The translations under genes and the position numbers were made by a program. Positions 1 to 64,000 of a stretch of DNA of 64,000 bases are shown here, piece by piece. How positions within the stretch are numbered: the stretch's first letter is position 1; each line of letters opens with the position of its first letter. The DNA comes from Bacteroidales bacterium (GTDB taxonomy: Bacteria; Bacteroidota; Bacteroidia; Bacteroidales; GWA2-32-17), in assembly GCA_013314715.1 (NCBI GenBank), contig JABUFC010000001.1, forward strand, positions 1-64,000, in the 5' to 3' direction. The notes below the pieces were generated by a model that worked only from the letters and a program-made list of their open reading frames with translations, was not told the DNA's origin and did no database searches.

Positions 1-63
1 TTTGGCTTTAAAAAAGATGTTTTTTTGAATAAAATCGTCCTGCAATTTGAATCATTACCTTAA
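1..63 (+). CDS. Possible 3' end of a gene entering from the left
   Basis: Frame 1 is open from the window edge to a TAA at 61-63 and encodes 20 residues ending in LQFESLP. The other two forward frames stop early. It is too short to identify. The promoter of the next gene starts about 25 bases later, which fits a gene end here, but an open frame of this length could arise by chance. Confidence 0.3.
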   Translation, partial: FGFKKDVFLNKIVLQFESLP

Positions 64-86
64 AAATTCAATTTTAGGCAAATATT

Positions 87-117
87 TTTGATATATCAAA
101 AAAATAATATAATTTTG
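87..117 (+). promoter_or_regulatory. Bacteroidota-type promoter for the PAS protein
   Basis: TTTG at 87-90, a 19-base spacer and TAATTTTG at 110-117 match the -33/-7 consensus (TTTG, TAnnTTTG) of the phylum's main sigma factor. The TTG start at 173 lies about 50 bases beyond the expected transcription start. Confidence 0.7.
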
Positions 118-172
118 CAAAGGTCTCATTGCAATAATTTTTCCCAAATATTTTCTAGCTTTTCAACAACAT

Positions 173-2512
173 TTGCCTATATCAAAAAAAATTATAGCTC
201 TTTTACTTTCAAAAAATTTTAAAAATATTGCAGGAATTATTAAAGCAAAAAAATCTGATAAGAGCATCAGTTTGTATTTTTACCCTAAAAACAACCGGTA
301 TTTAAATATTTTAACTGACTATCAAGCTTTTTTTAATAGCATTAACCATGCGGCCAATTTTGGTATTATCATTTTCAATGATAAGGGTTATGTTGTTCAT
401 GTAAATAAAACTACATGTCAATTGTATGGCTATTCGTTTCACGAAATTATTGGTATGCATGGTACTACATTTATTCACCCCCAAATACACAGCGATTTTT
501 ACCGCTTTATTAACGATGTTAAAGCTGATGAGGTTTTTCAAGTTAAATCTATCGAAATAAGAAAAGATGGTAGCACATTTTATAGTTTGGTCGAAGGTAA
601 AGCAATTCAAACAAAATATGGTAAATTTTTAACTGCTATTGTTTTTGATATTACAAAACAAACAGAAAAAGAGGAGGAATTAAATTTTCAGAAAACACTT
701 TTCAAAAAAGTGTTTGAGCTTTCGCCCATTGGTTATTTTATTTACGACGAAAACTTAATAATTACCGATACCAACGAAGCTTTTTTAAAACAATTAGACA
801 TACAGCGAGAGACTTTTATTGGCATGGATATCCGCTCAATTAAAGATAAAAAGCCTTTTGCAATGCTCTCATCTATTTTTCAACTAAAACATGCTACATA
901 CGAAGGCTATTATACTTCTACTCTTTCGGGAAAAACTATTTATACAAAAGCTCAAAGTATTCCCTTTAAATTTAAAAACAAAACTTTTGCAATTGGTGTT
1001 TCGCTCGACTTAACAAAAGAAAAAAATATTGAAAAAGAGTTAACCGAAAAAAAACAATTCTATGAATCGTTATTTAATACAGCATTGACGGGCATTATTG
1101 TAACCGATACTGACGAAAATTTAATATTGGTGAATCCTGCGTTTGCCCATATATTGGGTTATACAGTAGATGAGATGATAAACACAAAATTATCAAACTA
1201 TACTACGCCCCGACAAATGGTTATGTTCCAAAAGCAAACCGAAATTCGTAAAAAAGGCAAATCGAGTGTTTACGAAGCAATGCTCATTCATCGGAATGGA
1301 AGTATGGTGCACGTATTAATTAATGCATCTCCACTAAAAGATTCAGAAAATAAAGTTATCGGGACATTGGGAATCATAGTAGATATGACTTATCAAAACT
1401 TTTTGCTAAAACAAATTTCTGAATTAACACTAAAAAATGAAACTGTAATAAAAGAAAAACAAGCCCAACTGCAAGCTATTATTAATCATTTAAAAATGTC
1501 GGTTCCTTTATTACCTGAGGTAACTCATCTCCTTTTTAATCAGAATCTTAATGTAGAACAACAAAATGAACTAAAAAAGAGTTTAGACCGATATTTATTT
1601 ATCTTGCAAAATACTTTTAAGCAAATAGAAATTTTACATCAGTGTGAGAAGTCAAATTTTAAAATACGCAATAAGCCCATTACATTTGAGCAATTTAACC
1701 AGCAAGTGAGTGAATGGTTGAAGCAAAAAGCTCAAACGATTTATACACCTTTTAGTTTTGATTTTCATCCGATTACGATAAAAGATACCATACTTTTTGA
1801 TACCGATTCGTTGCTTAAGGCACTCGATTTTACCATCAATAATATTGTAATAAAGCATGCTGCAAATTATTTATTATTCGAAGCAAAAATTTCGCAATTC
1901 CATTTATTATTAACTATTCAAGCTCTGAAAAAAAACAACGATGAATTAATTAAATTCGCTTATTTTAACGATAAAACACTTTGTTATCAAGTGGTTTTAA
2001 AATTGCTAAGCTTTATGGGCGGTACGTTAAACGTTGATGACCAAAAAATTGAACTGCTTTTGCCATTTAAGTCTTATTCCGAAGAACAAAAAAATAAAAT
2101 ATCTCAAACGTCGCTACAAAATAATACCTATACAACCAAAATATGGTCGTCTTTTAACTTAATGATTATTACAAGCGATCTTTATCTAATGCAACTAATT
2201 GAAAGTTTATTGATACCGACAGAAATTCATATTTTAAAAGCTCCTACTGATTCAAAGTTCATCTCTTTTTTAATGCAAAATGTCATTGCAGATATTGTAC
2301 TTATTGATGATGAACTATTTGAAAATCCTTTGATTGATTATAGAAGTATAATCCAACGTTTTTTGCCCAATGTTCCTATTTTAGGTATTTTAAAAGGTAA
2401 CCAAAAAGCAGATTTTTCGTATGAAGGAATAATTTTAAATTCAGAAAATTTTCAAAATGAATTATTTGCAATGCTATCAAAATATTTAGAATATGGAAAA
2501 CCAAATCAATGA
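173..2512 (+). CDS. Multi-PAS protein with degenerate hybrid histidine kinase core
   Basis: A 779-residue, probably cytoplasmic sensor-like protein. Three PAS domains lie at about 55-160, 175-285 and 300-410. Residues 435-510 follow the HisKA helical pattern, but the H-box segment reads HLKMSVPLLPEV where an active kinase has SHExRTPLNAI, so the phospho-accepting His is missing. Residues 545-660 resemble an HATPase fold, keeping an LSFMGGTL-like element and a final LLPF strand, but without the N-box Asn or the DxGxG box. The end (675-779) resembles a receiver: Asp712 in VLIDDE may match the acceptor, but the acidic pocket and the conserved Lys are gone. The start is TTG at 173; the frame has no ATG until the first PAS domain, and a stop lies at 110-112. 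The next gene overlaps it by 20 bases. I infer a non-catalytic signalling or scaffold protein; ligand and partner are unknown. Confidence 0.8.
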   Translation: MPISKKIIALLLSKNFKNIAGIIKAKKSDKSISLYFYPKNNRYLNILTDYQAFFNSINHAANFGIIIFNDKGYVVHVNKTTCQLYGYSFHEIIGMHGTTFIHPQIHSDFYRFINDVKADEVFQVKSIEIRKDGSTFYSLVEGKAIQTKYGKFLTAIVFDITKQTEKEEELNFQKTLFKKVFELSPIGYFIYDENLIITDTNEAFLKQLDIQRETFIGMDIRSIKDKKPFAMLSSIFQLKHATYEGYYTSTLSGKTIYTKAQSIPFKFKNKTFAIGVSLDLTKEKNIEKELTEKKQFYESLFNTALTGIIVTDTDENLILVNPAFAHILGYTVDEMINTKLSNYTTPRQMVMFQKQTEIRKKGKSSVYEAMLIHRNGSMVHVLINASPLKDSENKVIGTLGIIVDMTYQNFLLKQISELTLKNETVIKEKQAQLQAIINHLKMSVPLLPEVTHLLFNQNLNVEQQNELKKSLDRYLFILQNTFKQIEILHQCEKSNFKIRNKPITFEQFNQQVSEWLKQKAQTIYTPFSFDFHPITIKDTILFDTDSLLKALDFTINNIVIKHAANYLLFEAKISQFHLLLTIQALKKNNDELIKFAYFNDKTLCYQVVLKLLSFMGGTLNVDDQKIELLLPFKSYSEEQKNKISQTSLQNNTYTTKIWSSFNLMIITSDLYLMQLIESLLIPTEIHILKAPTDSKFISFLMQNVIADIVLIDDELFENPLIDYRSIIQRFLPNVPILGILKGNQKADFSYEGIILNSENFQNELFAMLSKYLEYGKPNQ

Positions 2513-2984
2513 TCTGATTTACGAAAATAAACGATTAAAAGAAGAAATTGAGCGGTTGCGTAAATACATAAGTTTACCAGGATACGAAAAACGCGCATTG
2601 ATTGAAATCTATTCAAAATTTGCAGAACGAAGCTTGAGTCCTATTCTTTTAAGTGATGAGCATGAGAATATTATTTATGCCAACGAAGCTTTTTGTAAAT
2701 TATTGAATGTTACCAAAGAAGAAGTTAATGGTAAAAACCTTCGTAAATTTACCGACCGTGAAGAGTTTTCTACGTATCAGGTTAATACAGAATTGCGGAA
2801 AAAGGGCATTGCAAGCCTTTATGAAAGTATTTTGATTGATAACAACGACACAAAAATACCGGTTCAGATTTCGGCATCGCCTCTTTTAAGCGATGAAGGC
2901 AAATTAATATGTATTTTTGGCGTTATAACCGATTTAAGACCTTTTGTTAAGAATTGGCAAGAAGTAAAAAAACTTAATTTATAA
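2493..2984 (+). CDS. Small single-PAS protein with N-terminal coiled coil
   Basis: A 163-residue soluble protein. Residues 1-27 are a charged heptad-like helix (NKRLKEEIERLRKYI) suited to dimerisation, and about 40-155 form one PAS domain. The PAS is closely similar to the third PAS of the preceding protein: both share an RKKG-x-x-S-x-YE-x-x-L-I block followed by ASPL and a GxIxD strand, which suggests duplication. The start overlaps the upstream gene by 20 bases, implying translational coupling. No output domain is present. It may pair with the degenerate kinase through PAS-PAS contacts; that is inference. Confidence 0.75.
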   Translation: MENQINDLIYENKRLKEEIERLRKYISLPGYEKRALIEIYSKFAERSLSPILLSDEHENIIYANEAFCKLLNVTKEEVNGKNLRKFTDREEFSTYQVNTELRKKGIASLYESILIDNNDTKIPVQISASPLLSDEGKLICIFGVITDLRPFVKNWQEVKKLNL

Positions 2985-2986
2985 CC

Positions 2987-3934
2987 ATGCTTTGTAATAA
3001 ATGTTTAAGTTTTATTTTATTTTTTTCGATATACATGGGTTATGCTCAAAAATATGCTATTGTAATTCATGGTGGGGCGGGCAATATTACTCCTACTAAC
3101 CTTAAAAATCAAAAAAAATATGCCGATGCGTTGGATTCAGCATTAAATATTGGTGTTACTATTTTGAAAAAAGGGGGCAATAGTGTCGATGCTGTAGAAC
3201 AAGTTGTACGTTATTTCGAAGATAATCCATTATTTAATGCTGGTAAAGGAGCTGTTTTAACACAAGAAGGTAAAGCCGAACTCGATGCATCCATTATGGA
3301 TGGGAAAACTGGATTAGCAGGTGCTGTGGCAGGAGTTACAAATATTAAAAACCCAATATCGGCGGCTCGTAAAGTAATGGAGAAAACTCCTCATGTAATG
3401 TTAATAGGTAATGGTGCCTCGGCTTTTGCCAAAGAACAGCAAATAGAAATTGTGCCAAACGAATATTTTATTACACCCGAAACCAAAGAAAGGTACAAAA
3501 AAGCAAAAGCATTGGATAAACATGGTACGGTTGGTTGTGTTGCTTTAGATATGTTCGGAAATTTAGCAGCAGCGACCTCAACCGGTGGTATGATGCTCAA
3601 AAAGTATGGCAGAGTAGGCGATTCGCCTATTATTGGTGCAGGTACTTATGCCAACAATCAGACTTGTGCCGTTTCGTGTACCGGACATGGCGAATACTTT
3701 ATTCGCAATGCCGTTGCTTTTCATGTACATGCACTCATGCTTTATAAAAAGTTAACGCTTATGCAGTCGCTGCAATATGTGGTCGATTCTGTACTGACGC
3801 CACAAGGTGGCACGGGGGGAATCATCGCACTTGACCGAAAAGGGAATTGGGCTTGGTATTTTAATACTCCCGGTATGTTTCGAGCTTCTATGGATACTTC
3901 TGGTAAGAAAACCATTGAATTTTTTTCTAAATGA
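2987..3934 (+). CDS. Isoaspartyl peptidase / L-asparaginase (Ntn-hydrolase), secreted
   Basis: A 315-residue member of the plant-type asparaginase family, which hydrolyses isoaspartyl dipeptides and asparagine after autocleavage. Residues 1-20 look like a signal peptide ending at YAQ, placing it in the periplasm. The expected nucleophile is Thr181 in the HGTVG motif, where the precursor would split into alpha and beta chains. IHGGAG near the N terminus, GNGASA, and GDSPIIGAGTYAN and TGHGE in the beta chain are family signatures for the substrate pocket. Its ATG is two bases after the preceding stop. Length is normal for the family. Which of the two substrates it prefers cannot be read from the sequence. 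Confidence 0.93.
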   Translation: MLCNKCLSFILFFSIYMGYAQKYAIVIHGGAGNITPTNLKNQKKYADALDSALNIGVTILKKGGNSVDAVEQVVRYFEDNPLFNAGKGAVLTQEGKAELDASIMDGKTGLAGAVAGVTNIKNPISAARKVMEKTPHVMLIGNGASAFAKEQQIEIVPNEYFITPETKERYKKAKALDKHGTVGCVALDMFGNLAAATSTGGMMLKKYGRVGDSPIIGAGTYANNQTCAVSCTGHGEYFIRNAVAFHVHALMLYKKLTLMQSLQYVVDSVLTPQGGTGGIIALDRKGNWAWYFNTPGMFRASMDTSGKKTIEFFSK

Positions 3935-4593
3935 AGCAATTACCAAATAAAAAATCAGCCTTTAATCCTAAACTCAAACAACAAAACGTTTTAAAAGGAT
4001 GGCATAAGTTACTATTTTTAAGCCCTATTTTGCTTATTTTATTTATTTATAAAGGTTACGATTACTATATCGATTATAAGTTAAAATACAATGGTGTTAA
4101 TACGTGGGCAAAAGTTACACGCATTAGTTTATCGGGCATTCGCGATGAATTCGAAAATAATAACATTGAGTTTACTTATAGGATTAATGATTCTACCTAT
4201 TTTGGCTATACCATGCAAACCACCAATCATCGTTATGTTATTAGCGACCTCGATATACCCATTTTCCCCGGTCAGGAATATCAATTGACTTATGTAAAAG
4301 ATAATCCATCTATCTGTCAAATCAACTTTTCAAAACCAAATGTTAAGACGGTTTTAATGTATTTGAACGATATTTCAAAAATTATCCGGCATATAGAACA
4401 TTGCGATTCATTACAAAGTTGGTGCATAGCATATTCTGTTTTTAAGCAACACCAATTTGAAGGCTTAGCTCAACTTTATTTTTACGATGAATATACAGTC
4501 GAAAATTTTAAACATAATAAAGATACCTTTACAAAATTTTGGCAATCGTCAGATATTAAGGCTATTAAAAATAAATGTTTAGTTAAAGAATAA
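3931..4593 (+). CDS. Membrane-anchored protein of unknown function
   Basis: A 220-residue protein whose ATG overlaps the preceding TGA by four bases, so the two are probably co-translated. A basic N terminus (about 1-26) is followed by one hydrophobic helix at about 27-46 and then a soluble domain that should face the periplasm. Residues about 55-135 alternate in a beta-rich pattern reminiscent of DUF3592-type extracytoplasmic domains (the YNGVNTWAKVT strand and the PGQEYQLTYVKDNPS turn), but I cannot confirm the family. No catalytic motif is evident. Confidence 0.65.
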   Translation: MKQLPNKKSAFNPKLKQQNVLKGWHKLLFLSPILLILFIYKGYDYYIDYKLKYNGVNTWAKVTRISLSGIRDEFENNNIEFTYRINDSTYFGYTMQTTNHRYVISDLDIPIFPGQEYQLTYVKDNPSICQINFSKPNVKTVLMYLNDISKIIRHIEHCDSLQSWCIAYSVFKQHQFEGLAQLYFYDEYTVENFKHNKDTFTKFWQSSDIKAIKNKCLVKE

Positions 4594-4652
4594 TATACTA
4601 TTTTTATAGTATTACCGTTTTATATATATTAAACATATTAAATAATTAAAAT

Positions 4653-5321
4653 ATGAAAACAAAATTTTTTTTATTATTAGTTTTAATTACTTTAATGGCA
4701 TGTAAGAACGAAAAAGAACTTATATCTAATGTTTCGTCAGCCGATATGTTGATTAAAAATAAAATTTGGTATGTCTATCCAGATACAAGCGATTATGGGA
4801 AATATTCATTAATAAAAGTTAAAGATAATCGCATTTTGTATAATTTGAATGGTATGAGTGCATACGAATATAAAATTATGGGCGATTCTATTTTTCTTGA
4901 GTTGTTACCCAATGAATTTTCAAAGTTTTATAAATTTAAAATTGAATTTATTTCTAACGATTCTATGGTGTGGAAAAGTACAAAACATATTATTTGTATG
5001 AGACTTGTTCAAGAATATGAAAAGATAATAGGAAATTGGAATATAATAGCAAAAAACGACGTTTACTACGATGTGAATAATGATACATCAAAGATTTATT
5101 ATGTATTTAACAAAGATAAAACATATAGGATAGATAAAAATAGATTTTTTAATTTATATGAAAAAGGTACCTATAGAGTATTGGATGATAAAATTGTTTT
5201 AAAATCGGGCAATAAAGAAACTACTGTAAATTATTATTTTAAGAATAATTTTTTGATTTTAATCGTTAATGGGGAAAAATTACAATTTAATCGTATGTCG
5301 GTAGGCGGAGAGCTTTTTTGA
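4653..5321 (+). CDS. Lipoprotein with lipocalin-like C-terminal half
   Basis: A 222-residue predicted lipoprotein. A short signal peptide ends in the lipobox LMAC with Cys17 as the lipidation site. Residues about 125-222 start with IIGNWNI and run through a series of strands ending in LQFNRM, as in the lipocalin-like domains common in Bacteroidota lipoproteins. The middle section (40-120) also reads as beta strands and may be a diverged copy. It lies 59 bases after its neighbour, and I see no clear promoter in that gap. Function unknown. Confidence 0.7.
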   Translation: MKTKFFLLLVLITLMACKNEKELISNVSSADMLIKNKIWYVYPDTSDYGKYSLIKVKDNRILYNLNGMSAYEYKIMGDSIFLELLPNEFSKFYKFKIEFISNDSMVWKSTKHIICMRLVQEYEKIIGNWNIIAKNDVYYDVNNDTSKIYYVFNKDKTYRIDKNRFFNLYEKGTYRVLDDKIVLKSGNKETTVNYYFKNNFLILIVNGEKLQFNRMSVGGELF

Positions 5322-5404
5322 AGTTTATTCTCCTATATAAAAAAATCTATTAACAAAAGAATTATAAATTTTTGAACACAAGCATATATTTTCAAAATAA
5401 GCTG

Positions 5405-5412
5405 TAATTTTG
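5405..5412 (+). promoter_or_regulatory. -7 element (TAATTTTG) for the addA operon
   Basis: A perfect TAnnTTTG box ends eight bases before the ATG at 5421, which would give a leader of only about four bases. No TTTG sits at the usual distance upstream, so the call rests on the -7 box alone. Confidence 0.45.
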
Positions 5413-5420
5413 AAAAAAAA

Positions 5421-8400
5421 ATGCCTATAAAAGTCTTATCGGCCTCTGCAGGAAGCGGTAAAACCTATAATCTGTCGCTATTTTACATAAAGCTTGCGAT
5501 GGAAAAGCCAGATAATTATCAAAAAATACTGGCCATCACTTTTACCAACGCGGCTGTAAATGAAATGAAAAATCGAATTTTAAATCGCTTATTCGATTTA
5601 GCCAATGGAAAGGGTGTGGACGAATTTAGAGTATTTGCCGATATTTCTCCAAACACATTAACTAATAATGATATAATAAATCGTGCAAGTGATGTACTTA
5701 ATCGCATGATTCATGACTATTACCATTTTTCGGTTTCGACTATCGATAGCTTTTTGCAACGTTTATTTAAAGGTGCTTTATACGAAATCGGAATACGTTC
5801 AAATTACGAATTAGTTGTTAATAATAACGATGTAATTGAACAGGCAATCGACGACTTTATTGCCAATTTGGATGAACAATCAAAAATATTCGACTGGCTA
5901 AAGCATTTTATTCAACAATTTGTAAACGATAATACGACCTTTGATACCCGAACACAACTTACGCAACTTTCGAATGAGATAAACAAAGAGTTTTTTTACC
6001 CATACGAAGAATTGTTTACCTCTTTAGAATCATCCGATTTTGAATCACTTAAGCATATACTAACACAAAAACAAGAACATTTTATACAGCAATGTAGTAA
6101 CATTCATAAGCAGTTTATTGCTCTTTGTAATCAAGCAAAATTAAAAGAGGAAGATTTTTATCAAAAAAATAAAGGACCTGCAGGTTTTTTAGGAAGCAAA
6201 TTGAGTTCATTTATTAGTCGAAAATCAACGCTTGCTGTATTTAATATAAAAAGCACTTATTTAAAAGAGGCTTTAGAAAATAAAAAATGGATAAATAAAG
6301 ACTTATTAGCTCAGTTTTTACCTTATGCCGATAAATTTCAGTTATTACTTGAAACATTTATTCAATTGATAAAAAATGAGGGCAAAGAATATGAAGATGC
6401 CCGAATTATTACGAAACAACTTCATAATATAACTTTGCTAAATCAGGTTTTACATCATTTACGCGAATACAAAAAAACAAATAATATTGTTTTTTTATCG
6501 GATATTGGTAAGCTTTTGCAGCAATTTGTTAAAAAGAATTATTGGTTTATATACGAAAAATTAGGTGTGCGGTACGAATATTTTTTGATAGATGAGTTTC
6601 AAGATACATCGAATGTACAGTATAATGTTTTAAAACCTTTGATTGAAAATAGTATAGCCGATAAAGAAAGCGATAGCGTTTTAATAGTTGGCGATGTAAA
6701 ACAAGCTATATATAGATGGCGTAATGGCGATTGGACTTTAATGCAAGAAACGATATTAAAAGATTTTAACCATAGAGTTGAAAAAAAATCATTAAAAACT
6801 AACTGGCGATCCTATCCTTATGTAGTTTCTTTTAACAATGCTATTTTTGACCTATTGGTCCATTTTCCTGAATTATTTAAATCAAAAGATATTGATAATA
6901 GCTCGATATTGAATTTGAGTAATAGTATTTATAGCGATGCTTATCAAGAAATATCATACACAAAATTAGAAAGTGATTTTAAAGGCTTTGTGAGGTTATA
7001 TTTAACAAAAGAAATGAAAAAAGATGAGACCGATAATGACGATGAAAATATAGAAAATGATGATACAGAAAAAAATATAGATCAATGGCTTTTAAACGAA
7101 GTAAATAATTTGTGGCAGTATGGCTACAAAAATATTGGAATATTAGTTCGTAATAATAAAGAGGCGTCAAAAATATTTTCATTTTTAATGAATGAATTGA
7201 AAATAGACGACCCCGAATTTAAGATAATTTCAAAAGAAAGCATTACTTATTCTAATTCGAATGCTGTATTGTTTATTATCTTTTTTTTACATAGTCAGCA
7301 AACACATGCTAGCCTAGCAGAATATTTTGTTCAATATTTTTTTGCTAAGCTTAATATAAACGAACCGTATTACGAATGGCAGGAAAAATATACCAATAAT
7401 CTCGATTATTTTAGTAAAAACCTTTACTCAAAAGCAGAATTTTTGGTAAACCTTATATATAGTCATATTTCTGCTCGTGAAAAAGTATTTTGTTTACATT
7501 TTTTACAATTATTAAAAAAATATATTGAATTAACCCCCTCTAACGAAGCTGTTTTTATACATTGGTTTCTTAAAAATGGTCTTAATGAATCAATAAAAAT
7601 AAGTGGCGAAAATATTGGTGTTCATATTGTTACTATCCATAAATCAAAGGGTTTAGAATACGATGCGGTTATTATACCTTTTGTAAATTGGACTAAAAAG
7701 TCTAATTCAAATTACATATGGTTAAATATGCCCCATTGGTTAAACAAACAAACAAATGTGCCAGCATTACTCGTAAAAGAAAATAAAGAATTATTGACAA
7801 GCTCATTTGCTTCTGCTTATCAATTAGAATGCGATAAAAATAAAATAGATGACCTAAATTTATTATATGTAGCATTTACAAGAGCAAAGAAAGTTTTAAT
7901 TGTAAATATTTTAAACAGGCAAATTGGAAAAGAATTTATCAATCTTTTAGATAAAACTACACACATAAAACTATTGGGCGAAGAACGTACCTTAGAATCA
8001 TATATCGTCAAAGAGAATGAAAAAATACGTATTTATGAATTTGGACAATGGACTGCTAATAATGAAATATACCCAGAAAAACAATCAAATTCGTATCAAA
8101 TAAAATCTGTAGAAACTCAAAATAAATTACAATTTGTTGTAAAAAATAACAATGAATTATCGTCGAATAAGCAGATTGCTCGCGGAATTTTAATTCATTC
8201 AATAATGGAACAAATAAATAGCTTAAATGATTGGAGAGAAAAAGCCCTTAAAATAATGATAATGAATAATATTTGCGAAGATGAGCAAAATGAAATACTT
8301 GCAACCATTGAAAAGTTATGGAAAAATATTCCCGAATTGGCAACATGGTATTCGCAGGCAACACAAATATGGAGCGAACGAAAAATATTTTATAGAAAAC

Positions 8401-8597
8401 AGTTATTTCGACCCGATAAAATTTTTTATTTAAAAAATCATATTATTTTGGTCGATTTTAAAACAGGTGATACGTTGGTAGAACATTATTTTCCTCAATT
8501 ATATGCTTATAAAAAGATGCTTCACGAAATGAACTATACTCAAGTTGATGCTTATATTGTTCAAATTGAAAAACAAAAATTAATTTATGTTGAATAA
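5421..8597 (+). CDS. addA: AddA-like ATP-dependent helicase-nuclease subunit
   Basis: A 1058-residue UvrD/Rep-superfamily protein that unwinds and degrades duplex ends in recombinational repair, acting with the AddB-like protein encoded downstream. Walker A is SAGSGKT (residues 9-15), Walker B is DEFQDTS (391-397), then GDVKQAIYRWR (from about 424), a TIHKSKGLE helicase motif near 735-745 and YVAFTRAKK near 813. The C terminus has a RecB-type PD-(D/E)XK nuclease: HSIME at about 931-935, VDFKTGD near 1011-1017 and QLYAY shortly after. The protein is shorter than Firmicutes AddA, as is usual in Bacteroidota. A cstA gene separates it from its partner, 13 bases downstream. The family call is firm; the AddA name is by analogy. 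Confidence 0.9.
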   Translation: MPIKVLSASAGSGKTYNLSLFYIKLAMEKPDNYQKILAITFTNAAVNEMKNRILNRLFDLANGKGVDEFRVFADISPNTLTNNDIINRASDVLNRMIHDYYHFSVSTIDSFLQRLFKGALYEIGIRSNYELVVNNNDVIEQAIDDFIANLDEQSKIFDWLKHFIQQFVNDNTTFDTRTQLTQLSNEINKEFFYPYEELFTSLESSDFESLKHILTQKQEHFIQQCSNIHKQFIALCNQAKLKEEDFYQKNKGPAGFLGSKLSSFISRKSTLAVFNIKSTYLKEALENKKWINKDLLAQFLPYADKFQLLLETFIQLIKNEGKEYEDARIITKQLHNITLLNQVLHHLREYKKTNNIVFLSDIGKLLQQFVKKNYWFIYEKLGVRYEYFLIDEFQDTSNVQYNVLKPLIENSIADKESDSVLIVGDVKQAIYRWRNGDWTLMQETILKDFNHRVEKKSLKTNWRSYPYVVSFNNAIFDLLVHFPELFKSKDIDNSSILNLSNSIYSDAYQEISYTKLESDFKGFVRLYLTKEMKKDETDNDDENIENDDTEKNIDQWLLNEVNNLWQYGYKNIGILVRNNKEASKIFSFLMNELKIDDPEFKIISKESITYSNSNAVLFIIFFLHSQQTHASLAEYFVQYFFAKLNINEPYYEWQEKYTNNLDYFSKNLYSKAEFLVNLIYSHISAREKVFCLHFLQLLKKYIELTPSNEAVFIHWFLKNGLNESIKISGENIGVHIVTIHKSKGLEYDAVIIPFVNWTKKSNSNYIWLNMPHWLNKQTNVPALLVKENKELLTSSFASAYQLECDKNKIDDLNLLYVAFTRAKKVLIVNILNRQIGKEFINLLDKTTHIKLLGEERTLESYIVKENEKIRIYEFGQWTANNEIYPEKQSNSYQIKSVETQNKLQFVVKNNNELSSNKQIARGILIHSIMEQINSLNDWREKALKIMIMNNICEDEQNEILATIEKLWKNIPELATWYSQATQIWSERKIFYRKQLFRPDKIFYLKNHIILVDFKTGDTLVEHYFPQLYAYKKMLHEMNYTQVDAYIVQIEKQKLIYVE

Positions 8598-8610
8598 AAA
8601 GTGATGACTT

Positions 8611-10041
8611 ATGATTAGTTTTTTTAGTTCTATCGTTTTATTGTTTTTGGGCTATTTTTTATATGCTCGTTTTATAGAAAAAGTTTTTGGTGTAGATAAA
8701 GAACGTCTTACACCTGCTATCACAAAGACTGATGGAGTAGATTTTGTTCCATTATCTTGGTCTAAAATTTTTTTAATCCAGTTTCTAAATATAGCGGGTT
8801 TAGGTCCTATCTTTGGTGCAGTGGCAGGTGCTATGTGGGGACCTGTAGCTTTTTTTTGGATAGTATTGGGTAACATTTTGGGAGGGGCTGTTCACGATTT
8901 TTTCTCCGGTATGATATCGGTTCGAAGAGGGGGCGAAAGTATTCCAGAAATTATTGGTGCTTATTTAGGGGTTACCGTTAAGCAATTGATGCGTGCATTT
9001 GTTGTAATAATGATGATTATGGTTGGAGCTGTTTTTGTCGTAGGACCAGCTAAGATATTAGATGGTATGACAATCGGCACAATGGGGCTTACTTTTTGGG
9101 CAACCATTATTTTTATTTATTACATATTGGCCACATTGTTGCCAATCGATAAAATTATTGGCAGAATATACCCATTATTTGGTTTAGCTTTGTTGTTTAT
9201 GGCTGTAGCCATTTCGTTTATGATGATTTATAAAGGATTACCAATTCCAGAAGTGTCTTTGACCAATATGCATAGCCAACCCGAACAGTATCCTATATAT
9301 CCACTTTTATTTGTATCTATAGCTTGTGGAGCTATTTCAGGCTTTCATTCAACGCAGTCGCCTCTTATGGCACGATGTATAACCAACGAAAAGTATGGTC
9401 GTCGAGTGTTTTATGGTGCTATGGTGGCCGAAGGTCTAGTCGCTCTAATTTGGGCAGCTGTAGGCATGAGCTTTTGGGGTGGAGTAAAAGAGTTAAATAC
9501 AATAATGATTGCTCAACAAGGTAATGCAGCTTGGGCAGTAAACGAAATTTCGTTGGGTTTACTTGGTAAAGTTGGTGCTATTTTAGCCATTCTGGGTGTT
9601 GTTGCTGCGCCCATTACCAGTGGAGATACTGCTTTTAGAAGTGCACGTTTAATCGTAGCCGATTTTTTAAAACTCGATCAGAAACCTATTAAAAATCGCC
9701 TAATTATTTCGTTTTTCCTCTTTTTAGGAGGATTTTTGTTGACCCTTGTTAAGTTTGATATTATTTGGCGTTATATGGCATGGTCAAATCAAACTTTAGC
9801 AACTTTAGTACTATGGGCTATAACAGTATATCTGGTTCGTAATGGTAAAATATATTGGATAACTTTAATTCCTGCTATATTTATGACAGCTGTTGTAAGC
9901 ACATATATATTTATTGCGCCAGAAGGATTTCAATTGTCGCAGCAGTGGAGTTATATACTTGGGCTTATTATAACGTTATTTTTCACATTTTTATTTTTTT
10001 ACAAACTAAAATTTTTAAAACTACATACTGAAAAATTATGA
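8611..10041 (+). CDS. cstA: Carbon starvation protein A family transporter
   Basis: A 476-residue multi-pass membrane protein with the CstA core: the N-terminal FxxFLGYFxYxRFIE segment, the DFVPL-S block, then GLGPIFGAVAGAMWGP and HDFFSGMISVRRGG. The later GFHSTQSPLMARC and TSGDTAFRSARL loops are also family signatures. CstA proteins import peptides or pyruvate in nutrient-poor cells. The length matches the short form seen in Bacteroidota. It lies between the two nuclease genes, and its TGA overlaps the addB-like ATG by four bases, so it must be co-expressed with them. The substrate cannot be read from sequence. Confidence 0.92.
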   Translation: MISFFSSIVLLFLGYFLYARFIEKVFGVDKERLTPAITKTDGVDFVPLSWSKIFLIQFLNIAGLGPIFGAVAGAMWGPVAFFWIVLGNILGGAVHDFFSGMISVRRGGESIPEIIGAYLGVTVKQLMRAFVVIMMIMVGAVFVVGPAKILDGMTIGTMGLTFWATIIFIYYILATLLPIDKIIGRIYPLFGLALLFMAVAISFMMIYKGLPIPEVSLTNMHSQPEQYPIYPLLFVSIACGAISGFHSTQSPLMARCITNEKYGRRVFYGAMVAEGLVALIWAAVGMSFWGGVKELNTIMIAQQGNAAWAVNEISLGLLGKVGAILAILGVVAAPITSGDTAFRSARLIVADFLKLDQKPIKNRLIISFFLFLGGFLLTLVKFDIIWRYMAWSNQTLATLVLWAITVYLVRNGKIYWITLIPAIFMTAVVSTYIFIAPEGFQLSQQWSYILGLIITLFFTFLFFYKLKFLKLHTEKL

Positions 10042-12893
10042 CAACTTTTTTATCAGAAGTCGCTCATTATATTTATAAATATAATACACAATTTGCAAAT
10101 GTTGTAGTTTTAATGCCGAATAGGCGTTCTTGTTTGTATCTCGAAAAAGAACTTTGCAATTTATTAAATCATACCAGTTGGTTGCCGCAAATAATTTCGC
10201 TTAACGATTGGGTTAATCAGCATTCATCATTACAAACAGCTGATGAGTTATTGCTAATTTCACATTTGTTTAAGGTGTTTAAAAATAATTATACAAACAA
10301 AACTATTACTTTTGATGAGTTTTATTTTACCGGGCAAATTTTATTGAATGATTTTAATGATTTAGATGCAGAATTAGTCGATGCCGAAAAGTTATTTACT
10401 AATCTTGCTGATATTAAAGAAATTAGCGAACGTTTTCCTTTTGATGACGATTTTTTTAATATATTAAAAGGATATGTTCAATTGTTGGAAAAGCAAAATA
10501 AGTCTAAAGATGAATATGGGCTCGATGAATATTTAAAACTTTGGCAAGGATTTTATACACTTTACGAACAATTTAAAAAAGAATTGATATTAAGTAAGAT
10601 AGCCTACGATGGTTTATTAACTCGTTACTTTGTTGAAAATGAGTGGTCAAAATTAAACCATTTTAAAGACAATATCTTTTTTGTAGTTGGGTTTAATGCA
10701 GTTAACAAAGCAGAAAAGAAAATATTTGAATTATTAAATCATCAAACAGAAGTACAATTTTTATGGGATTACGATGAATATTATATAAAAAATGAGCAAT
10801 TTCATGCTGGCGAATATTTAAGAAACTTATTAAAAAGTTTTCCTCCACCTAAAGATTTTGTTGGTTCATTTGACAATTTTCGAAAACAGCAAATTAAAAT
10901 TCATGCATTACCTAACGAAGTTGTACAAGCCAAATATGCTTGTCAATGTTTAAGTTCTAATGAAGCAACTACTGGACTCATCTTAGCCGACGAAAGCTTA
11001 TTGCCTGTGGTTTTGGCTTCATTGCCCGAAAATGTAACAAAGGTAAATGTTACAATGGGATTTTCGGTAAAATATTCGACTACATATTCTTTTATTAGGC
11101 AATTGTTTCGGTTAATTCAACAAATACGTTTTGTGCATGATGATATATGGATATCTCGTGTTACATGGATGGAATTACTTTATCACCCATTTCTGGCAGA
11201 GTACAAAGAGTTACGACATCAGTTAGATAGTTTGCTTAATAAAAATTCTAATTATCAAGCTTATTTAAGCTTTAAAAATAGTTCAATATTTCAATCTAAT
11301 TCGGCAATTGAACAACTATTGTATGCTTTTTTTAAAAACATTGATCATCTTACTTTTATTAGACAACTTTTAGAATTATTACAATTTTTAGAACAAAAAT
11401 GGCTTCAAAAAGAAAAATTATCTATTAATGAAGAGTTGGAGATTCAGGCTTTACGTAAAGTATACAACAGCTTAGGTAAGTTTTATGAACTTCTTCAACA
11501 AAATGAAATTGAAATTAACGATAAAAGGCTATTATTACGTCTTATTCAACAAATAATACAACGCCAAAAGATTGATTTATTTGGTGAACCATTAGAGGGG
11601 TTGCAAATAATGGGGCTTATGGAGAGTCGTTTAATCGATTTTGAAAAAGTCTTAGTATTGTCGCTCAATGAATCGGTTATTCCTGGCGAAAAATTTATGC
11701 CTACTTTTATTTTACATTCATTGCGATTATTCTTTGGAATGACTACTCCCGAAAGACGTGAAGCAATAGATGCATATCATTTTTACCGATTATTACAACG
11801 AAGCAAAGAGTCGTTATTGTTTTATTCTCAATTTATTGGTAATGACGAGGCAGACAAAAGCCCATATGTTAGACAATTATTATTTAATACCAATATTAGT
11901 GTAGAGGAGTTTTTTATTCACGATGCAATTGCAAAATCTGATATTGTAGAACCAATAATTGTCAATAAAAAAGATATTGAAGAAGAATGGCATACGTTTT
12001 TAAACAGCAATGATTACATTCAATTATCACAAGCAGCATTAGCAACTTACATTCAGTGTCCGCTAAAATATTATTTTGAAAGAATAAAACATTTAAGCGA
12101 TGCACAATTGTTCCCCGACGATAATCTTGATAAAAAAATGGGGGATATTTTTCACGAAGCCTTGAGAAAATTATTCGAAAGTTACGATTTTATTGAAATA
12201 AAAGACTTAGATCAAATTCAGCAAAAAATACCGTTGGTAGTAGATGAACTTGTTTTAAAAAATTTTGATTTAACATGGATGCAGGTATTGTTAATGAAAG
12301 AGCAATTAAAAAATTGGCTTTATAAATTTATTGACGTTGAAAAAGGTGAAAATTCGCATTTCCCTGCAAAAATTTTAGGCTTTGAAAAAGATTTAAACTT
12401 CAATGTTCAATTGTCAGAGAAAAAAATTTTACTATTCGGAAGAGCTGATTTTATAATAGAAAGAGATGATGCGCTGTATATTATTGATTTTAAAACCGGT
12501 GGCGAAAAAGATGTACGATTTAATCATATTGAAGATTTATTTAATCAGAATGCAAAAATGGTTTATGCTTTTCAGTTGGCATTTTATGGCTATTTATATA
12601 GTATGGATAAAAATTTTGAAAAACCATTGTATCTTGAAAATATATATATAAAAAAATATGATTCGCCTTTTAAAAAAGTTTTATCAAAATTAGAACTTAT
12701 ACAAGATGTCAAAGGAAAAAAGAAACCTGTTTTTATGCCATTAAATTTTAATAAAAATATTGTAACTGAATTTGAAAAATATATGATAAATAAAATAAAT
12801 GAATTATTTAACGAAAATTATCCTTTTATTCAAACTACCGATATTCAAAATTGTGAGTATTGTAATTTTAATTTAATTTGTAGAAAAAATTAA
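10038..12893 (+). CDS. addB: AddB-like nuclease subunit, PD-(D/E)XK with probable [4Fe-4S] site
   Basis: A 951-residue partner of the AddA-like protein. The N terminus has an inactive-helicase-like fold (LMPNRRSCLYLEKEL near 25-40) without a normal Walker A. The C-terminal nuclease carries GRADFI, then IIDFKTGG (Asp817, Lys819), and a QLAFYGYLY helix. Cys674 in the IQCPLKYYF segment, together with Cys939, Cys942 and Cys948 at the extreme C terminus, reproduces the AddB arrangement in which four cysteines bind an iron-sulfur cluster that staples the nuclease domain. The start overlaps cstA by four bases. The next gene begins three bases after the stop. Confidence 0.88.
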   Translation: MTTFLSEVAHYIYKYNTQFANVVVLMPNRRSCLYLEKELCNLLNHTSWLPQIISLNDWVNQHSSLQTADELLLISHLFKVFKNNYTNKTITFDEFYFTGQILLNDFNDLDAELVDAEKLFTNLADIKEISERFPFDDDFFNILKGYVQLLEKQNKSKDEYGLDEYLKLWQGFYTLYEQFKKELILSKIAYDGLLTRYFVENEWSKLNHFKDNIFFVVGFNAVNKAEKKIFELLNHQTEVQFLWDYDEYYIKNEQFHAGEYLRNLLKSFPPPKDFVGSFDNFRKQQIKIHALPNEVVQAKYACQCLSSNEATTGLILADESLLPVVLASLPENVTKVNVTMGFSVKYSTTYSFIRQLFRLIQQIRFVHDDIWISRVTWMELLYHPFLAEYKELRHQLDSLLNKNSNYQAYLSFKNSSIFQSNSAIEQLLYAFFKNIDHLTFIRQLLELLQFLEQKWLQKEKLSINEELEIQALRKVYNSLGKFYELLQQNEIEINDKRLLLRLIQQIIQRQKIDLFGEPLEGLQIMGLMESRLIDFEKVLVLSLNESVIPGEKFMPTFILHSLRLFFGMTTPERREAIDAYHFYRLLQRSKESLLFYSQFIGNDEADKSPYVRQLLFNTNISVEEFFIHDAIAKSDIVEPIIVNKKDIEEEWHTFLNSNDYIQLSQAALATYIQCPLKYYFERIKHLSDAQLFPDDNLDKKMGDIFHEALRKLFESYDFIEIKDLDQIQQKIPLVVDELVLKNFDLTWMQVLLMKEQLKNWLYKFIDVEKGENSHFPAKILGFEKDLNFNVQLSEKKILLFGRADFIIERDDALYIIDFKTGGEKDVRFNHIEDLFNQNAKMVYAFQLAFYGYLYSMDKNFEKPLYLENIYIKKYDSPFKKVLSKLELIQDVKGKKKPVFMPLNFNKNIVTEFEKYMINKINELFNENYPFIQTTDIQNCEYCNFNLICRKN

Positions 12894-12896
12894 ACT

Positions 12897-14645
12897 ATGT
12901 ATCCTAACAATTTTTATACTTTTAAGGTTAGGTTAAAAGATAAGCCTTTTAAGACTCTCGATGGTAATGAGTATATACAAACAGCGTCTATAAGCTTTTT
13001 TAATGAATATGGTCAGGAAATAGCCTATTGTGAGTTGGGGTATATTGCCATTGATGAGATATATAAGAAAATTTATAATCATGAAGCATTGTGTTTAGAT
13101 TATGTTTATGTCGAAAATTTCTCTATTCTTGATTATAAAAATAAATATCAAATAAACGACGAAGAATCAGTTGAAATATTTAATTTTTCTGCTAAGTCAG
13201 CAGTTTTTTATGCAAACAATGCTACAATATTTAATGGTATTATTTTTAAGGAGAAGCCCGTTACATTCGAAAACGCTTTATTTATAAAAGGAATTACGAG
13301 CTTTGATAATGTAATGTTCGAAGAAGGCAATGTTAATTTTAATTCTGCTATTTTTTTTAATGGAAATGTAAGTTTTTATAATACTAATTTTTTAAAAGGA
13401 ACTATAAATTTTAAAAATACAACTTGGGGAATTGGTAACAAAAATTTTCAATACACCTATTGGGGCAATGGTGATATACTATTTAGCAATAGTTTATTTA
13501 AAGATGGAAATATTTCTTTTGTAAATTGTTCATTTGGCGATGGTGAGTTGTCGTTTAAGGTATGTTCTTTTGGTAAAGGCAATATCGATTTTCGTTTTGC
13601 CGTATTTGGCGATGGAAATTTAAATTTTGAACGGACAGAGTTGGGCGATGGCTTAATAGACTTTAGTAAAACGGAATTTGGAAAAGCAAAGGTAAACTTT
13701 AACAAAGCTATCATTGGTAAAGCAGAGTTGAATTTTGATGAAATTCAGATGATTGAAGGTAAATGGCTATTTAAGCAAGTTTACATGGAAGAAGGGAGTA
13801 TTCATTTTGACGAGGCCGAATTAAAAAAAGCTCAAATTTTCTTTAATCGCTCGATTTTTAAGCAGGTAAATATTTCATTTTATAAGTCATCGCTTAGTGT
13901 TTTATCGTTTGAGGCTTGTCAGCTAAATAGTTATTGCGATTTGCGACTTTTACACTGCAATTTTTTAAATTTATCGGGAGCTTTTATTCGAGATATAGTC
14001 GATATTTCGCTCGAAGAAAATCCTAAAAGTATCGATTCATTGTATGTTTTTGGTACGCGTTTAATGGGTCGGATTTTTTTATCATGGAAAAATAATGGGG
14101 TTCAAGAAATGATCCATAAGAGTACCGAAAATAAATACGAAAAAGCGTGGCAGTATAATCTTTTGAAACAAAATTTTAACACCATTGGTCAATACGATGA
14201 TGAAGATTTAGCATATGTAGCCTTTAAACGTGAAGAACTTGCTCTAAAAAAAGAACAAATACAGTTCGAAAAATGGTATAAACGCTTAACAAAACAATTT
14301 TTATTAAGTTTTCAGAACTTAGTATTCGATAAAATGGGTTTATATGCAACTTCGCCTTTACGCGTTTTTTATAGTATTATAATTTTGTGGTTCTTTTTTG
14401 GATTATTGTTTTCATTTTTGCATTATGTTGGAGTTGGAAAAACATGGTCTTCGGTAGGTAATCCCGATCATATTTCTATTTTTGCTCAATCCTTTTATCA
14501 TAGTGCCATTACATTTTTTACCATAGGTTATGGCGATGTTTTTCCCCAGGGTTTAAGTCGTATTTTATCTTCAATAGAGGGTTTTGTCGGTGTGTTTATG
14601 ATGTCATATTTTACGGTTGCATTTGTAAGAAAAGTATTGCGTTAA
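12897..14645 (+). CDS. K+-channel pore fused to a 19-copy dodecapeptide-repeat solenoid
   Basis: A 582-residue protein with three parts. Residues 1-105 are unassigned. Residues 106-333 are nineteen uninterrupted 12-residue repeats of the form xxGx(I/V/L)xFxxxx(F/L), for example GDGELSFKVCSF and GKGNIDFRFAVF, which should form a solenoid. A mixed linker follows (334-475), then a two-helix channel: M1 at about 487-507, a pore helix, the selectivity filter TIGYGD at 542-547, and M2 to the last residue. TxGYGD is the K+-selective signature. No domain follows M2, so any gating domain must be the N-terminal solenoid. Pentapeptide-repeat channels exist, but these repeats have a 12-residue rather than a 5-residue period. 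The gene starts three bases after addB and is probably its operon partner. The pore call is firm; gating is unknown. Confidence 0.85.
   Translation: MYPNNFYTFKVRLKDKPFKTLDGNEYIQTASISFFNEYGQEIAYCELGYIAIDEIYKKIYNHEALCLDYVYVENFSILDYKNKYQINDEESVEIFNFSAKSAVFYANNATIFNGIIFKEKPVTFENALFIKGITSFDNVMFEEGNVNFNSAIFFNGNVSFYNTNFLKGTINFKNTTWGIGNKNFQYTYWGNGDILFSNSLFKDGNISFVNCSFGDGELSFKVCSFGKGNIDFRFAVFGDGNLNFERTELGDGLIDFSKTEFGKAKVNFNKAIIGKAELNFDEIQMIEGKWLFKQVYMEEGSIHFDEAELKKAQIFFNRSIFKQVNISFYKSSLSVLSFEACQLNSYCDLRLLHCNFLNLSGAFIRDIVDISLEENPKSIDSLYVFGTRLMGRIFLSWKNNGVQEMIHKSTENKYEKAWQYNLLKQNFNTIGQYDDEDLAYVAFKREELALKKEQIQFEKWYKRLTKQFLLSFQNLVFDKMGLYATSPLRVFYSIIILWFFFGLLFSFLHYVGVGKTWSSVGNPDHISIFAQSFYHSAITFFTIGYGDVFPQGLSRILSSIEGFVGVFMMSYFTVAFVRKVLR
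13212..13895 (+). repeat. Nineteen 36-base coding repeats (12-residue units) in the channel gene
   Basis: Each 36-base unit encodes xxGxxxFxxxxF with no insertion or deletion across all nineteen copies. Gly at position 3 is kept in most units, Phe at position 7 in all of them, and Phe, Leu, Ile, Met or Trp occupies position 12. The DNA itself has diverged, so conservation is at protein level. A partial twentieth unit (SVLSFEACQL) follows. Confidence 0.9.
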
Positions 14646-14668
14646 TAATTATTTTTTGATGAACATCA

Positions 14669-14699
14669 TTGTTGGTTATTAAATTAATACTTATGTTTG
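14669..14699 (+). promoter_or_regulatory. Promoter for the HTH-cysE pair
   Basis: TTG at 14669-14671, a 20-base gap and TATGTTTG at 14692-14699 fit the phylum consensus. The -7 box overlaps the TTG at 14697 that could otherwise be read as a start, so translation more likely begins at GTG 14715. Confidence 0.6.
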
Positions 14700-14714
14700 T
14701 TCAAAATATTTTTT

Positions 14715-14981
14715 GTGAAAACTTTAACTTTTAACGAATTAAGAAAAATTAAAGATTCCCTGCCGGAGGGAAGCTTAAAAAAAATTGCCGAAAAATTAAA
14801 CTTACCCGAAGAAACAATACGAAATTATTTTGGAGGAACTTCTTACAATAATCAATCTACAACAGGGATTCATACCGAACAAGGACCCGATGGGGGGATT
14901 GTTTGTATTGACGATACCACTATATTAGATTTGGCACTTAAAATTATTGAAGAGTCATCAGTTGAAAAAAATGGACACTAA
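14715..14981 (+). CDS. Small HTH-like DNA-binding protein of a Bacteroidota-specific family
   Basis: An 88-residue protein starting at GTG 14715 (MKTLTFNELRKIK). Residues about 14-40 read as a helix-turn-helix (GSLKKIAEKLNLPEETIRNYF), followed by a glycine-rich turn and a C-terminal half with GIHTEQGPDGGIVCIDDTTILDLA. I recognise this pattern as a small conserved Bacteroidota protein annotated only as DNA-binding; its targets are unknown. It overlaps the serine acetyltransferase start by 11 bases, so it may regulate or accompany it. The longer TTG start at 14697 is rejected because it falls inside the promoter's -7 box. Confidence 0.75.
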   Translation: MKTLTFNELRKIKDSLPEGSLKKIAEKLNLPEETIRNYFGGTSYNNQSTTGIHTEQGPDGGIVCIDDTTILDLALKIIEESSVEKNGH

Positions 14982-15849
14982 AAAGAGCCTCGAAGAAATT
15001 GCTTTACAATTAGCAGAATCAGAACTAACGCAATCTTTGTTATATCAACATCCTTTAAAACATCCTTTACCAAACCGAAATATCTTATCTGAAATTATTA
15101 CATTACTTCGTCAATGTTTATTTCCGGGTTATTATAGCGATCCACCAAAGCATACATCGTGGAAGTCTAAAATTGAAAATATACTCGATTCTATTCATGA
15201 CTCACTTATTGAGCAGATATATGCAGGACTGTGTTTAGATTGTAAGAATTTGAATAAAAATCAATGTCAGGAATGTAAAGTTAATGCGCATGAGTTAGCT
15301 GCCATTTTTTTGAGTCGCTTACCTTATATTCAAGCTTTATTAGCCAAAGATGTGGTTGCTATTTATGAAGGTGATCCTGCTTCTAAAAGTACAAGTGAAG
15401 TTATTCAATGCTATCCGGGTATTAGAGCTATTACCAATTATCGAATTGCACATGAGTTATATAAATTAAATATTCCAGTTATTCCGAGAATAATTACCGA
15501 GTTTGCACATTCCGAAACCGGAATTGATATTCATCCCGGCGCACAAATAGGCGAATATTTTGCTATCGACCATGGAACAGGTATTGTAATAGGTGAAACA
15601 TGTATTATTGGTAATCATGTAAAAATTTATCAAGGTGTAACACTTGGAGCAAAGTCTTTTCCATTAGACGAACAAGGTAATCCTATAAAGGGAATACCTC
15701 GCCATCCGATAGTCGAAGATTATGTAGTTATTTATGCCGAAGCCACTATATTAGGACGAGTTACGATAGGGCATCATTCCATAGTTGGAGCTAATCAATG
15801 GATAACATCTGACTTACCACCTTACACAAAAACAACTTTAAATCATTGA
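14971..15849 (+). CDS. cysE: Serine O-acetyltransferase with an extra four-cysteine motif
   Basis: A 292-residue enzyme that makes O-acetylserine from serine and acetyl-CoA, the first step of cysteine synthesis. The C-terminal left-handed beta-helix is clear: GIDIHPGAQIGEYFAIDHGTG holds the catalytic His of the family, followed by YQGVTLGAKSFPLD and RHPIVEDYVVIYAEATILG. Before it is the usual GDPASKS / YPGIRAITNYRIAHEL domain. Unlike E. coli CysE, it carries Cys88, Cys91, Cys99 and Cys102 in a CX2C-X7-CX2C arrangement just before the catalytic part. The ATG at 14971 is preferred over the TTG at 14947. It overlaps the upstream HTH gene by 11 bases. Confidence 0.93.
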   Translation: MDTKKSLEEIALQLAESELTQSLLYQHPLKHPLPNRNILSEIITLLRQCLFPGYYSDPPKHTSWKSKIENILDSIHDSLIEQIYAGLCLDCKNLNKNQCQECKVNAHELAAIFLSRLPYIQALLAKDVVAIYEGDPASKSTSEVIQCYPGIRAITNYRIAHELYKLNIPVIPRIITEFAHSETGIDIHPGAQIGEYFAIDHGTGIVIGETCIIGNHVKIYQGVTLGAKSFPLDEQGNPIKGIPRHPIVEDYVVIYAEATILGRVTIGHHSIVGANQWITSDLPPYTKTTLNH

Positions 15850-15895
15850 AATATTGTTTATTAACATTTTTTTGTAATAATTTTATTTTTATATA

Positions 15896-15927
15896 TTGAT
15901 TTTTTTAGAAAAAATGTTTTACCTTTG
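15896..15927 (+). promoter_or_regulatory. Promoter for the Ig-like lipoprotein
   Basis: TACCTTTG at 15920-15927 is a perfect -7 box. A weak ATTG upstream (15895-15898) is 21 bases away. The box shows that the true start is ATG 15956, not the in-frame TTG at 15896. Confidence 0.6.
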
Positions 15928-15955
15928 CTATCAGTTTAACCAAAATTATTTATTT

Positions 15956-16849
15956 ATGAAAAAATTATTTGCAATTTCTTTAATCGTTTTAGCAGGTGCT
16001 GCTATGTTTACAAGTTGTAAGAAAGATGAAACAAAACCAGCTCCTGAAATTACAGTAACCAACAACAAAACTGCTTATACGGTTACTGCTACTGCAGACA
16101 CAACTATTACATTTAACGTAACCGTTACAGCAGAAGCTGAAATTGACCAATTTACTATTAAAAAAACCGTAGGTTCCACAACTACTTCTTATGGTAATCC
16201 TTCTGGTTTTGCTGGTCAAACATCATACACCTACAATTTCCAAGAAGTTTTCCATCCTACGGATACCTATCCTATTTCTTTTACATTTAAAGTAGTTGAT
16301 AAAGAAGGTCAAGAAGCTTCTATTACTGTTACAGTAAGCAAAGTACAGGGTCAAACAGGTACTCCATTTGGTGCATTTAATAGCTATACTGCCGTACTAA
16401 TGGGTGGTCAAAACAATGCAACAACAGGTAGTTTCTATGCTTCAGTTGGTAATCATGTTTATACATTATCACAAGCTGCTGCTAATTCTGCTTCAGTAGA
16501 TTTTGCATATTACTATGGTTCCACAAATTTAGCTACCTTATCAGCTCCTGCTGATCCTCAAATTACATCGGTAGCTAATTTTTCAACTATAGCTAACTGG
16601 CAAACTAGAAATAATACATTATTTGTAAAAAATCCTAGTGTTGATTTTGCTAATATATCTACTACAACAGATATTTCAGGTGTTACATTTGGTACTGACC
16701 TTAAAGCTAATCAATTATCTGTAGGTGATGTGGTTGCTTTCAAAACAGCTGCTGGTAAAATTGGATTTGTTAAAGTAACTGCTATTACACAAATTAACGG
16801 CACTAATTCAGAAGGTACCATTACTATTGATGTGAAAGTACAACAATAA
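15956..16849 (+). CDS. Surface lipoprotein with Ig/cadherin-like domain
   Basis: A 297-residue predicted lipoprotein with signal peptide MKKLFAISLIVLAGAAMFTS and lipidated Cys21. The residues after the cysteine (KKDETK) resemble the charged surface-export signal of Bacteroidota lipoproteins, so it is probably on the outside of the outer membrane. Residues about 30-130 form strands with a VVDKEGQEASITVTV ending typical of Ig-like folds; the remainder is beta-rich and unassigned. It has its own promoter and an intrinsic terminator, so it is a single-gene unit. Codon use is relaxed and Ala/Thr-rich, as in abundant surface proteins. Function unknown. Confidence 0.75.
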   Translation: MKKLFAISLIVLAGAAMFTSCKKDETKPAPEITVTNNKTAYTVTATADTTITFNVTVTAEAEIDQFTIKKTVGSTTTSYGNPSGFAGQTSYTYNFQEVFHPTDTYPISFTFKVVDKEGQEASITVTVSKVQGQTGTPFGAFNSYTAVLMGGQNNATTGSFYASVGNHVYTLSQAAANSASVDFAYYYGSTNLATLSAPADPQITSVANFSTIANWQTRNNTLFVKNPSVDFANISTTTDISGVTFGTDLKANQLSVGDVVAFKTAAGKIGFVKVTAITQINGTNSEGTITIDVKVQQ

Positions 16850-16864
16850 TATTTTAAATCTTAT

Positions 16865-16900
16865 TTAAAAAAAACCCGCAAATTTTTGCGGGGTTTTTTG
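16865..16900 (+). terminator. Intrinsic terminator after the lipoprotein
   Basis: CCCGCAAA (16875-16882) pairs with TTTGCGGG (16885-16892) across a two-base loop, followed by a T-rich run. It lies 15-50 bases after the stop. Its T-tract is shared with the next promoter. Confidence 0.85.
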
Positions 16901-16927
16901 TTTTTATTTGAAATTGATATATATTTG
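16897..16927 (+). promoter_or_regulatory. Promoter for the small secreted protein and first adhesin
   Basis: TTTG at 16897-16900, exactly 19 bases, then TATATTTG at 16920-16927: a full consensus match. The TTTG is part of the preceding terminator's T-run. The ATG follows at 16950. Confidence 0.7.
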
Positions 16928-16949
16928 TATAAACCAAATTGAGAGTGTT

Positions 16950-17279
16950 ATGAAAAAAATTTTAGTATTTTTTTTGCTGTATATTCCTATTTTTATTATG
17001 GGACAAAATGTACAGCAAGATAACCATAAGTTTAACACAAAAAATCCAACGCAAAAAGTAATCGTAAAAAAGGTGAAGGTAAATGAGAAAAAAACTGTTA
17101 TTCAGCCTAACTACCCAACCGAAGCATATTTAAAAGCCCATAATGTTCCCGAAGATTTTCCTCGATACAAAGATACTGGTAATCCAAAATTGGACGGTGC
17201 ACGCTATCACGATGAAAAACAAGCATGGATAAAAAAACATCCAAAAGAATTCGAAAAAATAAAACATTTGAATTTATAA
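16950..17279 (+). CDS. Small secreted protein of unknown function
   Basis: A 109-residue protein with a signal peptide (MKKILVFFLLYIPIFIMGQ) and a Lys/Asn-rich linker. The C-terminal block DFPRYKDTGNPKLDGARYHDEKQAWIKKHP resembles short secreted or tail segments I recall from Bacteroidota. The ATG at 16950 is chosen over the upstream in-frame start at 16908 because a promoter lies between the two. It precedes the giant adhesin by 19 bases and is probably in its transcript. Role unknown. Confidence 0.7.
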   Translation: MKKILVFFLLYIPIFIMGQNVQQDNHKFNTKNPTQKVIVKKVKVNEKKTVIQPNYPTEAYLKAHNVPEDFPRYKDTGNPKLDGARYHDEKQAWIKKHPKEFEKIKHLNL

Positions 17280-17298
17280 CCCTAAAAATGATACGCAT

Positions 17299-20200
17299 AT
17301 GAAAACAAAAATTATACTAGGGTTCGTTATAATATTTTGCTATTCGTCGTTGTGGGCACAAACATTTTCAAATACAACAGCAACAGCTATTCCAGATAAT
17401 AATACCAGTGGAGTATATGTTGATATTAATGTGTCTGGAATTTCACCAACGGCAATATTGGAAAACGTAACGTTAAACATTACGCATACATGGGATGCTG
17501 ATTTGGTGATTTATATTGTTGATCCATTAAATAATGAACATTTGTTATGTAATCAACGAGGAGGTAGTGGCGATAATTTTACCAATACGGTTTTTAGAAA
17601 CTCTGCCAGTACAAGCATATCACTGGGTTCAGCGCCTTTTACAGGAGCTTTTATCCCTGAAGAAACATTGCCAAGAGGTGTAAATCCGAATGGTACTTGG
17701 CGTTTGCATGTAGTCGATTTGGCTTCAGGTGATGCCGGAACTATTAACAATTGGTCTATTACCTTTGTTGCACCTCCATGTCCAACTGTGGGTATTCATA
17801 CCAGCCCTGCAGGAGTAACTACCATGACATGCCGCGATAGCGTTTATATTTTGCCAAACGACTCTGCTGTTGCTGGTGGGGCTATTTATCCTTCGCTATA
17901 TTTTCAATTTAATACCGGTGCTAATGGTGCTAAAAATGCCGTTACTATATACGAAAATGGTCAGGTTATTTATCAAGCTGGTTATGGCTTAATGGACCCC
18001 AATACCGAATTAACGGTTTATTTCCCTGGTCCGGGTGCAGATCCTAATGCAAATTATACCATTCAAGTTTGCAATCAAGATGGAACTGCTCCTATGCCTT
18101 GGGTCGTTTACGATGGCAATGGAACTACCTATGCTTCAGGTACAACACCTACCGGTTGTACCAATTATGGAACCTGGCACCCTGCTGGGATACTTTCTTG
18201 GACCATTTCTCCTTCTGCATCTGGGTTATATTATGCTTCATGGGGATTGGCGGGCTTTTGGGCCGATGAATCGGGACCTGGCACTTATACTATAACTTAC
18301 AACTGGGACAACCAAGGTTCAGGCTCTTATCATTGTTCAGGTTCTGCATCTACGGTAATTACAGTTACCAATCCTTGGAATGCTTCGTGGAATAGTCCGG
18401 GTACTATTTGCGCTTCGAATGGAACAATTGCTCTTAATGGATATATAACCGGAAATACAGGTGGCACATTTTCGGGTACGGGTGTAAGCGGAAATAATTT
18501 TAACCCAAGTGGCTTGTCGGGTAATGTTAACGTTACATATACGGTTGGGAATAGTAGTGTATGCTATGCTTCACAATCGCAAACAATAAATGTTATTCCA
18601 CTAGCTACTGCAAATGCAGGTTCAGATGCATCAGTTTGTGCAGGTCAAACCTATACAGTAGGAGGAGCAAGCTATGGTGGGAGTGCTACCGGGTGTACAT
18701 GGACAACTAGCGGTAGTGGTTCATTTAGTAATGCCAATACAACATCACCAACTTATACACCAAGTGCAGCCGATATTTCAGCCGGTGGTGTTAATCTTAC
18801 TATTACAACAACAGGTCCTTGTGCAGCAGCTTCGGATGTAATGCACTTAACCATTAATGCATTGCCCAATGCAAACTTCTCGTATGGCTCGGGTTCATTT
18901 TGCAAAACAGGAACTAATCCTACTCCAACCGTCAATACACCAGGAGGCACATTTACATCATCACCCGCTGGTTTAAGTATAAATTCTTCGACAGGAACCA
19001 TCGATTTGGCATCGAGTACCGTTGGTACATATACGGTAACTTATTCTATTGGAGGTGTTTGTCCAAATAGCTCTTCGGCATCGATTACTATTACCAATGG
19101 ATTTGATGCACAGTTTAGTTATACTGGTCCTTATTGTCAATCGGGATCTAATCCTTTGCCATCGCATACTACAGGTAGCGATGGAACATATACTGCAAGT
19201 CCGTCTGGCTTAGTATTTGCTAATGCTAACACAGGCGAGATAAATTTGGCTCTTAGTGCACCAGGAACTTACACAATAACCAATACAATAGCCGCTTCAG
19301 GTGGTTGTGCGTCTGCTTCATATTCAAACTCTGTTACTATTGATCAAGCTGCTACGGTCAATGCCGGAAGCGATGCCACTATTTGTTCTAATCAAAATTA
19401 TCAAATTACAGGAGCAAGTATAGGGGGAAGCGCCTCATCGATTACTTGGACTTCAAATGGAACGGGTTCGCTTATCAACGCAGGTACTTTGACACCAACC
19501 TATATTCCAAGTGCATCCGATGCTGCTAATGGCTCTGTAATACTTACTGCTACTACCAACGATCCACCGAATACTTGTCCTTCAGTTAGTGATCAGATGA
19601 TTATTTATATAAATCAAGCTTCAATTGTTAATGCTGGAAACGACCAAATTATTTGCGAAGGTAGCATAGTTAATATAAATGGTACTATGTCAGGTGGTAC
19701 TACTTCTGTTTTATGGACTTCGTCTGGAAATGGAACTTTTGCTAATACATCCAGTCTTGTTACAAATTACATTCCTTCGAATAATGATATACAAAATGGT
19801 TTTGTATGGTTATATTTAAATGGGAACGATCCCGATGGAGCAGGTCCTTGTAGTGTTGCAAAAGATTCTGTTTACATTCAAATTAATAGAAAAGCAACGG
19901 TAAATGCAGGTAATGATATAGAAGGCTGCGCTGGAGAACAAGTTAATATTTCAGCTTCATTGGGTGGAACAGCTTCTACGGTCTTATGGACCACTAGCGG
20001 CTCAGGAACATTTACCAATGCAACTATTCCAAATACTTTTTATATCCCATCAGCTAACGATATCGCTTCGGGTTATGTGTATTTAATTGTTACAACGAAT
20101 GATCCAGATGCAAATGGTCCATGTACTATTGCAAAAGATAGTTTGTTATTAACCATTCATCCATTACCAATTATCAATAATATTCAGACAACACCTGTAA

Positions 20201-22011
20201 CTGATTGTAATGCTCCTAATGGAACTATTACTATTACGGCAAGTAGTTCGCTTACTCCGATAGAGTATTCGATTAACAACGGAACTAATTTCTCTTCAAA
20301 CAATAGTTATTCAGGATTAAATGCAGGTATTTACAATGTGGTAGTTAGAAATGCAGCAGGATGTACTGCTAGCCAAACTGTTACTATTCAAAATACACAA
20401 GGACCACAGATTTTATCTATTGATGCAATGGATCCTTTATGTTATGGACAAACGAATGGACAAATTATTGTTCATGCTACGGGTGCAAATTATTATGTTC
20501 TAAATGGCGGAAGCCAAACAACCGACAGTGTGTTTACAAACTTAGCGCCCGGAACTTATAATATTTTAGTATTAGATAATGGAAATTGTCAGGCAACTTC
20601 GCAAGTTACACTTACGCAACCATCTGATATTATTGTAAATGATTTTAAACAAAATATTCAATGTTTTGGTGAGCAAAATGGTTCAATAGCTTTAACCGTT
20701 CAGGGTGGAACTTCACCATATAGTTACAATTGGAGTAATGGTGCGAATACCGCAAATGTTAATAATTTGGCTGCAGGTATTTATATTGTAACCGTATCGG
20801 ATGCACATAATTGCTCAAAAGTATTAATCGATTCTATTAGTCAGCCAACTATGATTATAATAAGCTTAACTACTACAGACCCAACTTGCTTTAATACAAC
20901 CAATGGAAGCATTCAATCAACGGTTTCAGGTGGAACCCCCAATTATGCTTATAGTTGGAGCAACGGTTCTTCGAGTCCTTTCTTGACGAATATCCCTGGA
21001 GGTACTTATACACTTACCATCACCGATTCTAATGGTTGTACCAAAACTGCCTCTACAACATTAAATACACCTTCGGCATTGAATGTAGAGCCAAGCATCA
21101 ATCATATTACCTGTTATGGGTTGCAAAACGGAAGTATATCGTTGAATGTAACAGGTGGCTCTGCTCCTTATGCATATAATTGGAGTAGTGGTCAAACAAC
21201 TTCGGTTATTACCAATCTCAATGCAGGAACTTATACTGTAACCATAACCGACCAAAATTTATGTAATGGGGTTTATGCTTATACTGTTACTGAACCATCT
21301 GAGCTTGTTGTAACTCATAACCAATCAGGTGTATTATGTAATGGTGCAACTACCGGTTACATCAACTTAAGTATAACAGGTGGAACTACTCCTTATTCGT
21401 ATTTATGGTCAAATGGAGCAACAACAGCCAATATTCAAAATATCGGTGCCGGAACCTATACTTATACTATAAAAGATGCCCATCAGTGTTCACAAACACA
21501 AACTGTTACTATCTTAGGTAGTTCTGCTATTGTGCCTACTATAACTTTTGATGCTACTACACAGCAAGCTGAAGTTAATGTTATGGGTGGCACTTCGCCC
21601 TATACTTATTTATGGAGTAATGGAATAACAGATACCATTATTACTCTTACAGAAACAGGTTTATATGGTGTAACCATAACCGATGCCATTGGTTGTACGG
21701 CTATTGCAAGTTACAACCACGATGTTCCTTTGAAAATTCCTACTTGTATTACTCCCAATGGCGATAAAGTAAACGATGATTTTGAAATTACCAACATTGC
21801 AGCTTATCCAAAACTAACCATAAAAATATATAATCGTTGGGGAAATTTACTTTACTCGTTTGATGGAACCGGCTTAGAATATGCATCACCCGATAAACGT
21901 TGGAAAGGACAATATAATGGTAAAGACTTGCCGATGGGAGCATATATGTATATTATTGATTTGCATAACGATAAAGAACCTATTACAGGAACGGTATCAA
22001 TAATTCGATAA
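17299..22011 (+). CDS. Giant T9SS-exported protein: P-domain, Ig-like and SprB repeats, type B sorting tail
   Basis: A 1570-residue secreted protein. After a signal peptide (to about residue 21) comes a proprotein-convertase P-domain (22-155; THTWDADLVIYIVDP and NPNGTWRLHVVD are its hallmarks). Beta-sandwich and Ig-like modules follow to about 960, several opening with NAGSDA-x-x-C. About six SprB-type repeats cover 970-1410; each has Cys near the start, an NGSI strand, GG-x-x-PY-x-Y-x-WSNG, then AGTYTVTVTD. A derived repeat without the first Cys comes next (FDATTQQAEV), then a CHU_C / gliding-motility C-terminal domain with ITPNGDKVNDDFEI and NRWGN. That tail directs type IX secretion. The PorP/SprF gene follows. 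An adhesin or matrix role is inferred from the family. Confidence 0.9.
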   Translation: MKTKIILGFVIIFCYSSLWAQTFSNTTATAIPDNNTSGVYVDINVSGISPTAILENVTLNITHTWDADLVIYIVDPLNNEHLLCNQRGGSGDNFTNTVFRNSASTSISLGSAPFTGAFIPEETLPRGVNPNGTWRLHVVDLASGDAGTINNWSITFVAPPCPTVGIHTSPAGVTTMTCRDSVYILPNDSAVAGGAIYPSLYFQFNTGANGAKNAVTIYENGQVIYQAGYGLMDPNTELTVYFPGPGADPNANYTIQVCNQDGTAPMPWVVYDGNGTTYASGTTPTGCTNYGTWHPAGILSWTISPSASGLYYASWGLAGFWADESGPGTYTITYNWDNQGSGSYHCSGSASTVITVTNPWNASWNSPGTICASNGTIALNGYITGNTGGTFSGTGVSGNNFNPSGLSGNVNVTYTVGNSSVCYASQSQTINVIPLATANAGSDASVCAGQTYTVGGASYGGSATGCTWTTSGSGSFSNANTTSPTYTPSAADISAGGVNLTITTTGPCAAASDVMHLTINALPNANFSYGSGSFCKTGTNPTPTVNTPGGTFTSSPAGLSINSSTGTIDLASSTVGTYTVTYSIGGVCPNSSSASITITNGFDAQFSYTGPYCQSGSNPLPSHTTGSDGTYTASPSGLVFANANTGEINLALSAPGTYTITNTIAASGGCASASYSNSVTIDQAATVNAGSDATICSNQNYQITGASIGGSASSITWTSNGTGSLINAGTLTPTYIPSASDAANGSVILTATTNDPPNTCPSVSDQMIIYINQASIVNAGNDQIICEGSIVNINGTMSGGTTSVLWTSSGNGTFANTSSLVTNYIPSNNDIQNGFVWLYLNGNDPDGAGPCSVAKDSVYIQINRKATVNAGNDIEGCAGEQVNISASLGGTASTVLWTTSGSGTFTNATIPNTFYIPSANDIASGYVYLIVTTNDPDANGPCTIAKDSLLLTIHPLPIINNIQTTPVTDCNAPNGTITITASSSLTPIEYSINNGTNFSSNNSYSGLNAGIYNVVVRNAAGCTASQTVTIQNTQGPQILSIDAMDPLCYGQTNGQIIVHATGANYYVLNGGSQTTDSVFTNLAPGTYNILVLDNGNCQATSQVTLTQPSDIIVNDFKQNIQCFGEQNGSIALTVQGGTSPYSYNWSNGANTANVNNLAAGIYIVTVSDAHNCSKVLIDSISQPTMIIISLTTTDPTCFNTTNGSIQSTVSGGTPNYAYSWSNGSSSPFLTNIPGGTYTLTITDSNGCTKTASTTLNTPSALNVEPSINHITCYGLQNGSISLNVTGGSAPYAYNWSSGQTTSVITNLNAGTYTVTITDQNLCNGVYAYTVTEPSELVVTHNQSGVLCNGATTGYINLSITGGTTPYSYLWSNGATTANIQNIGAGTYTYTIKDAHQCSQTQTVTILGSSAIVPTITFDATTQQAEVNVMGGTSPYTYLWSNGITDTIITLTETGLYGVTITDAIGCTAIASYNHDVPLKIPTCITPNGDKVNDDFEITNIAAYPKLTIKIYNRWGNLLYSFDGTGLEYASPDKRWKGQYNGKDLPMGAYMYIIDLHNDKEPITGTVSIIR

Positions 22012-22015
22012 AATA

Positions 22016-22048
22016 TTTGGTAATGTTTAAAAAATAATGTTAAATTTG
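22016..22048 (+). promoter_or_regulatory. Promoter for the PorP/SprF gene
   Basis: TTTG at 22016-22019, 21 bases, TAAATTTG at 22041-22048. The ATG is 17 bases further. This shows that the PorP gene can be transcribed separately from the giant gene before it. Confidence 0.7.
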
Positions 22049-22064
22049 CATAAATTTTAAAACT

Positions 22065-22982
22065 ATGAAAAAGTACTTTGTTTTTTTATCTTTAATGATG
22101 ATAATGGCACTAGCTTCGAATGCTCAGCAATTGCCTTTATATTCACAATATATGTTTAATAGCTTTTTGCTAAATCCAGGTATTGCAGGTAGTGTTGATT
22201 ATTTTCCTATTCGAATCACGGCTCGTCAACAATGGGCTGGTATTAAAGGTGCTCCTTCTACCCAAGCAATAAGTGCTCATTATTTAATGGAAGCTCAAAA
22301 ATTAGGAATAGGCGGTTTTATTTTTAATGATAAATTTGGACCATTAAGCGAAACCGGTATTCAAGTTTCCGGTTCCTATCATTTACCATTAGAAGGAATC
22401 AATTCTAAATTAGGCTTGGGTTTAGCATTTAAAGCATTTCAATTTAAATTTGACGAAAGCGACCTGGTTACCATTGATGAAAACGATATGGCTGTAAGTC
22501 ATGGGAAAATCACAAAGTTTGTCCCCGATGCTGATTTTGGTGCATATTTATACAACGATAAATACTATGTAGGTGTATCTGCCACACAACTTATTCAGTT
22601 TAAAATTGATTTAGGCGATAGCAATGCGGTTGATAAAAACAAAATTATTCGCCACTATTATTCTTTAGCCGGTTATCGTTTTTCGTTAAGCGAAGATTTT
22701 GAACTTGAACCTTCTTTGCTTTTTAAAGGAACCTTCCAAAGTCCATGGCAGGTGGATATTAATGCAAAAGCTATTTACAGAAGTATGTATTGGTTTGGCC
22801 TGTCGTACCGTTCAAGTAAGGATTTGGTTGCGATGTTAGGCCTTAAAGTTAAGAAGTTTTATATCGGATATGCTTTTGATTATACTTTTACCAGTATTAA
22901 AAACTATAGCAACGGAAGTCATGAAATTCTTATAGGATTTAATGTGTTCGAAGGTAAAAATAAAGGCTCAAGCTTGCTTTAA
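22065..22982 (+). CDS. PorP/SprF family type IX secretion outer membrane protein
   Basis: A 305-residue outer-membrane beta-barrel protein. Signal peptide to about residue 20, then the family opening QQLPLYSQYMFNSFLLNPGIAGS and ARQQWAGIKGAPSTQ, which are strongly conserved in PorP/SprF. GIGGFIFNDKFGPLSETG and the later YRSSKDLVAMLG strand also fit. These proteins pair with T9SS cargo that carries type B C-terminal domains and hold or guide it at the surface. Here it lies between two such cargo genes, which fits a dedicated partner role. Length is typical. Confidence 0.95.
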   Translation: MKKYFVFLSLMMIMALASNAQQLPLYSQYMFNSFLLNPGIAGSVDYFPIRITARQQWAGIKGAPSTQAISAHYLMEAQKLGIGGFIFNDKFGPLSETGIQVSGSYHLPLEGINSKLGLGLAFKAFQFKFDESDLVTIDENDMAVSHGKITKFVPDADFGAYLYNDKYYVGVSATQLIQFKIDLGDSNAVDKNKIIRHYYSLAGYRFSLSEDFELEPSLLFKGTFQSPWQVDINAKAIYRSMYWFGLSYRSSKDLVAMLGLKVKKFYIGYAFDYTFTSIKNYSNGSHEILIGFNVFEGKNKGSSLL

Positions 22983-23001
22983 TCTTTTAAAGAAAATTAT
23001 T

Positions 23002-26000
23002 ATGAAAATTTTGTCCGCCATTTTAGTGGGGTTGATGTTTATTTCAATCCATTTAACTGCTGCTACCGTAACAAGTAATGCCGTAACAGGGAATTGGAAT
23101 TCTGCATCTACATGGGTAGGGGGAGTTGTCCCTTCATCGAGCGACTCGGTTGTTATTGTAAACGGTGCTACTATTACACTAAATGTCAATGCAACCGTTT
23201 ACAAACTGAAAATAAACACCGGAGGGACGTTAAGTCTTTCTTCCTTTACATTAACGTTAAATGGTAATGGTGGGTTAGGTGGAAATTTAGAAATATATGG
23301 AACGCTAAACGGAAATTCCGGCATCATTCAATTGACAGGTGACTTTACTCTTTCCGGCACATTTAACTATGCTACCAGTACAGTTGTTTTTAATGGAAAC
23401 GATGCTCAGCGAATGCTGGGAAACGCACCCACTTTTTATCATTTACGTTCAACCAATACAAATAATACAGTCGGAAAAGGTGTTAGCCTGCATCAGACGA
23501 ATACTACCATAAAAGGAAATTTTATTGCCGATGGTGTTTTTAACCGTAATTCGCAGAGCTTCCCAAGTGCTACTGTTACGTTTGATGGAATTGATAGTTT
23601 AAAAGGATCTTATAGTTTTTATCTTAACCATGTAGTAATTAATGCGGGTGCTACTGTTTACGGTGGATATAAGACTGTTTATTTATATGGTAATTGGACA
23701 TCAAATGGAAATTTTGTTTGTAATAATAGTTCTATTATTATTAAATATGATACCTATAGCTCATGCCAGCCTAACAATCAAACCATATTTGTCGCTAATC
23801 CATCTACCAATCCATTTTGGAACTTAACCTGCGATAAAACTTCGGGTAAAGTGTTGCAATTAGACGGAACTAATAACCCCAATGGGAATATTTATGTATT
23901 GAATAATTTTTCTGTTAATAATGGAACTTACGATGTAAATGGAGCTCATCGTTTATATGTAGCCAAAGATTTTACGTGTAGCGGTACAGGAATTTTTATA
24001 GCAAGCACCGGTAGGGTTCTTATGAATGGTAGCAATGTTACTACACCTCAATTATTAAGCCCCGGTAATAATTCGCTTTATAAGCTTACTATCGACAATT
24101 CGGGAGCAGGAGTGAAATTGGGTTCAAATGTAACATTAACATATGAACTGAATCTATCTAATGGAATTTTATATACACGAAATGGTAGTAATAGTTATGA
24201 ATTATATTTGTCGAATAACGATATTGCTACGTCGCTTACGGCATATTCGGCAACTAGTTACATAGCAGGAACTTTAAAGAGAGCTGTTTCAAATGCTAAT
24301 TATGTTTTCCCGGTAGGTGTTTCAAATAGTATTCTCAAAAAATATCGCCCTTTGACGCTGAATTTAACCAATGCTACAGGAACCACTTGGATATTAGTAA
24401 ATGAAGATAGTATTGCCAATAGCGGTACTTATTATGCTTCGTATTGGACAAAAATTCAGCCCGATGCAGGTAATCCAACAGGTTCAGTTCAGTTTAATTA
24501 TAATTTGAGTCAGGATTTTCAAAGTGGAATGCAAGAATGTATGATTTCGGTTATAAGAGGAACTATTCCGCCTAACCCTTCGTGGAATTATGTGCTTACT
24601 ACAACTACACCAGCAAGTAGTGGAACTATAACTGCTACCTTACCCGCTACTTATGCTCCATATGCATATATACTTGGTGAACCTGTTCCTATGGCTACTA
24701 ATCCAACTATTTGCGATGGCAATGCGGCTACCATAAACATTACTTCTCCAACAGGATATGGTAATTTTTATTGGTACAACACCTCATCGGGAGGAACTTC
24801 GTTCAATACCGGAACTTCATATACAACACCTACCTTATATGATACCACGACCTATTATGTGGCTTTTTTCAATCCCCAGTGTACAGGGCATCGTTACGAA
24901 GCTACTGTAAATGTAAATGATATTCCATCATCGAATTTCTTAGTATCTAATCCTGTATGTAATGGCAATAGCGGAACCGTTTCATACAACGCAACACCTA
25001 TTAGCGGGTCAAATTATACATGGAATTTTGGAGGAGCTACTGCAATTCCCGGCACGGGCGAAGGTCCTCACACCATAACCGGAACAGCAGGTCAAACCTA
25101 TACTATAAGTTTGCAGGTTTCGGCAAATGGTTGCACCTCTTCAACTACCACTCAAACCATTACTTTCCCAACTGCCATAACTGCAAGTATAACTAAAACC
25201 GATGCTGCTTGTGGTAATAATAATGGTAGTGCAACCGTAAATATTTCCGGAGGTATAACACCTTATCAGGTTCAATGGAACAATGGACAAACCACTACTA
25301 CTATAAATAATTTATCCGCAGGAAGCTATACGGTTACTATTACCGATAATTTTGGATGCACGCAAGTTTTATCTACTACCATAAGTAATATTGGAGCTCC
25401 TTCGGTAACTGCTAATGTTATAAATAACGTTTCTTGCAATGGTTTACATAATGGTAAAGCTGCATTTACTGCTACTGGAACAGGAAACTTAAATTATAGC
25501 TGGTCGAATGGTGTAAGTGGCAGTGGAACCAATAATGTAGTATCTATTATTGATACGCTTAGTGCAGGCACTTATTTTATTACGGTTACCGACCAAAATA
25601 ATTGCCAAACTGTTAGCTCAGTTACAGTAACCGAACCTGCTGTGCTCAATCCTCTTTACAATGCTGTAAATGTTACGTGCTATGGATTAACTAACGGTTC
25701 TATTACGATGCAAGTTACAGGAGGTACGCCTAACTATAGCTATTCGTGGGCTCATGGCTCTACACAAGCTATACAAACAATGTTAGCAGCTGGAACTTAT
25801 ACCGTAACTGTTACTGATTCGCATCAATGTACAGCTATTCAAAATATTACCATAACGCAGCCCGATAGTTTGGTTATTAATGCTACAACGGTTGAAATAT
25901 CTTGCTTTGGAACAAATGATGGCGTTATACAAACTCAAGTTACAGGAGGTACTGCTCCATATAATTATCAATGGAGTAACGGAAGCAATGCCGCCACTTT

Positions 26001-27480
26001 AACCAACCTTGCAGCAGGAACTTATGTGTTGAACTTAACAGATGCTAATGGTTGCAATGCAGGTGCTTCAGTTACACTCACTCAGCCTCAGCCATTGGAC
26101 GTACAAATTCAATCGTTTCCTGTTTCTTGTGCTGGATATAACGATGGCAGTATTTTAACTTCTGTTTCTGGTGGTACATCGCCATATACGTATTTGTGGA
26201 GTAATGGTAATACTAATGCAAATTTAATGGCATCATCAGCAGGTAATTACGAAGTTACAATTACCGACGATCATGGTTGTACGGCTGTCGCAAGCGAAGC
26301 AATTTCAGAACCTTTGCCGCTCATTGTAACCCTAAGTTCTAATTCCATTTCGTGCAATGGTGCTAATAATGGTTCTGTTATTGCCAATATTCAAGGAGGT
26401 GTGAGTCCTTATTCTATTATATGGAACAATGGCTCTTCTAGCAATCCTTTGGAAAATTTACCTGGTGGAGTTTATGAAGTAACAGTAACAGATGCAAATT
26501 CGTGTAGCAATGTTCAAAGTGCTACGGTGAGTGAACCCCAGGCCTTAATGGCAAACTATCAAATTACGCATATTAGCTGTTATGGTCAGCAAAATGGTAG
26601 CATCGAAATAAATATTACTGGAGGCACACAGCCTTATCATTACGAATGGAGCAATCAAAGCCAATCGCAAAATATTTACAATTTGTCGCAAGGCATGTAT
26701 GCTGTTACCATTACCGACGATAATAGTTGTTCCATTGTGCAATCATATACCATTATAGAACCTGCAGCATTATCTGTATCGGCTGATTATACTCACTATT
26801 TATGTAATTATAATCATGACGGATATATCAATTTAACAGTTACAGGTGGAACACCCGCTTATTCTTATTTTTGGAGCAATGGAGCTGCCAATGCACCGAC
26901 ACAAGGTCATTTATCGGGTGGAAACTATGTAGTAACCATTACAGATGCTAATTTGTGTAGCGTTATTGATACATTTGCTATTGTTTCAAGTGCTTTTGCT
27001 GCAGTTAATATTTTATATAATCCAACAACCCACATGGCTAATGTTCAGATAGATGGAGGAGTTGCACCATATAGTTATGTGTGGTCAAATAATAGCACAG
27101 ATAGTTTATTGCACATAACGCAGTCGGGGCATTACAGTGTAACTGTTACTGATTTAGCGGGATGTACAGCTATTGCCGAAAGTGATATCAATGCTGATTT
27201 TATCATACCTTCATTGTTTACACCTAATAACGACAATAAAAACGACCGTTTCGAGATAAAGGGCATAGAGGCTTTTTCGCAAGTTAAAATTGAAATATAT
27301 AATCGTTGGAGCGATAAGTTATTTGAATTTGAAGGTAATGGTATCGATTATTTAGATGCAAGTAAACAATGGGACGGTACATATAAAGGTAAAGATTTAC
27401 CAATGGGTACTTATTTATACATTATTAATGTTTTTAATGGCGAAGAGCCTTATACTGGAACTGTTTCAATAGTACGTTAA
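23002..27480 (+). CDS. Giant T9SS-exported SprB-repeat protein with type B sorting tail
   Basis: A 1492-residue secreted protein starting at ATG 23002 (MKILSAILVG); an upstream in-frame start at 22942 would overlap PorP and break the signal peptide. After the signal peptide comes a beta-helix-like domain opening with GNWNSASTWVGG (about 25-350), then Ig-like_CHU (near 570-640) and PKD-like (650-725) modules. Eight SprB repeats run from about 733 to 1330. Each has a CxGxxNGSI-like start and an AGTYxVTVTD end. A derived repeat without the first Cys (YNPTTHMANV) precedes the CHU_C tail (SLFTPNNDNKNDRFEI, NRWSDKL, GKDLPMGTYLYII). Architecture and tail mirror the protein encoded upstream. Probable gliding or adhesion surface filament; partners unproven. 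Confidence 0.9.
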   Translation: MKILSAILVGLMFISIHLTAATVTSNAVTGNWNSASTWVGGVVPSSSDSVVIVNGATITLNVNATVYKLKINTGGTLSLSSFTLTLNGNGGLGGNLEIYGTLNGNSGIIQLTGDFTLSGTFNYATSTVVFNGNDAQRMLGNAPTFYHLRSTNTNNTVGKGVSLHQTNTTIKGNFIADGVFNRNSQSFPSATVTFDGIDSLKGSYSFYLNHVVINAGATVYGGYKTVYLYGNWTSNGNFVCNNSSIIIKYDTYSSCQPNNQTIFVANPSTNPFWNLTCDKTSGKVLQLDGTNNPNGNIYVLNNFSVNNGTYDVNGAHRLYVAKDFTCSGTGIFIASTGRVLMNGSNVTTPQLLSPGNNSLYKLTIDNSGAGVKLGSNVTLTYELNLSNGILYTRNGSNSYELYLSNNDIATSLTAYSATSYIAGTLKRAVSNANYVFPVGVSNSILKKYRPLTLNLTNATGTTWILVNEDSIANSGTYYASYWTKIQPDAGNPTGSVQFNYNLSQDFQSGMQECMISVIRGTIPPNPSWNYVLTTTTPASSGTITATLPATYAPYAYILGEPVPMATNPTICDGNAATINITSPTGYGNFYWYNTSSGGTSFNTGTSYTTPTLYDTTTYYVAFFNPQCTGHRYEATVNVNDIPSSNFLVSNPVCNGNSGTVSYNATPISGSNYTWNFGGATAIPGTGEGPHTITGTAGQTYTISLQVSANGCTSSTTTQTITFPTAITASITKTDAACGNNNGSATVNISGGITPYQVQWNNGQTTTTINNLSAGSYTVTITDNFGCTQVLSTTISNIGAPSVTANVINNVSCNGLHNGKAAFTATGTGNLNYSWSNGVSGSGTNNVVSIIDTLSAGTYFITVTDQNNCQTVSSVTVTEPAVLNPLYNAVNVTCYGLTNGSITMQVTGGTPNYSYSWAHGSTQAIQTMLAAGTYTVTVTDSHQCTAIQNITITQPDSLVINATTVEISCFGTNDGVIQTQVTGGTAPYNYQWSNGSNAATLTNLAAGTYVLNLTDANGCNAGASVTLTQPQPLDVQIQSFPVSCAGYNDGSILTSVSGGTSPYTYLWSNGNTNANLMASSAGNYEVTITDDHGCTAVASEAISEPLPLIVTLSSNSISCNGANNGSVIANIQGGVSPYSIIWNNGSSSNPLENLPGGVYEVTVTDANSCSNVQSATVSEPQALMANYQITHISCYGQQNGSIEINITGGTQPYHYEWSNQSQSQNIYNLSQGMYAVTITDDNSCSIVQSYTIIEPAALSVSADYTHYLCNYNHDGYINLTVTGGTPAYSYFWSNGAANAPTQGHLSGGNYVVTITDANLCSVIDTFAIVSSAFAAVNILYNPTTHMANVQIDGGVAPYSYVWSNNSTDSLLHITQSGHYSVTVTDLAGCTAIAESDINADFIIPSLFTPNNDNKNDRFEIKGIEAFSQVKIEIYNRWSDKLFEFEGNGIDYLDASKQWDGTYKGKDLPMGTYLYIINVFNGEEPYTGTVSIVR

Positions 27481-27486
27481 AAAATA

Positions 27487-27696
27487 ATGAAAGCAATTCA
27501 ATTACAATCTGTTATTACTTGTCCCTATTGTGGCTTTCAAAAAGAAGAAAGCATGCCCGAAGATTCATGTCAATTTTTTTATCAATGCACCCATTGTAAT
27601 AAAATAATCAAACCGAAAGAAGGCGATTGTTGTGTATTTTGCTCTTATGGTACTGTTAAGTGTCCACCCATGCAAAACATTGGGCATTGTTGCTAA
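27487..27696 (+). CDS. GDCCVxC domain protein (Cys form of a selenoprotein family)
   Basis: A 69-residue protein with eleven cysteines. CPYC (12-15), Cys28 and CTHC (34-37) form a zinc-ribbon-like part; GDCCVFC (47-52) followed by YGTVKCPPMQ and a terminal CC match the GDCCVxC family, some members of which use selenocysteine in the CC motif. Here both positions are Cys, and there is no in-frame TGA. It begins six bases after the giant adhesin stop, so it may be read through from it. Family members are often near metal-handling genes; the function is not established. Confidence 0.85.
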   Translation: MKAIQLQSVITCPYCGFQKEESMPEDSCQFFYQCTHCNKIIKPKEGDCCVFCSYGTVKCPPMQNIGHCC

Positions 27697-27757
27697 TATT
27701 TGAGAAGAAACCCAGATTATGCATTAAAAAAAAAAGTAATCGATAAAGTGCTTGTAA

Positions 27758-27780
27758 TCAATTCCAAAAATTGGAATTGA
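27758..27780. repeat. Perfect inverted repeat between convergent genes
   Basis: Ten-base arms (TCAATTCCAA / TTGGAATTGA) around AAA. It lies in the 152-base gap between the GDCCVxC gene and the convergent aminotransferase gene. It lacks a downstream T-run on the plus strand; on the minus strand a T-run follows 22 bases later. A bidirectional transcription barrier or a protein-binding palindrome is possible. Confidence 0.55.
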
Positions 27781-27848
27781 AACAATCACTAAATCGGGGT
27801 TATCACAACTAAATCAAGTAGTTCGGCTCGTAATTCGCCTCCTCTTGA

Positions 27849-28976
27849 TTAATTTTGGATAAACTTTTTCAAACCATCAATACCAGCTTCAATTTCATTT
27901 AATTCTCTTGCAGCATTAAAACGGACAAAATTTTTTCCATTGGGTGAGAAATGGATTCCTGGAATAATAGCAACTTTTTGTTGTTCGTAGAGGTCTATGG
28001 CAAATCTAAATCCATCATCATACGGAGAGGGGAGTTTTGCCCAAATAAAATACCCTCCATCAATAGGCGGAATTTCAAATCCTAATTCTTTAAGGGCTTG
28101 ATGAAGTTTATCAAATGAAGTTTTAAGTTTTTCTCTTAATTCTACTACATAATTATTAACAATGCCAGCTTTTAGTATATATTCGATTAAAGCTGTTTGC
28201 ATTGGGTTGGCAACGCAAAGACCTGTATAATCATGCAAGGAACGAATATGCTTCATGTGTTTGGCGTTGCAAATAAAATAACCTACACGCCATCCTGTAA
28301 TGGAAAACAGTTTTGAGAAGCTATTAACATAAAATATCCATGGATTATTTGTGTCAATAGGGATATAAGGTGGCTCGTTGAAATAAAGTTCGCGATAAAC
28401 AGCATCGATAATAATATAAAATTGATATTTTTGCGACAAGGCAATAATCGTTTCAATATCACTTTTGCTGAATATCTTTCCGTATGGGTTGCCGGGTGTG
28501 TTTACAAAAACTAAATGAATGCGATGTTGAACAATATCCTGTTCAAATTGCTTAAAATCAATCTTATTATCATGAAGGTTATACGGGAAAAAGTGGTCGT
28601 TAAAATATCGCGGTAAATTATTGTACGATTCGTAAACAGGATCGAACCCAAGTACATTTAGAGTCCCGATTTTTTGTTTCAAATATAAATAAATAAGTGT
28701 AATGGCTTCGGTTGCCCCTTGTACAATTAATAAATGTTCACGTTGAACCGCATACGACTGATAATGTTCGCACAGTTTATCGAGTAGTTGGAAATTACCC
28801 ACTCCTGGGGCATATTGATGAATCTTAGGGTTTAATGCTACATTGCTAAGGCTTTCCATTAGTTGCTGAGGTGGAGCAAAACCCGGAATTCCTTGAGCTA
28901 AATTGATACCACCAAATTGCTTAACCTTATTACTAAAAAAGCTAATAAGCGATCCTTCGGGTAATACGTATTTCAT
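27849..28976 (-). CDS. Class I/II PLP-dependent aminotransferase
   Basis: A 375-residue fold-type I aminotransferase. NTPGNPYGKIF (159-169), Asp191 and Tyr194 in DAVY, and SFSKLFSITGWRVGY with Lys222 as the PLP-binding lysine are all present; the substrate-carboxylate Arg fits the late VRFNAAREL segment. The N-terminal INLAQGIPGFAPP block is typical of the methionine/kynurenine-aminotransferase branch (YbdL-like), so methionine or another large amino acid is a likely substrate, but this is inference. It lies 11 bases after yqeY on the same strand. Confidence 0.92.
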   Translation of the reverse strand: MKYVLPEGSLISFFSNKVKQFGGINLAQGIPGFAPPQQLMESLSNVALNPKIHQYAPGVGNFQLLDKLCEHYQSYAVQREHLLIVQGATEAITLIYLYLKQKIGTLNVLGFDPVYESYNNLPRYFNDHFFPYNLHDNKIDFKQFEQDIVQHRIHLVFVNTPGNPYGKIFSKSDIETIIALSQKYQFYIIIDAVYRELYFNEPPYIPIDTNNPWIFYVNSFSKLFSITGWRVGYFICNAKHMKHIRSLHDYTGLCVANPMQTALIEYILKAGIVNNYVVELREKLKTSFDKLHQALKELGFEIPPIDGGYFIWAKLPSPYDDGFRFAIDLYEQQKVAIIPGIHFSPNGKNFVRFNAARELNEIEAGIDGLKKFIQN

Positions 28977-28987
28977 TATCTAATGCT

Positions 28988-29452
28988 TTAACCTAATGAT
29001 TGATTACCTAATAATTGTTTCGCTTTATCGGCAATATCTTTATTGTTGGCTTTTCCAGCAAGTTTTTTAGAAGCAATGCTCATTACCTTACCTAAATCTG
29101 CAAGGTTTTGAGCGCCAACTTCAGCCATTATTGTTTTAATTTCATTTTCTAATTCTACATTGCTTAGAGCTTGAGGCATATACAATGCAATGTATTTAGC
29201 TTCGTTGAGCTCTTTTTCGGCTAATTCCATCCGATTATTAGCTTTATACATTTCGGCAGAATCAATGCGTTGTTTGTATTGTTTTTGAATAATTTGAATT
29301 TCTTTTTCATCTGTAAGTTCATGTTCGCTATTTTCAGTTTTTGCTAAAAGAAAAGCCGATTTTAAAGCACGAAGTGCTTCTAGTTTATCACGTTCTTTAG
29401 CCAACATGGCTTTTTTTATGTCTTCATTGATAATTTCAGAATATTTTCCCAT
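28988..29452 (-). CDS. yqeY: GatB/YqeY domain protein
   Basis: A 154-residue all-helical protein of the YqeY family, homologous to the C-terminal tRNA-contacting domain of GatB. The opening (INEDIKKAMLAKERDKLEALRALKSA), the central IIQKQYKQRIDSAEMYK and the end (DLGKVMSIASKKLAGKANNKDIADKAKQLLG) are characteristic. Free-standing YqeY may affect aminoacyl-tRNA quality, but its role is not settled. It lies between the ferredoxin-type gene (40 bases upstream) and the aminotransferase. Confidence 0.93.
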   Translation of the reverse strand: MGKYSEIINEDIKKAMLAKERDKLEALRALKSAFLLAKTENSEHELTDEKEIQIIQKQYKQRIDSAEMYKANNRMELAEKELNEAKYIALYMPQALSNVELENEIKTIMAEVGAQNLADLGKVMSIASKKLAGKANNKDIADKAKQLLGNQSLG

Positions 29453-29492
29453 AGTGTATATTTTTTTTGTAAAATTATAAAATCGTTTTCAA

Positions 29493-30467
29493 TTATATTC
29501 TTGCCAAGGTTAAAAAAATAACATGTATAACAACTGTTAACCCAATCCAAAATATTCTAACTTTTTCGCCCTTGTATTTAAAAAATCTATATTCTAGTGC
29601 AGATTTATGACAACTGGTTAAACACTCTCCACATAAGGTACAACTTATAGTAGTCTTGTGTTTAAAGATAGACTTTTGTGTTAAAGCTAAATATTTACAA
29701 TGATTAGTACAAACCATGCATTTATCGCAGCTATTATTGATTCTAATTTTAATAGGATAAATGAACGAAAAAGTATTTACTAAATAATTAATAGGGCACC
29801 AATAGCTACAGTGCATCATAGTTTTCTTTTTTGAAGAGAAGTAAAAAGAAATAATAAGTCCTATTAAGCCAAAAGCAATGCCCAATATGGTAGCCATTAA
29901 ATTAGAGACTTTTAATAGACGTAATATGATTACAGCTAAAATAAAAAGAACAAAAAATGAAAATTTAAGATTCCAAATAAGTTGAATATTATTTTTTCTT
30001 TTTCCGTGCGCCATAAAATTATCGATAGCTCCAAAATAGCACAATTGTGAACACCAAGCTGGACCACTTATTAAAACAGTTGATAAAAATAAAATAGGCA
30101 TAAAACCTATTTCACCCCTTAGAACAGGTCCACCAATAATAATGGCCGGTACTGGAAGATGAAGTTTTCCTGTCATTAAAAAACGCTGGTCAATTAATAT
30201 GCCCAAAAACAATTGTGCAAAAAAGACGATAGAAAAAACAGACCATGCTAAAGTTCTGAATTTAGTTTGTTGCTTTATCATCTGATTGAATAGAAATCCT
30301 CCATAAATAGCTAAAATAAAAATTTCAATCCACCCACTCATAGGAAAAAAACGTTCTATCAATAAAAGCGATTGACCTTTTATAGTTACGTATTTATAAA
30401 TAGGTATTAGAAAAGCTAAAATAAAAAAAGATACTACAAAGGTTTTATGGTTTAAAAAAGATTTCAT
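29493..30467 (-). CDS. Membrane-bound polyferredoxin (NapH/CcoG-like)
   Basis: A 324-residue integral membrane protein with about five hydrophobic helices and several iron-sulfur motifs. In the membrane part, WCSQLCYFGA and HCSYWCP match the Cys-x3-C signatures of the NapH/NosR/CcoG family. The cytoplasmic end has two classical [4Fe-4S] sites, CDKCMVCTNHC and CTLCGECLTSC. It should carry electrons across or along the membrane; partner and direction are unknown. I start it at the ATG at 30467 (MKSFLNHKTF). A longer version from 30509 would take its N terminus from the MITE-like repeat, so I reject it. It is probably transcribed with yqeY. Confidence 0.85.
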   Translation of the reverse strand: MKSFLNHKTFVVSFFILAFLIPIYKYVTIKGQSLLLIERFFPMSGWIEIFILAIYGGFLFNQMIKQQTKFRTLAWSVFSIVFFAQLFLGILIDQRFLMTGKLHLPVPAIIIGGPVLRGEIGFMPILFLSTVLISGPAWCSQLCYFGAIDNFMAHGKRKNNIQLIWNLKFSFFVLFILAVIILRLLKVSNLMATILGIAFGLIGLIISFYFSSKKKTMMHCSYWCPINYLVNTFSFIYPIKIRINNSCDKCMVCTNHCKYLALTQKSIFKHKTTISCTLCGECLTSCHKSALEYRFFKYKGEKVRIFWIGLTVVIHVIFLTLARI

Positions 30468-30477
30468 ATATAAAATT

Positions 30478-30610
30478 TGAGGCTGTCTCAAAAGATTATT
30501 GTTTTGCATTTCTGTTTAAATATTAATAATATTATTTATTGATAATTAGATTGTTGTAATTTTGAGAATATCGAAAACCATTCAAAATTCTTACTTTTGA
30601 GACAGCCTCA
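30478..30610. mobile_element. MITE-like element with 17-bp perfect terminal inverted repeats
   Basis: The 17-base sequence TGAGGCTGTCTCAAAAG at 30478-30494 recurs exactly, inverted, at 30594-30610, enclosing a very AT-rich 99-base interior with no gene. Ends of this type occur on Bacteroidota insertion sequences, so this is probably a non-autonomous derivative moved by an element elsewhere. No target-site duplication is obvious. It ends only 10 bases before the polyferredoxin start. Confidence 0.7.
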
Positions 30611-30625
30611 TCATGTATTGTTTAT

Positions 30626-30766
30626 ATCGGTTTGTGACTTGGTGTTGTGACGGATTTTTAGCATCCCGATACTTCGGGATGCAATCGAAGAACTGCACTT
30701 GAAACTACACAAAACTGTCATACAAACCAATGCACCCGCTATTACGCCAAACCGCTGTTATGTGCT
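30626..30766. repeat. Structured non-coding repeat with nested hairpins next to the restriction gene
   Basis: Imperfect inverted arms (ATCGGTTTGTGAC at 30626-30638; GTCATACAAACCAAT at 30717-30731) enclose a perfect 9-base hairpin (GCATCCCGA/TCGGGATGC, 30661-30682). A tail ATTACGCCAAACCGCTGTTA follows. Base composition is richer in GC than the surroundings. It resembles dispersed short repeats or integron-like recombination folds seen beside accessory genes in this phylum, but it does not match the strict attC core sites. Nothing else is evident from 30611 to 30821. Confidence 0.5.
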
Positions 30767-30821
30767 GTTTTCTTTTTGGAAATAGGTTATGAAAAAATGT
30801 AAAATTCATATATTTATTTCT

Positions 30822-31694
30822 TTAACTAGAAATTCTTTGTGATAGTTTTTCTGCAAGTATTTTATATATTGAAATTGGGTCAGAGAAGGAAGAATAATAT
30901 TCATATAGTAATTTTAAGGTTTTCTTCTCTGGAAATAATGTTAAGATTATTTCATTGAAAATTTTATCATTGTTTAAAAGTTTTCTAAACACAAGTGGTT
31001 TTAAATCTTTAATTTCTTCAAAGGTTTTTTGAGCGTCTAAATCAAAATTTATTTCTGGCAACTCAGGAATTTCTTTTTTCCACTTCACAAGATACTCTAA
31101 AATTTCTTCCCAAACGTCTGCATAACCCAAATATTCAAAAAGAGTTTTACCATAAAAGATTTGAGTTTCTACATTGTAGTCCTTTGTCATTTTTTCTAAT
31201 TCAGTTTCATAAAAATTTTTGTTTTTCACCAAATTGGGGTCAATGAAATAAAAAATTCCGATTAATTCTTCTTCTGAATAATTTAAAAGCATTATATCTA
31301 GCTTCTTTTCAAAGTTTAAAATTTGACCACGCTTTTTGGTTGAGTCGTGGTCGTCTCTTACTTTTTGTTCAATGAAATAAATTTTTCTGTCCTTGCAAAA
31401 ACATTGATCAATATTGAGAACATCACCTTCGCTATTAGTAAATCTTTTTGGTAAAATTTCGCAACCTTTTAATCGTAAATATTCTTCAATGACGCGTTCA
31501 AACGCATCACCAAAACGGATCTCGTGAGATTGTAAAAGGTTTTGTAAAATTTTTGCTTTAGGTTTAGTAGGTCTAAATAAACCAATATATCGTGAAGGTG
31601 AACTTGCAATTTTTTCTAGCAAATCCGCTTTTGATTTCTCAAAAATTGTTTCATTAAAAATTTGTTTAAACTGATTGTATCTCATTATTGCCAT
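30822..31694 (-). CDS. Type II restriction endonuclease, probably HinfI-like (GANTC)
   Basis: A 290-residue protein partnered with a CcrM/HinfI-type methylase, overlapping the methylase end by 29 bases. A PD-(D/E)XK-like core is visible: GDAFERVIEEYLRLKG, then a GDVLNIDQCF segment and IYFIEQKVRDDHDSTKKRGQ with the E-x-K pair. The arrangement and the partner point to the HinfI/HpyAIV group, which cuts GANTC; that specificity is inferred from the methylase. The ATG at 31694 is used; another lies at 31685. The C-terminal third (200-290) is helical and unassigned. Confidence 0.75.
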   Translation of the reverse strand: MAIMRYNQFKQIFNETIFEKSKADLLEKIASSPSRYIGLFRPTKPKAKILQNLLQSHEIRFGDAFERVIEEYLRLKGCEILPKRFTNSEGDVLNIDQCFCKDRKIYFIEQKVRDDHDSTKKRGQILNFEKKLDIMLLNYSEEELIGIFYFIDPNLVKNKNFYETELEKMTKDYNVETQIFYGKTLFEYLGYADVWEEILEYLVKWKKEIPELPEINFDLDAQKTFEEIKDLKPLVFRKLLNNDKIFNEIILTLFPEKKTLKLLYEYYSSFSDPISIYKILAEKLSQRISS

Positions 31695-32853
31695 AAATTA
31701 AAAAATTTTCTTCAGTCTTGTGAACTATATTATTTTCAAATGGGATTTCATTATAACCGGACGAACTTGATTTTAGAAATTTATTTTCATAATCGTGACG
31801 AAGTTGGTCAATGCTTATAAATTGGTTCCCTCTTTTTATATACCAAAATGTCCAACCATTATGATTTTCTTTCTTTAAAATTTTTGCGCTGATTTTATGA
31901 ATAGAACCAACGATTTCTCCATCTAATAGAATGGACGCGTCTGCTTGGACTTGTGCTCTATATTTCTCATCTTTCGAATATAAATACTCTCCAATTTTTA
32001 TGTATCCTTTTTCAATTAGATTTCCAAAAGGGACCTTAGGCTTTCTTTTTTCGATTCTGTACTCAAGCAAAGGTATGCTTAGTGGTATAATTTTTTCAAC
32101 TCTTTCTGTTCCAATTTTGACATAAAATTCTTCACGGTCAAAAGCTATAAAATTCCTACCTAATCGTTTAGCCACGGCAGCAGTAGTTCCACTACCTGAA
32201 AAAGGGTCTAATACAATATCACCTGGGTTAGAAGTAGAAAGTATTATTCGGAAAAGTAGCTCAGCAGGTTTTTGAGTAGAATGGGCTTTTTGCCCATTTA
32301 CTTTGATTCTCTCATCTCCTTGACAAATCGGAATCAACCAGTCGCTACGCATTTGCAAATCATCATTGATTACTTTCATAGAATGATAATGAAAAGTGTA
32401 ATTAGATTCCTTTGATTTTGTTGCCCAAATTAACGTTTCGTGTGCATTATTAAATCTTGTACCTTTAAAGTTAGGCATTGGATTAGTCTTAATCCAGATA
32501 ATATCATTGAGTATCCAAAAACCAATATTTTGAAGAATTGTACCTACTCTAAAAATATTATGATAAGTTCCGATAACCCAAATGCTACCTGATTTTTTTA
32601 AAACACGGTGGCATTCTTTTAGCCATAGGTTAGTAAATTTGTCATACTCTTCTTTTGATTCAAATTTATCCCATGCATCATTTACAGCATCAACTTTTGT
32701 TTGATTGGGACGAAAAAGTTCACCATTCAACTGTAAATTATATGGGGGATCAGCAAAAATCAAATCTATTGAATTGTCAGGTATTTTTTTTAGCAACTCA
32801 ATGCAGTCCCCCTGATGGATTTTATTGATGTCTAATGTGCCAAGTTTTGTCAT
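31666..32853 (-). CDS. CcrM/HinfI-type adenine DNA methyltransferase (GANTC)
   Basis: A 395-residue beta-class N6-adenine methylase. The catalytic motif is DPPYNLQL, near residue 38, followed by VDAVNDAWDKFES, SIWVIGTYHNIFRVG, NPMPNFKGTRFNNAHETLIWA and QMRSDWLIP, which closely follow Caulobacter CcrM as I recall it. The AdoMet motif is DPFSGSGTT. The C-terminal 90 residues form a RAMA-type domain (IHKISAKI...NGWTFWYI). The expected product is methylated GANTC, protecting the genome from the neighbouring nuclease. The start is ATG 32853, because the promoter's -7 box lies just upstream at 32871-32878; an in-frame ATG at 32904 would precede it. Confidence 0.92.
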   Translation of the reverse strand: MTKLGTLDINKIHQGDCIELLKKIPDNSIDLIFADPPYNLQLNGELFRPNQTKVDAVNDAWDKFESKEEYDKFTNLWLKECHRVLKKSGSIWVIGTYHNIFRVGTILQNIGFWILNDIIWIKTNPMPNFKGTRFNNAHETLIWATKSKESNYTFHYHSMKVINDDLQMRSDWLIPICQGDERIKVNGQKAHSTQKPAELLFRIILSTSNPGDIVLDPFSGSGTTAAVAKRLGRNFIAFDREEFYVKIGTERVEKIIPLSIPLLEYRIEKRKPKVPFGNLIEKGYIKIGEYLYSKDEKYRAQVQADASILLDGEIVGSIHKISAKILKKENHNGWTFWYIKRGNQFISIDQLRHDYENKFLKSSSSGYNEIPFENNIVHKTEENFLIYGNNEIQSV

Positions 32854-32870
32854 TTTATTTTTTTTTTTTT

Positions 32871-32878
32871 CAAATTTA
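32871..32878 (-). promoter_or_regulatory. -7 element (TAAATTTG) for the methylase-nuclease pair
   Basis: A perfect TAnnTTTG on the minus strand, 17 bases before the methylase ATG. No clear -33 TTTG at the usual distance. Confidence 0.5.
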
Positions 32879-33049
32879 GTAAATTTTTTACAATTTATTA
32901 ACACGTTTAAATTTCTTTTTAATAGTCATACCTTATTTATATATACCACAAAAATGATGTTTTTATTATTATTAAAAAAAGAATAAGTTTTTAGAATCAA
33001 TAAAATTATTTTATGCTGTAAAACAAAGTTCGAACTGATAAATATCATA

Positions 33050-33078
33050 TTTGAGCCTTTTTGACCTCCTTACTTTTA
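33050..33078 (+). promoter_or_regulatory. Weak candidate promoter for hydCBA
   Basis: TTTG at 33050-33053, 17 bases, then TACTTTTA at 33071-33078, one mismatch from TAnnTTTG and with a short spacer. If used, the tandem palindromes at 33111-33143 would lie in the transcribed leader. The rest of the 313-base gap (32854-33166) holds only the methylase promoter and these palindromes. Confidence 0.35.
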
Positions 33079-33110
33079 TCATAATCAAAAAATTAAAAAA
33101 CAAAAATTAG

Positions 33111-33143
33111 TGTTAAATAAATAACAGTGTTAATTTACTAACA
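33111..33143 (+). promoter_or_regulatory. Two tandem palindromes, Rex-like operators, before hydCBA
   Basis: TGTTA-N6-TAACA occurs twice, at 33111-33126 and 33128-33143, separated by one base. The 16-base palindrome matches the outer parts of the Rex operator consensus (TGTTAA-N4-TTAACA), with one inner mismatch in each copy. Rex senses NADH/NAD+ and controls hydrogenase and fermentation genes in several phyla. The sites end 23 bases before the hydC ATG, just ahead of its ribosome binding site. Confidence 0.65.
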
Positions 33144-33151
33144 AAAAAAAA

Positions 33152-33158
33152 TAGGAGG
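33152..33158 (+). promoter_or_regulatory. Strong Shine-Dalgarno before hydC
   Basis: AGGAGGT lies eight bases before the ATG at 33167, a full anti-SD match. This is unusual in a phylum that seldom uses SD sequences. hydA has a shorter version (GGAG) before its ATG at 34849. Confidence 0.8.
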
Positions 33159-33166
33159 TAAAAACA

Positions 33167-33631
33167 ATGACAGAAGTTCAAGGAATTCTTGAAAAAGTAA
33201 CAGCCAAGTACGGAAAAGAGCGTACAGCTTTAATGCCGGCTTTACAGGCGATTGTAAGCGAAAAACGTTATCTTTCTGACGAAGACATCGTTGAAGTAGC
33301 TAAAACATTCGATTTATCAGCTGCTGAAGTTTATGGTACAGCAACATTTTACACCTTTTTAGATACGGTACCTCGTGGTAAGTACGTTATTCGCGTGTGT
33401 AAAACTATTGCTTGTCATATGTCAGGTAAAGACGAAATTATTGAGGCTTTACAAAATATGTTGAAAATTAAAGTTGGCGAAACAACTGTTGATAAGAAGT
33501 TTAGTCTTTTAACAGCTAATTGCTTAGGATGGTGCCATAAAGGACCTGTTATGCTCGTCAATGACGAAGTATATCCTGAGTTAACCGTTCAAAAGGCTAT
33601 TGAAATTATTCAGTCTTATCAGCAAAAATAA
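33167..33631 (+). CDS. hydC: [FeFe]-hydrogenase subunit C, NuoE-like [2Fe-2S] protein
   Basis: A 154-residue thioredoxin-like ferredoxin subunit. Cys78, Cys83, Cys119 and Cys123 (RVCKTIACHMSG and NCLGWCHKGP) form the [2Fe-2S] ligand set of the NuoE/HndA/HydC family. The helical N terminus (ALQAIVSEKRYLSDEDIVEVAK) is also typical. In trimeric hydrogenases this small subunit sits against the NuoF-like subunit. First gene of a three-gene operon with hydB 26 bases downstream. Confidence 0.95.
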   Translation: MTEVQGILEKVTAKYGKERTALMPALQAIVSEKRYLSDEDIVEVAKTFDLSAAEVYGTATFYTFLDTVPRGKYVIRVCKTIACHMSGKDEIIEALQNMLKIKVGETTVDKKFSLLTANCLGWCHKGPVMLVNDEVYPELTVQKAIEIIQSYQQK

Positions 33632-33657
33632 ATGGTGTAACTAAAAAATTATGAACA

Positions 33658-34824
33658 ATGGAAAATAAACTTTTAAAGAAAGTAGATTTAATTTTCTGCA
33701 AAACTTGTCAAGACGACATTGAAGTTGTTAAAAAAGCTATTACCCGTCATCCGGATGAAATCATCAACGATTTAATCGATTCTGGATTAAAAGGACGTGG
33801 TGGCGCTGGTTTCCCAACAGGTTTAAAATGGAAATTTACCAAAAATCAAGATTCAGCAGTAAAATATGTTGTATGTAATGCTGATGAAGGCGAACCCGGA
33901 ACATTTAAAGATAGAGAAATTCTCGATACAGTAGCTACCAAAGTATTTGCAGGTATGGCTATTTGCGGTTACTGCATCGGTGCTAAAGAAGGTTACATGT
34001 ATCTTCGTGGTGAATACAACTTCTTGTTGAAAAAGTTAAATGCATCATTAGATGAGTTCAATGCTAAAATTAAAGCTGCCGGTCTTGATTTTCACATTCA
34101 ATTACGCAGTGGTAGCGGTGCTTATATTTGTGGTGAAGAAAGCGCTTTATTCGAAAGCCTAGAAGGTAAACGCGGTGAACCCCGCAATAAACCTCCTTAT
34201 CCAACTGTTGCGGGCTTTATGGGCAAACCAACCGTTATTAATAATGTAGAAACATTTGTTTATACTGCAATGATTAATCATTTCGGTGTTGCAAAATTTA
34301 AAGAATTAGGTACAACCGATTCACGTGGTTCAAAAGTATTCTCAATTTCCGGTGACACTCCTAAAGCAGGTATCTACGAACTTGAGTTAGGTATGTCGGT
34401 GGACGAATTTGTTAAAGAATTTGGCGATGGTGATACCAAAGCTGTACAAGTAGGTGGTGCTTCGGGACATTGTGTTCCTCGCAAAAAATTCAACGATACC
34501 ATTATCGGTTTTGAAGGAATTCCTACCGGCGGTTCAATGATGTTATTCAACAGCAGCCGTTCTATGTACAATGTATTAAAAGATTATCTGGAATTCTTTA
34601 CAGAAGAATCATGTGGTCAATGTACACCTTGCAGAGTTGGTTGTCAACAACTTTTAAAAGGCATCGAAGCTGTAAAACGCGGCGAACGCCCTGCTTCATA
34701 CCTTGAAGAATTGAAAAAATTAGCACTCAGCATGAAAGTTGCAGCAAAATGCGGTTTGGGTCAATCGGTGGCTAATCCTTTCATTTCTATCATCGACAAT
34801 TTTAAAGAAGAAATTATTTACTAA
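33658..34824 (+). CDS. hydB: [FeFe]-hydrogenase subunit B, NuoF-like NADH/FMN subunit
   Basis: A 388-residue flavoprotein that exchanges electrons with NAD(H). GLKGRGGAGFPTGLKWKF is the NADH/FMN-binding start, CNADEGEPGTFKDR the flavin loop, and SCGQCTPCR (Cys319, Cys322, Cys325) with a later KCGLGQ cysteine binds one [4Fe-4S] cluster. It is a short version of HydB: it lacks both the N-terminal thioredoxin-like domain and the C-terminal two-cluster ferredoxin domain found in Thermotoga HydB, and so resembles NuoF itself. That affects how bifurcation would work, since extra clusters are missing from this subunit. Start at ATG 33658. Confidence 0.94.
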   Translation: MENKLLKKVDLIFCKTCQDDIEVVKKAITRHPDEIINDLIDSGLKGRGGAGFPTGLKWKFTKNQDSAVKYVVCNADEGEPGTFKDREILDTVATKVFAGMAICGYCIGAKEGYMYLRGEYNFLLKKLNASLDEFNAKIKAAGLDFHIQLRSGSGAYICGEESALFESLEGKRGEPRNKPPYPTVAGFMGKPTVINNVETFVYTAMINHFGVAKFKELGTTDSRGSKVFSISGDTPKAGIYELELGMSVDEFVKEFGDGDTKAVQVGGASGHCVPRKKFNDTIIGFEGIPTGGSMMLFNSSRSMYNVLKDYLEFFTEESCGQCTPCRVGCQQLLKGIEAVKRGERPASYLEELKKLALSMKVAAKCGLGQSVANPFISIIDNFKEEIIY

Positions 34825-34848
34825 TTAAAAATAATAGGAGAGAAAGTC

Positions 34849-36639
34849 ATGAGTAACTACATGGTTAACCTTAAAATAAACAACATTCCGGTATCTGTTC
34901 CAGAAGGAACAACCATCTTGGAAGCCGCCAAGAAATTAAATTTTAGAATTCCTACTTTATGCTACCACGAAGACTTAAGCGTTGCAGGTAACTGTCGCGT
35001 TTGCGTTGTTGAACAACAGGGCGCTCGTTTATTGCAAGCAGCTTGTGCCGCTCCGGTTGCTGAAGGTATGGAAATTTTAACCAATAGCAACAAAGTACGT
35101 CAGGCACGTAAGCATGTTATTGAATTATTGCTTTCTGAACACCGTGCTGATTGTACAGAATGCTACAAAAATGGTAATTGCGAATTACAAGATTTAGCAC
35201 ATGAATATGGCGTTAATCAACACATGTTCATTGATTTGAATCGTAAGAAAAACTACACCATCGATCGTAGTTCACCTTCCATCATTAAAGACGACAGCCG
35301 TTGCATTCGTTGCCAACGTTGTGTTCGTACCTGCGAAGAATTGCAAGGTGTTTCTGCTTTAGCCGTTGCATATAAAGGCGATCATCAAAAAATTTCTACT
35401 TTCTTCGAACATCCTATGTTTGAAGTTGTTTGTACCAATTGCGGTCAATGTATCAACCGCTGTCCGACCGGTGCTTTAATCGAAAAAACATATATCGATG
35501 AAGTTTGGGATGCTATTAACGATCCTACAAAACATGTTGTAGTTCAAACAGCTCCTGCAGTTCGTATCGGTTTAGGTGAAATATTGGGTTATGAACCCGG
35601 CGAACGTGTTACCGGTAAAATGGTTACTGCTTTAAAATTGTTAGGTTTCGATTCTGTTCTCGATACCGACTTTACAGCTGACTTAACCATTATGGAAGAA
35701 GGTACCGAATTGTTAACCCGTTTGAAAAAAGCATTGGTTGACAAAGAACAAGTTGCATTACCCATGATGACATCTTGCTCACCCGGTTGGATAAAATTCC
35801 AGGAACATTTATTCCCCAATTTATTGGATAACCTTTCAACTTGCAAATCGCCACAACAAATGTTTGGTGCATTAGCAAAAACCTATTATGCTCAAAAGAA
35901 AGGATTAAATGGTAAGGATGTGGTTTCTGTTTCTATAATGCCTTGTACAGCTAAGAAATTTGAAGCAGGTCGTCCCGAAATGCGTTCAAGTGGTTTCCAA
36001 GATGTTGATTACGTTTTAACTACCCGCGAATTGGGAATGATGATTAAACAAGCTGGTATCGATTTTATGCGTTTACCCGATAGTCATTACGATAGCATTA
36101 TGGGTGAATCAACTGGTGCTGCTGTAATTTTTGGTGCTACGGGTGGTGTAATGGAAGCAGCGCTTCGTACTGCATACGAAATTGTAACAGGACGTCCTGT
36201 ACCATTCCAAAATTTAAATATTACCCCAGTTCGTGGTATGGAAGGTGTTCGCGAAGCATCTATTAAGATAGAAGGTTGTGTGCCCGAATGGAGTTTCTTA
36301 GAAGGTGCTGTTTTAAAAGTAGCTATTGCTCACGGATTGGCAAATGCAAAGAAATTGATGAAAGCTGTTAGCGATGGTACTGTTTCGTATCACTTTATTG
36401 AAGTAATGGCTTGTCCTGGTGGATGCTTAGGTGGTGGTGGACAGCCTATACCTACCAATAAAGAAATACGTCAAAAACGTGCAGAAGCTATTTATGCCGA
36501 AGACGAAGGTATGCCATTACGTAAATCACATGAAAACCCAGAAGTTCAACTTATTTATCAAGACTTCTTAGGTAAACCACTCGGACATAAATCGCACGAT
36601 TTGTTGCATACTCATTACAAACCCAGAAAACGTTACTAA
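34849..36639 (+). CDS. hydA: [FeFe]-hydrogenase catalytic subunit, group A3-type
   Basis: A 596-residue iron hydrogenase that makes or consumes H2. The N-terminal [2Fe-2S] domain uses Cys38, Cys49, Cys52 and Cys66; His98, Cys102, Cys105 and Cys111 form the His-Cys3 [4Fe-4S] site; a two-cluster ferredoxin domain (CIRCQRCVRTC, CTNCGQCINRC) follows. The H-cluster motifs are TSCSPGW (Cys310), MPCTAKKFE (Cys366) and MACPGGCLGGGG (Cys522, Cys526). The C-terminal 60 residues form the small-subunit-like tail. With HydB and HydC it should form a trimeric, NAD(H)- and ferredoxin-linked (electron-bifurcating or confurcating) enzyme. A GGAG ribosome site precedes it. No maturation genes (hydE, hydF, hydG) are in the window. 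Confidence 0.96.
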   Translation: MSNYMVNLKINNIPVSVPEGTTILEAAKKLNFRIPTLCYHEDLSVAGNCRVCVVEQQGARLLQAACAAPVAEGMEILTNSNKVRQARKHVIELLLSEHRADCTECYKNGNCELQDLAHEYGVNQHMFIDLNRKKNYTIDRSSPSIIKDDSRCIRCQRCVRTCEELQGVSALAVAYKGDHQKISTFFEHPMFEVVCTNCGQCINRCPTGALIEKTYIDEVWDAINDPTKHVVVQTAPAVRIGLGEILGYEPGERVTGKMVTALKLLGFDSVLDTDFTADLTIMEEGTELLTRLKKALVDKEQVALPMMTSCSPGWIKFQEHLFPNLLDNLSTCKSPQQMFGALAKTYYAQKKGLNGKDVVSVSIMPCTAKKFEAGRPEMRSSGFQDVDYVLTTRELGMMIKQAGIDFMRLPDSHYDSIMGESTGAAVIFGATGGVMEAALRTAYEIVTGRPVPFQNLNITPVRGMEGVREASIKIEGCVPEWSFLEGAVLKVAIAHGLANAKKLMKAVSDGTVSYHFIEVMACPGGCLGGGGQPIPTNKEIRQKRAEAIYAEDEGMPLRKSHENPEVQLIYQDFLGKPLGHKSHDLLHTHYKPRKRY

Positions 36640-36655
36640 AATTAGTATTTTTATA

Positions 36656-36690
36656 AAAAGGGCTGCTCATATAAATGGGCAGCTTTTTTT
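36656..36690 (+). terminator. Intrinsic terminator after hydA
   Basis: GCTGCTCAT (36662-36670) pairs with ATGGGCAGC (36675-36683), with one G-U pair and a four-base loop, followed by a run of eight T. It closes the hydCBA operon. Confidence 0.88.
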
Positions 36691-36764
36691 ATTTTATCAA
36701 TAAGAGTGTTAGGTCTATTATATATAACAAATTGATTTATAATATTATTTGGGTGTTTTATGAT

Positions 36765-38906
36765 TTATATTTGATAACTCCATGCACCTTTTTCTTTAAC
36801 AATGTAAATGGAAATATTCGTGTCTTTTAACTTTTTTTTCCAAAAGTTTATTTTCTTTTGAGAACAAGAACTATCAATAATAATTTGCTTGGTATAAACA
36901 TATTTTAATAGTTTTTGAATGTCTACTTTAGCTTCTTTTTGTAGTATAATAGCATCAACCTTTATGGTTGAATTAAATTTATTTTTAAAAAAGAAATCGT
37001 CATTGATAACTAAAATTTTATATCCATAAAAATTAAAAAAATGCTTTTTTGTGAAAATATTCGGATTATCGATTGTTGTTAGATTAGTAAATAAAAAAGT
37101 GGGTGTTAGTTGATGAAATGGCAATATTTTTTCTTGCTCTAATCCCATGCTTATCCAGTGATTTTGGAGAAAAATATGTATATTTTTTTCTTTATATAAT
37201 TCGGCAAATAATACATTTTTGGTCCCATTGATAAAATTTAGTGTAGAAACCTGATTGATATTATATACATAAATATTTTTTTGCTGCAGTTGAATGAATT
37301 TATTATAGAAAGCTATTAATGAAAAAATGAAAATGGTAAATAATAAATATTTTAAATAATGAATTTTTTTTTGAATTAAATAAACCGTTAGAAATAAGAG
37401 AATTAAATATAAGAGAATAAGCTGAATTTCGTTAACATAAATGTTTGTAATTGTAGCTATCGGTAATTTTTCAATAAATTGTGTGAATCCATTCATAAAA
37501 AGAATGAGGTATTTCAAGCAAACATTAAAGATTATTGAAATAAATGGTATATTGTAAAATATTAAATTTAGTATAGTTAAGTATATTACAAACGATGTTA
37601 TAGGAACGAGTACTATACCCGACAAAAGAAAATATGTAGGGAATTGATGAAAATAATAAAGGGATAAAGGAGTTGTAACAATTTGTGCGGCTATGGTAAC
37701 ACTTATTAAATCCCAAATAAATTGAATTATTTGATTTTCGGAATGAAACCAAGCTCGAATTTTAGGTTGAAAATAAACAATCCCAATTACTGCAATATAT
37801 GATAATTGAAATCCTAAATCGAATAATAAAAACGGATTTATGCATAATATAAAAAAGGCAGAAGCTGCTAAAATATTGTAAATATTTGTGTGTCGATTCA
37901 ATTGTTTTCCTATTGCAACAAAACTAAACATAGTTGTTGCTCTAACAACGGATGGTGATAATCCTGTAATAAAGGCATAAAACCATAAGAAAATAATAAT
38001 AAGAAATAATTTAACCCATTTTTGCCATGAATTTTTTTTTAGAAAAAATAATATGTATTGAATAATTAAGTAAATAACACCAACATGTAAGCCACTAACC
38101 GCTAATATGTGAGTAGCTCCGGCAGCTACATACGATTGTTTAATTTCACTATCAATTTCGTTTTTATACCCAAGAGTGATGGCCGAAGCAATAGCACTTA
38201 CTTGATTTGGTAAATTTAAGTCGTTAAAAATTGCTAATACTTTATTTCGGATATGTTCTGCAAATCTTATTATAGAAAAATTATGTTCCGATGAAATTTT
38301 TATCCAATCGTTTGATTTTAAAAAAGCGGATTGAGCAATAAAATGAAAGGCTAAATATGATTGATAATCAAATTCGTTCGGATTACCTTTGTTTTTAATA
38401 GAATCTAAATTAGGTTTAAATGCTATAATGTCGCCAATATATAATTTATTAGCATTGCTATCGATATTGATATATAAAATACAATTTCCTTTTGATGGTT
38501 TCCATTGATTTTGAATTTTTATACCTTGAATGTCAATATTAAGTTTTAAAAAATTTGCTTTTTTCTCGGGAGTATTTTTAATAACACCAATAGCAATGCT
38601 ATTTTTAGATTTATTTTCTTTAAATTGATATTGAGGGTATTGTATGCTGGATAAAGTATATGAGCTTATAATTAAAAATATATAAAGTAAAAATCCCCAA
38701 AGAATATTATTGAATTGTTTATAGGTTTTACTGTTAATGAAATGAAGTATAATAATTCCACAAAATAAGGTAATTAAAAGAATTTCTAAAATTTGAATAT
38801 TTAAATAAAATGGAAAAATTCGAAATGCAAATATTCCAATAATAAATGGAACGATAAGGCGAATAAAGGGATACTCGGCAAAGGGATAATTTTTTTTTAA
38901 AAACAT
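36765..38906 (-). CDS. comEC: ComEC/Rec2-type DNA uptake channel protein
   Basis: A 713-residue polytopic inner-membrane protein for DNA transport in natural transformation. The start (YPFIRLIVPFIIGIFA), a DUF4131-like soluble segment and the hallmark HILAVSGLHVGVIYL followed by GLSPSVVRATTMFSF identify the competence domain. The last 180 residues would be a metallo-beta-lactamase-like domain in the longest ComEC proteins, but no HxHxDH metal motif is present. This is common in Bacteroidota and implies no nuclease activity there. It lies six bases after the lipoprotein gene, at the end of the era-der transcript. Confidence 0.9.
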   Translation of the reverse strand: MFLKKNYPFAEYPFIRLIVPFIIGIFAFRIFPFYLNIQILEILLITLFCGIIILHFINSKTYKQFNNILWGFLLYIFLIISSYTLSSIQYPQYQFKENKSKNSIAIGVIKNTPEKKANFLKLNIDIQGIKIQNQWKPSKGNCILYINIDSNANKLYIGDIIAFKPNLDSIKNKGNPNEFDYQSYLAFHFIAQSAFLKSNDWIKISSEHNFSIIRFAEHIRNKVLAIFNDLNLPNQVSAIASAITLGYKNEIDSEIKQSYVAAGATHILAVSGLHVGVIYLIIQYILFFLKKNSWQKWVKLFLIIIFLWFYAFITGLSPSVVRATTMFSFVAIGKQLNRHTNIYNILAASAFFILCINPFLLFDLGFQLSYIAVIGIVYFQPKIRAWFHSENQIIQFIWDLISVTIAAQIVTTPLSLYYFHQFPTYFLLSGIVLVPITSFVIYLTILNLIFYNIPFISIIFNVCLKYLILFMNGFTQFIEKLPIATITNIYVNEIQLILLYLILLFLTVYLIQKKIHYLKYLLFTIFIFSLIAFYNKFIQLQQKNIYVYNINQVSTLNFINGTKNVLFAELYKEKNIHIFLQNHWISMGLEQEKILPFHQLTPTFLFTNLTTIDNPNIFTKKHFFNFYGYKILVINDDFFFKNKFNSTIKVDAIILQKEAKVDIQKLLKYVYTKQIIIDSSCSQKKINFWKKKLKDTNISIYIVKEKGAWSYQI

Positions 38907-38912
38907 AGATCA

Positions 38913-39419
38913 TTATGGTGCTAATTTTCTATAGCCACTTCGTTCAATATTTGATTGATGTTGGGCTCTATCGTACATATAAAATACAAATTCGCAGCTA
39001 TCAATATTAGTAGGCAAATTAAAGTCCATATTAACTTTTAATGTACATTGCAGAACTTTATTTATTCCTTGAGGTTGTATATATTTAGTTCTAAAGTAAA
39101 ATGGAGTTTGAAGGGGAATTAAAACTTGCTGATTTTGAACTCGTTTATATAAATCAATGTAAATATTGTAATAATATTTTGAACCGGGATTAAAGGGAGC
39201 TAGTGTATCAGATGCTTGAAAACCAATGTCACCATCGCCATCAATGAGTGTAAAAATGAGCGTAGCTCTACGAATTTGGTTCCCAAGTTCATCTAATGTG
39301 TCTTTTATAGGAACATCAATAAATTTTATTTGTGGAATTTCAGAAACTTTTTCTGGTTTACGGCAAGCAGTGATTAAAAAAAATACCGAAAATAATATTG
39401 TTAAAATTCTGATAATCAT
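38913..39419 (-). CDS. Bacteroidota lipoprotein of unknown function
   Basis: A 168-residue predicted lipoprotein (MIIRILTILFSVFFLITACRK; Cys20 lipidated), followed by a beta-rich domain. An IDGDGDIGFQASDT stretch near residue 65 resembles a small acidic, perhaps metal-binding, loop. The start is ATG 39419; an upstream in-frame start at 39512 would overlap der and add residues before the signal peptide. It begins one base after der ends and precedes comEC by six bases. Function unknown. Confidence 0.75.
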   Translation of the reverse strand: MIIRILTILFSVFFLITACRKPEKVSEIPQIKFIDVPIKDTLDELGNQIRRATLIFTLIDGDGDIGFQASDTLAPFNPGSKYYYNIYIDLYKRVQNQQVLIPLQTPFYFRTKYIQPQGINKVLQCTLKVNMDFNLPTNIDSCEFVFYMYDRAQHQSNIERSGYRKLAP

Positions 39420-39420
39420 A

Positions 39421-40728
39421 TTATTTTTTTCTAAAATAAATTTCCATTGGACAACCTTCAAAGTTAAATTTTTCTCGAATACTATTTTCAATAAAACGTT
39501 TATAGGGTTCACGAATATATTGAGGTAAGTTACAATAAAGTGATATAGATGGGTAGGGGGTGGGTAGTTGGGTTACATATTTAATTTTTATATATTTACC
39601 TTTATAAGCAGGTGGTGGAGTTTTTTCTACTAATTCTAAAATAAATTCGTTGAGTTGGTGAGTACTAATTTTACGTTTACGGTTTTCGTATACTTCGATC
39701 GCTTTTTCAAGAATTTGGTGAATACGTTGTTTCTCTATTACAGAAGTAAAAATAATTGGAACATTGGTAAATGGGGCTATACGTTTAAGAATATGGTCGG
39801 TAAATTCTTTATGGGTATGATTATTTTTTTCTATTAAGTCCCATTTATTTACAACTAAGACAATACCTTTATGATTTCGTTCGATAAGACTAAAAATGTT
39901 CATGTCTTGAGCTTGAATTCCTTCTTGGGCATCGATAAGTAATATGCATACATCAGAATATTCAATTGTTCTAATGGTACGCATAACGGAATAAAATTCG
40001 AGATTATCGGTTACCTTTTGTTTTTTTCTTAATCCTGCAGTGTCAATAAGATAAAAGTTCATACCATACTTATTGTACTTTGTGTAAATAGCATCGCGAG
40101 TAGTTCCGGCAATAGGTGTAACGATGTGTCTTTCTTCGCCCATCAATACATTTAATAGCGAAGATTTGCCAACATTGGGTCTGCCAACAATAGCAATTTT
40201 AGGTAAGTCTTCTACTATCGATTCGTTATGATCTTGAGGTAGAAGTTCCATTACTTTATCTAATAAATCGCCGGTACCACTGCCTGTAATAGCCGAAACA
40301 GGATAAACTTCGCCTAAACCTAAGCTATAATAGACGTGAGTGTCGTATATTTTATCGTAAGTATCTATTTTATTTGCAACTAATAATATTTTTTTATTCG
40401 ATTTACGAAGTATTTCTGCCACAGCCCAATCTAAATCGGTAATATCATTGGTGCCATCTACTAAAAATAAAACAACATCGGCTTCGTTTAGGGCAATATG
40501 GACTTGTTTGCGTATTTCTTTTTCAAAAACATCGTCGGAATTTATTATGTAACCGCCTGTATCTATAAGTGTAAATGTTTTTCCATTCCATTCGCAAGTT
40601 CCATAATGACGATCACGTGTTACGCCTGGCGTTTCGTGTACAATAGCTTGACGACTTTCGGTAAGTCTATTAAAAAAGGTTGATTTTCCTACATTAGGTC
40701 TCCCAATAATTGCTACTATTCCTGCCAT
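39421..40728 (-). CDS. der: Ribosome-associated GTPase Der (EngA)
   Basis: A 435-residue protein with two tandem GTPase domains, the defining feature of Der, needed for 50S subunit assembly. G1 motifs are [12 protein letters not shown] (about 8-19) and [12 protein letters not shown] (about 183-194), with NKID and NKWD as the base-specificity motifs and DTGG and DTAG as G3. The C-terminal KH-like domain ends with [14 protein letters not shown]. Length is normal. It sits 12 bases after era, a common pairing. Confidence 0.97.
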
Positions 40729-40740
40729 ATCGAATGTGTT

Positions 40741-41622
40741 TTATTTATAGATATATCCCAGTCGTTTTAACCATTTAGGATCGTTGCGCCAGTTCTTTAA
40801 TACTTTTACACTTAAATCGAGATATATGCGTGTATCTAAAAAATCTTCAATAGCGATACGGGCTTCGGTTCCAAGTTGTTTAATGGCTTTGCCTTTTTGT
40901 CCTATAAGAATTGCTTTTTGGCTTTCGCGAGCAACATATATGGTTGCATATATCTTGGTATGTGTTTCTTCTTCAATAAATGAATCAATTACAACTTCGC
41001 ATGAATAAGGGATTTCTTGTTCATATAACAGAAATATTTTTTCGCGAATAAATTCACTTACAAAAAAACGAATATTACGATCGGAGAGTGATTCGTTATC
41101 AAAATATGGTTCGTGTTCGGGTAAATACTCAATAATGGTGTCTAATAATTTTTGTGTATTAAAATGATGTAACGATGAAAGTGGTATGACAATGGCATTA
41201 GGAAAAAAATGTTTCCATTGTTGAATAAGTGTTTCAACTTGTTGCTGAGTTTTTGCTAAGTCAATTTTATTGATTCCTATTATCAAAGGAACTTTAATTT
41301 CTGATAATAGGCTAGGAATGGTGTGTTCGTTTGGATTTTCTTCAATTGTAGTTAAGTATAATAAAATATCGGCATCTTCTATTGCTTCGTTTATAACATC
41401 CATCATGCATTCCTGAAGCTTATATTTAGGCGAAAGCAATCCAGGAGTGTCTGAAAAAATTATTTGTACATTATTATCATTGTAAAAAGCTTTTATTCGA
41501 TGTCGGGTAGTTTGAACTTTAGGGCTAATAATACTTAGTTTTTCGCCAATGATATTGTTCATTAACGATGACTTACCTACATTGGGCTTACCAATAATAT
41601 TAACAAAACCAGCTTTGTACAT
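40741..41622 (-). CDS. era: GTPase Era
   Basis: A 293-residue Ras-like GTPase plus a KH domain that binds 16S rRNA and helps 30S maturation. G1 is [13 protein letters not shown]3 is DTPGL and G4 is NKID; the KH part has ILIGQKGKAIKQLGTEARIAIEDFL. Length and order of domains are standard. It heads an era-der-lipoprotein-comEC operon; a -7 box is at 41641-41648. Confidence 0.97.
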   Translation of the reverse strand: MYKAGFVNIIGKPNVGKSSLMNNIIGEKLSIISPKVQTTRHRIKAFYNDNNVQIIFSDTPGLLSPKYKLQECMMDVINEAIEDADILLYLTTIEENPNEHTIPSLLSEIKVPLIIGINKIDLAKTQQQVETLIQQWKHFFPNAIVIPLSSLHHFNTQKLLDTIIEYLPEHEPYFDNESLSDRNIRFFVSEFIREKIFLLYEQEIPYSCEVVIDSFIEEETHTKIYATIYVARESQKAILIGQKGKAIKQLGTEARIAIEDFLDTRIYLDLSVKVLKNWRNDPKWLKRLGYIYK

Positions 41623-41640
41623 GTATTAATAATAAAGAAA

Positions 41641-41648
41641 CAAAGGTA
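41641..41648 (-). promoter_or_regulatory. -7 element (TACCTTTG) for the era operon
   Basis: A perfect TAnnTTTG on the minus strand, 18 bases before the era ATG. No good -33 element. Confidence 0.5.
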
Positions 41649-41686
41649 ATAAAAAGCTATAAAAATAAAAGTTTAAAAAATGAGTT

Positions 41687-42028
41687 TTATAAGCTTGCTA
41701 CTTGTTTATCGTAATTTACTTGAAATTCTATTTTACCTTTTTCGTTATACCAACTCCAAATACCTTTTCTAAAGCCTAGATAATATGAACCCAGTGTTCT
41801 GATGGTGCCATCTTCGTACCAATTCTTATAGGCACCATGTTTAATTCCGTTGAAATATTCTTGTACAAATTTTATTTGACCTCCTTCGTAATATAATATC
41901 TGTTTATGATTGGGTTTAATATTTTCGTTAACTGCTAATGTGTCGTTAGTCATTTGTTTTTCGTTTTTTTGAGTATTATTACAACTCCATACGATACATA
42001 TAAAGGCGATTAAATAAAAATATTTCAT
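41687..42028 (-). CDS. Lipoprotein with MORN-like (YwqK-type) repeats
   Basis: A 113-residue predicted lipoprotein (MKYFYLIAFICIVWSC; Cys16). Two or three MORN-variant repeats follow: YYEGGQIKFVQEYFNGIKHGAYKNWYEDG and a GSYYLGFRKGIWSWYNEKGKIEF block, as in the YwqK family. Such repeats occur in many Bacteroidota surface proteins with no agreed role. The start is fixed by a promoter at 42049-42080; a longer reading from 42130 is rejected. Confidence 0.75.
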   Translation of the reverse strand: MKYFYLIAFICIVWSCNNTQKNEKQMTNDTLAVNENIKPNHKQILYYEGGQIKFVQEYFNGIKHGAYKNWYEDGTIRTLGSYYLGFRKGIWSWYNEKGKIEFQVNYDKQVASL

Positions 42029-42048
42029 AAGCAACCTTTTTGATTTTT

Positions 42049-42080
42049 CAAATATATGACATAAAATTTTAAAATGCAAA
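42049..42080 (-). promoter_or_regulatory. Promoter for the MORN-like lipoprotein
   Basis: On the minus strand, TTTG (42077-42080), 20 bases, then TATATTTG (42049-42056). Full consensus match, 20 bases before the ATG. Confidence 0.7.
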
Positions 42081-42220
42081 TTTTTCTTAAAAAAACTAAA
42101 AGGTTTTAGACTTTTTGTTTGATGATTCACTTTTTATTAATCGATAAAAATAAGCAATTATAATGTTTAGTTAAATGAAATTCTTGATATTTATATAAAT
42201 TTATGTTGTTTAGTATATAA

Positions 42221-42256
42221 TAAGAGGCTACCCAAAGGCAGCCTCTCTTTTTTATT
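42221..42256 (-). terminator. Terminator after hppA
   Basis: AGAGGCTACC (42223-42232) and GGCAGCCTCT (42237-42246) pair with one mismatch around a CAAA loop, 15 to 50 bases after the hppA stop. The T-run is stronger on the plus side, so it may stop transcription in both directions. Confidence 0.65.
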
Positions 42257-42271
42257 ATTAAACAAAGTGAG

Positions 42272-44692
42272 TTATTTTTCAGGAATACGCATTTTATAAA
42301 ATGATCGCCATACAAAGTATAATGCAATGGCCAAAAGTACATAACCTACATAAGGAGCAATTGTTCTAAAATCGGGTGATATAGCAATCTCCATGGCTAA
42401 AAGTCCAAATAAAGTTGTAAATTTAATAATGGGATTAAGCGAAACACTTGATGTGTCTTTAAATGGATCGCCAACAGTGTCGCCAACAACGGTTGCAGCA
42501 TGCAAATCGGTTCCCTTTTCTTTTAAATCAACTTCAACCACTTTTTTGGCATTGTCCCATGCACCACCCGCATTGGCCATAAATACAGCTTGGAAAAGGC
42601 CAAAAATTGCTATAGAAATTAAATAGCTTACAAAAAACGATGCTGCTGCTGTAGAATGTGCATCGCCAGTACCCGATGGGGCTGAAATAAATGCAAATGC
42701 TAAGGCAAAAGAGAAAATAGCAATAAAAATGTTAATCATACCTTTTTGAGCGTATTGAGTACAGATTTTTACTACTTCTTTTGAGTTTTCGGTCGAAGCA
42801 CTAAGGCTGGCGTTAGGGTCAAGGTTAATGTGCTTTTTGATATATTCAACAGCACGATAAGCACCTGTTGTAACAGCTTGTGTCGAAGCACCAGTAAACC
42901 AATATACAACTGAACCACCTGCTATAAAACCTAAAATAGTCCATGGGTTTAAAATGTTTAAGATTTGTTCAGGTTCAATGTTTAAAACATTTTTAATTAC
43001 TAATATTAAAGAGAAAATCATGGTTGTAGCACCCACTACAGCTGTTCCGATAAGTACAGGTTTAGCTGTTGCTTTAAACGTATTTCCAGCGCCGTCGTTT
43101 GCTTCGAGGTAATGCTTAGCTTTTTCAAAATCGGGTTTAAATCCAAAATCTCTTTCAATTTCTTCGCTTATACCTTCTTTCGATTCAATTAGCGAAAGTT
43201 CATAAATAGATTGTGCGTTATCGGTAACAGGTCCGTAACTGTCAACAGCAATAGTTACAGGTCCCATACCTAAAAAACCAAATGCAACTAAGCCAAACGC
43301 GAAAATAGTAGGATAAGCGGGTATTACGTTTTCTAATCCTGTGTTGCTTGCTACATAAGCAATTGACATTAAAAGAATAAATACCATACCTTGCCAAAAG
43401 GCACTAAAATTGCCGGCTACAAAGCCCGAAAGGATATTTAACGAGGAGCCACCTTCTTTTGATGCACGTACTACTTCGTTTACATGTTTTGATTTTGGAC
43501 TGGTAAAAATTTTTGTAAATTCAGGAATTAATGCTGCACCTAAAGTACCTGCACTAATAATAACAGATAGAATGACCCATAAATTTTCAGATACAGCACC
43601 TAATAAAGTGCCGGGTCCTATTAAGAAATAGCTTGCTAAAAAGGTTACTAAAATAGAAAAAATGGAGGTTATCCAAACTAAATTGGTTAAGGGAACTTCA
43701 AAATCTAAATCATCGGTTTTGCTGTAACGTGCTTGAGATATGAAACGGTTAATATAAAATGAAAATACTGAGGTTATAACCATTAAAATACGCATTACAA
43801 ATATCCATGTTAATAACTCAGTTTGATAGTCAACATTGGTTATAGCTAAAACAATGAACGATATTAAAGCAACGCCGGTTACACCATAGGTTTCAAAACC
43901 ATCGGCGGTTGGTCCTACACTGTCGCCTGCATTATCGCCGGTACAATCGGCAATAACACCAGGATTACGTGGGTCGTCTTCTTTAATGTTGAAAACGATT
44001 TTCATTAAGTCGCTACCAATATCGGCAATTTTTGTAAAAATACCACCGGCTATACGCAAAGCACTTGCACCGAGCGATTCGCCAATAGCAAATCCTACAA
44101 AACTAGCACCGGCTAATTCGCGAGGTACAAACAATAAAATAATCAACATCATAATTAATTCAACTGAAATGAGCATAACACCAATACTCATACCTGCATC
44201 GAGGGGGATATTTAATAATTTAAGTGGTTTACGTTCTAACGAAGCAAAAGCCATACGGCTGTTAGCAAGGGTGTTCATGCGAATACCAAACCAAGCTACA
44301 CCATAAGAGCCTAAAATACCGATGATGGTCCAGAATAAAATAAGTAAAACACCACCAAAGGAACTATGTTGTAAATAACCAAAATAGAAAGTAATAATAG
44401 CTGCAACGATAAGGAAAAGTACAGCTAAAAATTTACCTTGTTGGAATAAATATGTTCGACATGTTTGGAAAATAATATGGGCAACATCTAACATCGATTT
44501 GTGTGCTTTAATCTTTTTAACTTTCATAAATTGATAAAGCCCAAATAGCATACCTAACACAGTAACTATAAGACCATAATATAGCAGGCTGTTCTGACGT
44601 TCTGCTAATTCGGGAATTTTTAAATCAGCTTCGCTTCCAGACATGAAAAAAGGACTTAACAAAGCTCCTAATACTAACAGTTTTCGTTTCAT
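42272..44692 (-). CDS. hppA: Membrane-bound ion-pumping pyrophosphatase
   Basis: An 806-residue polytopic protein that couples pyrophosphate hydrolysis to ion pumping. The catalytic block is KIADIGSDLMKIVFNIKEDD followed by NPGVIADCTGDNAGDSVGP, and the late KKVVEVDLKEKGTDLHAATVVGDTVGDPFKDTSS supplies the second acidic set. The motif GNTFKA (Lys near residue 538) has Lys where K+-dependent enzymes have Ala, which suggests a K+-independent, H+-pumping type; that is inference. It is longer than usual, with an extended N terminus of about 80 residues. It should recover energy from biosynthetic PPi in an anaerobe. Confidence 0.95.
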   Translation of the reverse strand: MKRKLLVLGALLSPFFMSGSEADLKIPELAERQNSLLYYGLIVTVLGMLFGLYQFMKVKKIKAHKSMLDVAHIIFQTCRTYLFQQGKFLAVLFLIVAAIITFYFGYLQHSSFGGVLLILFWTIIGILGSYGVAWFGIRMNTLANSRMAFASLERKPLKLLNIPLDAGMSIGVMLISVELIMMLIILLFVPRELAGASFVGFAIGESLGASALRIAGGIFTKIADIGSDLMKIVFNIKEDDPRNPGVIADCTGDNAGDSVGPTADGFETYGVTGVALISFIVLAITNVDYQTELLTWIFVMRILMVITSVFSFYINRFISQARYSKTDDLDFEVPLTNLVWITSIFSILVTFLASYFLIGPGTLLGAVSENLWVILSVIISAGTLGAALIPEFTKIFTSPKSKHVNEVVRASKEGGSSLNILSGFVAGNFSAFWQGMVFILLMSIAYVASNTGLENVIPAYPTIFAFGLVAFGFLGMGPVTIAVDSYGPVTDNAQSIYELSLIESKEGISEEIERDFGFKPDFEKAKHYLEANDGAGNTFKATAKPVLIGTAVVGATTMIFSLILVIKNVLNIEPEQILNILNPWTILGFIAGGSVVYWFTGASTQAVTTGAYRAVEYIKKHINLDPNASLSASTENSKEVVKICTQYAQKGMINIFIAIFSFALAFAFISAPSGTGDAHSTAAASFFVSYLISIAIFGLFQAVFMANAGGAWDNAKKVVEVDLKEKGTDLHAATVVGDTVGDPFKDTSSVSLNPIIKFTTLFGLLAMEIAISPDFRTIAPYVGYVLLAIALYFVWRSFYKMRIPEK

Positions 44693-44732
44693 AGATTATT
44701 TAGTTTTAAATTGAATAATTTACAAAATTGTT

Positions 44733-44740
44733 CAAAAATA
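44733..44740 (-). promoter_or_regulatory. -7 element (TATTTTTG) for hppA
   Basis: A perfect TAnnTTTG on the minus strand, about 40 bases before the ATG. A second box, TACTTTTG, lies at 44763-44770; its TTTG also stands 22 bases before the first box and could act as its -33 element. Confidence 0.5.
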
Positions 44741-44876
44741 TGTTGTAAAACATAATTTTTGGCAAAAGTAATACTTTTTTGAATATAAATTCAATATTCT
44801 AAAAAATATTTTTACTCTAAGTAATTAATAACTCTAAATTTAAAAAGTATGTTCTATATAATCATTTATATCAATA

Positions 44877-44906
44877 AAAGCCGTCTATTTTGTTTTAGAC
44901 GGCTTT
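44877..44906 (-). terminator. Hairpin terminator after the type A SprB-repeat protein
   Basis: Perfect 11-base arms AAAGCCGTCTA / TAGACGGCTTT around an eight-base loop, 29 bases after the stop. The flanking A and T runs allow action in both directions. Confidence 0.8.
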
Positions 44907-44934
44907 ATATTAAAGATTTTATAGGCTTGAAAGT

Positions 44935-47631
44935 TTATTTTTGTGATAGTTTAATGAACTTTTTAATATAAGTGTTATGATCCGATTGTGCAACTAAATA
45001 ATAGGTTTCATTACCTGTAAGTAAATGTGTAGAAATGGCAATTGGATTATTACCGATTTTTAGTTTAAATTTACCTAAATTATCAATCAATTGACCCTTT
45101 GAGTTCATTATATAAATATTAATTTCTTGATTGGACTGAATAGTTATTTCCGCATTTGCTTGATTGATGACAGGGTTAGGAACTATTTGAATAGAAGCAA
45201 TATCGGAATATTGAATGTTTGCCCATAGTGATGAATCTTTCATAATACCGCCATTGGTAGTAGTATCGACAATAAAATTTAAATTAGTAAGGTTGGCATT
45301 ACCGTTACTGCTAACTGATAATCCGGTATAAGTGCTCAAAAGTGGAAGTCCGGGAATATCAACGCGTAAATTACAGTTGGAAAGGTCAGGTAAGTTATTC
45401 AGATTATAAAATCCGGTAGTGTCAGTTAAAGCCATTTTTATGATAGTTGGACCAGGAACTTGTTCAACTGTAATTTCGGCACCTGGTACGGGTTCACTTG
45501 CTGCTTTACCGTTTTTACTATTTAAAAAATGAACATAGCCTGACATACTGCATAATCCATTGGTTATACTTGGAGCTTGAATGAGTTCAATATTAAGTTG
45601 AAGGGTATCGTTACAAGAAACTTGTAGCATTGTGGCATCGGTCCAATAGGGAGAGTGCTGATAGTAAGTATTCCAAACATTTAAATTTGTACCTGTATAA
45701 TTGGCTTTTAAATAATAACTGCCAGGGTATATGTCGTAAAAATCAAAATTTGGACCTTGTACACGTATGGTATCCATAATAGCAGCACCAAATTGACCTA
45801 CTTGTAACAACAATACCTTAGCACTATCGATAGGATTTTGATTATAGCTTACATAGCCTTTAATAACAGGTAGTTCACTTTGTTTAGTAACGTATATCGA
45901 AGAATCTACATAACAGCCATTTTGATCTTCGATGGCAAGTAAATAATTACCTTCGCTTAAATTATATACAATGTTATTAGCATAATTTACACCGTTAATC
46001 CAGTATGTATAAGTGCCTGTACCACCCATTCCTTCAAAGTATATGGTACCATCGTTATTTAAGCAGGTGGGGGGAGTTAACTGAATGGTATCTATTAAAA
46101 GTTTACTAGGCTCTGTTATGAGTATATTTGTAAAACTAATGGTGTCGCAATAATTTGCATCTTTAATATGCAATTGATAATTGCCCGCATAATCTAACCA
46201 AATAATAGTATCGGTTAATTCAATGTAAGAATAACTATTGGCACTATCTAATGTATAAAAATATGGTTGTGTTCCACCTTGAGGATGAATTATAATATAA
46301 GCGTCGTTAGCACCATTACAACTTACGTTTACAGGTATAATATTTACTATAAATGAATCGGGTTGATGAATAGTAAAATTTTGAGTATTGGAACAACCGA
46401 TCATATCCGATACGGTTACCGAATAATTACCAGCTGCTAAATTGTACATGTAATATGCGGCTGTTGAACCATTACTCCAATTAAAAATGTATCCATTTTG
46501 ACCATTACCGCCCGATACATATAAATTTATACTACCAGAGTTCTGCCCATAGCATGATACATCATTAACATAAGTTTCGATTTTAATGGAATCGGGATGA
46601 GTAAGTTCATAATAACCATAATTGGAACATGATCCATCGGTAATAGTAACAAAATAATGCCCTGCAGTAAGATTAAACAACGTATCAGCGATTGAATTTG
46701 TGTTATATAATGTATCTAATAAAATATTGGTAGAACCATTGCTCCAGGTAATATAAGCCGGATAAGTAGTTGAAAGCATGGGGTGATACATATAAATTTT
46801 ACCATTACTATAACCATAGCATGTCGGATTAAAGCCCATTAAATTCAGATTTGATGTTGTTTCATTTAATGCATAATGAGCAATCTTGGAGCAACCGTTA
46901 GCATCTGTTACTGTTAAATGATAAATGCCTGTACCAATTTCTATTATAGTTTGTGAAGTGTTACCTGTTGACCAGTTGAAGGTATAAGGAGAAGTGCCTC
47001 CAGTAACGTTTGCATATAATTGTCCATCTAATGAAGTACAATTGCTAGGATGTATTATTGAGTCGAAAAATACATTTATAGGTTGAGGTTCGTATATTTC
47101 AAATGAAACATCTGTTAATTGACATCCATTGGCATCGTTGATGTATAAATAATAATTACCGCTACATAAATCAGAAAATAAACCATTGTTGTAGTATTGA
47201 CCATTATATTCTATTTGATATGGTGGAGTTCCATTTAAAATAGTTACTTGTGCAGTGCCGTTGCATAATCCAGGACATGTTACATCAGTAGTTGTAACAT
47301 TAAATGTTATTGGTTGAGGGTCGTTTATGATAATATTGTTTTGATAAGATATGGTTTGTGCATTGGCATCCGTAATTTGAACTGTGTAGGTTCCTGAGCA
47401 TAAATCTTGAAAATAAACCGTATCGGTTCCATTATAATTGTTTATTGTCATCGAGTAACCTACTAAATTTAATGTATAGGGTGCAACACCACCTGTTGCA
47501 CTGGTAATTTTTATTTTACCGTTACATTGACCATAACAAGTTGGATCAATTGTTTCGTAGGTAATTGAAAATTGAGCATGAATGGTGCCCAACGATAATA
47601 AAAATGTAAAAAGAATAAAAATTTTTTTCAT
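44935..47631 (-). CDS. SprB-repeat secreted protein with type A T9SS sorting tail
   Basis: An 898-residue secreted protein. The signal peptide (to AQ at about 20) is followed directly by seven SprB-type repeats to about residue 590, each with a Cys-x-G or similar start and an AGxYxVTVTD-like end. Two carboxypeptidase-regulatory-like beta-sandwiches follow (KGYVSYNQNPIDSAKV at about 593; SGYVHF at about 701). The last 80 residues (IVPNPVINQANAEI to KKFIKLSQK) are a type A (Por secretion) tail, unlike the CHU_C tails of the two giants earlier in the window. No PorP/SprF gene is adjacent. Probably a cell-surface adhesin-like protein. Confidence 0.88.
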   Translation of the reverse strand: MKKIFILFTFLLSLGTIHAQFSITYETIDPTCYGQCNGKIKITSATGGVAPYTLNLVGYSMTINNYNGTDTVYFQDLCSGTYTVQITDANAQTISYQNNIIINDPQPITFNVTTTDVTCPGLCNGTAQVTILNGTPPYQIEYNGQYYNNGLFSDLCSGNYYLYINDANGCQLTDVSFEIYEPQPINVFFDSIIHPSNCTSLDGQLYANVTGGTSPYTFNWSTGNTSQTIIEIGTGIYHLTVTDANGCSKIAHYALNETTSNLNLMGFNPTCYGYSNGKIYMYHPMLSTTYPAYITWSNGSTNILLDTLYNTNSIADTLFNLTAGHYFVTITDGSCSNYGYYELTHPDSIKIETYVNDVSCYGQNSGSINLYVSGGNGQNGYIFNWSNGSTAAYYMYNLAAGNYSVTVSDMIGCSNTQNFTIHQPDSFIVNIIPVNVSCNGANDAYIIIHPQGGTQPYFYTLDSANSYSYIELTDTIIWLDYAGNYQLHIKDANYCDTISFTNILITEPSKLLIDTIQLTPPTCLNNDGTIYFEGMGGTGTYTYWINGVNYANNIVYNLSEGNYLLAIEDQNGCYVDSSIYVTKQSELPVIKGYVSYNQNPIDSAKVLLLQVGQFGAAIMDTIRVQGPNFDFYDIYPGSYYLKANYTGTNLNVWNTYYQHSPYWTDATMLQVSCNDTLQLNIELIQAPSITNGLCSMSGYVHFLNSKNGKAASEPVPGAEITVEQVPGPTIIKMALTDTTGFYNLNNLPDLSNCNLRVDIPGLPLLSTYTGLSVSSNGNANLTNLNFIVDTTTNGGIMKDSSLWANIQYSDIASIQIVPNPVINQANAEITIQSNQEINIYIMNSKGQLIDNLGKFKLKIGNNPIAISTHLLTGNETYYLVAQSDHNTYIKKFIKLSQK

Positions 47632-47655
47632 AGCATGAATAGTTTATATTTTATA

Positions 47656-47663
47656 CAAATATA
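47656..47663 (-). promoter_or_regulatory. -7 element (TATATTTG) for the type A SprB-repeat gene
   Basis: Perfect TAnnTTTG on the minus strand, 24 bases before the ATG. No clear -33 element. Confidence 0.5.
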
Positions 47664-47796
47664 AGAAACTTTTTTTTATTTCATTATGAGAATGTTAATT
47701 TTTTTTATCTATATATCAACAGCCTTTTTAGTTTTTTTTATTTTATCTCGTAAACAAAATCAGTGTACATAGTGCTTGAAGTGTAAAAGTAAAATT

Positions 47797-49068
47797 TTAG
47801 TATCCATATTTACCTTTCCAGCATTTCGATAAATATTTTTTCAATTCATTTTCACGGGGGTTATTAGATGGGGTATAAAAAATAGTACCTACAATTTTTT
47901 CTGGTAAAAATTCTTGATTTACAAAATGCCCGTCAAAACTATGAGCGTATTGATAATTTTTACCGTAGCCTACCTCTTTCATCAACTTGGTGGGAGCATT
48001 GCGTAAATGCAGAGGAACCGACAAATCGCCTGACTTACGAACTTCTTCAAACGCTTTTTCGATAGCCATATATGCCGAATTACTCTTAGGCGACGAGGCT
48101 AAATAAATAGCGGTCTCAGCTAAAACAATGCGAGCTTCGGGCATACCGATTTGATGTACGGCATCGAAGGTAGAAGTTGCTAACAATAATGCGTTAGGAT
48201 TAGCTAAACCAATATCTTCGGCAGCTAGTATAACCATGCGACGGGCAATAAATTTTACATCCTCGCCACCAGCCAGCATGCGAGCCAGATAGTAAATAGC
48301 CGCATTCGGGTCGCTCCCACGAATCGATTTTATAAAGGCTGAAATAACATCGTAGTGCATTTCGCCATTTTTGTCGTAAATGGCAAGTTTTTCTTGCAAA
48401 ATAAGTTGAACGTAATTGTTAGTAATGACTAGAGTGTCTGTGTTTTCTGATGTAAATAATAATTCAATAATATTGAGTAACTTGCGAGCATCGCCTCCGC
48501 TAAAATGAATAAGGGCTTCGTATTCTTTGACTTCAATTTTTTTTCGTTTAAGTTCTTTATCGTTTTCGATAGCCCTATTGACCAATTTTTTTAAATCGTT
48601 TTCTGTCAGTGATTTTAATATATAAACCTGGCATCGTGATAACAAAGGAGTAATTACTTCAAACGAAGGATTTTCGGTTGTAGCACCTATTAAAATAAAC
48701 AAGCCTTTCTCAACTGCATGAAGCAAAGAATCTTGTTGTGATTTTGAAAAACGATGAATTTCGTCTAAAAAAACAATAGGAGTTTGCTGATGAAAAAGGG
48801 GACTTTTCTCGATTTTATCAATTACCTCACGTACATCTTTAACTGTGGAATGCGTGGCACTTAAATGAAAAAAAGGTCGTTGCAATAATTGAGCAATTAT
48901 AAGAGCAAGTGTAGTTTTTCCAACACCTGGAGGTCCCCAAAGAATGATAGACTGTAGGTTATTGTTTTCGACCATTTTTCGGATTACTCCGTTCTTTCCA
49001 ACTAAATGTTCTTGCCCAATAAAATCGTCAAAATTCTTTGGACGCATACGTTCTGCTAAAGGTTCCAT
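47797..49068 (-). CDS. rarA: Replication-associated recombination protein RarA (MgsA)
   Basis: A 423-residue AAA+ ATPase related to clamp loaders that acts at stalled forks. Walker A is GPPGVGKTTLALIIA (about 46-60), Walker B FLDEIHRF, sensor 1 GATTENPSFEV and an arginine-finger region PLLSRCQVY. The C-terminal helical tetramerisation domain has SDPNAAIYYLARMLAGGEDVKFIARR, a strong RarA signature. Length is standard. A promoter box at 49087-49094 diverges from the kinase gene. Confidence 0.96.
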   Translation of the reverse strand: MEPLAERMRPKNFDDFIGQEHLVGKNGVIRKMVENNNLQSIILWGPPGVGKTTLALIIAQLLQRPFFHLSATHSTVKDVREVIDKIEKSPLFHQQTPIVFLDEIHRFSKSQQDSLLHAVEKGLFILIGATTENPSFEVITPLLSRCQVYILKSLTENDLKKLVNRAIENDKELKRKKIEVKEYEALIHFSGGDARKLLNIIELLFTSENTDTLVITNNYVQLILQEKLAIYDKNGEMHYDVISAFIKSIRGSDPNAAIYYLARMLAGGEDVKFIARRMVILAAEDIGLANPNALLLATSTFDAVHQIGMPEARIVLAETAIYLASSPKSNSAYMAIEKAFEEVRKSGDLSVPLHLRNAPTKLMKEVGYGKNYQYAHSFDGHFVNQEFLPEKIVGTIFYTPSNNPRENELKKYLSKCWKGKYGY

Positions 49069-49086
49069 TGTAATTTTTTTAATTTA

Positions 49087-49094
49087 CAAATATA
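49087..49094 (-). promoter_or_regulatory. -7 element (TATATTTG) for rarA
   Basis: Perfect box on the minus strand, 18 bases before the ATG. It is one of two back-to-back boxes in the 109-base gap between rarA and the kinase gene. Confidence 0.5.
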
Positions 49095-49134
49095 CGTTAC
49101 ATTAATTAATTAAAATTACTTGCATTATATGATA

Positions 49135-49162
49135 TTTGTATTTAAAAAAAAGTGTATCTTTG
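49135..49162 (+). promoter_or_regulatory. Promoter for the hybrid histidine kinase
   Basis: TTTG at 49135-49138, a short 16-base gap, and TATCTTTG at 49155-49162. Its position rules out the in-frame TTG at 49136 as a start and supports ATG 49178. Confidence 0.5.
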
Positions 49163-49177
49163 AATATTAATAATAAT

Positions 49178-51667
49178 ATGATTATGAACTACTTTTTTCT
49201 CGTTCTTTCATTTATTATAGGATTATTATTGGGTGCTGGTATTATATTTTACTACTATAAAAAAAGAAAATGTCCAAAACAAGAATTACAAAATTGGCAA
49301 GAAACCTTTGATGCCATTAGCGACCCTATTGCAATATTAGATATTGATGGTAAGATTTTGCAAGCTAATAAAGCAATGGAAGTTTTTAAATCTAATTTTC
49401 AAAATGAAATAGTTGGTCATTATTGTTTTGAGTTAATGCATCATACAAAAGATCACATTGAAGGTTGCCCGTTAGTTCGTTCTAAAAAATCACACCAAAG
49501 GGAAGAAACGGAGTTAAAAATAAAAAACAAAGTTTATTTGGTTTCTGTTGACCCTATTTTTAACCACAATAAAATATCACGATTTGTTCATATTATTAAA
49601 GATATTACCCATTTAAATAAATTAAAAATTGAAATGGAAGAAGAAAAACGCAAATTTGAGACACTCGTAAATAATTTACCAGGATTTGTTTACCGATGTG
49701 CTAACGATAAAGATTGGACCATGGCTTATATAAGCGAAGGTTGTTATGCAATAACTGGCTATACATCAGATGATTTTATAAACAATAAAACGTTATCGTT
49801 TAATGACGTAATAGCCGAAGAATATAGGGATTTTTTGTGGGAAAGGTGGCAAAAAAAATTAGCCCAAAGAGAATATTTTGAAGGTGAGTACGAAATAGTT
49901 AAAAAATCGGGTGAACGCCGATGGGTTTGGGAGCGTGGACAAGGAGTTTTCGACGAAAAAGGTAACCTTTTGTTTTTAGAAGGCTTTATTACCGATATTA
50001 CCGATAAAAATATAATATTTAATGCCCTTCAGGAAAGCGAAGAAAAATTTAAAGCGCTCTCTGATTCAACTACAGCTTCCATTTTTATATATCAAAATGA
50101 CAAGTTTATATATTGTAACCCAGCTACATCTGATTTAACCGGATATACTACCGAAGAATTATTAAATATCAATTTTTGGGATGTTGTTCATCCTGATTAC
50201 AAAGAATTGGTTAAAGAAAGAGGAAGAATGCGGTTAAAGGGCATACCACAACCGCCTAACTACGATTTTAAAATTGTTCGTAAAAACGGCGAAGAACGAT
50301 GGATAAAATTTAGTGCAGGATATTTGACCAACTATAAAGGCAAACCTGCAGCAATAGGAACAGCTATAGATATTACCGATTTAATCGATATTCAAAGCAA
50401 GTTACAAGAAACGATAGCTCAACTCGAAGAAGGAGAACGTTTATTAAAGCAACAAAACGAAGAATACCAATCGCTCAACGAAGAGCTAAGTCAAAACAAT
50501 CAACATATTTTAAAACTAAATGAAGAACTTATAAAAGCTAAAAACAAAGCAGAAGCAAGCGATCGCTTAAAAACTTCTTTTTTAAATAATATCTCACACG
50601 AAATTCGAACTCCACTTAATGCTATTTTAGGTTTCACGGATTTATTAAGTAAAAGAAATGTAAGTGCCGAAAAATCAGCTCAATATTTAAGTATTATCAA
50701 AGCCAGTGGAAATCATTTATTAAATGTTATTACCAACATTATTAACGTTGCAACAATAGAAGCCGGCGAAGAAAAAATATATTACCAAAAAACTAATATT
50801 AACCAACTTATTCAACATATTATTCAATCTTTAAGTCCATTAATTACAAATAAAAAAATCAATATTCAGTTAACGGAATGGTTGCCAGATGATAAAAAGT
50901 GGATTTTAACCGACGAAACTAAGCTTCAGCAAATAGTATCTAATTTGTTAACTAATGCTATTAAATTTACCGAAGAAGGGTATATTCATATAAAAGTAAA
51001 GCAACAAGATCAACAACTTATTTTAAATGTAAAAGATACTGGAATAGGCATTGATGAGTCGCTACAACCTTATATATTTGAACGTTTTATGCAAGTGGAA
51101 GAGATTGCCAAAAAACATCCGCACAGTGGTATGGGCTTAGGCTTATCGCTTGTAAAGTCGTATGTGACGATCATGGGTGGAACCATTTCGCTCAATTCTA
51201 AAGTTGGAGTTGGAAGTGAATTTAATATAGTTTTACCTTACTTACCTATTGACAATAAAGAAGAACAAATAATAAACAACAAAATTTTTAATCTCCCAAA
51301 TAAAAAAATCCTTCTTGCCGAAGATACGCAGACTAACATTGATTTGATAAAAGAAATCCTTGCTCCTTTTCCGGTTTCGTTGATTATTGCAATGGATGGT
51401 ATTGAAGCCATTCAAAAATTGAAAGAAAACCCAGACATCGCTCTTATTCTAATGGATATTAAAATGCCTAGGATGGATGGTTATCAAGCTTGCGAAGAAA
51501 TAAAAAAAATATTATCTGATAAAGTGCCTATAATAGGTTTAACCGCTTATGCCAACGAACAAGAATATGAAAAAATGAATAAATGTGGAATGGAAACTTA
51601 CTTAACTAAACCCGTGAATGCTATACAGCTTTTATCTATTTTAGAGAAATATTTAAACCATAGTTAG
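49178..51667 (+). CDS. Membrane-anchored hybrid sensor histidine kinase, three PAS domains
   Basis: A protein of about 829 residues. One N-terminal transmembrane helix (about 4-25) is followed by three PAS regions (roughly 35-145, 155-275, 285-395; the last two with PAC motifs), a long coiled coil (395-465), then HisKA with the H-box SHEIRTPLNAILGF (His474), an HATPase domain (NAIKFT, DTGIGI, GMGLGLSLVKSYVTIMGG) and a C-terminal receiver with acceptor Asp760 (LILMDIKMPRMDG) and conserved Lys in TKPVN. All catalytic residues are present, in contrast to the degenerate homologue at 173-2512. The phosphotransfer partner is unknown. ATG 49184 is an alternative start. It converges on rimO with an 11-base gap. 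Confidence 0.93.
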   Translation: MIMNYFFLVLSFIIGLLLGAGIIFYYYKKRKCPKQELQNWQETFDAISDPIAILDIDGKILQANKAMEVFKSNFQNEIVGHYCFELMHHTKDHIEGCPLVRSKKSHQREETELKIKNKVYLVSVDPIFNHNKISRFVHIIKDITHLNKLKIEMEEEKRKFETLVNNLPGFVYRCANDKDWTMAYISEGCYAITGYTSDDFINNKTLSFNDVIAEEYRDFLWERWQKKLAQREYFEGEYEIVKKSGERRWVWERGQGVFDEKGNLLFLEGFITDITDKNIIFNALQESEEKFKALSDSTTASIFIYQNDKFIYCNPATSDLTGYTTEELLNINFWDVVHPDYKELVKERGRMRLKGIPQPPNYDFKIVRKNGEERWIKFSAGYLTNYKGKPAAIGTAIDITDLIDIQSKLQETIAQLEEGERLLKQQNEEYQSLNEELSQNNQHILKLNEELIKAKNKAEASDRLKTSFLNNISHEIRTPLNAILGFTDLLSKRNVSAEKSAQYLSIIKASGNHLLNVITNIINVATIEAGEEKIYYQKTNINQLIQHIIQSLSPLITNKKINIQLTEWLPDDKKWILTDETKLQQIVSNLLTNAIKFTEEGYIHIKVKQQDQQLILNVKDTGIGIDESLQPYIFERFMQVEEIAKKHPHSGMGLGLSLVKSYVTIMGGTISLNSKVGVGSEFNIVLPYLPIDNKEEQIINNKIFNLPNKKILLAEDTQTNIDLIKEILAPFPVSLIIAMDGIEAIQKLKENPDIALILMDIKMPRMDGYQACEEIKKILSDKVPIIGLTAYANEQEYEKMNKCGMETYLTKPVNAIQLLSILEKYLNHS

Positions 51668-51678
51668 TTTTTGTATAT

Positions 51679-52968
51679 TTATTCTCCAATCAAATCAAAT
51701 TCATATGAATCGGTTATTTTAACATTGTAAAATCTTCCAATTCGATATTTATTCGTATCTTTAATAAGCACTTCGTTGTCAATTTCAGGCGAATCGTATT
51801 GTGTACGACCAATCATATAACCGTTTTCTTTTCTGTCTATGATAACCTTTTGGTATGTACCAACAAAACTGCTATTGATATTGCTTGTAATTTCTTGCTG
51901 AATTTGCATTATGGTAGATAAGCGTTGTTGCTTAATTTTGCTGGTTATAGAATTTTTGTAATGTTTATCAGCATAGGTATTTTCTTCGTGAGAGTATGCA
52001 AATGCACCTAATTTTTCAAAGCGAAAATCTTTTATAAATGCAATAAGCTCGTCAAAATCTTTTTTTGTTTCACCCGGATGACCAACTAAAACTGTTGTGC
52101 GTAGATGAATGCCTGGTACTTGTTTTCGCAATTTATATAATAATTGCTTTAGTTGGGTTGCGGTGGTGTTTCGTTGCATAAGCTTAAGCATATTATCGCT
52201 GATATGCTGAATAGGAATATCAATATATTTGCATACTTTTGGATTGTGGGCAATGGTTTCAATCAGTTCCTGAGTAAAAAATTGTGGGTAGGTATAATGA
52301 AGACGAATCCATTCGATGCCTTCGATGTTGCTTAATTCGTTGATTAAAGTAGCTAAGCTACTTTTTTTATAAATATCTTTTCCATAATAAGTTAAATCTT
52401 GAGCAATGAGTATAAGCTCTTTTACTCCTGATTTTGCTAAGTTGGTAGCTTCGCTAACCAAGTGCTCGATGGTTTCTGATTGGTATTTGCCGCGAATGGC
52501 AGGTATAGCGCAAAACGAACATTTTCGGTTGCAGCCTTCGGCAATCTTTAAATAGGCATAGTGTGGGGGAGTAGATATCATTCGAGCTTGTTGGTTAAAA
52601 TCAAAAGCATAGTTTTTTTTAAATTTTTCTATGATGGTTGAAAAGTTATGGACGGTAAAATATGCGTCAACTTCGGGTATTTCTTTACGAAGTTCGTTAA
52701 AATAACGTGTTGAAAGGCAACCGGTAACAAAGATATTTTTGATAAGCTGTTTTTTCTTAAGTTCAATGGCTTCGAGTATGGTATCGATCGATTCTTGTTT
52801 AGCATCTAAAATAAAGCCACACGTATTAATAATAAGCGTATCGGCTTCTTGAGGACTATCGCAAAACTGAACCGGTATATGTAGGTTTTGTATATTAGCA
52901 GCAATTTTTTCTGAATCAACGGTATTTTTTGCACAACCAAGGGTAATGATTTTAACTTTACGATGCAT
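51679..52968 (-). CDS. rimO: Ribosomal protein S12 methylthiotransferase RimO
   Basis: A 429-residue radical-SAM enzyme that adds a methylthio group to an Asp of S12. Cys12, Cys50 and Cys84 bind the auxiliary [4Fe-4S] cluster in the UPF0004 domain; Cys146, Cys150 and Cys153 (CNRKCSFC) bind the radical-SAM cluster. The C-terminal TRAM domain ends with DSYEFDLIGE. NTCGF and HLRTTVLVGHPGET are RimO-type motifs, which distinguishes it from MiaB. It lies five bases after ftsY. Confidence 0.96.
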   Translation of the reverse strand: MHRKVKIITLGCAKNTVDSEKIAANIQNLHIPVQFCDSPQEADTLIINTCGFILDAKQESIDTILEAIELKKKQLIKNIFVTGCLSTRYFNELRKEIPEVDAYFTVHNFSTIIEKFKKNYAFDFNQQARMISTPPHYAYLKIAEGCNRKCSFCAIPAIRGKYQSETIEHLVSEATNLAKSGVKELILIAQDLTYYGKDIYKKSSLATLINELSNIEGIEWIRLHYTYPQFFTQELIETIAHNPKVCKYIDIPIQHISDNMLKLMQRNTTATQLKQLLYKLRKQVPGIHLRTTVLVGHPGETKKDFDELIAFIKDFRFEKLGAFAYSHEENTYADKHYKNSITSKIKQQRLSTIMQIQQEITSNINSSFVGTYQKVIIDRKENGYMIGRTQYDSPEIDNEVLIKDTNKYRIGRFYNVKITDSYEFDLIGE

Positions 52969-52973
52969 GAGTC

Positions 52974-53918
52974 TTAACTAAAGAGTGATTCTACAAAAGC
53001 ATATTTATTAAAGAGTTGTAAATCGTCCATTTTTTCGCCAATGCCGATGTATTTAATGGGAACATTGAATTCGTGTGAAATACCTATAACAACTCCGCCT
53101 TTGGCAGTGCCATCGAGTTTGGTAACGCAAATTGCATTAACGTCAGTAGCTTTGGTAAATTGTTTCGCTTGTTCGAAAGCATTTTGCCCGGTAGTGGCAT
53201 CGAGAATAAGTAAAATTTCGTGAGGGGCATCGGGAATCACCTTTTGCATGACTCTTTTAATTTTTGAGAGTTCGTTCATTAAGTTGATTTTATTGTGCAA
53301 ACGACCGGCAGTATCGATAATAACTACATCGGCGTTGTTTTTAACGGCAGAAGAGAGTGTGTCAAAAGCTACCGATGCTGGGTCGGCTCCCATTTGTTGT
53401 TTGATAATTGGGACTCCAATACGTTCTGCCCAGATAGTAAGTTGTTCAACAGCGGCAGCACGAAAAGTATCAGCAGCTCCAAGGTAAACATTTTTACCAG
53501 CTTTTTTCATTTGATGGGCTAACTTGGCAATGGTAGTGGTTTTGCCAACTCCATTAACGCCCACAACCATAATGACATAAGGCTTTTTAGCATCTACAAA
53601 ATTAAAATCTTGAACTTCGCCGGCATCTTTCATTAGTTTTGCAATTTCTTCTTTAATAGCTTCGTTGAGCTCGTTGCTACTGATAAATTTTTGTTTGGAT
53701 GCTCGTTCTTCAATTTTTTTAATAATGGTAATGGTAGTATCAACGCCTACGTCGGCACTAATTAAAATTTCTTCGAGTTGGTCGAGGGTATCATTATCAA
53801 TGGTTGTTTTACCAACAATCATGCGTGTAATACGCTTAAAAAATCCTTCTTTGGTTTTTTCTAAACCTTTATCGAGGTTTTCTTTTTTTTCTTTAGAAAA
53901 TAGTCCAAAAAATGCCAT
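52974..53918 (-). CDS. ftsY: Signal recognition particle receptor FtsY
   Basis: A 314-residue SRP GTPase that docks ribosome-SRP complexes at the membrane. The N domain is helical; the G domain has GVNGVGKTTTIAKLA, DTFRAAAVEQL, DTAGR, TKLDGTAKGG and a final GIGEKMDDLQLF. The acidic A domain is very short (about 20 residues), as in other Bacteroidota. It follows DUF4295 by 77 bases that contain a weak hairpin terminator, so its level may differ from that of the ribosomal genes. Confidence 0.97.
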   Translation of the reverse strand: MAFFGLFSKEKKENLDKGLEKTKEGFFKRITRMIVGKTTIDNDTLDQLEEILISADVGVDTTITIIKKIEERASKQKFISSNELNEAIKEEIAKLMKDAGEVQDFNFVDAKKPYVIMVVGVNGVGKTTTIAKLAHQMKKAGKNVYLGAADTFRAAAVEQLTIWAERIGVPIIKQQMGADPASVAFDTLSSAVKNNADVVIIDTAGRLHNKINLMNELSKIKRVMQKVIPDAPHEILLILDATTGQNAFEQAKQFTKATDVNAICVTKLDGTAKGGVVIGISHEFNVPIKYIGIGEKMDDLQLFNKYAFVESLFS

Positions 53919-53944
53919 TGAGTTATATATTTATTAAACACAAA

Positions 53945-53975
53945 AAGCTTTCTCCTTAAACAGAAGAAAGCCTTA
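53945..53975 (-). terminator. Weak attenuator-like hairpin between DUF4295 and ftsY
   Basis: On the minus strand a seven-base stem (GCTTTCT / AGAAAGC) is followed by a TTTTTG run, in the 77-base gap ahead of ftsY. The stem is short, so partial readthrough is expected. Confidence 0.5.
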
Positions 53976-53995
53976 TGCATAATTTTATTTTTGTT

Positions 53996-54154
53996 TTACT
54001 TTTTAGCTAGGTAATCTTTAACAAATTCAGTGCCTACCATTTCTTCTTTAAATTCGTATGCTCCGGTTTTTTCAGATTTTACCATGCGAATAACTTTTAC
54101 AAAATTTTTATTTTGTCCGCCTGACTTAAACGATGCAACAGCTTTCTTTGCCAT
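53996..54154 (-). CDS. DUF4295 family small protein
   Basis: A 52-residue basic protein (MAKKAVASFKSGGQNKNF... ending DYLAKK). It matches the Bacteroidota-specific DUF4295 family that regularly sits between rpmG and ftsY. It lies 11 bases after rpmG. The context suggests a ribosome-associated role; the function is not known. The start is the ATG at 54154 and the stop TAA is at 53996-53998. Confidence 0.9.
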   Translation of the reverse strand: MAKKAVASFKSGGQNKNFVKVIRMVKSEKTGAYEFKEEMVGTEFVKDYLAKK

Positions 54155-54165
54155 AGTCTATAATT

Positions 54166-54354
54166 TTATTTAATTTCTTTATGAACAGTTACTTTTTTTA
54201 AATAAGGATTGTATTTTTTTAATTCGAGACGTTCGGGTGTGTTTTTTTTGTTTTTGGTTGTGATATAGCGTGACATACCTGGAACGCCGCTTGCTTTTTG
54301 TTCGGTACATTCGAGAATTACTTGAACTCGATTACCTTTTTTTGCTTTTGCCAT
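54166..54354 (-). CDS. rpmG: Large-subunit ribosomal protein L33
   Basis: A 62-residue L33. [12 protein letters not shown] near the start and [23 protein letters not shown] are the family core. It has a single Cys, so it is the zinc-independent (C-minus) form. It is 13 bases after rpmB, with which it is co-transcribed. Confidence 0.96.
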
Positions 54355-54367
54355 AACCTATCGAATC

Positions 54368-54610
54368 TTAATAGTTTTTAATATAACCTTTATCAATTGC
54401 TTCTTCTAAAGCTTTTTTTAAACCTTTTTTGGAAATAATACGAAGACCATGTGCAGATACTTTTAATTCAATCCAACGACCTTCGTCTTCTAAATAAAAT
54501 TTTTTGGTTTGTAAGTTTGGGTTGAACTTACGTTTAGTGCGATTGTTGGCATGAGAAACATTGTTTCCTGTCATCGCTTTTTTTCCTGTAATTTGACAAA
54601 CTCTTGACAT
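54368..54610 (-). CDS. rpmB: Large-subunit ribosomal protein L28
   Basis: An 80-residue L28. [27 protein letters not shown] and the RFNPNLQ-like element with [18 protein letters not shown] are conserved. First gene of the rpmB-rpmG-DUF4295-ftsY-rimO transcript. Its 250-base upstream gap holds only a near-consensus -7 box (TTACTTTG) on the minus strand. Confidence 0.96.
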
Positions 54611-54860
54611 ACGCTTATGTTTAACCTAATTTCCCTTTTTTTTGGACTGCAAAGTAACTAATTTTTATTTAAATAAACAAATATTTATAAGATTTTTTTC
54701 TGAACACAAAGTGGTTAATAATATTTTGATTTTTATTAGAATAGTAGAATAGGATTTTCTTTTTATGAACAATTATTGCTAAATTAGACTCAATTTATGA
54801 TTGAGCTAGTAAAAATATGAAATGATATTTTTCGATAAAAGGAAAAAATGACGAGCGTGA

Positions 54861-55736
54861 TTATTCGTTTTTTTTACCTATTTTTAATAATTCTATTTCG
54901 AATACAACGGAACTATATGGTGGAATAATACCTGTAGAAGAGCCTTCTTTACCAAAAGCCATAAAAGAGGGGATAACGAAAATGGATTTTTCGCCTTCAT
55001 GCATCATCCCTATGGCTTTTTCGAGGCCTTTTATTACTTGCCATTCGGAGCCATAAACAAAACTAAAAGGTTCATTTCGTTTGCGTGTGCTATCAAAAAG
55101 TTTTCCATTTAAAAAATAACCTTCAAAATGGACAGTTATGGTATCGCCATAGTTTACTGTTTTGGAATTACCTTTATTGATGGGAATTTTATAAATGACG
55201 GTATCGTTGGGCATGTAGTTTATGTTTCGTTTTTCAAGATAATTTTTTAGAACTTTTTTTTCGTATTCTCCAAAATCTTCGACCCAAGCTAAAAATTCTT
55301 CTTTATCTTTTTTAAATTCTTCGGCTGTTTTTACTGTTTCAATTTTTAAAATAATTTTAAGATAACTTTCGGGTGGAATAAATAAAGGTAGTGGACTTTC
55401 GAGTGTCTTTTCAAAAAAAGGATCGGCTTTGATAAAAAAAGCAGCACTATCGCCTTCACTTAGCATATAAAAGCAGTCTTCGATAGCACCTTCATAAAGG
55501 GGTTTTTCTATTTTGGCTGTACGTATGGCATCGAAAAAAATAGAATCGTCGGCAGTAGCGTATTGAATATGAAAAGTTACATAATTGCCTTCTTGAACAT
55601 ACTTGTTGGCTTCGCCTATACCTAATAATTTAAAGTAAATACCTTTGTCGGTTAATTTGTAACCAGTGATTTTCGATTCGTTACAACTTATAAAAAAAAG
55701 TAGTGTTACGATGATCGAAATATAATAACGAATCAT
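54861..55736 (-). CDS. FKBP-type peptidyl-prolyl isomerase lipoprotein with two FKBP-like domains
   Basis: A 291-residue predicted lipoprotein (MIRYYISIIVTLLFFISC; Cys18). The C-terminal FKBP domain is canonical: VNYGDTITVHFEGYFLNGKLFDST, then WQVIKGLEKAIGMMHEGEK and GIIPPYSSVVFEIELL. Residues about 40-140 form a diverged FKBP-like domain (VTFHIQYATADDSIFFDA, MLSEGDSAAFFI). It should fold periplasmic or surface proteins. Its ATG overlaps the ribE TGA by four bases (ATGA), which fixes this start and implies coupled translation. Confidence 0.9.
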   Translation of the reverse strand: MIRYYISIIVTLLFFISCNESKITGYKLTDKGIYFKLLGIGEANKYVQEGNYVTFHIQYATADDSIFFDAIRTAKIEKPLYEGAIEDCFYMLSEGDSAAFFIKADPFFEKTLESPLPLFIPPESYLKIILKIETVKTAEEFKKDKEEFLAWVEDFGEYEKKVLKNYLEKRNINYMPNDTVIYKIPINKGNSKTVNYGDTITVHFEGYFLNGKLFDSTRKRNEPFSFVYGSEWQVIKGLEKAIGMMHEGEKSIFVIPSFMAFGKEGSSTGIIPPYSSVVFEIELLKIGKKNE

Positions 55737-56356
55737 TTTAAGTCCATTATTTGACTCTTCCAATTTTCGATCTGAGCTTGTAAGATGCGTCGTATATATT
55801 TACCTATTATATCAAATTCTAAGTTTACAACGGTGCCTACTTTTATTTGATGAAAATTAGTAACTTGATATGTGAAAGGAATTATAGCAACGCTAAATTT
55901 ACCCGTTTGAGCGTTTACTACTGTAAGGCTTACTCCATTGACGGCAATGGATCCCTTTTCGACATTGATATTGCCAGTACTAGGGTCGTATTCGAAAGTA
56001 AAATACCAACTACCATCAACTTCTTTTATATCTGTACAAATAGCTGTTTGATCAACATGTCCTTGTACTAAATGACCATCAAGGAGTTTATCCATCGTCA
56101 TGCTACGTTCGAGGTTCACTTTATCGCCCACTTTTAACAAACCTAAATTGGTTTTGTCGAGTGTCTCTTGGATAGCAGTTACGGTATATGTTTCTTCTGT
56201 TTTTTTTACGACGGTTAAACAAACTCCATTATGAGCTATACTTTGGTCTATTTTTAAGTCTTTTACAAACGAACATTGCATTGTTATATGCAAATTGCCT
56301 CCATCTTTTTCGAGTTTTACGACTGGAGCAGCTTCTTCGACAATACCTGAAAACAT
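55733..56356 (-). CDS. ribE: Riboflavin synthase alpha subunit
   Basis: A 207-residue enzyme that dismutates two lumazine molecules to riboflavin. It has two tandem lumazine-binding domains: MFSGIVEEAAPVV ... HNGVCLTVV in the first and DGHLVQGHVDQTA ... VNGVSLTVVNA in the second. Length is standard. No FMN riboswitch is visible in the 184 bases upstream, which hold only a -7 box at 56374-56381. Confidence 0.96.
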   Translation of the reverse strand: MFSGIVEEAAPVVKLEKDGGNLHITMQCSFVKDLKIDQSIAHNGVCLTVVKKTEETYTVTAIQETLDKTNLGLLKVGDKVNLERSMTMDKLLDGHLVQGHVDQTAICTDIKEVDGSWYFTFEYDPSTGNINVEKGSIAVNGVSLTVVNAQTGKFSVAIIPFTYQVTNFHQIKVGTVVNLEFDIIGKYIRRILQAQIENWKSQIMDLK

Positions 56357-56373
56357 ATTTTATTATTTTTTTA

Positions 56374-56381
56374 CAAAAGTA
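56374..56381 (-). promoter_or_regulatory. -7 element (TACTTTTG) for ribE
   Basis: Perfect TAnnTTTG on the minus strand, 17 bases before the ATG. No clear -33 element. Confidence 0.45.
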
Positions 56382-56540
56382 GTGATAAAATTATAAATCG
56401 ACACTTAAAAAAATCATAAAGTTATGTTTAAAAGCTTTAAAGGTTGGTAATTTTATTTTCTCTTTGTTTAGTAAGTAAATGAACAAAGCAATTATGATCA
56501 ATAAAAAATATATTATATTCGTGGATATCAAAATAAATGG

Positions 56541-57620
56541 CTATTTATTTTCAGATTGTATTCTAATAGCTTCGAGGTGAATAGCTTCGAGCATTAATTT
56601 AATGAATTCTTTGTTAAGTCCAAGATCATCGGCTTTTTGTAGTCGGCTTTCAATAATTTCACGCCAACGTTTTAATTGTAAAATGGAGATTTGATGGTCT
56701 TTTTTATATTGAGCCATTTGTCGAACGACCTCCATTCGTTGCGATAATAATTCTATAAGTTGATTATCGATAGAGTCGATTTTTTCGCGAAGTCGAATAA
56801 GTTCTAAATGCTCAATTTCGTTTTTGACGTTGCAAAAGTTTAATTTATCGAGTAATTGTATAAGTTTAGCGGGGGGGAGTTGTTGTTGGGCATCGCTCAG
56901 AGCTTCTGATGGATTGATATGAGTTTCGAGCATTAAACCATCGTAGCAGAGGTCTAAGGCTTTTTGAGCAATTTTGTAAATGTATTTGGTGTTCCCGGCA
57001 ATATGACTGGGGTCGGCAAGGATGGGAATTTCGGGATATTGAGTTTTTAAATCGATTACTAGCTCCCATTTGGGAATATTGCGAAGATGTGTGTATTCAA
57101 ATGGATAAAAACCTCGATGAACGGCGGCTATTTTTTTTATTCCACTTTTGTAGATACGTTCTATCGCACCTAACCAAAGTTTTAGGTCGGGATTCATCGG
57201 ATTTTTAATAAGCACAATACTGGAAGTGCCTTTGAGTGAACTGGCAATTTGTTGGACAGAATAAGGGTTTGAAACAGTTCGAGTGCCAAGCCAAACAACG
57301 TCAATATTATTTTTTAAACACAATTCAACATGAGAGGGGCTCATTACCTCTACGGCCAGCTTCAAACCGAAATCGCGTTTAATTTCTTGCAACCATTCAA
57401 ATGCAGGTTCGCCCATGCCTTCAAAATCGTTGGGACTTGTGCGAGGTTTCCAAACACCAGCTCTGAAAATGCGTATGCGAGGGTCGTTTTTTAATGCTTG
57501 TGCTGTTTGGTAAACCTGATTGCGGTTTTCGGCACTACATGGTCCTGCAATGATTATCGGAAAAGGTACATCGCCATCAAACCATTGGGTTATTGGAACT
57601 ATGTTAAACGATTTTTTCAC
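56541..57620 (-). CDS. Bifunctional DAHP synthase / chorismate mutase
   Basis: A 359-residue fusion. Residues 1-260 are a type I beta (KDSA-like) DAHP synthase for the first step of aromatic amino-acid synthesis: GPCSAENRNQVYQTAQ, FRAGVWKPRTSPNDFEG, and DPSHIAGN. Residues about 270-359 are a type II chorismate mutase helix bundle (LREKIDSIDNQLIELLSQRMEVV). The mutase probably also gives prephenate feedback control, as in other fusions. Translation starts at GTG 57620; the frame has no ATG nearby, and a stop lies about nine codons upstream. A -7 box ends only four bases before the GTG. Confidence 0.95.
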   Translation of the reverse strand: MKKSFNIVPITQWFDGDVPFPIIIAGPCSAENRNQVYQTAQALKNDPRIRIFRAGVWKPRTSPNDFEGMGEPAFEWLQEIKRDFGLKLAVEVMSPSHVELCLKNNIDVVWLGTRTVSNPYSVQQIASSLKGTSSIVLIKNPMNPDLKLWLGAIERIYKSGIKKIAAVHRGFYPFEYTHLRNIPKWELVIDLKTQYPEIPILADPSHIAGNTKYIYKIAQKALDLCYDGLMLETHINPSEALSDAQQQLPPAKLIQLLDKLNFCNVKNEIEHLELIRLREKIDSIDNQLIELLSQRMEVVRQMAQYKKDHQISILQLKRWREIIESRLQKADDLGLNKEFIKLMLEAIHLEAIRIQSENK

Positions 57621-57624
57621 GCTA

Positions 57625-57632
57625 CAAAGATA
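57625..57632 (-). promoter_or_regulatory. -7 element (TATCTTTG) abutting the DAHP synthase start
   Basis: Perfect TAnnTTTG on the minus strand; the GTG start begins five bases after its last base. If used, the transcript would begin at or within the start codon. Confidence 0.45.
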
Positions 57633-57689
57633 TGATATTATACCTTAATCTGGTTATTGGCATTATTTTTTTCACAACTTTTAGCTATT

Positions 57690-57718
57690 GAGTTAAAAAT
57701 ATTATAGTTCTTTCTTTG
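57690..57718 (+). promoter_or_regulatory. Candidate promoter for the OprB-like porin
   Basis: ATTG ending at 57690, 20 bases, then TTTCTTTG (57711-57718), one base from TAnnTTTG. The ATG is ten bases further. Confidence 0.4.
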
Positions 57719-57728
57719 TAGAAAAAAA

Positions 57729-58802
57729 ATGAGAAATTTTTTTTTAATATTGGTTTTCTTGATGGTCTTTAAATTTGTATTTGCTAAAGACAGTTTAATT
57801 GTTTTATCGAATCGTTTTAATTTAACTTATGATGTTTATTCTAACTTATATGGAGGTATAAGAAAAGGTACTGTTTATCGCAATTTAATGCAAATGGGAA
57901 CTGAAATAAGTTCCAAATATTTAAAAAATACATTACTTAATATTAAAATAGCAAACGCTGGAGGTCAATCACCCTCAAGCAATTTGGTTGGAGATTTACA
58001 AACCATTTCAAATATTGATGCTGATGTTAGTTTATTTATTTATGAATTATATTTACGATATGTAAAAAATAAAACATGGTTAAAATTTGGTATTCATAAT
58101 TTAAATGAAGATTTTGTACTGTGTGAGCATGCTTCCGATTTAATTAATAGTTCGTTTGGTATTCCTTCGTTAATTACTGTAAATAGCTTTGCTTCGGTTT
58201 ATCCAAAAACAACTTTAGGATTGAGTTTTAGTCATGATTTTTCTATATTAAAGTTAAAAACAGCTGTTTTTGATGGTTTTCCAGATAAATTATATCGTAA
58301 TGATTTAGCATGGGGAATTCATTTATATGATGGTATTGTTCATATTTTGGAGGTAGAAAAAAACGTAAAAAATAATTTATATCGTATAGGTTTGTATAAT
58401 TACACAGGATGTTTAACGGAAAATGAAGCTAACATTCGTTTAGTTCCAAATCATTTTATTTATTCTGTTGTTTCAGGTAGTATTGATTCTTCAAAACAAT
58501 ACTTTATTCAATTTGCAAAAAGTTTAAAAGCGTCAATGCATCATTATTATTTAGGCACAGGATTTAAAATTAATTATACAATTCGGCGTATGAATCTTTC
58601 GAGTAACTTTGGTTTAGCATATGCAGGTAATACAAACAAATCAAAAGACGAAATTGTTTTAGAGTTTGCTAATTCGTTTCAAATTGCCGAAAAATATAAA
58701 ATAACTCCCGATTTTCAATACATAATCAATCCTTCTGGCACCAATAAACATTTGTCCAATTCTTTTGTTTTAATTTTACGATGCCAGTTAATGGTTTATT
58801 AA
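57729..58802 (+). CDS. OprB-like outer membrane porin
   Basis: A 357-residue protein with a signal peptide (to about residue 20) and amphipathic strands throughout. KFGIHNLNEDFVLCEHASDLINSSFGIP followed by a YPKTTLG strand, AVFDGFP and, at the end, ITPDFQYIINPSGTN match carbohydrate-selective porin OprB as I recall it. It is shorter than Pseudomonas OprB. Substrate unknown. Its TAA overlaps the TAA of the convergent gene, leaving no room for a terminator. Confidence 0.75.
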   Translation: MRNFFLILVFLMVFKFVFAKDSLIVLSNRFNLTYDVYSNLYGGIRKGTVYRNLMQMGTEISSKYLKNTLLNIKIANAGGQSPSSNLVGDLQTISNIDADVSLFIYELYLRYVKNKTWLKFGIHNLNEDFVLCEHASDLINSSFGIPSLITVNSFASVYPKTTLGLSFSHDFSILKLKTAVFDGFPDKLYRNDLAWGIHLYDGIVHILEVEKNVKNNLYRIGLYNYTGCLTENEANIRLVPNHFIYSVVSGSIDSSKQYFIQFAKSLKASMHHYYLGTGFKINYTIRRMNLSSNFGLAYAGNTNKSKDEIVLEFANSFQIAEKYKITPDFQYIINPSGTNKHLSNSFVLILRCQLMVY

Positions 58803-60754
58803 TAAAAATTTATGGGTGGCAATAATTCATCAAGCGAAAGGGTATCTGATTTCAGGAATTTTTTAGCTTCTCCTTTTAATTCTACTTGAGGTTGAAATGC
58901 ATCGAATTCAGATTGACTAATCATTTGTTTACCGAGCATTCGATTGGCAACAAATTTTAAGAAATCTTGCACAGCAGGCTTTAGAGTTCCCGTAGAATCG
59001 AACGAAGAGGCAAAATGTTTTGGTTTGGGCACAATAGATGCCATAAATATGGCTTCGGGTAGGCTAAGTTCCGATGGTTTTTTATTAAAATAAAATTGAC
59101 TTCCTTTTGATACTCCGTAAATACTTGGTCCAAATTCAATGATATTCAGATAGATTTCGAACATTCGGTCTTTGGAGCAAAGACGCATATTTTCGATAAT
59201 CCATACAATGAGCATTTCTTCGAGTTTACGCGAAATGGTTTTGTGGCGGTTTAAGTACAAATTTTTTACTAATTGCATGGTAATGGTGCTACCGCCGCGT
59301 GCAAATCGTTTGCGTTTGAGGTTTTGTATCAACGCATTTTTAAAAGCTTCTTGAATAAAGCCTCTATGCCAATAAAAAGCGCCATCTTCGGTGCAAAGCA
59401 ATGCGTTTCTTAAATAAGGCGAGATTTGTTGCAAAGGAACAAAATTCGGATTAGAATAGCTAACAAGAATTTGGTCTACCGGCTGTTCTTTTTCGTAAAC
59501 GGTATGTACAAAATCGCTGTCGAGCTTGGCTAAATTTACGTTTCCGTAAGAGTATATCGATAGCTTTTCGGGTCGTAAATCCGATTCTAATTTGAGCGAA
59601 TCGAGTAGCGAAAAATCGACTTCGAAATAGAGCTTATACGATAAGTTACCCTTTGCTTTAATGCCCGATGTGTTGGGGAATAAACCCTCAGGTAACGACG
59701 AAAAAAGCTCCTGAGCAGGGAAAGAAGGTTTGTTTATTTTTAATACGATATGTTTGGTAGGATAAACTTGAAAACGGATATACGGATTAAACGTAAGTTG
59801 ATTAAAATGAACTTGACTGGTGCTGTCTAAAATAAAAGCATTTTCGGTTATCAGAATGTGGTAATCTAAACGTAGTTTGTCGAATTGGACATCGGAAAAA
59901 GATACAGCGGGCTGATTTACAAAAAAATGGAGCAATTCGCTTTGACCTGTTAAAAGCATATTACCACCTTCGGTAGTTTGATGGATTGAGAAAAAAGCAG
60001 TATCGAAGTGAGTTTTTAATTGTATTTTTTCAAAACCGGGAAAAAAATCTTTTTCATGGTATTTATTTACTACTTTGGAGTATATCGTTCTATCATCTGG
60101 CGAAATGAGGTTGGCCAATAAAAAATGTTGTTGATTTTTTTTATCTGAAATGGTAATGGGAAAATTGATTTTGTAATCGTGAATTTGGATGAAAGGAATG
60201 CTAATTTGAATATTGTTTTTTTCTTTGCGTTTAATTAAAACGTTGATATTCGAAATGTTTCCTTTTTCGGGCAAAATATCGAACAATGCTTTGAAAATTA
60301 GCGAAGAGCGTTCGGTATAGTCGGGGCGGGTGGTAGTTTTTTGGGTGGTGTCTGCATTTTTGCGTTTGAAAAGAGTAGAAAAATTATCGGTAGAATCGTA
60401 TTTACATAAGGTCATAGTGGTGTTTTGCCAAAAAATATCTTTAATAGCAATATCGCCGAAAAGAGCTTTAAACGGTTTAATGGTAATGCTTAATGTGTCG
60501 ATGGTGCCAATGGTATCGAATGGAGAAATAAAGTATATGCTGTCGAAATCGATTCGACTGATGCCGCTAAGTTGAAAATCTTTAATAATGATTTGCCCTA
60601 TATGTGTTTCGTTAAAATGTTTGATTTTTGATTCTACAATATATTGAAAAAGGGTGTTTTTTAGTAATAATAAGGCAATAAACAAAAAAATAAAGGTCCC
60701 AAGCAGTCCGATGCCAATTTTTTTCAAAATTTTCTTGTTTATAGTTATGTTCAT
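58799..60754 (-). CDS. Transglycosylase (GT51) fused to an AsmA-like N-terminal region
   Basis: A 651-residue membrane protein. One helix near residues 10-30 anchors it, about 30-420 form an AsmA/DUF-like periplasmic region, and about 430-600 are a glycosyltransferase family 51 domain: TEDGAFYWHRGF with the catalytic Glu, RGGSTITMQLVKNL, then IIENMRLCSKDRMFEIYLNIIEFG and YGVSKGSQFYF. It should polymerise lipid II; no transpeptidase domain follows. It lies four bases after hldD in the same transcript. A second, simpler GT51 gene sits 1.1 kb away on the other strand. Confidence 0.88.
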   Translation of the reverse strand: MNITINKKILKKIGIGLLGTFIFLFIALLLLKNTLFQYIVESKIKHFNETHIGQIIIKDFQLSGISRIDFDSIYFISPFDTIGTIDTLSITIKPFKALFGDIAIKDIFWQNTTMTLCKYDSTDNFSTLFKRKNADTTQKTTTRPDYTERSSLIFKALFDILPEKGNISNINVLIKRKEKNNIQISIPFIQIHDYKINFPITISDKKNQQHFLLANLISPDDRTIYSKVVNKYHEKDFFPGFEKIQLKTHFDTAFFSIHQTTEGGNMLLTGQSELLHFFVNQPAVSFSDVQFDKLRLDYHILITENAFILDSTSQVHFNQLTFNPYIRFQVYPTKHIVLKINKPSFPAQELFSSLPEGLFPNTSGIKAKGNLSYKLYFEVDFSLLDSLKLESDLRPEKLSIYSYGNVNLAKLDSDFVHTVYEKEQPVDQILVSYSNPNFVPLQQISPYLRNALLCTEDGAFYWHRGFIQEAFKNALIQNLKRKRFARGGSTITMQLVKNLYLNRHKTISRKLEEMLIVWIIENMRLCSKDRMFEIYLNIIEFGPSIYGVSKGSQFYFNKKPSELSLPEAIFMASIVPKPKHFASSFDSTGTLKPAVQDFLKFVANRMLGKQMISQSEFDAFQPQVELKGEAKKFLKSDTLSLDELLPPINFY

Positions 60755-60758
60755 CTCA

Positions 60759-61724
60759 CTAATAATAAAGTTTTTTTGACAAATAGTGGTTTACATAATC
60801 GTTCACACCATCTTCGAGTGAGGTAAAGGGTTGGTTATAGCCAATGGATTTTAATTTAGCCATTTCGGCTTGGGTAAAGTATTGGTATTTGTCTCTGATA
60901 TCTTCGGGTGTGTCGATATATTCAATGTTTTCAGGAATATTCATGGCTTTAAAGGTGGCTTTGGCAAGATCGTTGAAAGAGCGAGCCTGTCCTGTTCCAA
61001 GGTTATAAATGCCTGAATTTTTTCTGTGGTTCATTAAAAAAAACAGCACATCGCAAACATCTTTTACATAAACAAAATCGCGTTTTTGCTCACCGTGTGC
61101 AATACCTTCTTTGTGCGATTTGAAGAGTTTCATTTTGCCGGTTTCTTTAATCTGATGGTAAGCATGGAAAATAACCGATGCCATTCGTCCTTTGTGGTAT
61201 TCGTTGGGACCATATACATTGAAGAACTTTAGCCCAGCCCAGAAATATGGTTTTTGCGACTGCGATAGTGCCCATTGGTCGAACTCATTTTTTGAAATGC
61301 CGTAAGGGTTCAATGGTTTTAGTTGTGATATGATCGATTCGTCGTCGTTGTATCCCAATTCGCCGGCTCCGTAAGTAGCAGCACTTGAAGCATAAACCAT
61401 GGGTAAACCGTATTCGACCGAGAGTAGCCAAAGTGTTTTGGTATAATTAACGTTAAGTTTTTGGAAAATTTCATAATTAAATTCGGTGGTGTCGGTTCTT
61501 GCACCAATATGGAAAATGAACTCAACAAATTTATGATTTAATTTAAGCCATTCGGGGAAAATATCGCGATGTATCTTTAACGAAAAATCTTTGTTTTGTA
61601 GGTTTTTATTTTTAGCTTCGTTCGAAAAATCGTCAACTAAAACCAAATCGTTGAAATGCTCGCTGTTGAGTTTTGAAATCATCGCACTGCCAATAAATCC
61701 GGCAGCTCCTGTTACTACTATCAT
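60759..61724 (-). CDS. hldD: ADP-L-glycero-D-manno-heptose 6-epimerase
   Basis: A 321-residue short-chain dehydrogenase-like epimerase for LPS inner-core heptose. The NADP-binding motif is GAAGFIG (6-12), the catalytic pair is in YASSAATYG and NPYGISKNEFD, and FHIGARTDTTE plus RMASVIFHAYHQI are HldD signatures. Length is standard. -7 box at 61738-61745. It heads a two-gene unit with the AsmA-GT51 protein, both for the envelope. Confidence 0.93.
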   Translation of the reverse strand: MIVVTGAAGFIGSAMISKLNSEHFNDLVLVDDFSNEAKNKNLQNKDFSLKIHRDIFPEWLKLNHKFVEFIFHIGARTDTTEFNYEIFQKLNVNYTKTLWLLSVEYGLPMVYASSAATYGAGELGYNDDESIISQLKPLNPYGISKNEFDQWALSQSQKPYFWAGLKFFNVYGPNEYHKGRMASVIFHAYHQIKETGKMKLFKSHKEGIAHGEQKRDFVYVKDVCDVLFFLMNHRKNSGIYNLGTGQARSFNDLAKATFKAMNIPENIEYIDTPEDIRDKYQYFTQAEMAKLKSIGYNQPFTSLEDGVNDYVNHYLSKKLYY

Positions 61725-61737
61725 AGTATTTTTTTCG

Positions 61738-61745
61738 CAAAGTTA
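61738..61745 (-). promoter_or_regulatory. -7 element (TAACTTTG) for hldD
   Basis: Perfect box on the minus strand, 13 bases before the ATG; a TTG about 21 bases upstream could be the -33 element. Confidence 0.5.
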
Positions 61746-61859
61746 CTAAACCCTTATAATTTTTCACAATAGAATGATAAAAAAAGAGAATAATACCGTA
61801 TATATTATCTAACCATTAAAATTGGCTATAAAATGTATCATTTCGTATAACTATTTTAG

Positions 61860-61867
61860 TATTTTTG
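61860..61867 (+). promoter_or_regulatory. -7 element (TATTTTTG) for mtgA
   Basis: Perfect TAnnTTTG, 12 bases before ATG 61880. It covers the in-frame TTG at 61865, which is therefore not the start. Confidence 0.5.
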
Positions 61868-61879
61868 TGCCAAAAAATT

Positions 61880-62560
61880 ATGCTCAGAAAGCTTTGGAAA
61901 TGGTTTAAGCGTTTAGTTTTATTTTTTTTTATTAGCAGCATATTTATGGTTTTGGTTTATAAGTGGGTGCCGGTATATGTTACTCCACTTATGATAATAC
62001 GTTCAGTTGAGCAAATATTTTCAGGTGAAATGCCTCGTATGCACAAAAAATGGGTGCCTATCGAAGAAATATCGAAACATATGCCCAAAGCTGTTATGGC
62101 TGGCGAAGATCAGAATTTTATGAATCATTCGGGTTTTGATTTTAAAGCAATGAAGCGTGCATATGAGTATAATAAAAAAGGTAAAAAAATCAGAGGTGGA
62201 AGTACTATTAGTCAGCAAACAGCAAAAAATGTTTTTTTGTGGCCAGGAAGGTCGTATATTAGAAAAGCTTTTGAAGCATATTTTACTCTTTTAATAGAGT
62301 TATGCTGGTCTAAAGAACGTATTATGGAGGTATATCTTAATGTTATTGAAACAGGCGATGGAATATATGGAGTAGAAATGGCATCGCAAAAGTATTTTCA
62401 TAAATCGTCTAAAAAACTTACCAAGTCGGAGGCTGCTGCTATTGCCGCCTGCTTGCCTAATCCTCTAAAATACAAGCCAACTTCAAATACAAAGTTCGTT
62501 AGTCGTCATAAATCGTTTATTTTGAGATATATGGGCAATATGCCGAAGGTCTCCGATTAA
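61880..62560 (+). CDS. mtgA: Monofunctional peptidoglycan transglycosylase
   Basis: A 226-residue membrane-anchored GT51 enzyme that polymerises glycan strands. One helix (about 12-32), then VMAGEDQNFMNHSGFD with the catalytic Glu, RGGSTISQQTAKNVFLWPGRS and IMEVYLNVIETGDGIYGVEMAS. Length is typical for MtgA. It is divergent from hldD. It starts at ATG 61880, since the earlier in-frame TTG lies in the -7 box. Confidence 0.93.
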   Translation: MLRKLWKWFKRLVLFFFISSIFMVLVYKWVPVYVTPLMIIRSVEQIFSGEMPRMHKKWVPIEEISKHMPKAVMAGEDQNFMNHSGFDFKAMKRAYEYNKKGKKIRGGSTISQQTAKNVFLWPGRSYIRKAFEAYFTLLIELCWSKERIMEVYLNVIETGDGIYGVEMASQKYFHKSSKKLTKSEAAAIAACLPNPLKYKPTSNTKFVSRHKSFILRYMGNMPKVSD

Positions 62561-62619
62561 ATCAATTTTTTTATTAAGATAGCTCATATAAAATTTTAAA
62601 AACATTTGTTTTTATTAGT

Positions 62620-62627
62620 TATTTTTG
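62620..62627 (+). promoter_or_regulatory. -7 element (TATTTTTG) for the efflux pump
   Basis: Perfect TAnnTTTG, eight bases before the ATG at 62636; a leader of about four bases is implied. The nearest TTTG (62605-62608) is too close to be the -33 element. Confidence 0.45.
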
Positions 62628-62635
62628 AAAAAAAA

Positions 62636-64000
62636 ATGATCAGCAAAATCATTCGTTTTAGTGTTAACAATAAGTTGTTGATTATACTCACAACGCTTAC
62701 CATTGCAGCATTTGGTATTTATTCAATTACTCAAATTCCATTAGGAGCAGTACCCGATATTACAAATAATCAGGTTCAAGTAATAACCACATCGCCCAAT
62801 TTATCAACTCAAGATGTAGAGCAATTTATAACTTACCCAATTGAATTGGAAATGTCGAATTTACCCGGTATAAAAGAAATTCGTTCTATATCGAAATTTG
62901 GTATTTCTTTAGTAACATTAGTTTTTGATGACGATATAGGTACTTATTTACCTCGTCAGCTAATATCAGAAAAATTAAATACCGTAAGCGAAAAAATTCC
63001 TGAAGGATTTGGAAAGCCATCTATGGGACCTATCACTACTGGATTGGGAGAAATTTATCAGTACATTTTAGATGTAAAACCCGGATATGAAAATAATTAT
63101 AGTGCGACTGACCTTAGAACCTTACAAGATTGGTATATTCGCCGTCAATTAGCAGGAATATCCGGAGTGGTAGAAATTAACTCATGGGGTGGGTATTTAA
63201 AGCAATACGAAATAGCCGTTAACCCTGAAAAGTTAAAAGCGTTGAATGTTTCTTTAATCGATGTTTATAATGCTCTTTATGCAAACAATAGCGTTGCAGG
63301 TGGAGCATATATTGAGAAAAACGACCAAAGCTATTTTATTCGTGGCGATGGTTTGATAAAGAATATCGATGAAATTTTAAAGATTGTAATTAAAACGAAT
63401 CAGTCTATACCTATTCTATTAAGCGATGTAGCAGAAGTTAGACAAGGTTATGCTACACGTTTTGGGGCTATTACTGCAAATGGTCAAGGCGAAAAAGTAT
63501 TGGGGCAAATAATGATGCTCAAAGGTGCTAATTCTAATTTGGTGATAAACGAAGTTAAAAATAGAGTAGCCGAAATTCAAAAACATTTGCCCGAAGGAGT
63601 TTTTATAAACCCTATCAACGATAGGAGCGAATTGATTGCTAAAACTACTTTTACGGTTTTAGAAAACTTAGTGTTTGGAAGTATTATTGTTTTTTTGATA
63701 GTGTTTTTATTGTTAGGTAATATTCGTTCATCAATTGTTATTTCATCGTTAATCCCTCTGGCATTGCTTTTTACCATTTCTATCATGTATTTAGTGGGTA
63801 TTGATGTGAATTTGATGAGTTTAGGTGCCTTAGATTTTGGAGTTATTATTGACGGTGCAGTCATTATTGTGGAATATATTATGGTTCAGCTATGGCTACA
63901 AAAAGATCAGTATTTTGCAAGTCAAAGTGACTTAGAACGTAAACGAATTTTAAACGCTGTTTCATACGATAGCACTTCAAAAATGATGAATTCAGCTATA
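62636..64000 (+). CDS. CzcA/CusA-type heavy-metal RND efflux pump (partial, 5' part)
   Basis: The first 455 codons of an RND pump; it runs off the window without a stop. MISKIIRFSVNNKLLIILTT is TM1, GAVPDITNNQVQV is the family opening, and PGIKEIRSISKFGISLVTLVF and GPITTGLGEIYQY are from the porter domain. GALDFGVIIDGAVIIVEY is the TM4 proton-relay motif of the HME group, with Tyr in place of the usual Asn at its end. It should export divalent or monovalent metal ions with membrane-fusion and outer-membrane partners not seen here. Which metal is unknown. Confidence 0.92.
   Translation, partial: MISKIIRFSVNNKLLIILTTLTIAAFGIYSITQIPLGAVPDITNNQVQVITTSPNLSTQDVEQFITYPIELEMSNLPGIKEIRSISKFGISLVTLVFDDDIGTYLPRQLISEKLNTVSEKIPEGFGKPSMGPITTGLGEIYQYILDVKPGYENNYSATDLRTLQDWYIRRQLAGISGVVEINSWGGYLKQYEIAVNPEKLKALNVSLIDVYNALYANNSVAGGAYIEKNDQSYFIRGDGLIKNIDEILKIVIKTNQSIPILLSDVAEVRQGYATRFGAITANGQGEKVLGQIMMLKGANSNLVINEVKNRVAEIQKHLPEGVFINPINDRSELIAKTTFTVLENLVFGSIIVFLIVFLLLGNIRSSIVISSLIPLALLFTISIMYLVGIDVNLMSLGALDFGVIIDGAVIIVEYIMVQLWLQKDQYFASQSDLERKRILNAVSYDSTSKMMNSAI

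Follow-up and report, generated by a model that had tools for sequence, protein, structure and literature searches.

The window analysed here, a 64,000-nucleotide stretch of Bacteroidales DNA, encodes a protein in which a Pentapeptide_3 solenoid is joined to a HalA-like two-transmembrane (2TM) channel, an arrangement that is real and unusual-looking, yet of which both the repeat and the layout are known. The gene, its parts and its upstream neighbour are as follows.

12897..14645, + strand: whole gene of the solenoid-linker-2TM potassium channel, 582 aa, ATG start (ORF; Ion_trans_2, PF07885, 3e-11; 63 homologous loci)
12897..13211, + strand: N-terminal cap domain, residues 1-105, beta strands and two short helices, no Pfam match (AlphaFold2 (AF2) pLDDT mostly >90; homolog conservation)
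13212..13895, + strand: nineteen 12-residue units, residues 106-333, Pentapeptide_3-type beta-solenoid (repeat count; PF13576 on the solenoid alone; AF2 strands)
13428..13808, + strand: best-conserved solenoid stretch, residues 178-304, candidate surface for a ligand or partner (per-unit conservation, outward positions)
13896..14084, + strand: C-terminal end of the solenoid, residues 334-396, still beta but with the 12-residue register gone (AF2)
14085..14354, + strand: helical linker, residues 397-486 (homolog conservation; profile match from residue 411 on)
14355..14429, + strand: M1 helix, residues 487-511 (AF2 helix; Ion_trans_2)
14520..14537, + strand: K+ selectivity filter TIGYGD, residues 542-547 (sequence; invariance among homologs)
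14553..14639, + strand: M2 helix, residues 553-581 (AF2; most conserved region)
10038..12893, + strand: upstream neighbour, AddB-like PD-(D/E)XK nuclease gene (PF12705, 2.3e-29)

The repeat is as regular as the original prediction had described it, with nineteen contiguous units of twelve residues running from residue 106 to residue 333 without an insertion or deletion and with phenylalanine at position 7 in every unit (19/19). Glycine occupies position 3 in 13/19 units, and positions 5 and 10 usually hold I, V or L and A, S or T, respectively. Phenylalanine had also been said to alternate between positions 7 and 12, which is true of an aromatic or hydrophobic residue but not strictly of phenylalanine, as position 12 is F in 11/19 units and L, W, M or I in the rest. 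Autocorrelation at a lag of 12 gave z values of about 10 for F and about 12 for G, and the longest chain of units reached 19, compared with 5 in 2,000 shuffles of the channel protein. The two-helix pore with its TIGYGD filter was likewise found where it had been placed, R582 being the sole residue after M2.

The repeat had not been recognised as a named family and was held to be possibly a new solenoid; what was found is essentially an HMM assignment to a pentapeptide-type family with a 12-residue period. The solenoid scanned by itself (residues 100-345), on which the assignment of this protein depends, matches PF13576, Pentapeptide_3, at E 1.3e-11 and 44.9 bits in five stretches, against a curated cut-off of 27 bits. 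The 12-residue repeat therefore belongs to Pentapeptide_3, and a new repeat family is ruled out. It had looked novel because the full-length Pfam scan of the channel gives Ion_trans_2 only, with no PF13576 even at E <=10. Full-length scans matched PF13576 in 11/49 homologs, and the 40% identical ortholog L008 gave 6.7e-11 and 42.7 bits in such a scan. In addition, tblastn against plasmids retrieved “pentapeptide repeat-containing” proteins of Streptomyces, such as L127 of S. albus (PF13576 at 7.2e-36), which aligns with the repeats of the window at a BLASTP E-value of 1e-31, ungapped over 200 residues and in the same 12-residue register xxGxxxFxxxxF. These proteins differ from the channel in having no Ion_trans_2 and more uniform repeats. 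In our own reading, which is not the output of a tool, the inward-facing residues, [IVL]5-x-F7 and [AST]10-x-F12, follow the i-2/i scheme of pentapeptide repeats, at spacings that alternate between 5 and 7.

AlphaFold2 modelled the whole channel (49 sequences) with a pLDDT of 91.7 and the solenoid alone with one of 95.3; in the solenoid a short strand recurs roughly every six residues. When the whole model was compared with the PDB by Foldseek, HalA (9nyi) came first (E 3.6e-4, probability 1.00), a polygalacturonase second and QnrB1 third; the alignment to HalA spans 368 columns against a 333-residue chain, and its TM-scores are low (0.26/0.41). The solenoid alone matched right-handed beta-helices and pentapeptide proteins, with no TM >0.4 and no close solved or viral relative in the PDB and BFVD, and HalA was absent from its top 50 matches. 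The low TM-scores together with the absence of HalA among these solenoid matches indicate that the likeness to HalA may rest mainly on the linker and the pore. QnrB1, MfpA, AlbG and 6fls were among the Foldseek matches with TM at most 0.37. The first three are solved members of the pentapeptide fold, but they have a five-residue period and no channel, and their TM to the solenoid alone is <0.3. As for the coil, unit-to-unit similarity slightly favours a lag of 24 and the most frequent indel is likewise 24 residues long, but a charge parity test was not significant (p 0.29); the coil may be an antifreeze-like one of 12 residues, or a four-sided one of 24 residues as in the quadrilateral five-residue-repeat fold.

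The pore has the two TM helices and the TxGYG filter of a 2TM K+ channel (PF07885, AF2 and homologs); Ion_trans_2 is present in 49/49 homologs, among which T542, G544 and G546 are invariant. Pore and filter are like those of MthK, KirBac and other 2TM K+ channels, which rely for gating on a domain that follows M2, whereas in the present channel nothing follows it. The linker keeps the motifs LKxxFxxxGxYDDEDxAYxxFKRxE and DKMGLYATSPxRV among homologs. Residues 411-582 align to the full C-terminal part of a profile of seven pentapeptide-type channels (hhalign E 8.5e-26), while in the same kind of comparison the linker without the pore gave a 16-column match only and the solenoid alone gave weak, short matches to other pentapeptide channels. 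At the level of sequence, then, linker plus pore is related to that of other pentapeptide-type channels.

The layout of solenoid and channel is also already known, as pentapeptide-type channels with M2 as their last element are present in Bacteroidota (L013), haloarchaea (L126, L130-L132), Aeromonas (L128) and Priestia (L129). Those of Bacteroidota, haloarchaea and Aeromonas share the order of solenoid, helical linker, M1-P-M2 and end, but their solenoids are not profile-alignable to that of the channel, and the solenoids of L013 and L126 are of the ordinary five-residue type (PF00805/PF13599). Our literature search found no pentapeptide-channel fusions besides Hailong, for which, as for HalA, the primary paper is reportedly Tan et al. 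2025, with PDB 9nyi. Two related channels (L112, 712-2025; L012, 454-1686) carry the same linker-pore end behind another N-terminal part, SNAP/TPR-like in L112, which suggests that the class is modular and that its N-terminal sensors can be exchanged.

HalA belongs to the Hailong anti-phage system, according to two articles that cite the primary paper (PMC13275509, PMC12657230), and the first of them describes it as an ion channel that poly-dA adducts block; the title of PDB 9nyi describes it as binding oligodeoxyadenylate. On a plasmid of Priestia megaterium, a pentapeptide-type channel gene (L129, 2812-4415) overlaps a nucleotidyltransferase gene, and its product runs from a pentapeptide region through a helical linker to Ion_trans_2 and the end. 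We regard the two genes as a candidate Hailong-like pair, and the Foldseek match and this pair together suggest that HalA, too, has a pentapeptide domain. HalA is the best structural match of the present protein, it is an ion channel, and a related pair has the same domain order. As to the possible new mode of channel gating, the architecture class already has a solved relative in HalA (9nyi), described as blocked by poly-dA (PMC13275509). In contrast to HalA, the channel of the window has a longer 12-residue solenoid (19 units) and no HalB-type partner that could be found, and it is chromosomal, vertically inherited and located beside AddB; the TM-scores, moreover, are low.

The channel family comprises 63 loci in GTDB genomes, mostly of uncultured Bacteroidales, with further members in Flavobacteriales and Cytophagales and single ones in Dethiobacter and Cloacimonadota. 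Its members share full-length homology at 30-60% identity, and the family is chromosomal and distinct. A match was present in 9/10 genomes of the window's own taxonomic family. Two sets of sampled Bacteroidota genomes, one of 296 and one of 395 (the latter by profile search), contained no full-length homolog outside the window's own genome, so that the family is patchy; the other matches in these sets extend over the pore, and some take in the linker as well. In a genome of the same genus (G001), a decayed copy is present (L009, 1501-2160), in which the repeat is recognisable among 14 stop codons and no ORF reaches 100 aa, and in G003 the ortholog is split into two frames near residue 140 (L003 and L010), by assembly error or a real frameshift.

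We propose a tetrameric K+ channel whose gating comes from the N-terminal side, where a solenoid in the cytoplasm would be the sensor and would act through the helical linker, a reading that we consider moderately probable. That a solenoid and a K+ pore are joined with nothing after M2 is borne out by the ORF, which ends at M2, and by the matches to PF13576 and Ion_trans_2; as no domain follows M2, the sensor or tether sits at the N-terminus, as originally predicted. Four solenoids would lie in the cytoplasm, since no signal peptide is seen and the end after M2 is positively charged. A small ligand, a nucleic acid or a protein would bind the solenoid, and this binding would move the helical linker, which is joined to M1; gating would then reach the pore from the N-terminal side, unlike in MthK with its C-terminal ring. 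HalA, as a poly-dA-blocked channel, would be the working analogue, and the channel may work like it. The tetramer, the cytoplasmic side, the gating and the ligand are all what we infer.

Conservation along the solenoid bears on this reading and on the possibility that the solenoid does no gating and serves as a passive scaffold or tether, which would cluster an otherwise simple K+ channel for leak or uptake, or hold it in position, for instance on the nucleoid or on a partner protein. Such a role appears doubtful, though it is the most credible of the alternatives. Long, very regular rods often serve as spacers, and a spacer could tolerate the varying solenoid length of the deep homologs L092/L093, which have about 7-8 intact units in a chain compared with 17-19. 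Unit number is nearly fixed in the main family, however, at 19, or at 17 where a single deletion has removed two units; the register is kept in full-length homologs, whose commonest indel in the repeat region is exactly two units long (24 aa; residues 140-163; seen in 9 homologs). Central outward residues are also conserved, including charged and polar ones such as N210, K221, D231, E245, R246, D255, K265, K270 and K289. Outward positions in units 7-14 have a mean entropy of 1.91 compared with 2.33 in the other units, with a permutation p of 0.006 that is optimistic because the block was picked after inspection of per-unit conservation. The solved relative HalA, moreover, is ligand-controlled (PMC13275509). 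Instead of a gating ligand, conservation of the solenoid could reflect a partner protein or the packing of subunits.

The neighbourhood of the gene raises a further, unlikely alternative, that the channel is functionally coupled to the AddAB helicase-nuclease and senses AddAB activity, single-stranded DNA or phage inhibition of AddAB, as a guard or a DNA-damage effector. An AddB-like gene lies directly upstream on the same strand in 36/62 loci, including the window, even though the genes beyond AddB vary; in the window 3 bp separate it from the channel ORF, and the two genes are likely co-transcribed. On a 49-row tree about 7 changes are required to account for the linkage, which seems to have been present in the ancestor of a 38-row Bacteroidales clade and to have been lost repeatedly, and the binding of oligodeoxyadenylate named in the title of 9nyi, the closest solved channel, would fit such a coupling. 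Against it, the linkage is missing in about 20 homologs, including all those of Flavobacteriales and Cytophagales, many Bacteroidota have AddB but no channel, and gene order kept among related genomes can reflect inertia. The more specific version, in which nucleic acid or nucleotide signals gate the K+ channel and the channel is wired to the housekeeping DNA-repair machinery of AddAB as a core-genome relative of HalA without HalB, seems more improbable still. In many Bacteroidales (L047-L064, L068, L077, L090 and others) the gene stands in a block of AddA, radical SAM, AddB, channel, ribH, TPR and RecF, and in the window a CstA-like gene replaces the radical SAM gene.

Motif and BLAST searches found no HalB-type nucleotidyltransferase among the close neighbours in the window or its homologs, the sole nucleotidyltransferase-like motif match near homologs being 5.7 kb away (L099). 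PF01909 and PF18765 had no match in the window's genome, whereas most control genomes match, and PADLOC matched none of 49 homologs, its 2023 library (2.0.0) having also missed the Priestia channel. As no HalB-type partner turned up in the neighbourhood or, within the sensitivity of Pfam, elsewhere in the genome, the channel is not filed as Hailong, and membership is disfavoured. A genuine Hailong effector with an unlinked or diverged HalB is the least probable of these alternatives and highly improbable, since this partner search and a vertical, core-like neighbourhood outweigh HalA as the top structural match and the nucleotidyltransferase beside the Priestia channel.

These results suggest that HalA-like channels are apparently not confined to defence islands, and that uncultured Bacteroidota hold a conserved chromosomal family of them whose solenoid is much longer, for which no partner that makes a signal was found, and which lies preferentially beside a recombination nuclease. 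Were its ligand found, this would explain how gating can come from the N-terminal side in a channel where no domain follows M2. Were a channel gated by nucleic acid or nucleotides truly wired to AddAB, DNA damage or phage attack on AddAB would be reported as K+ flux. Another Bacteroidota channel family (L018, L020, L021, L022, L030 and L033; about 550-650 aa) also ends near M2 and has a beta-rich-looking N-terminus, an extra hydrophobic segment, a TLGYG/TLGFG-type filter and a weak or no Pfam match.
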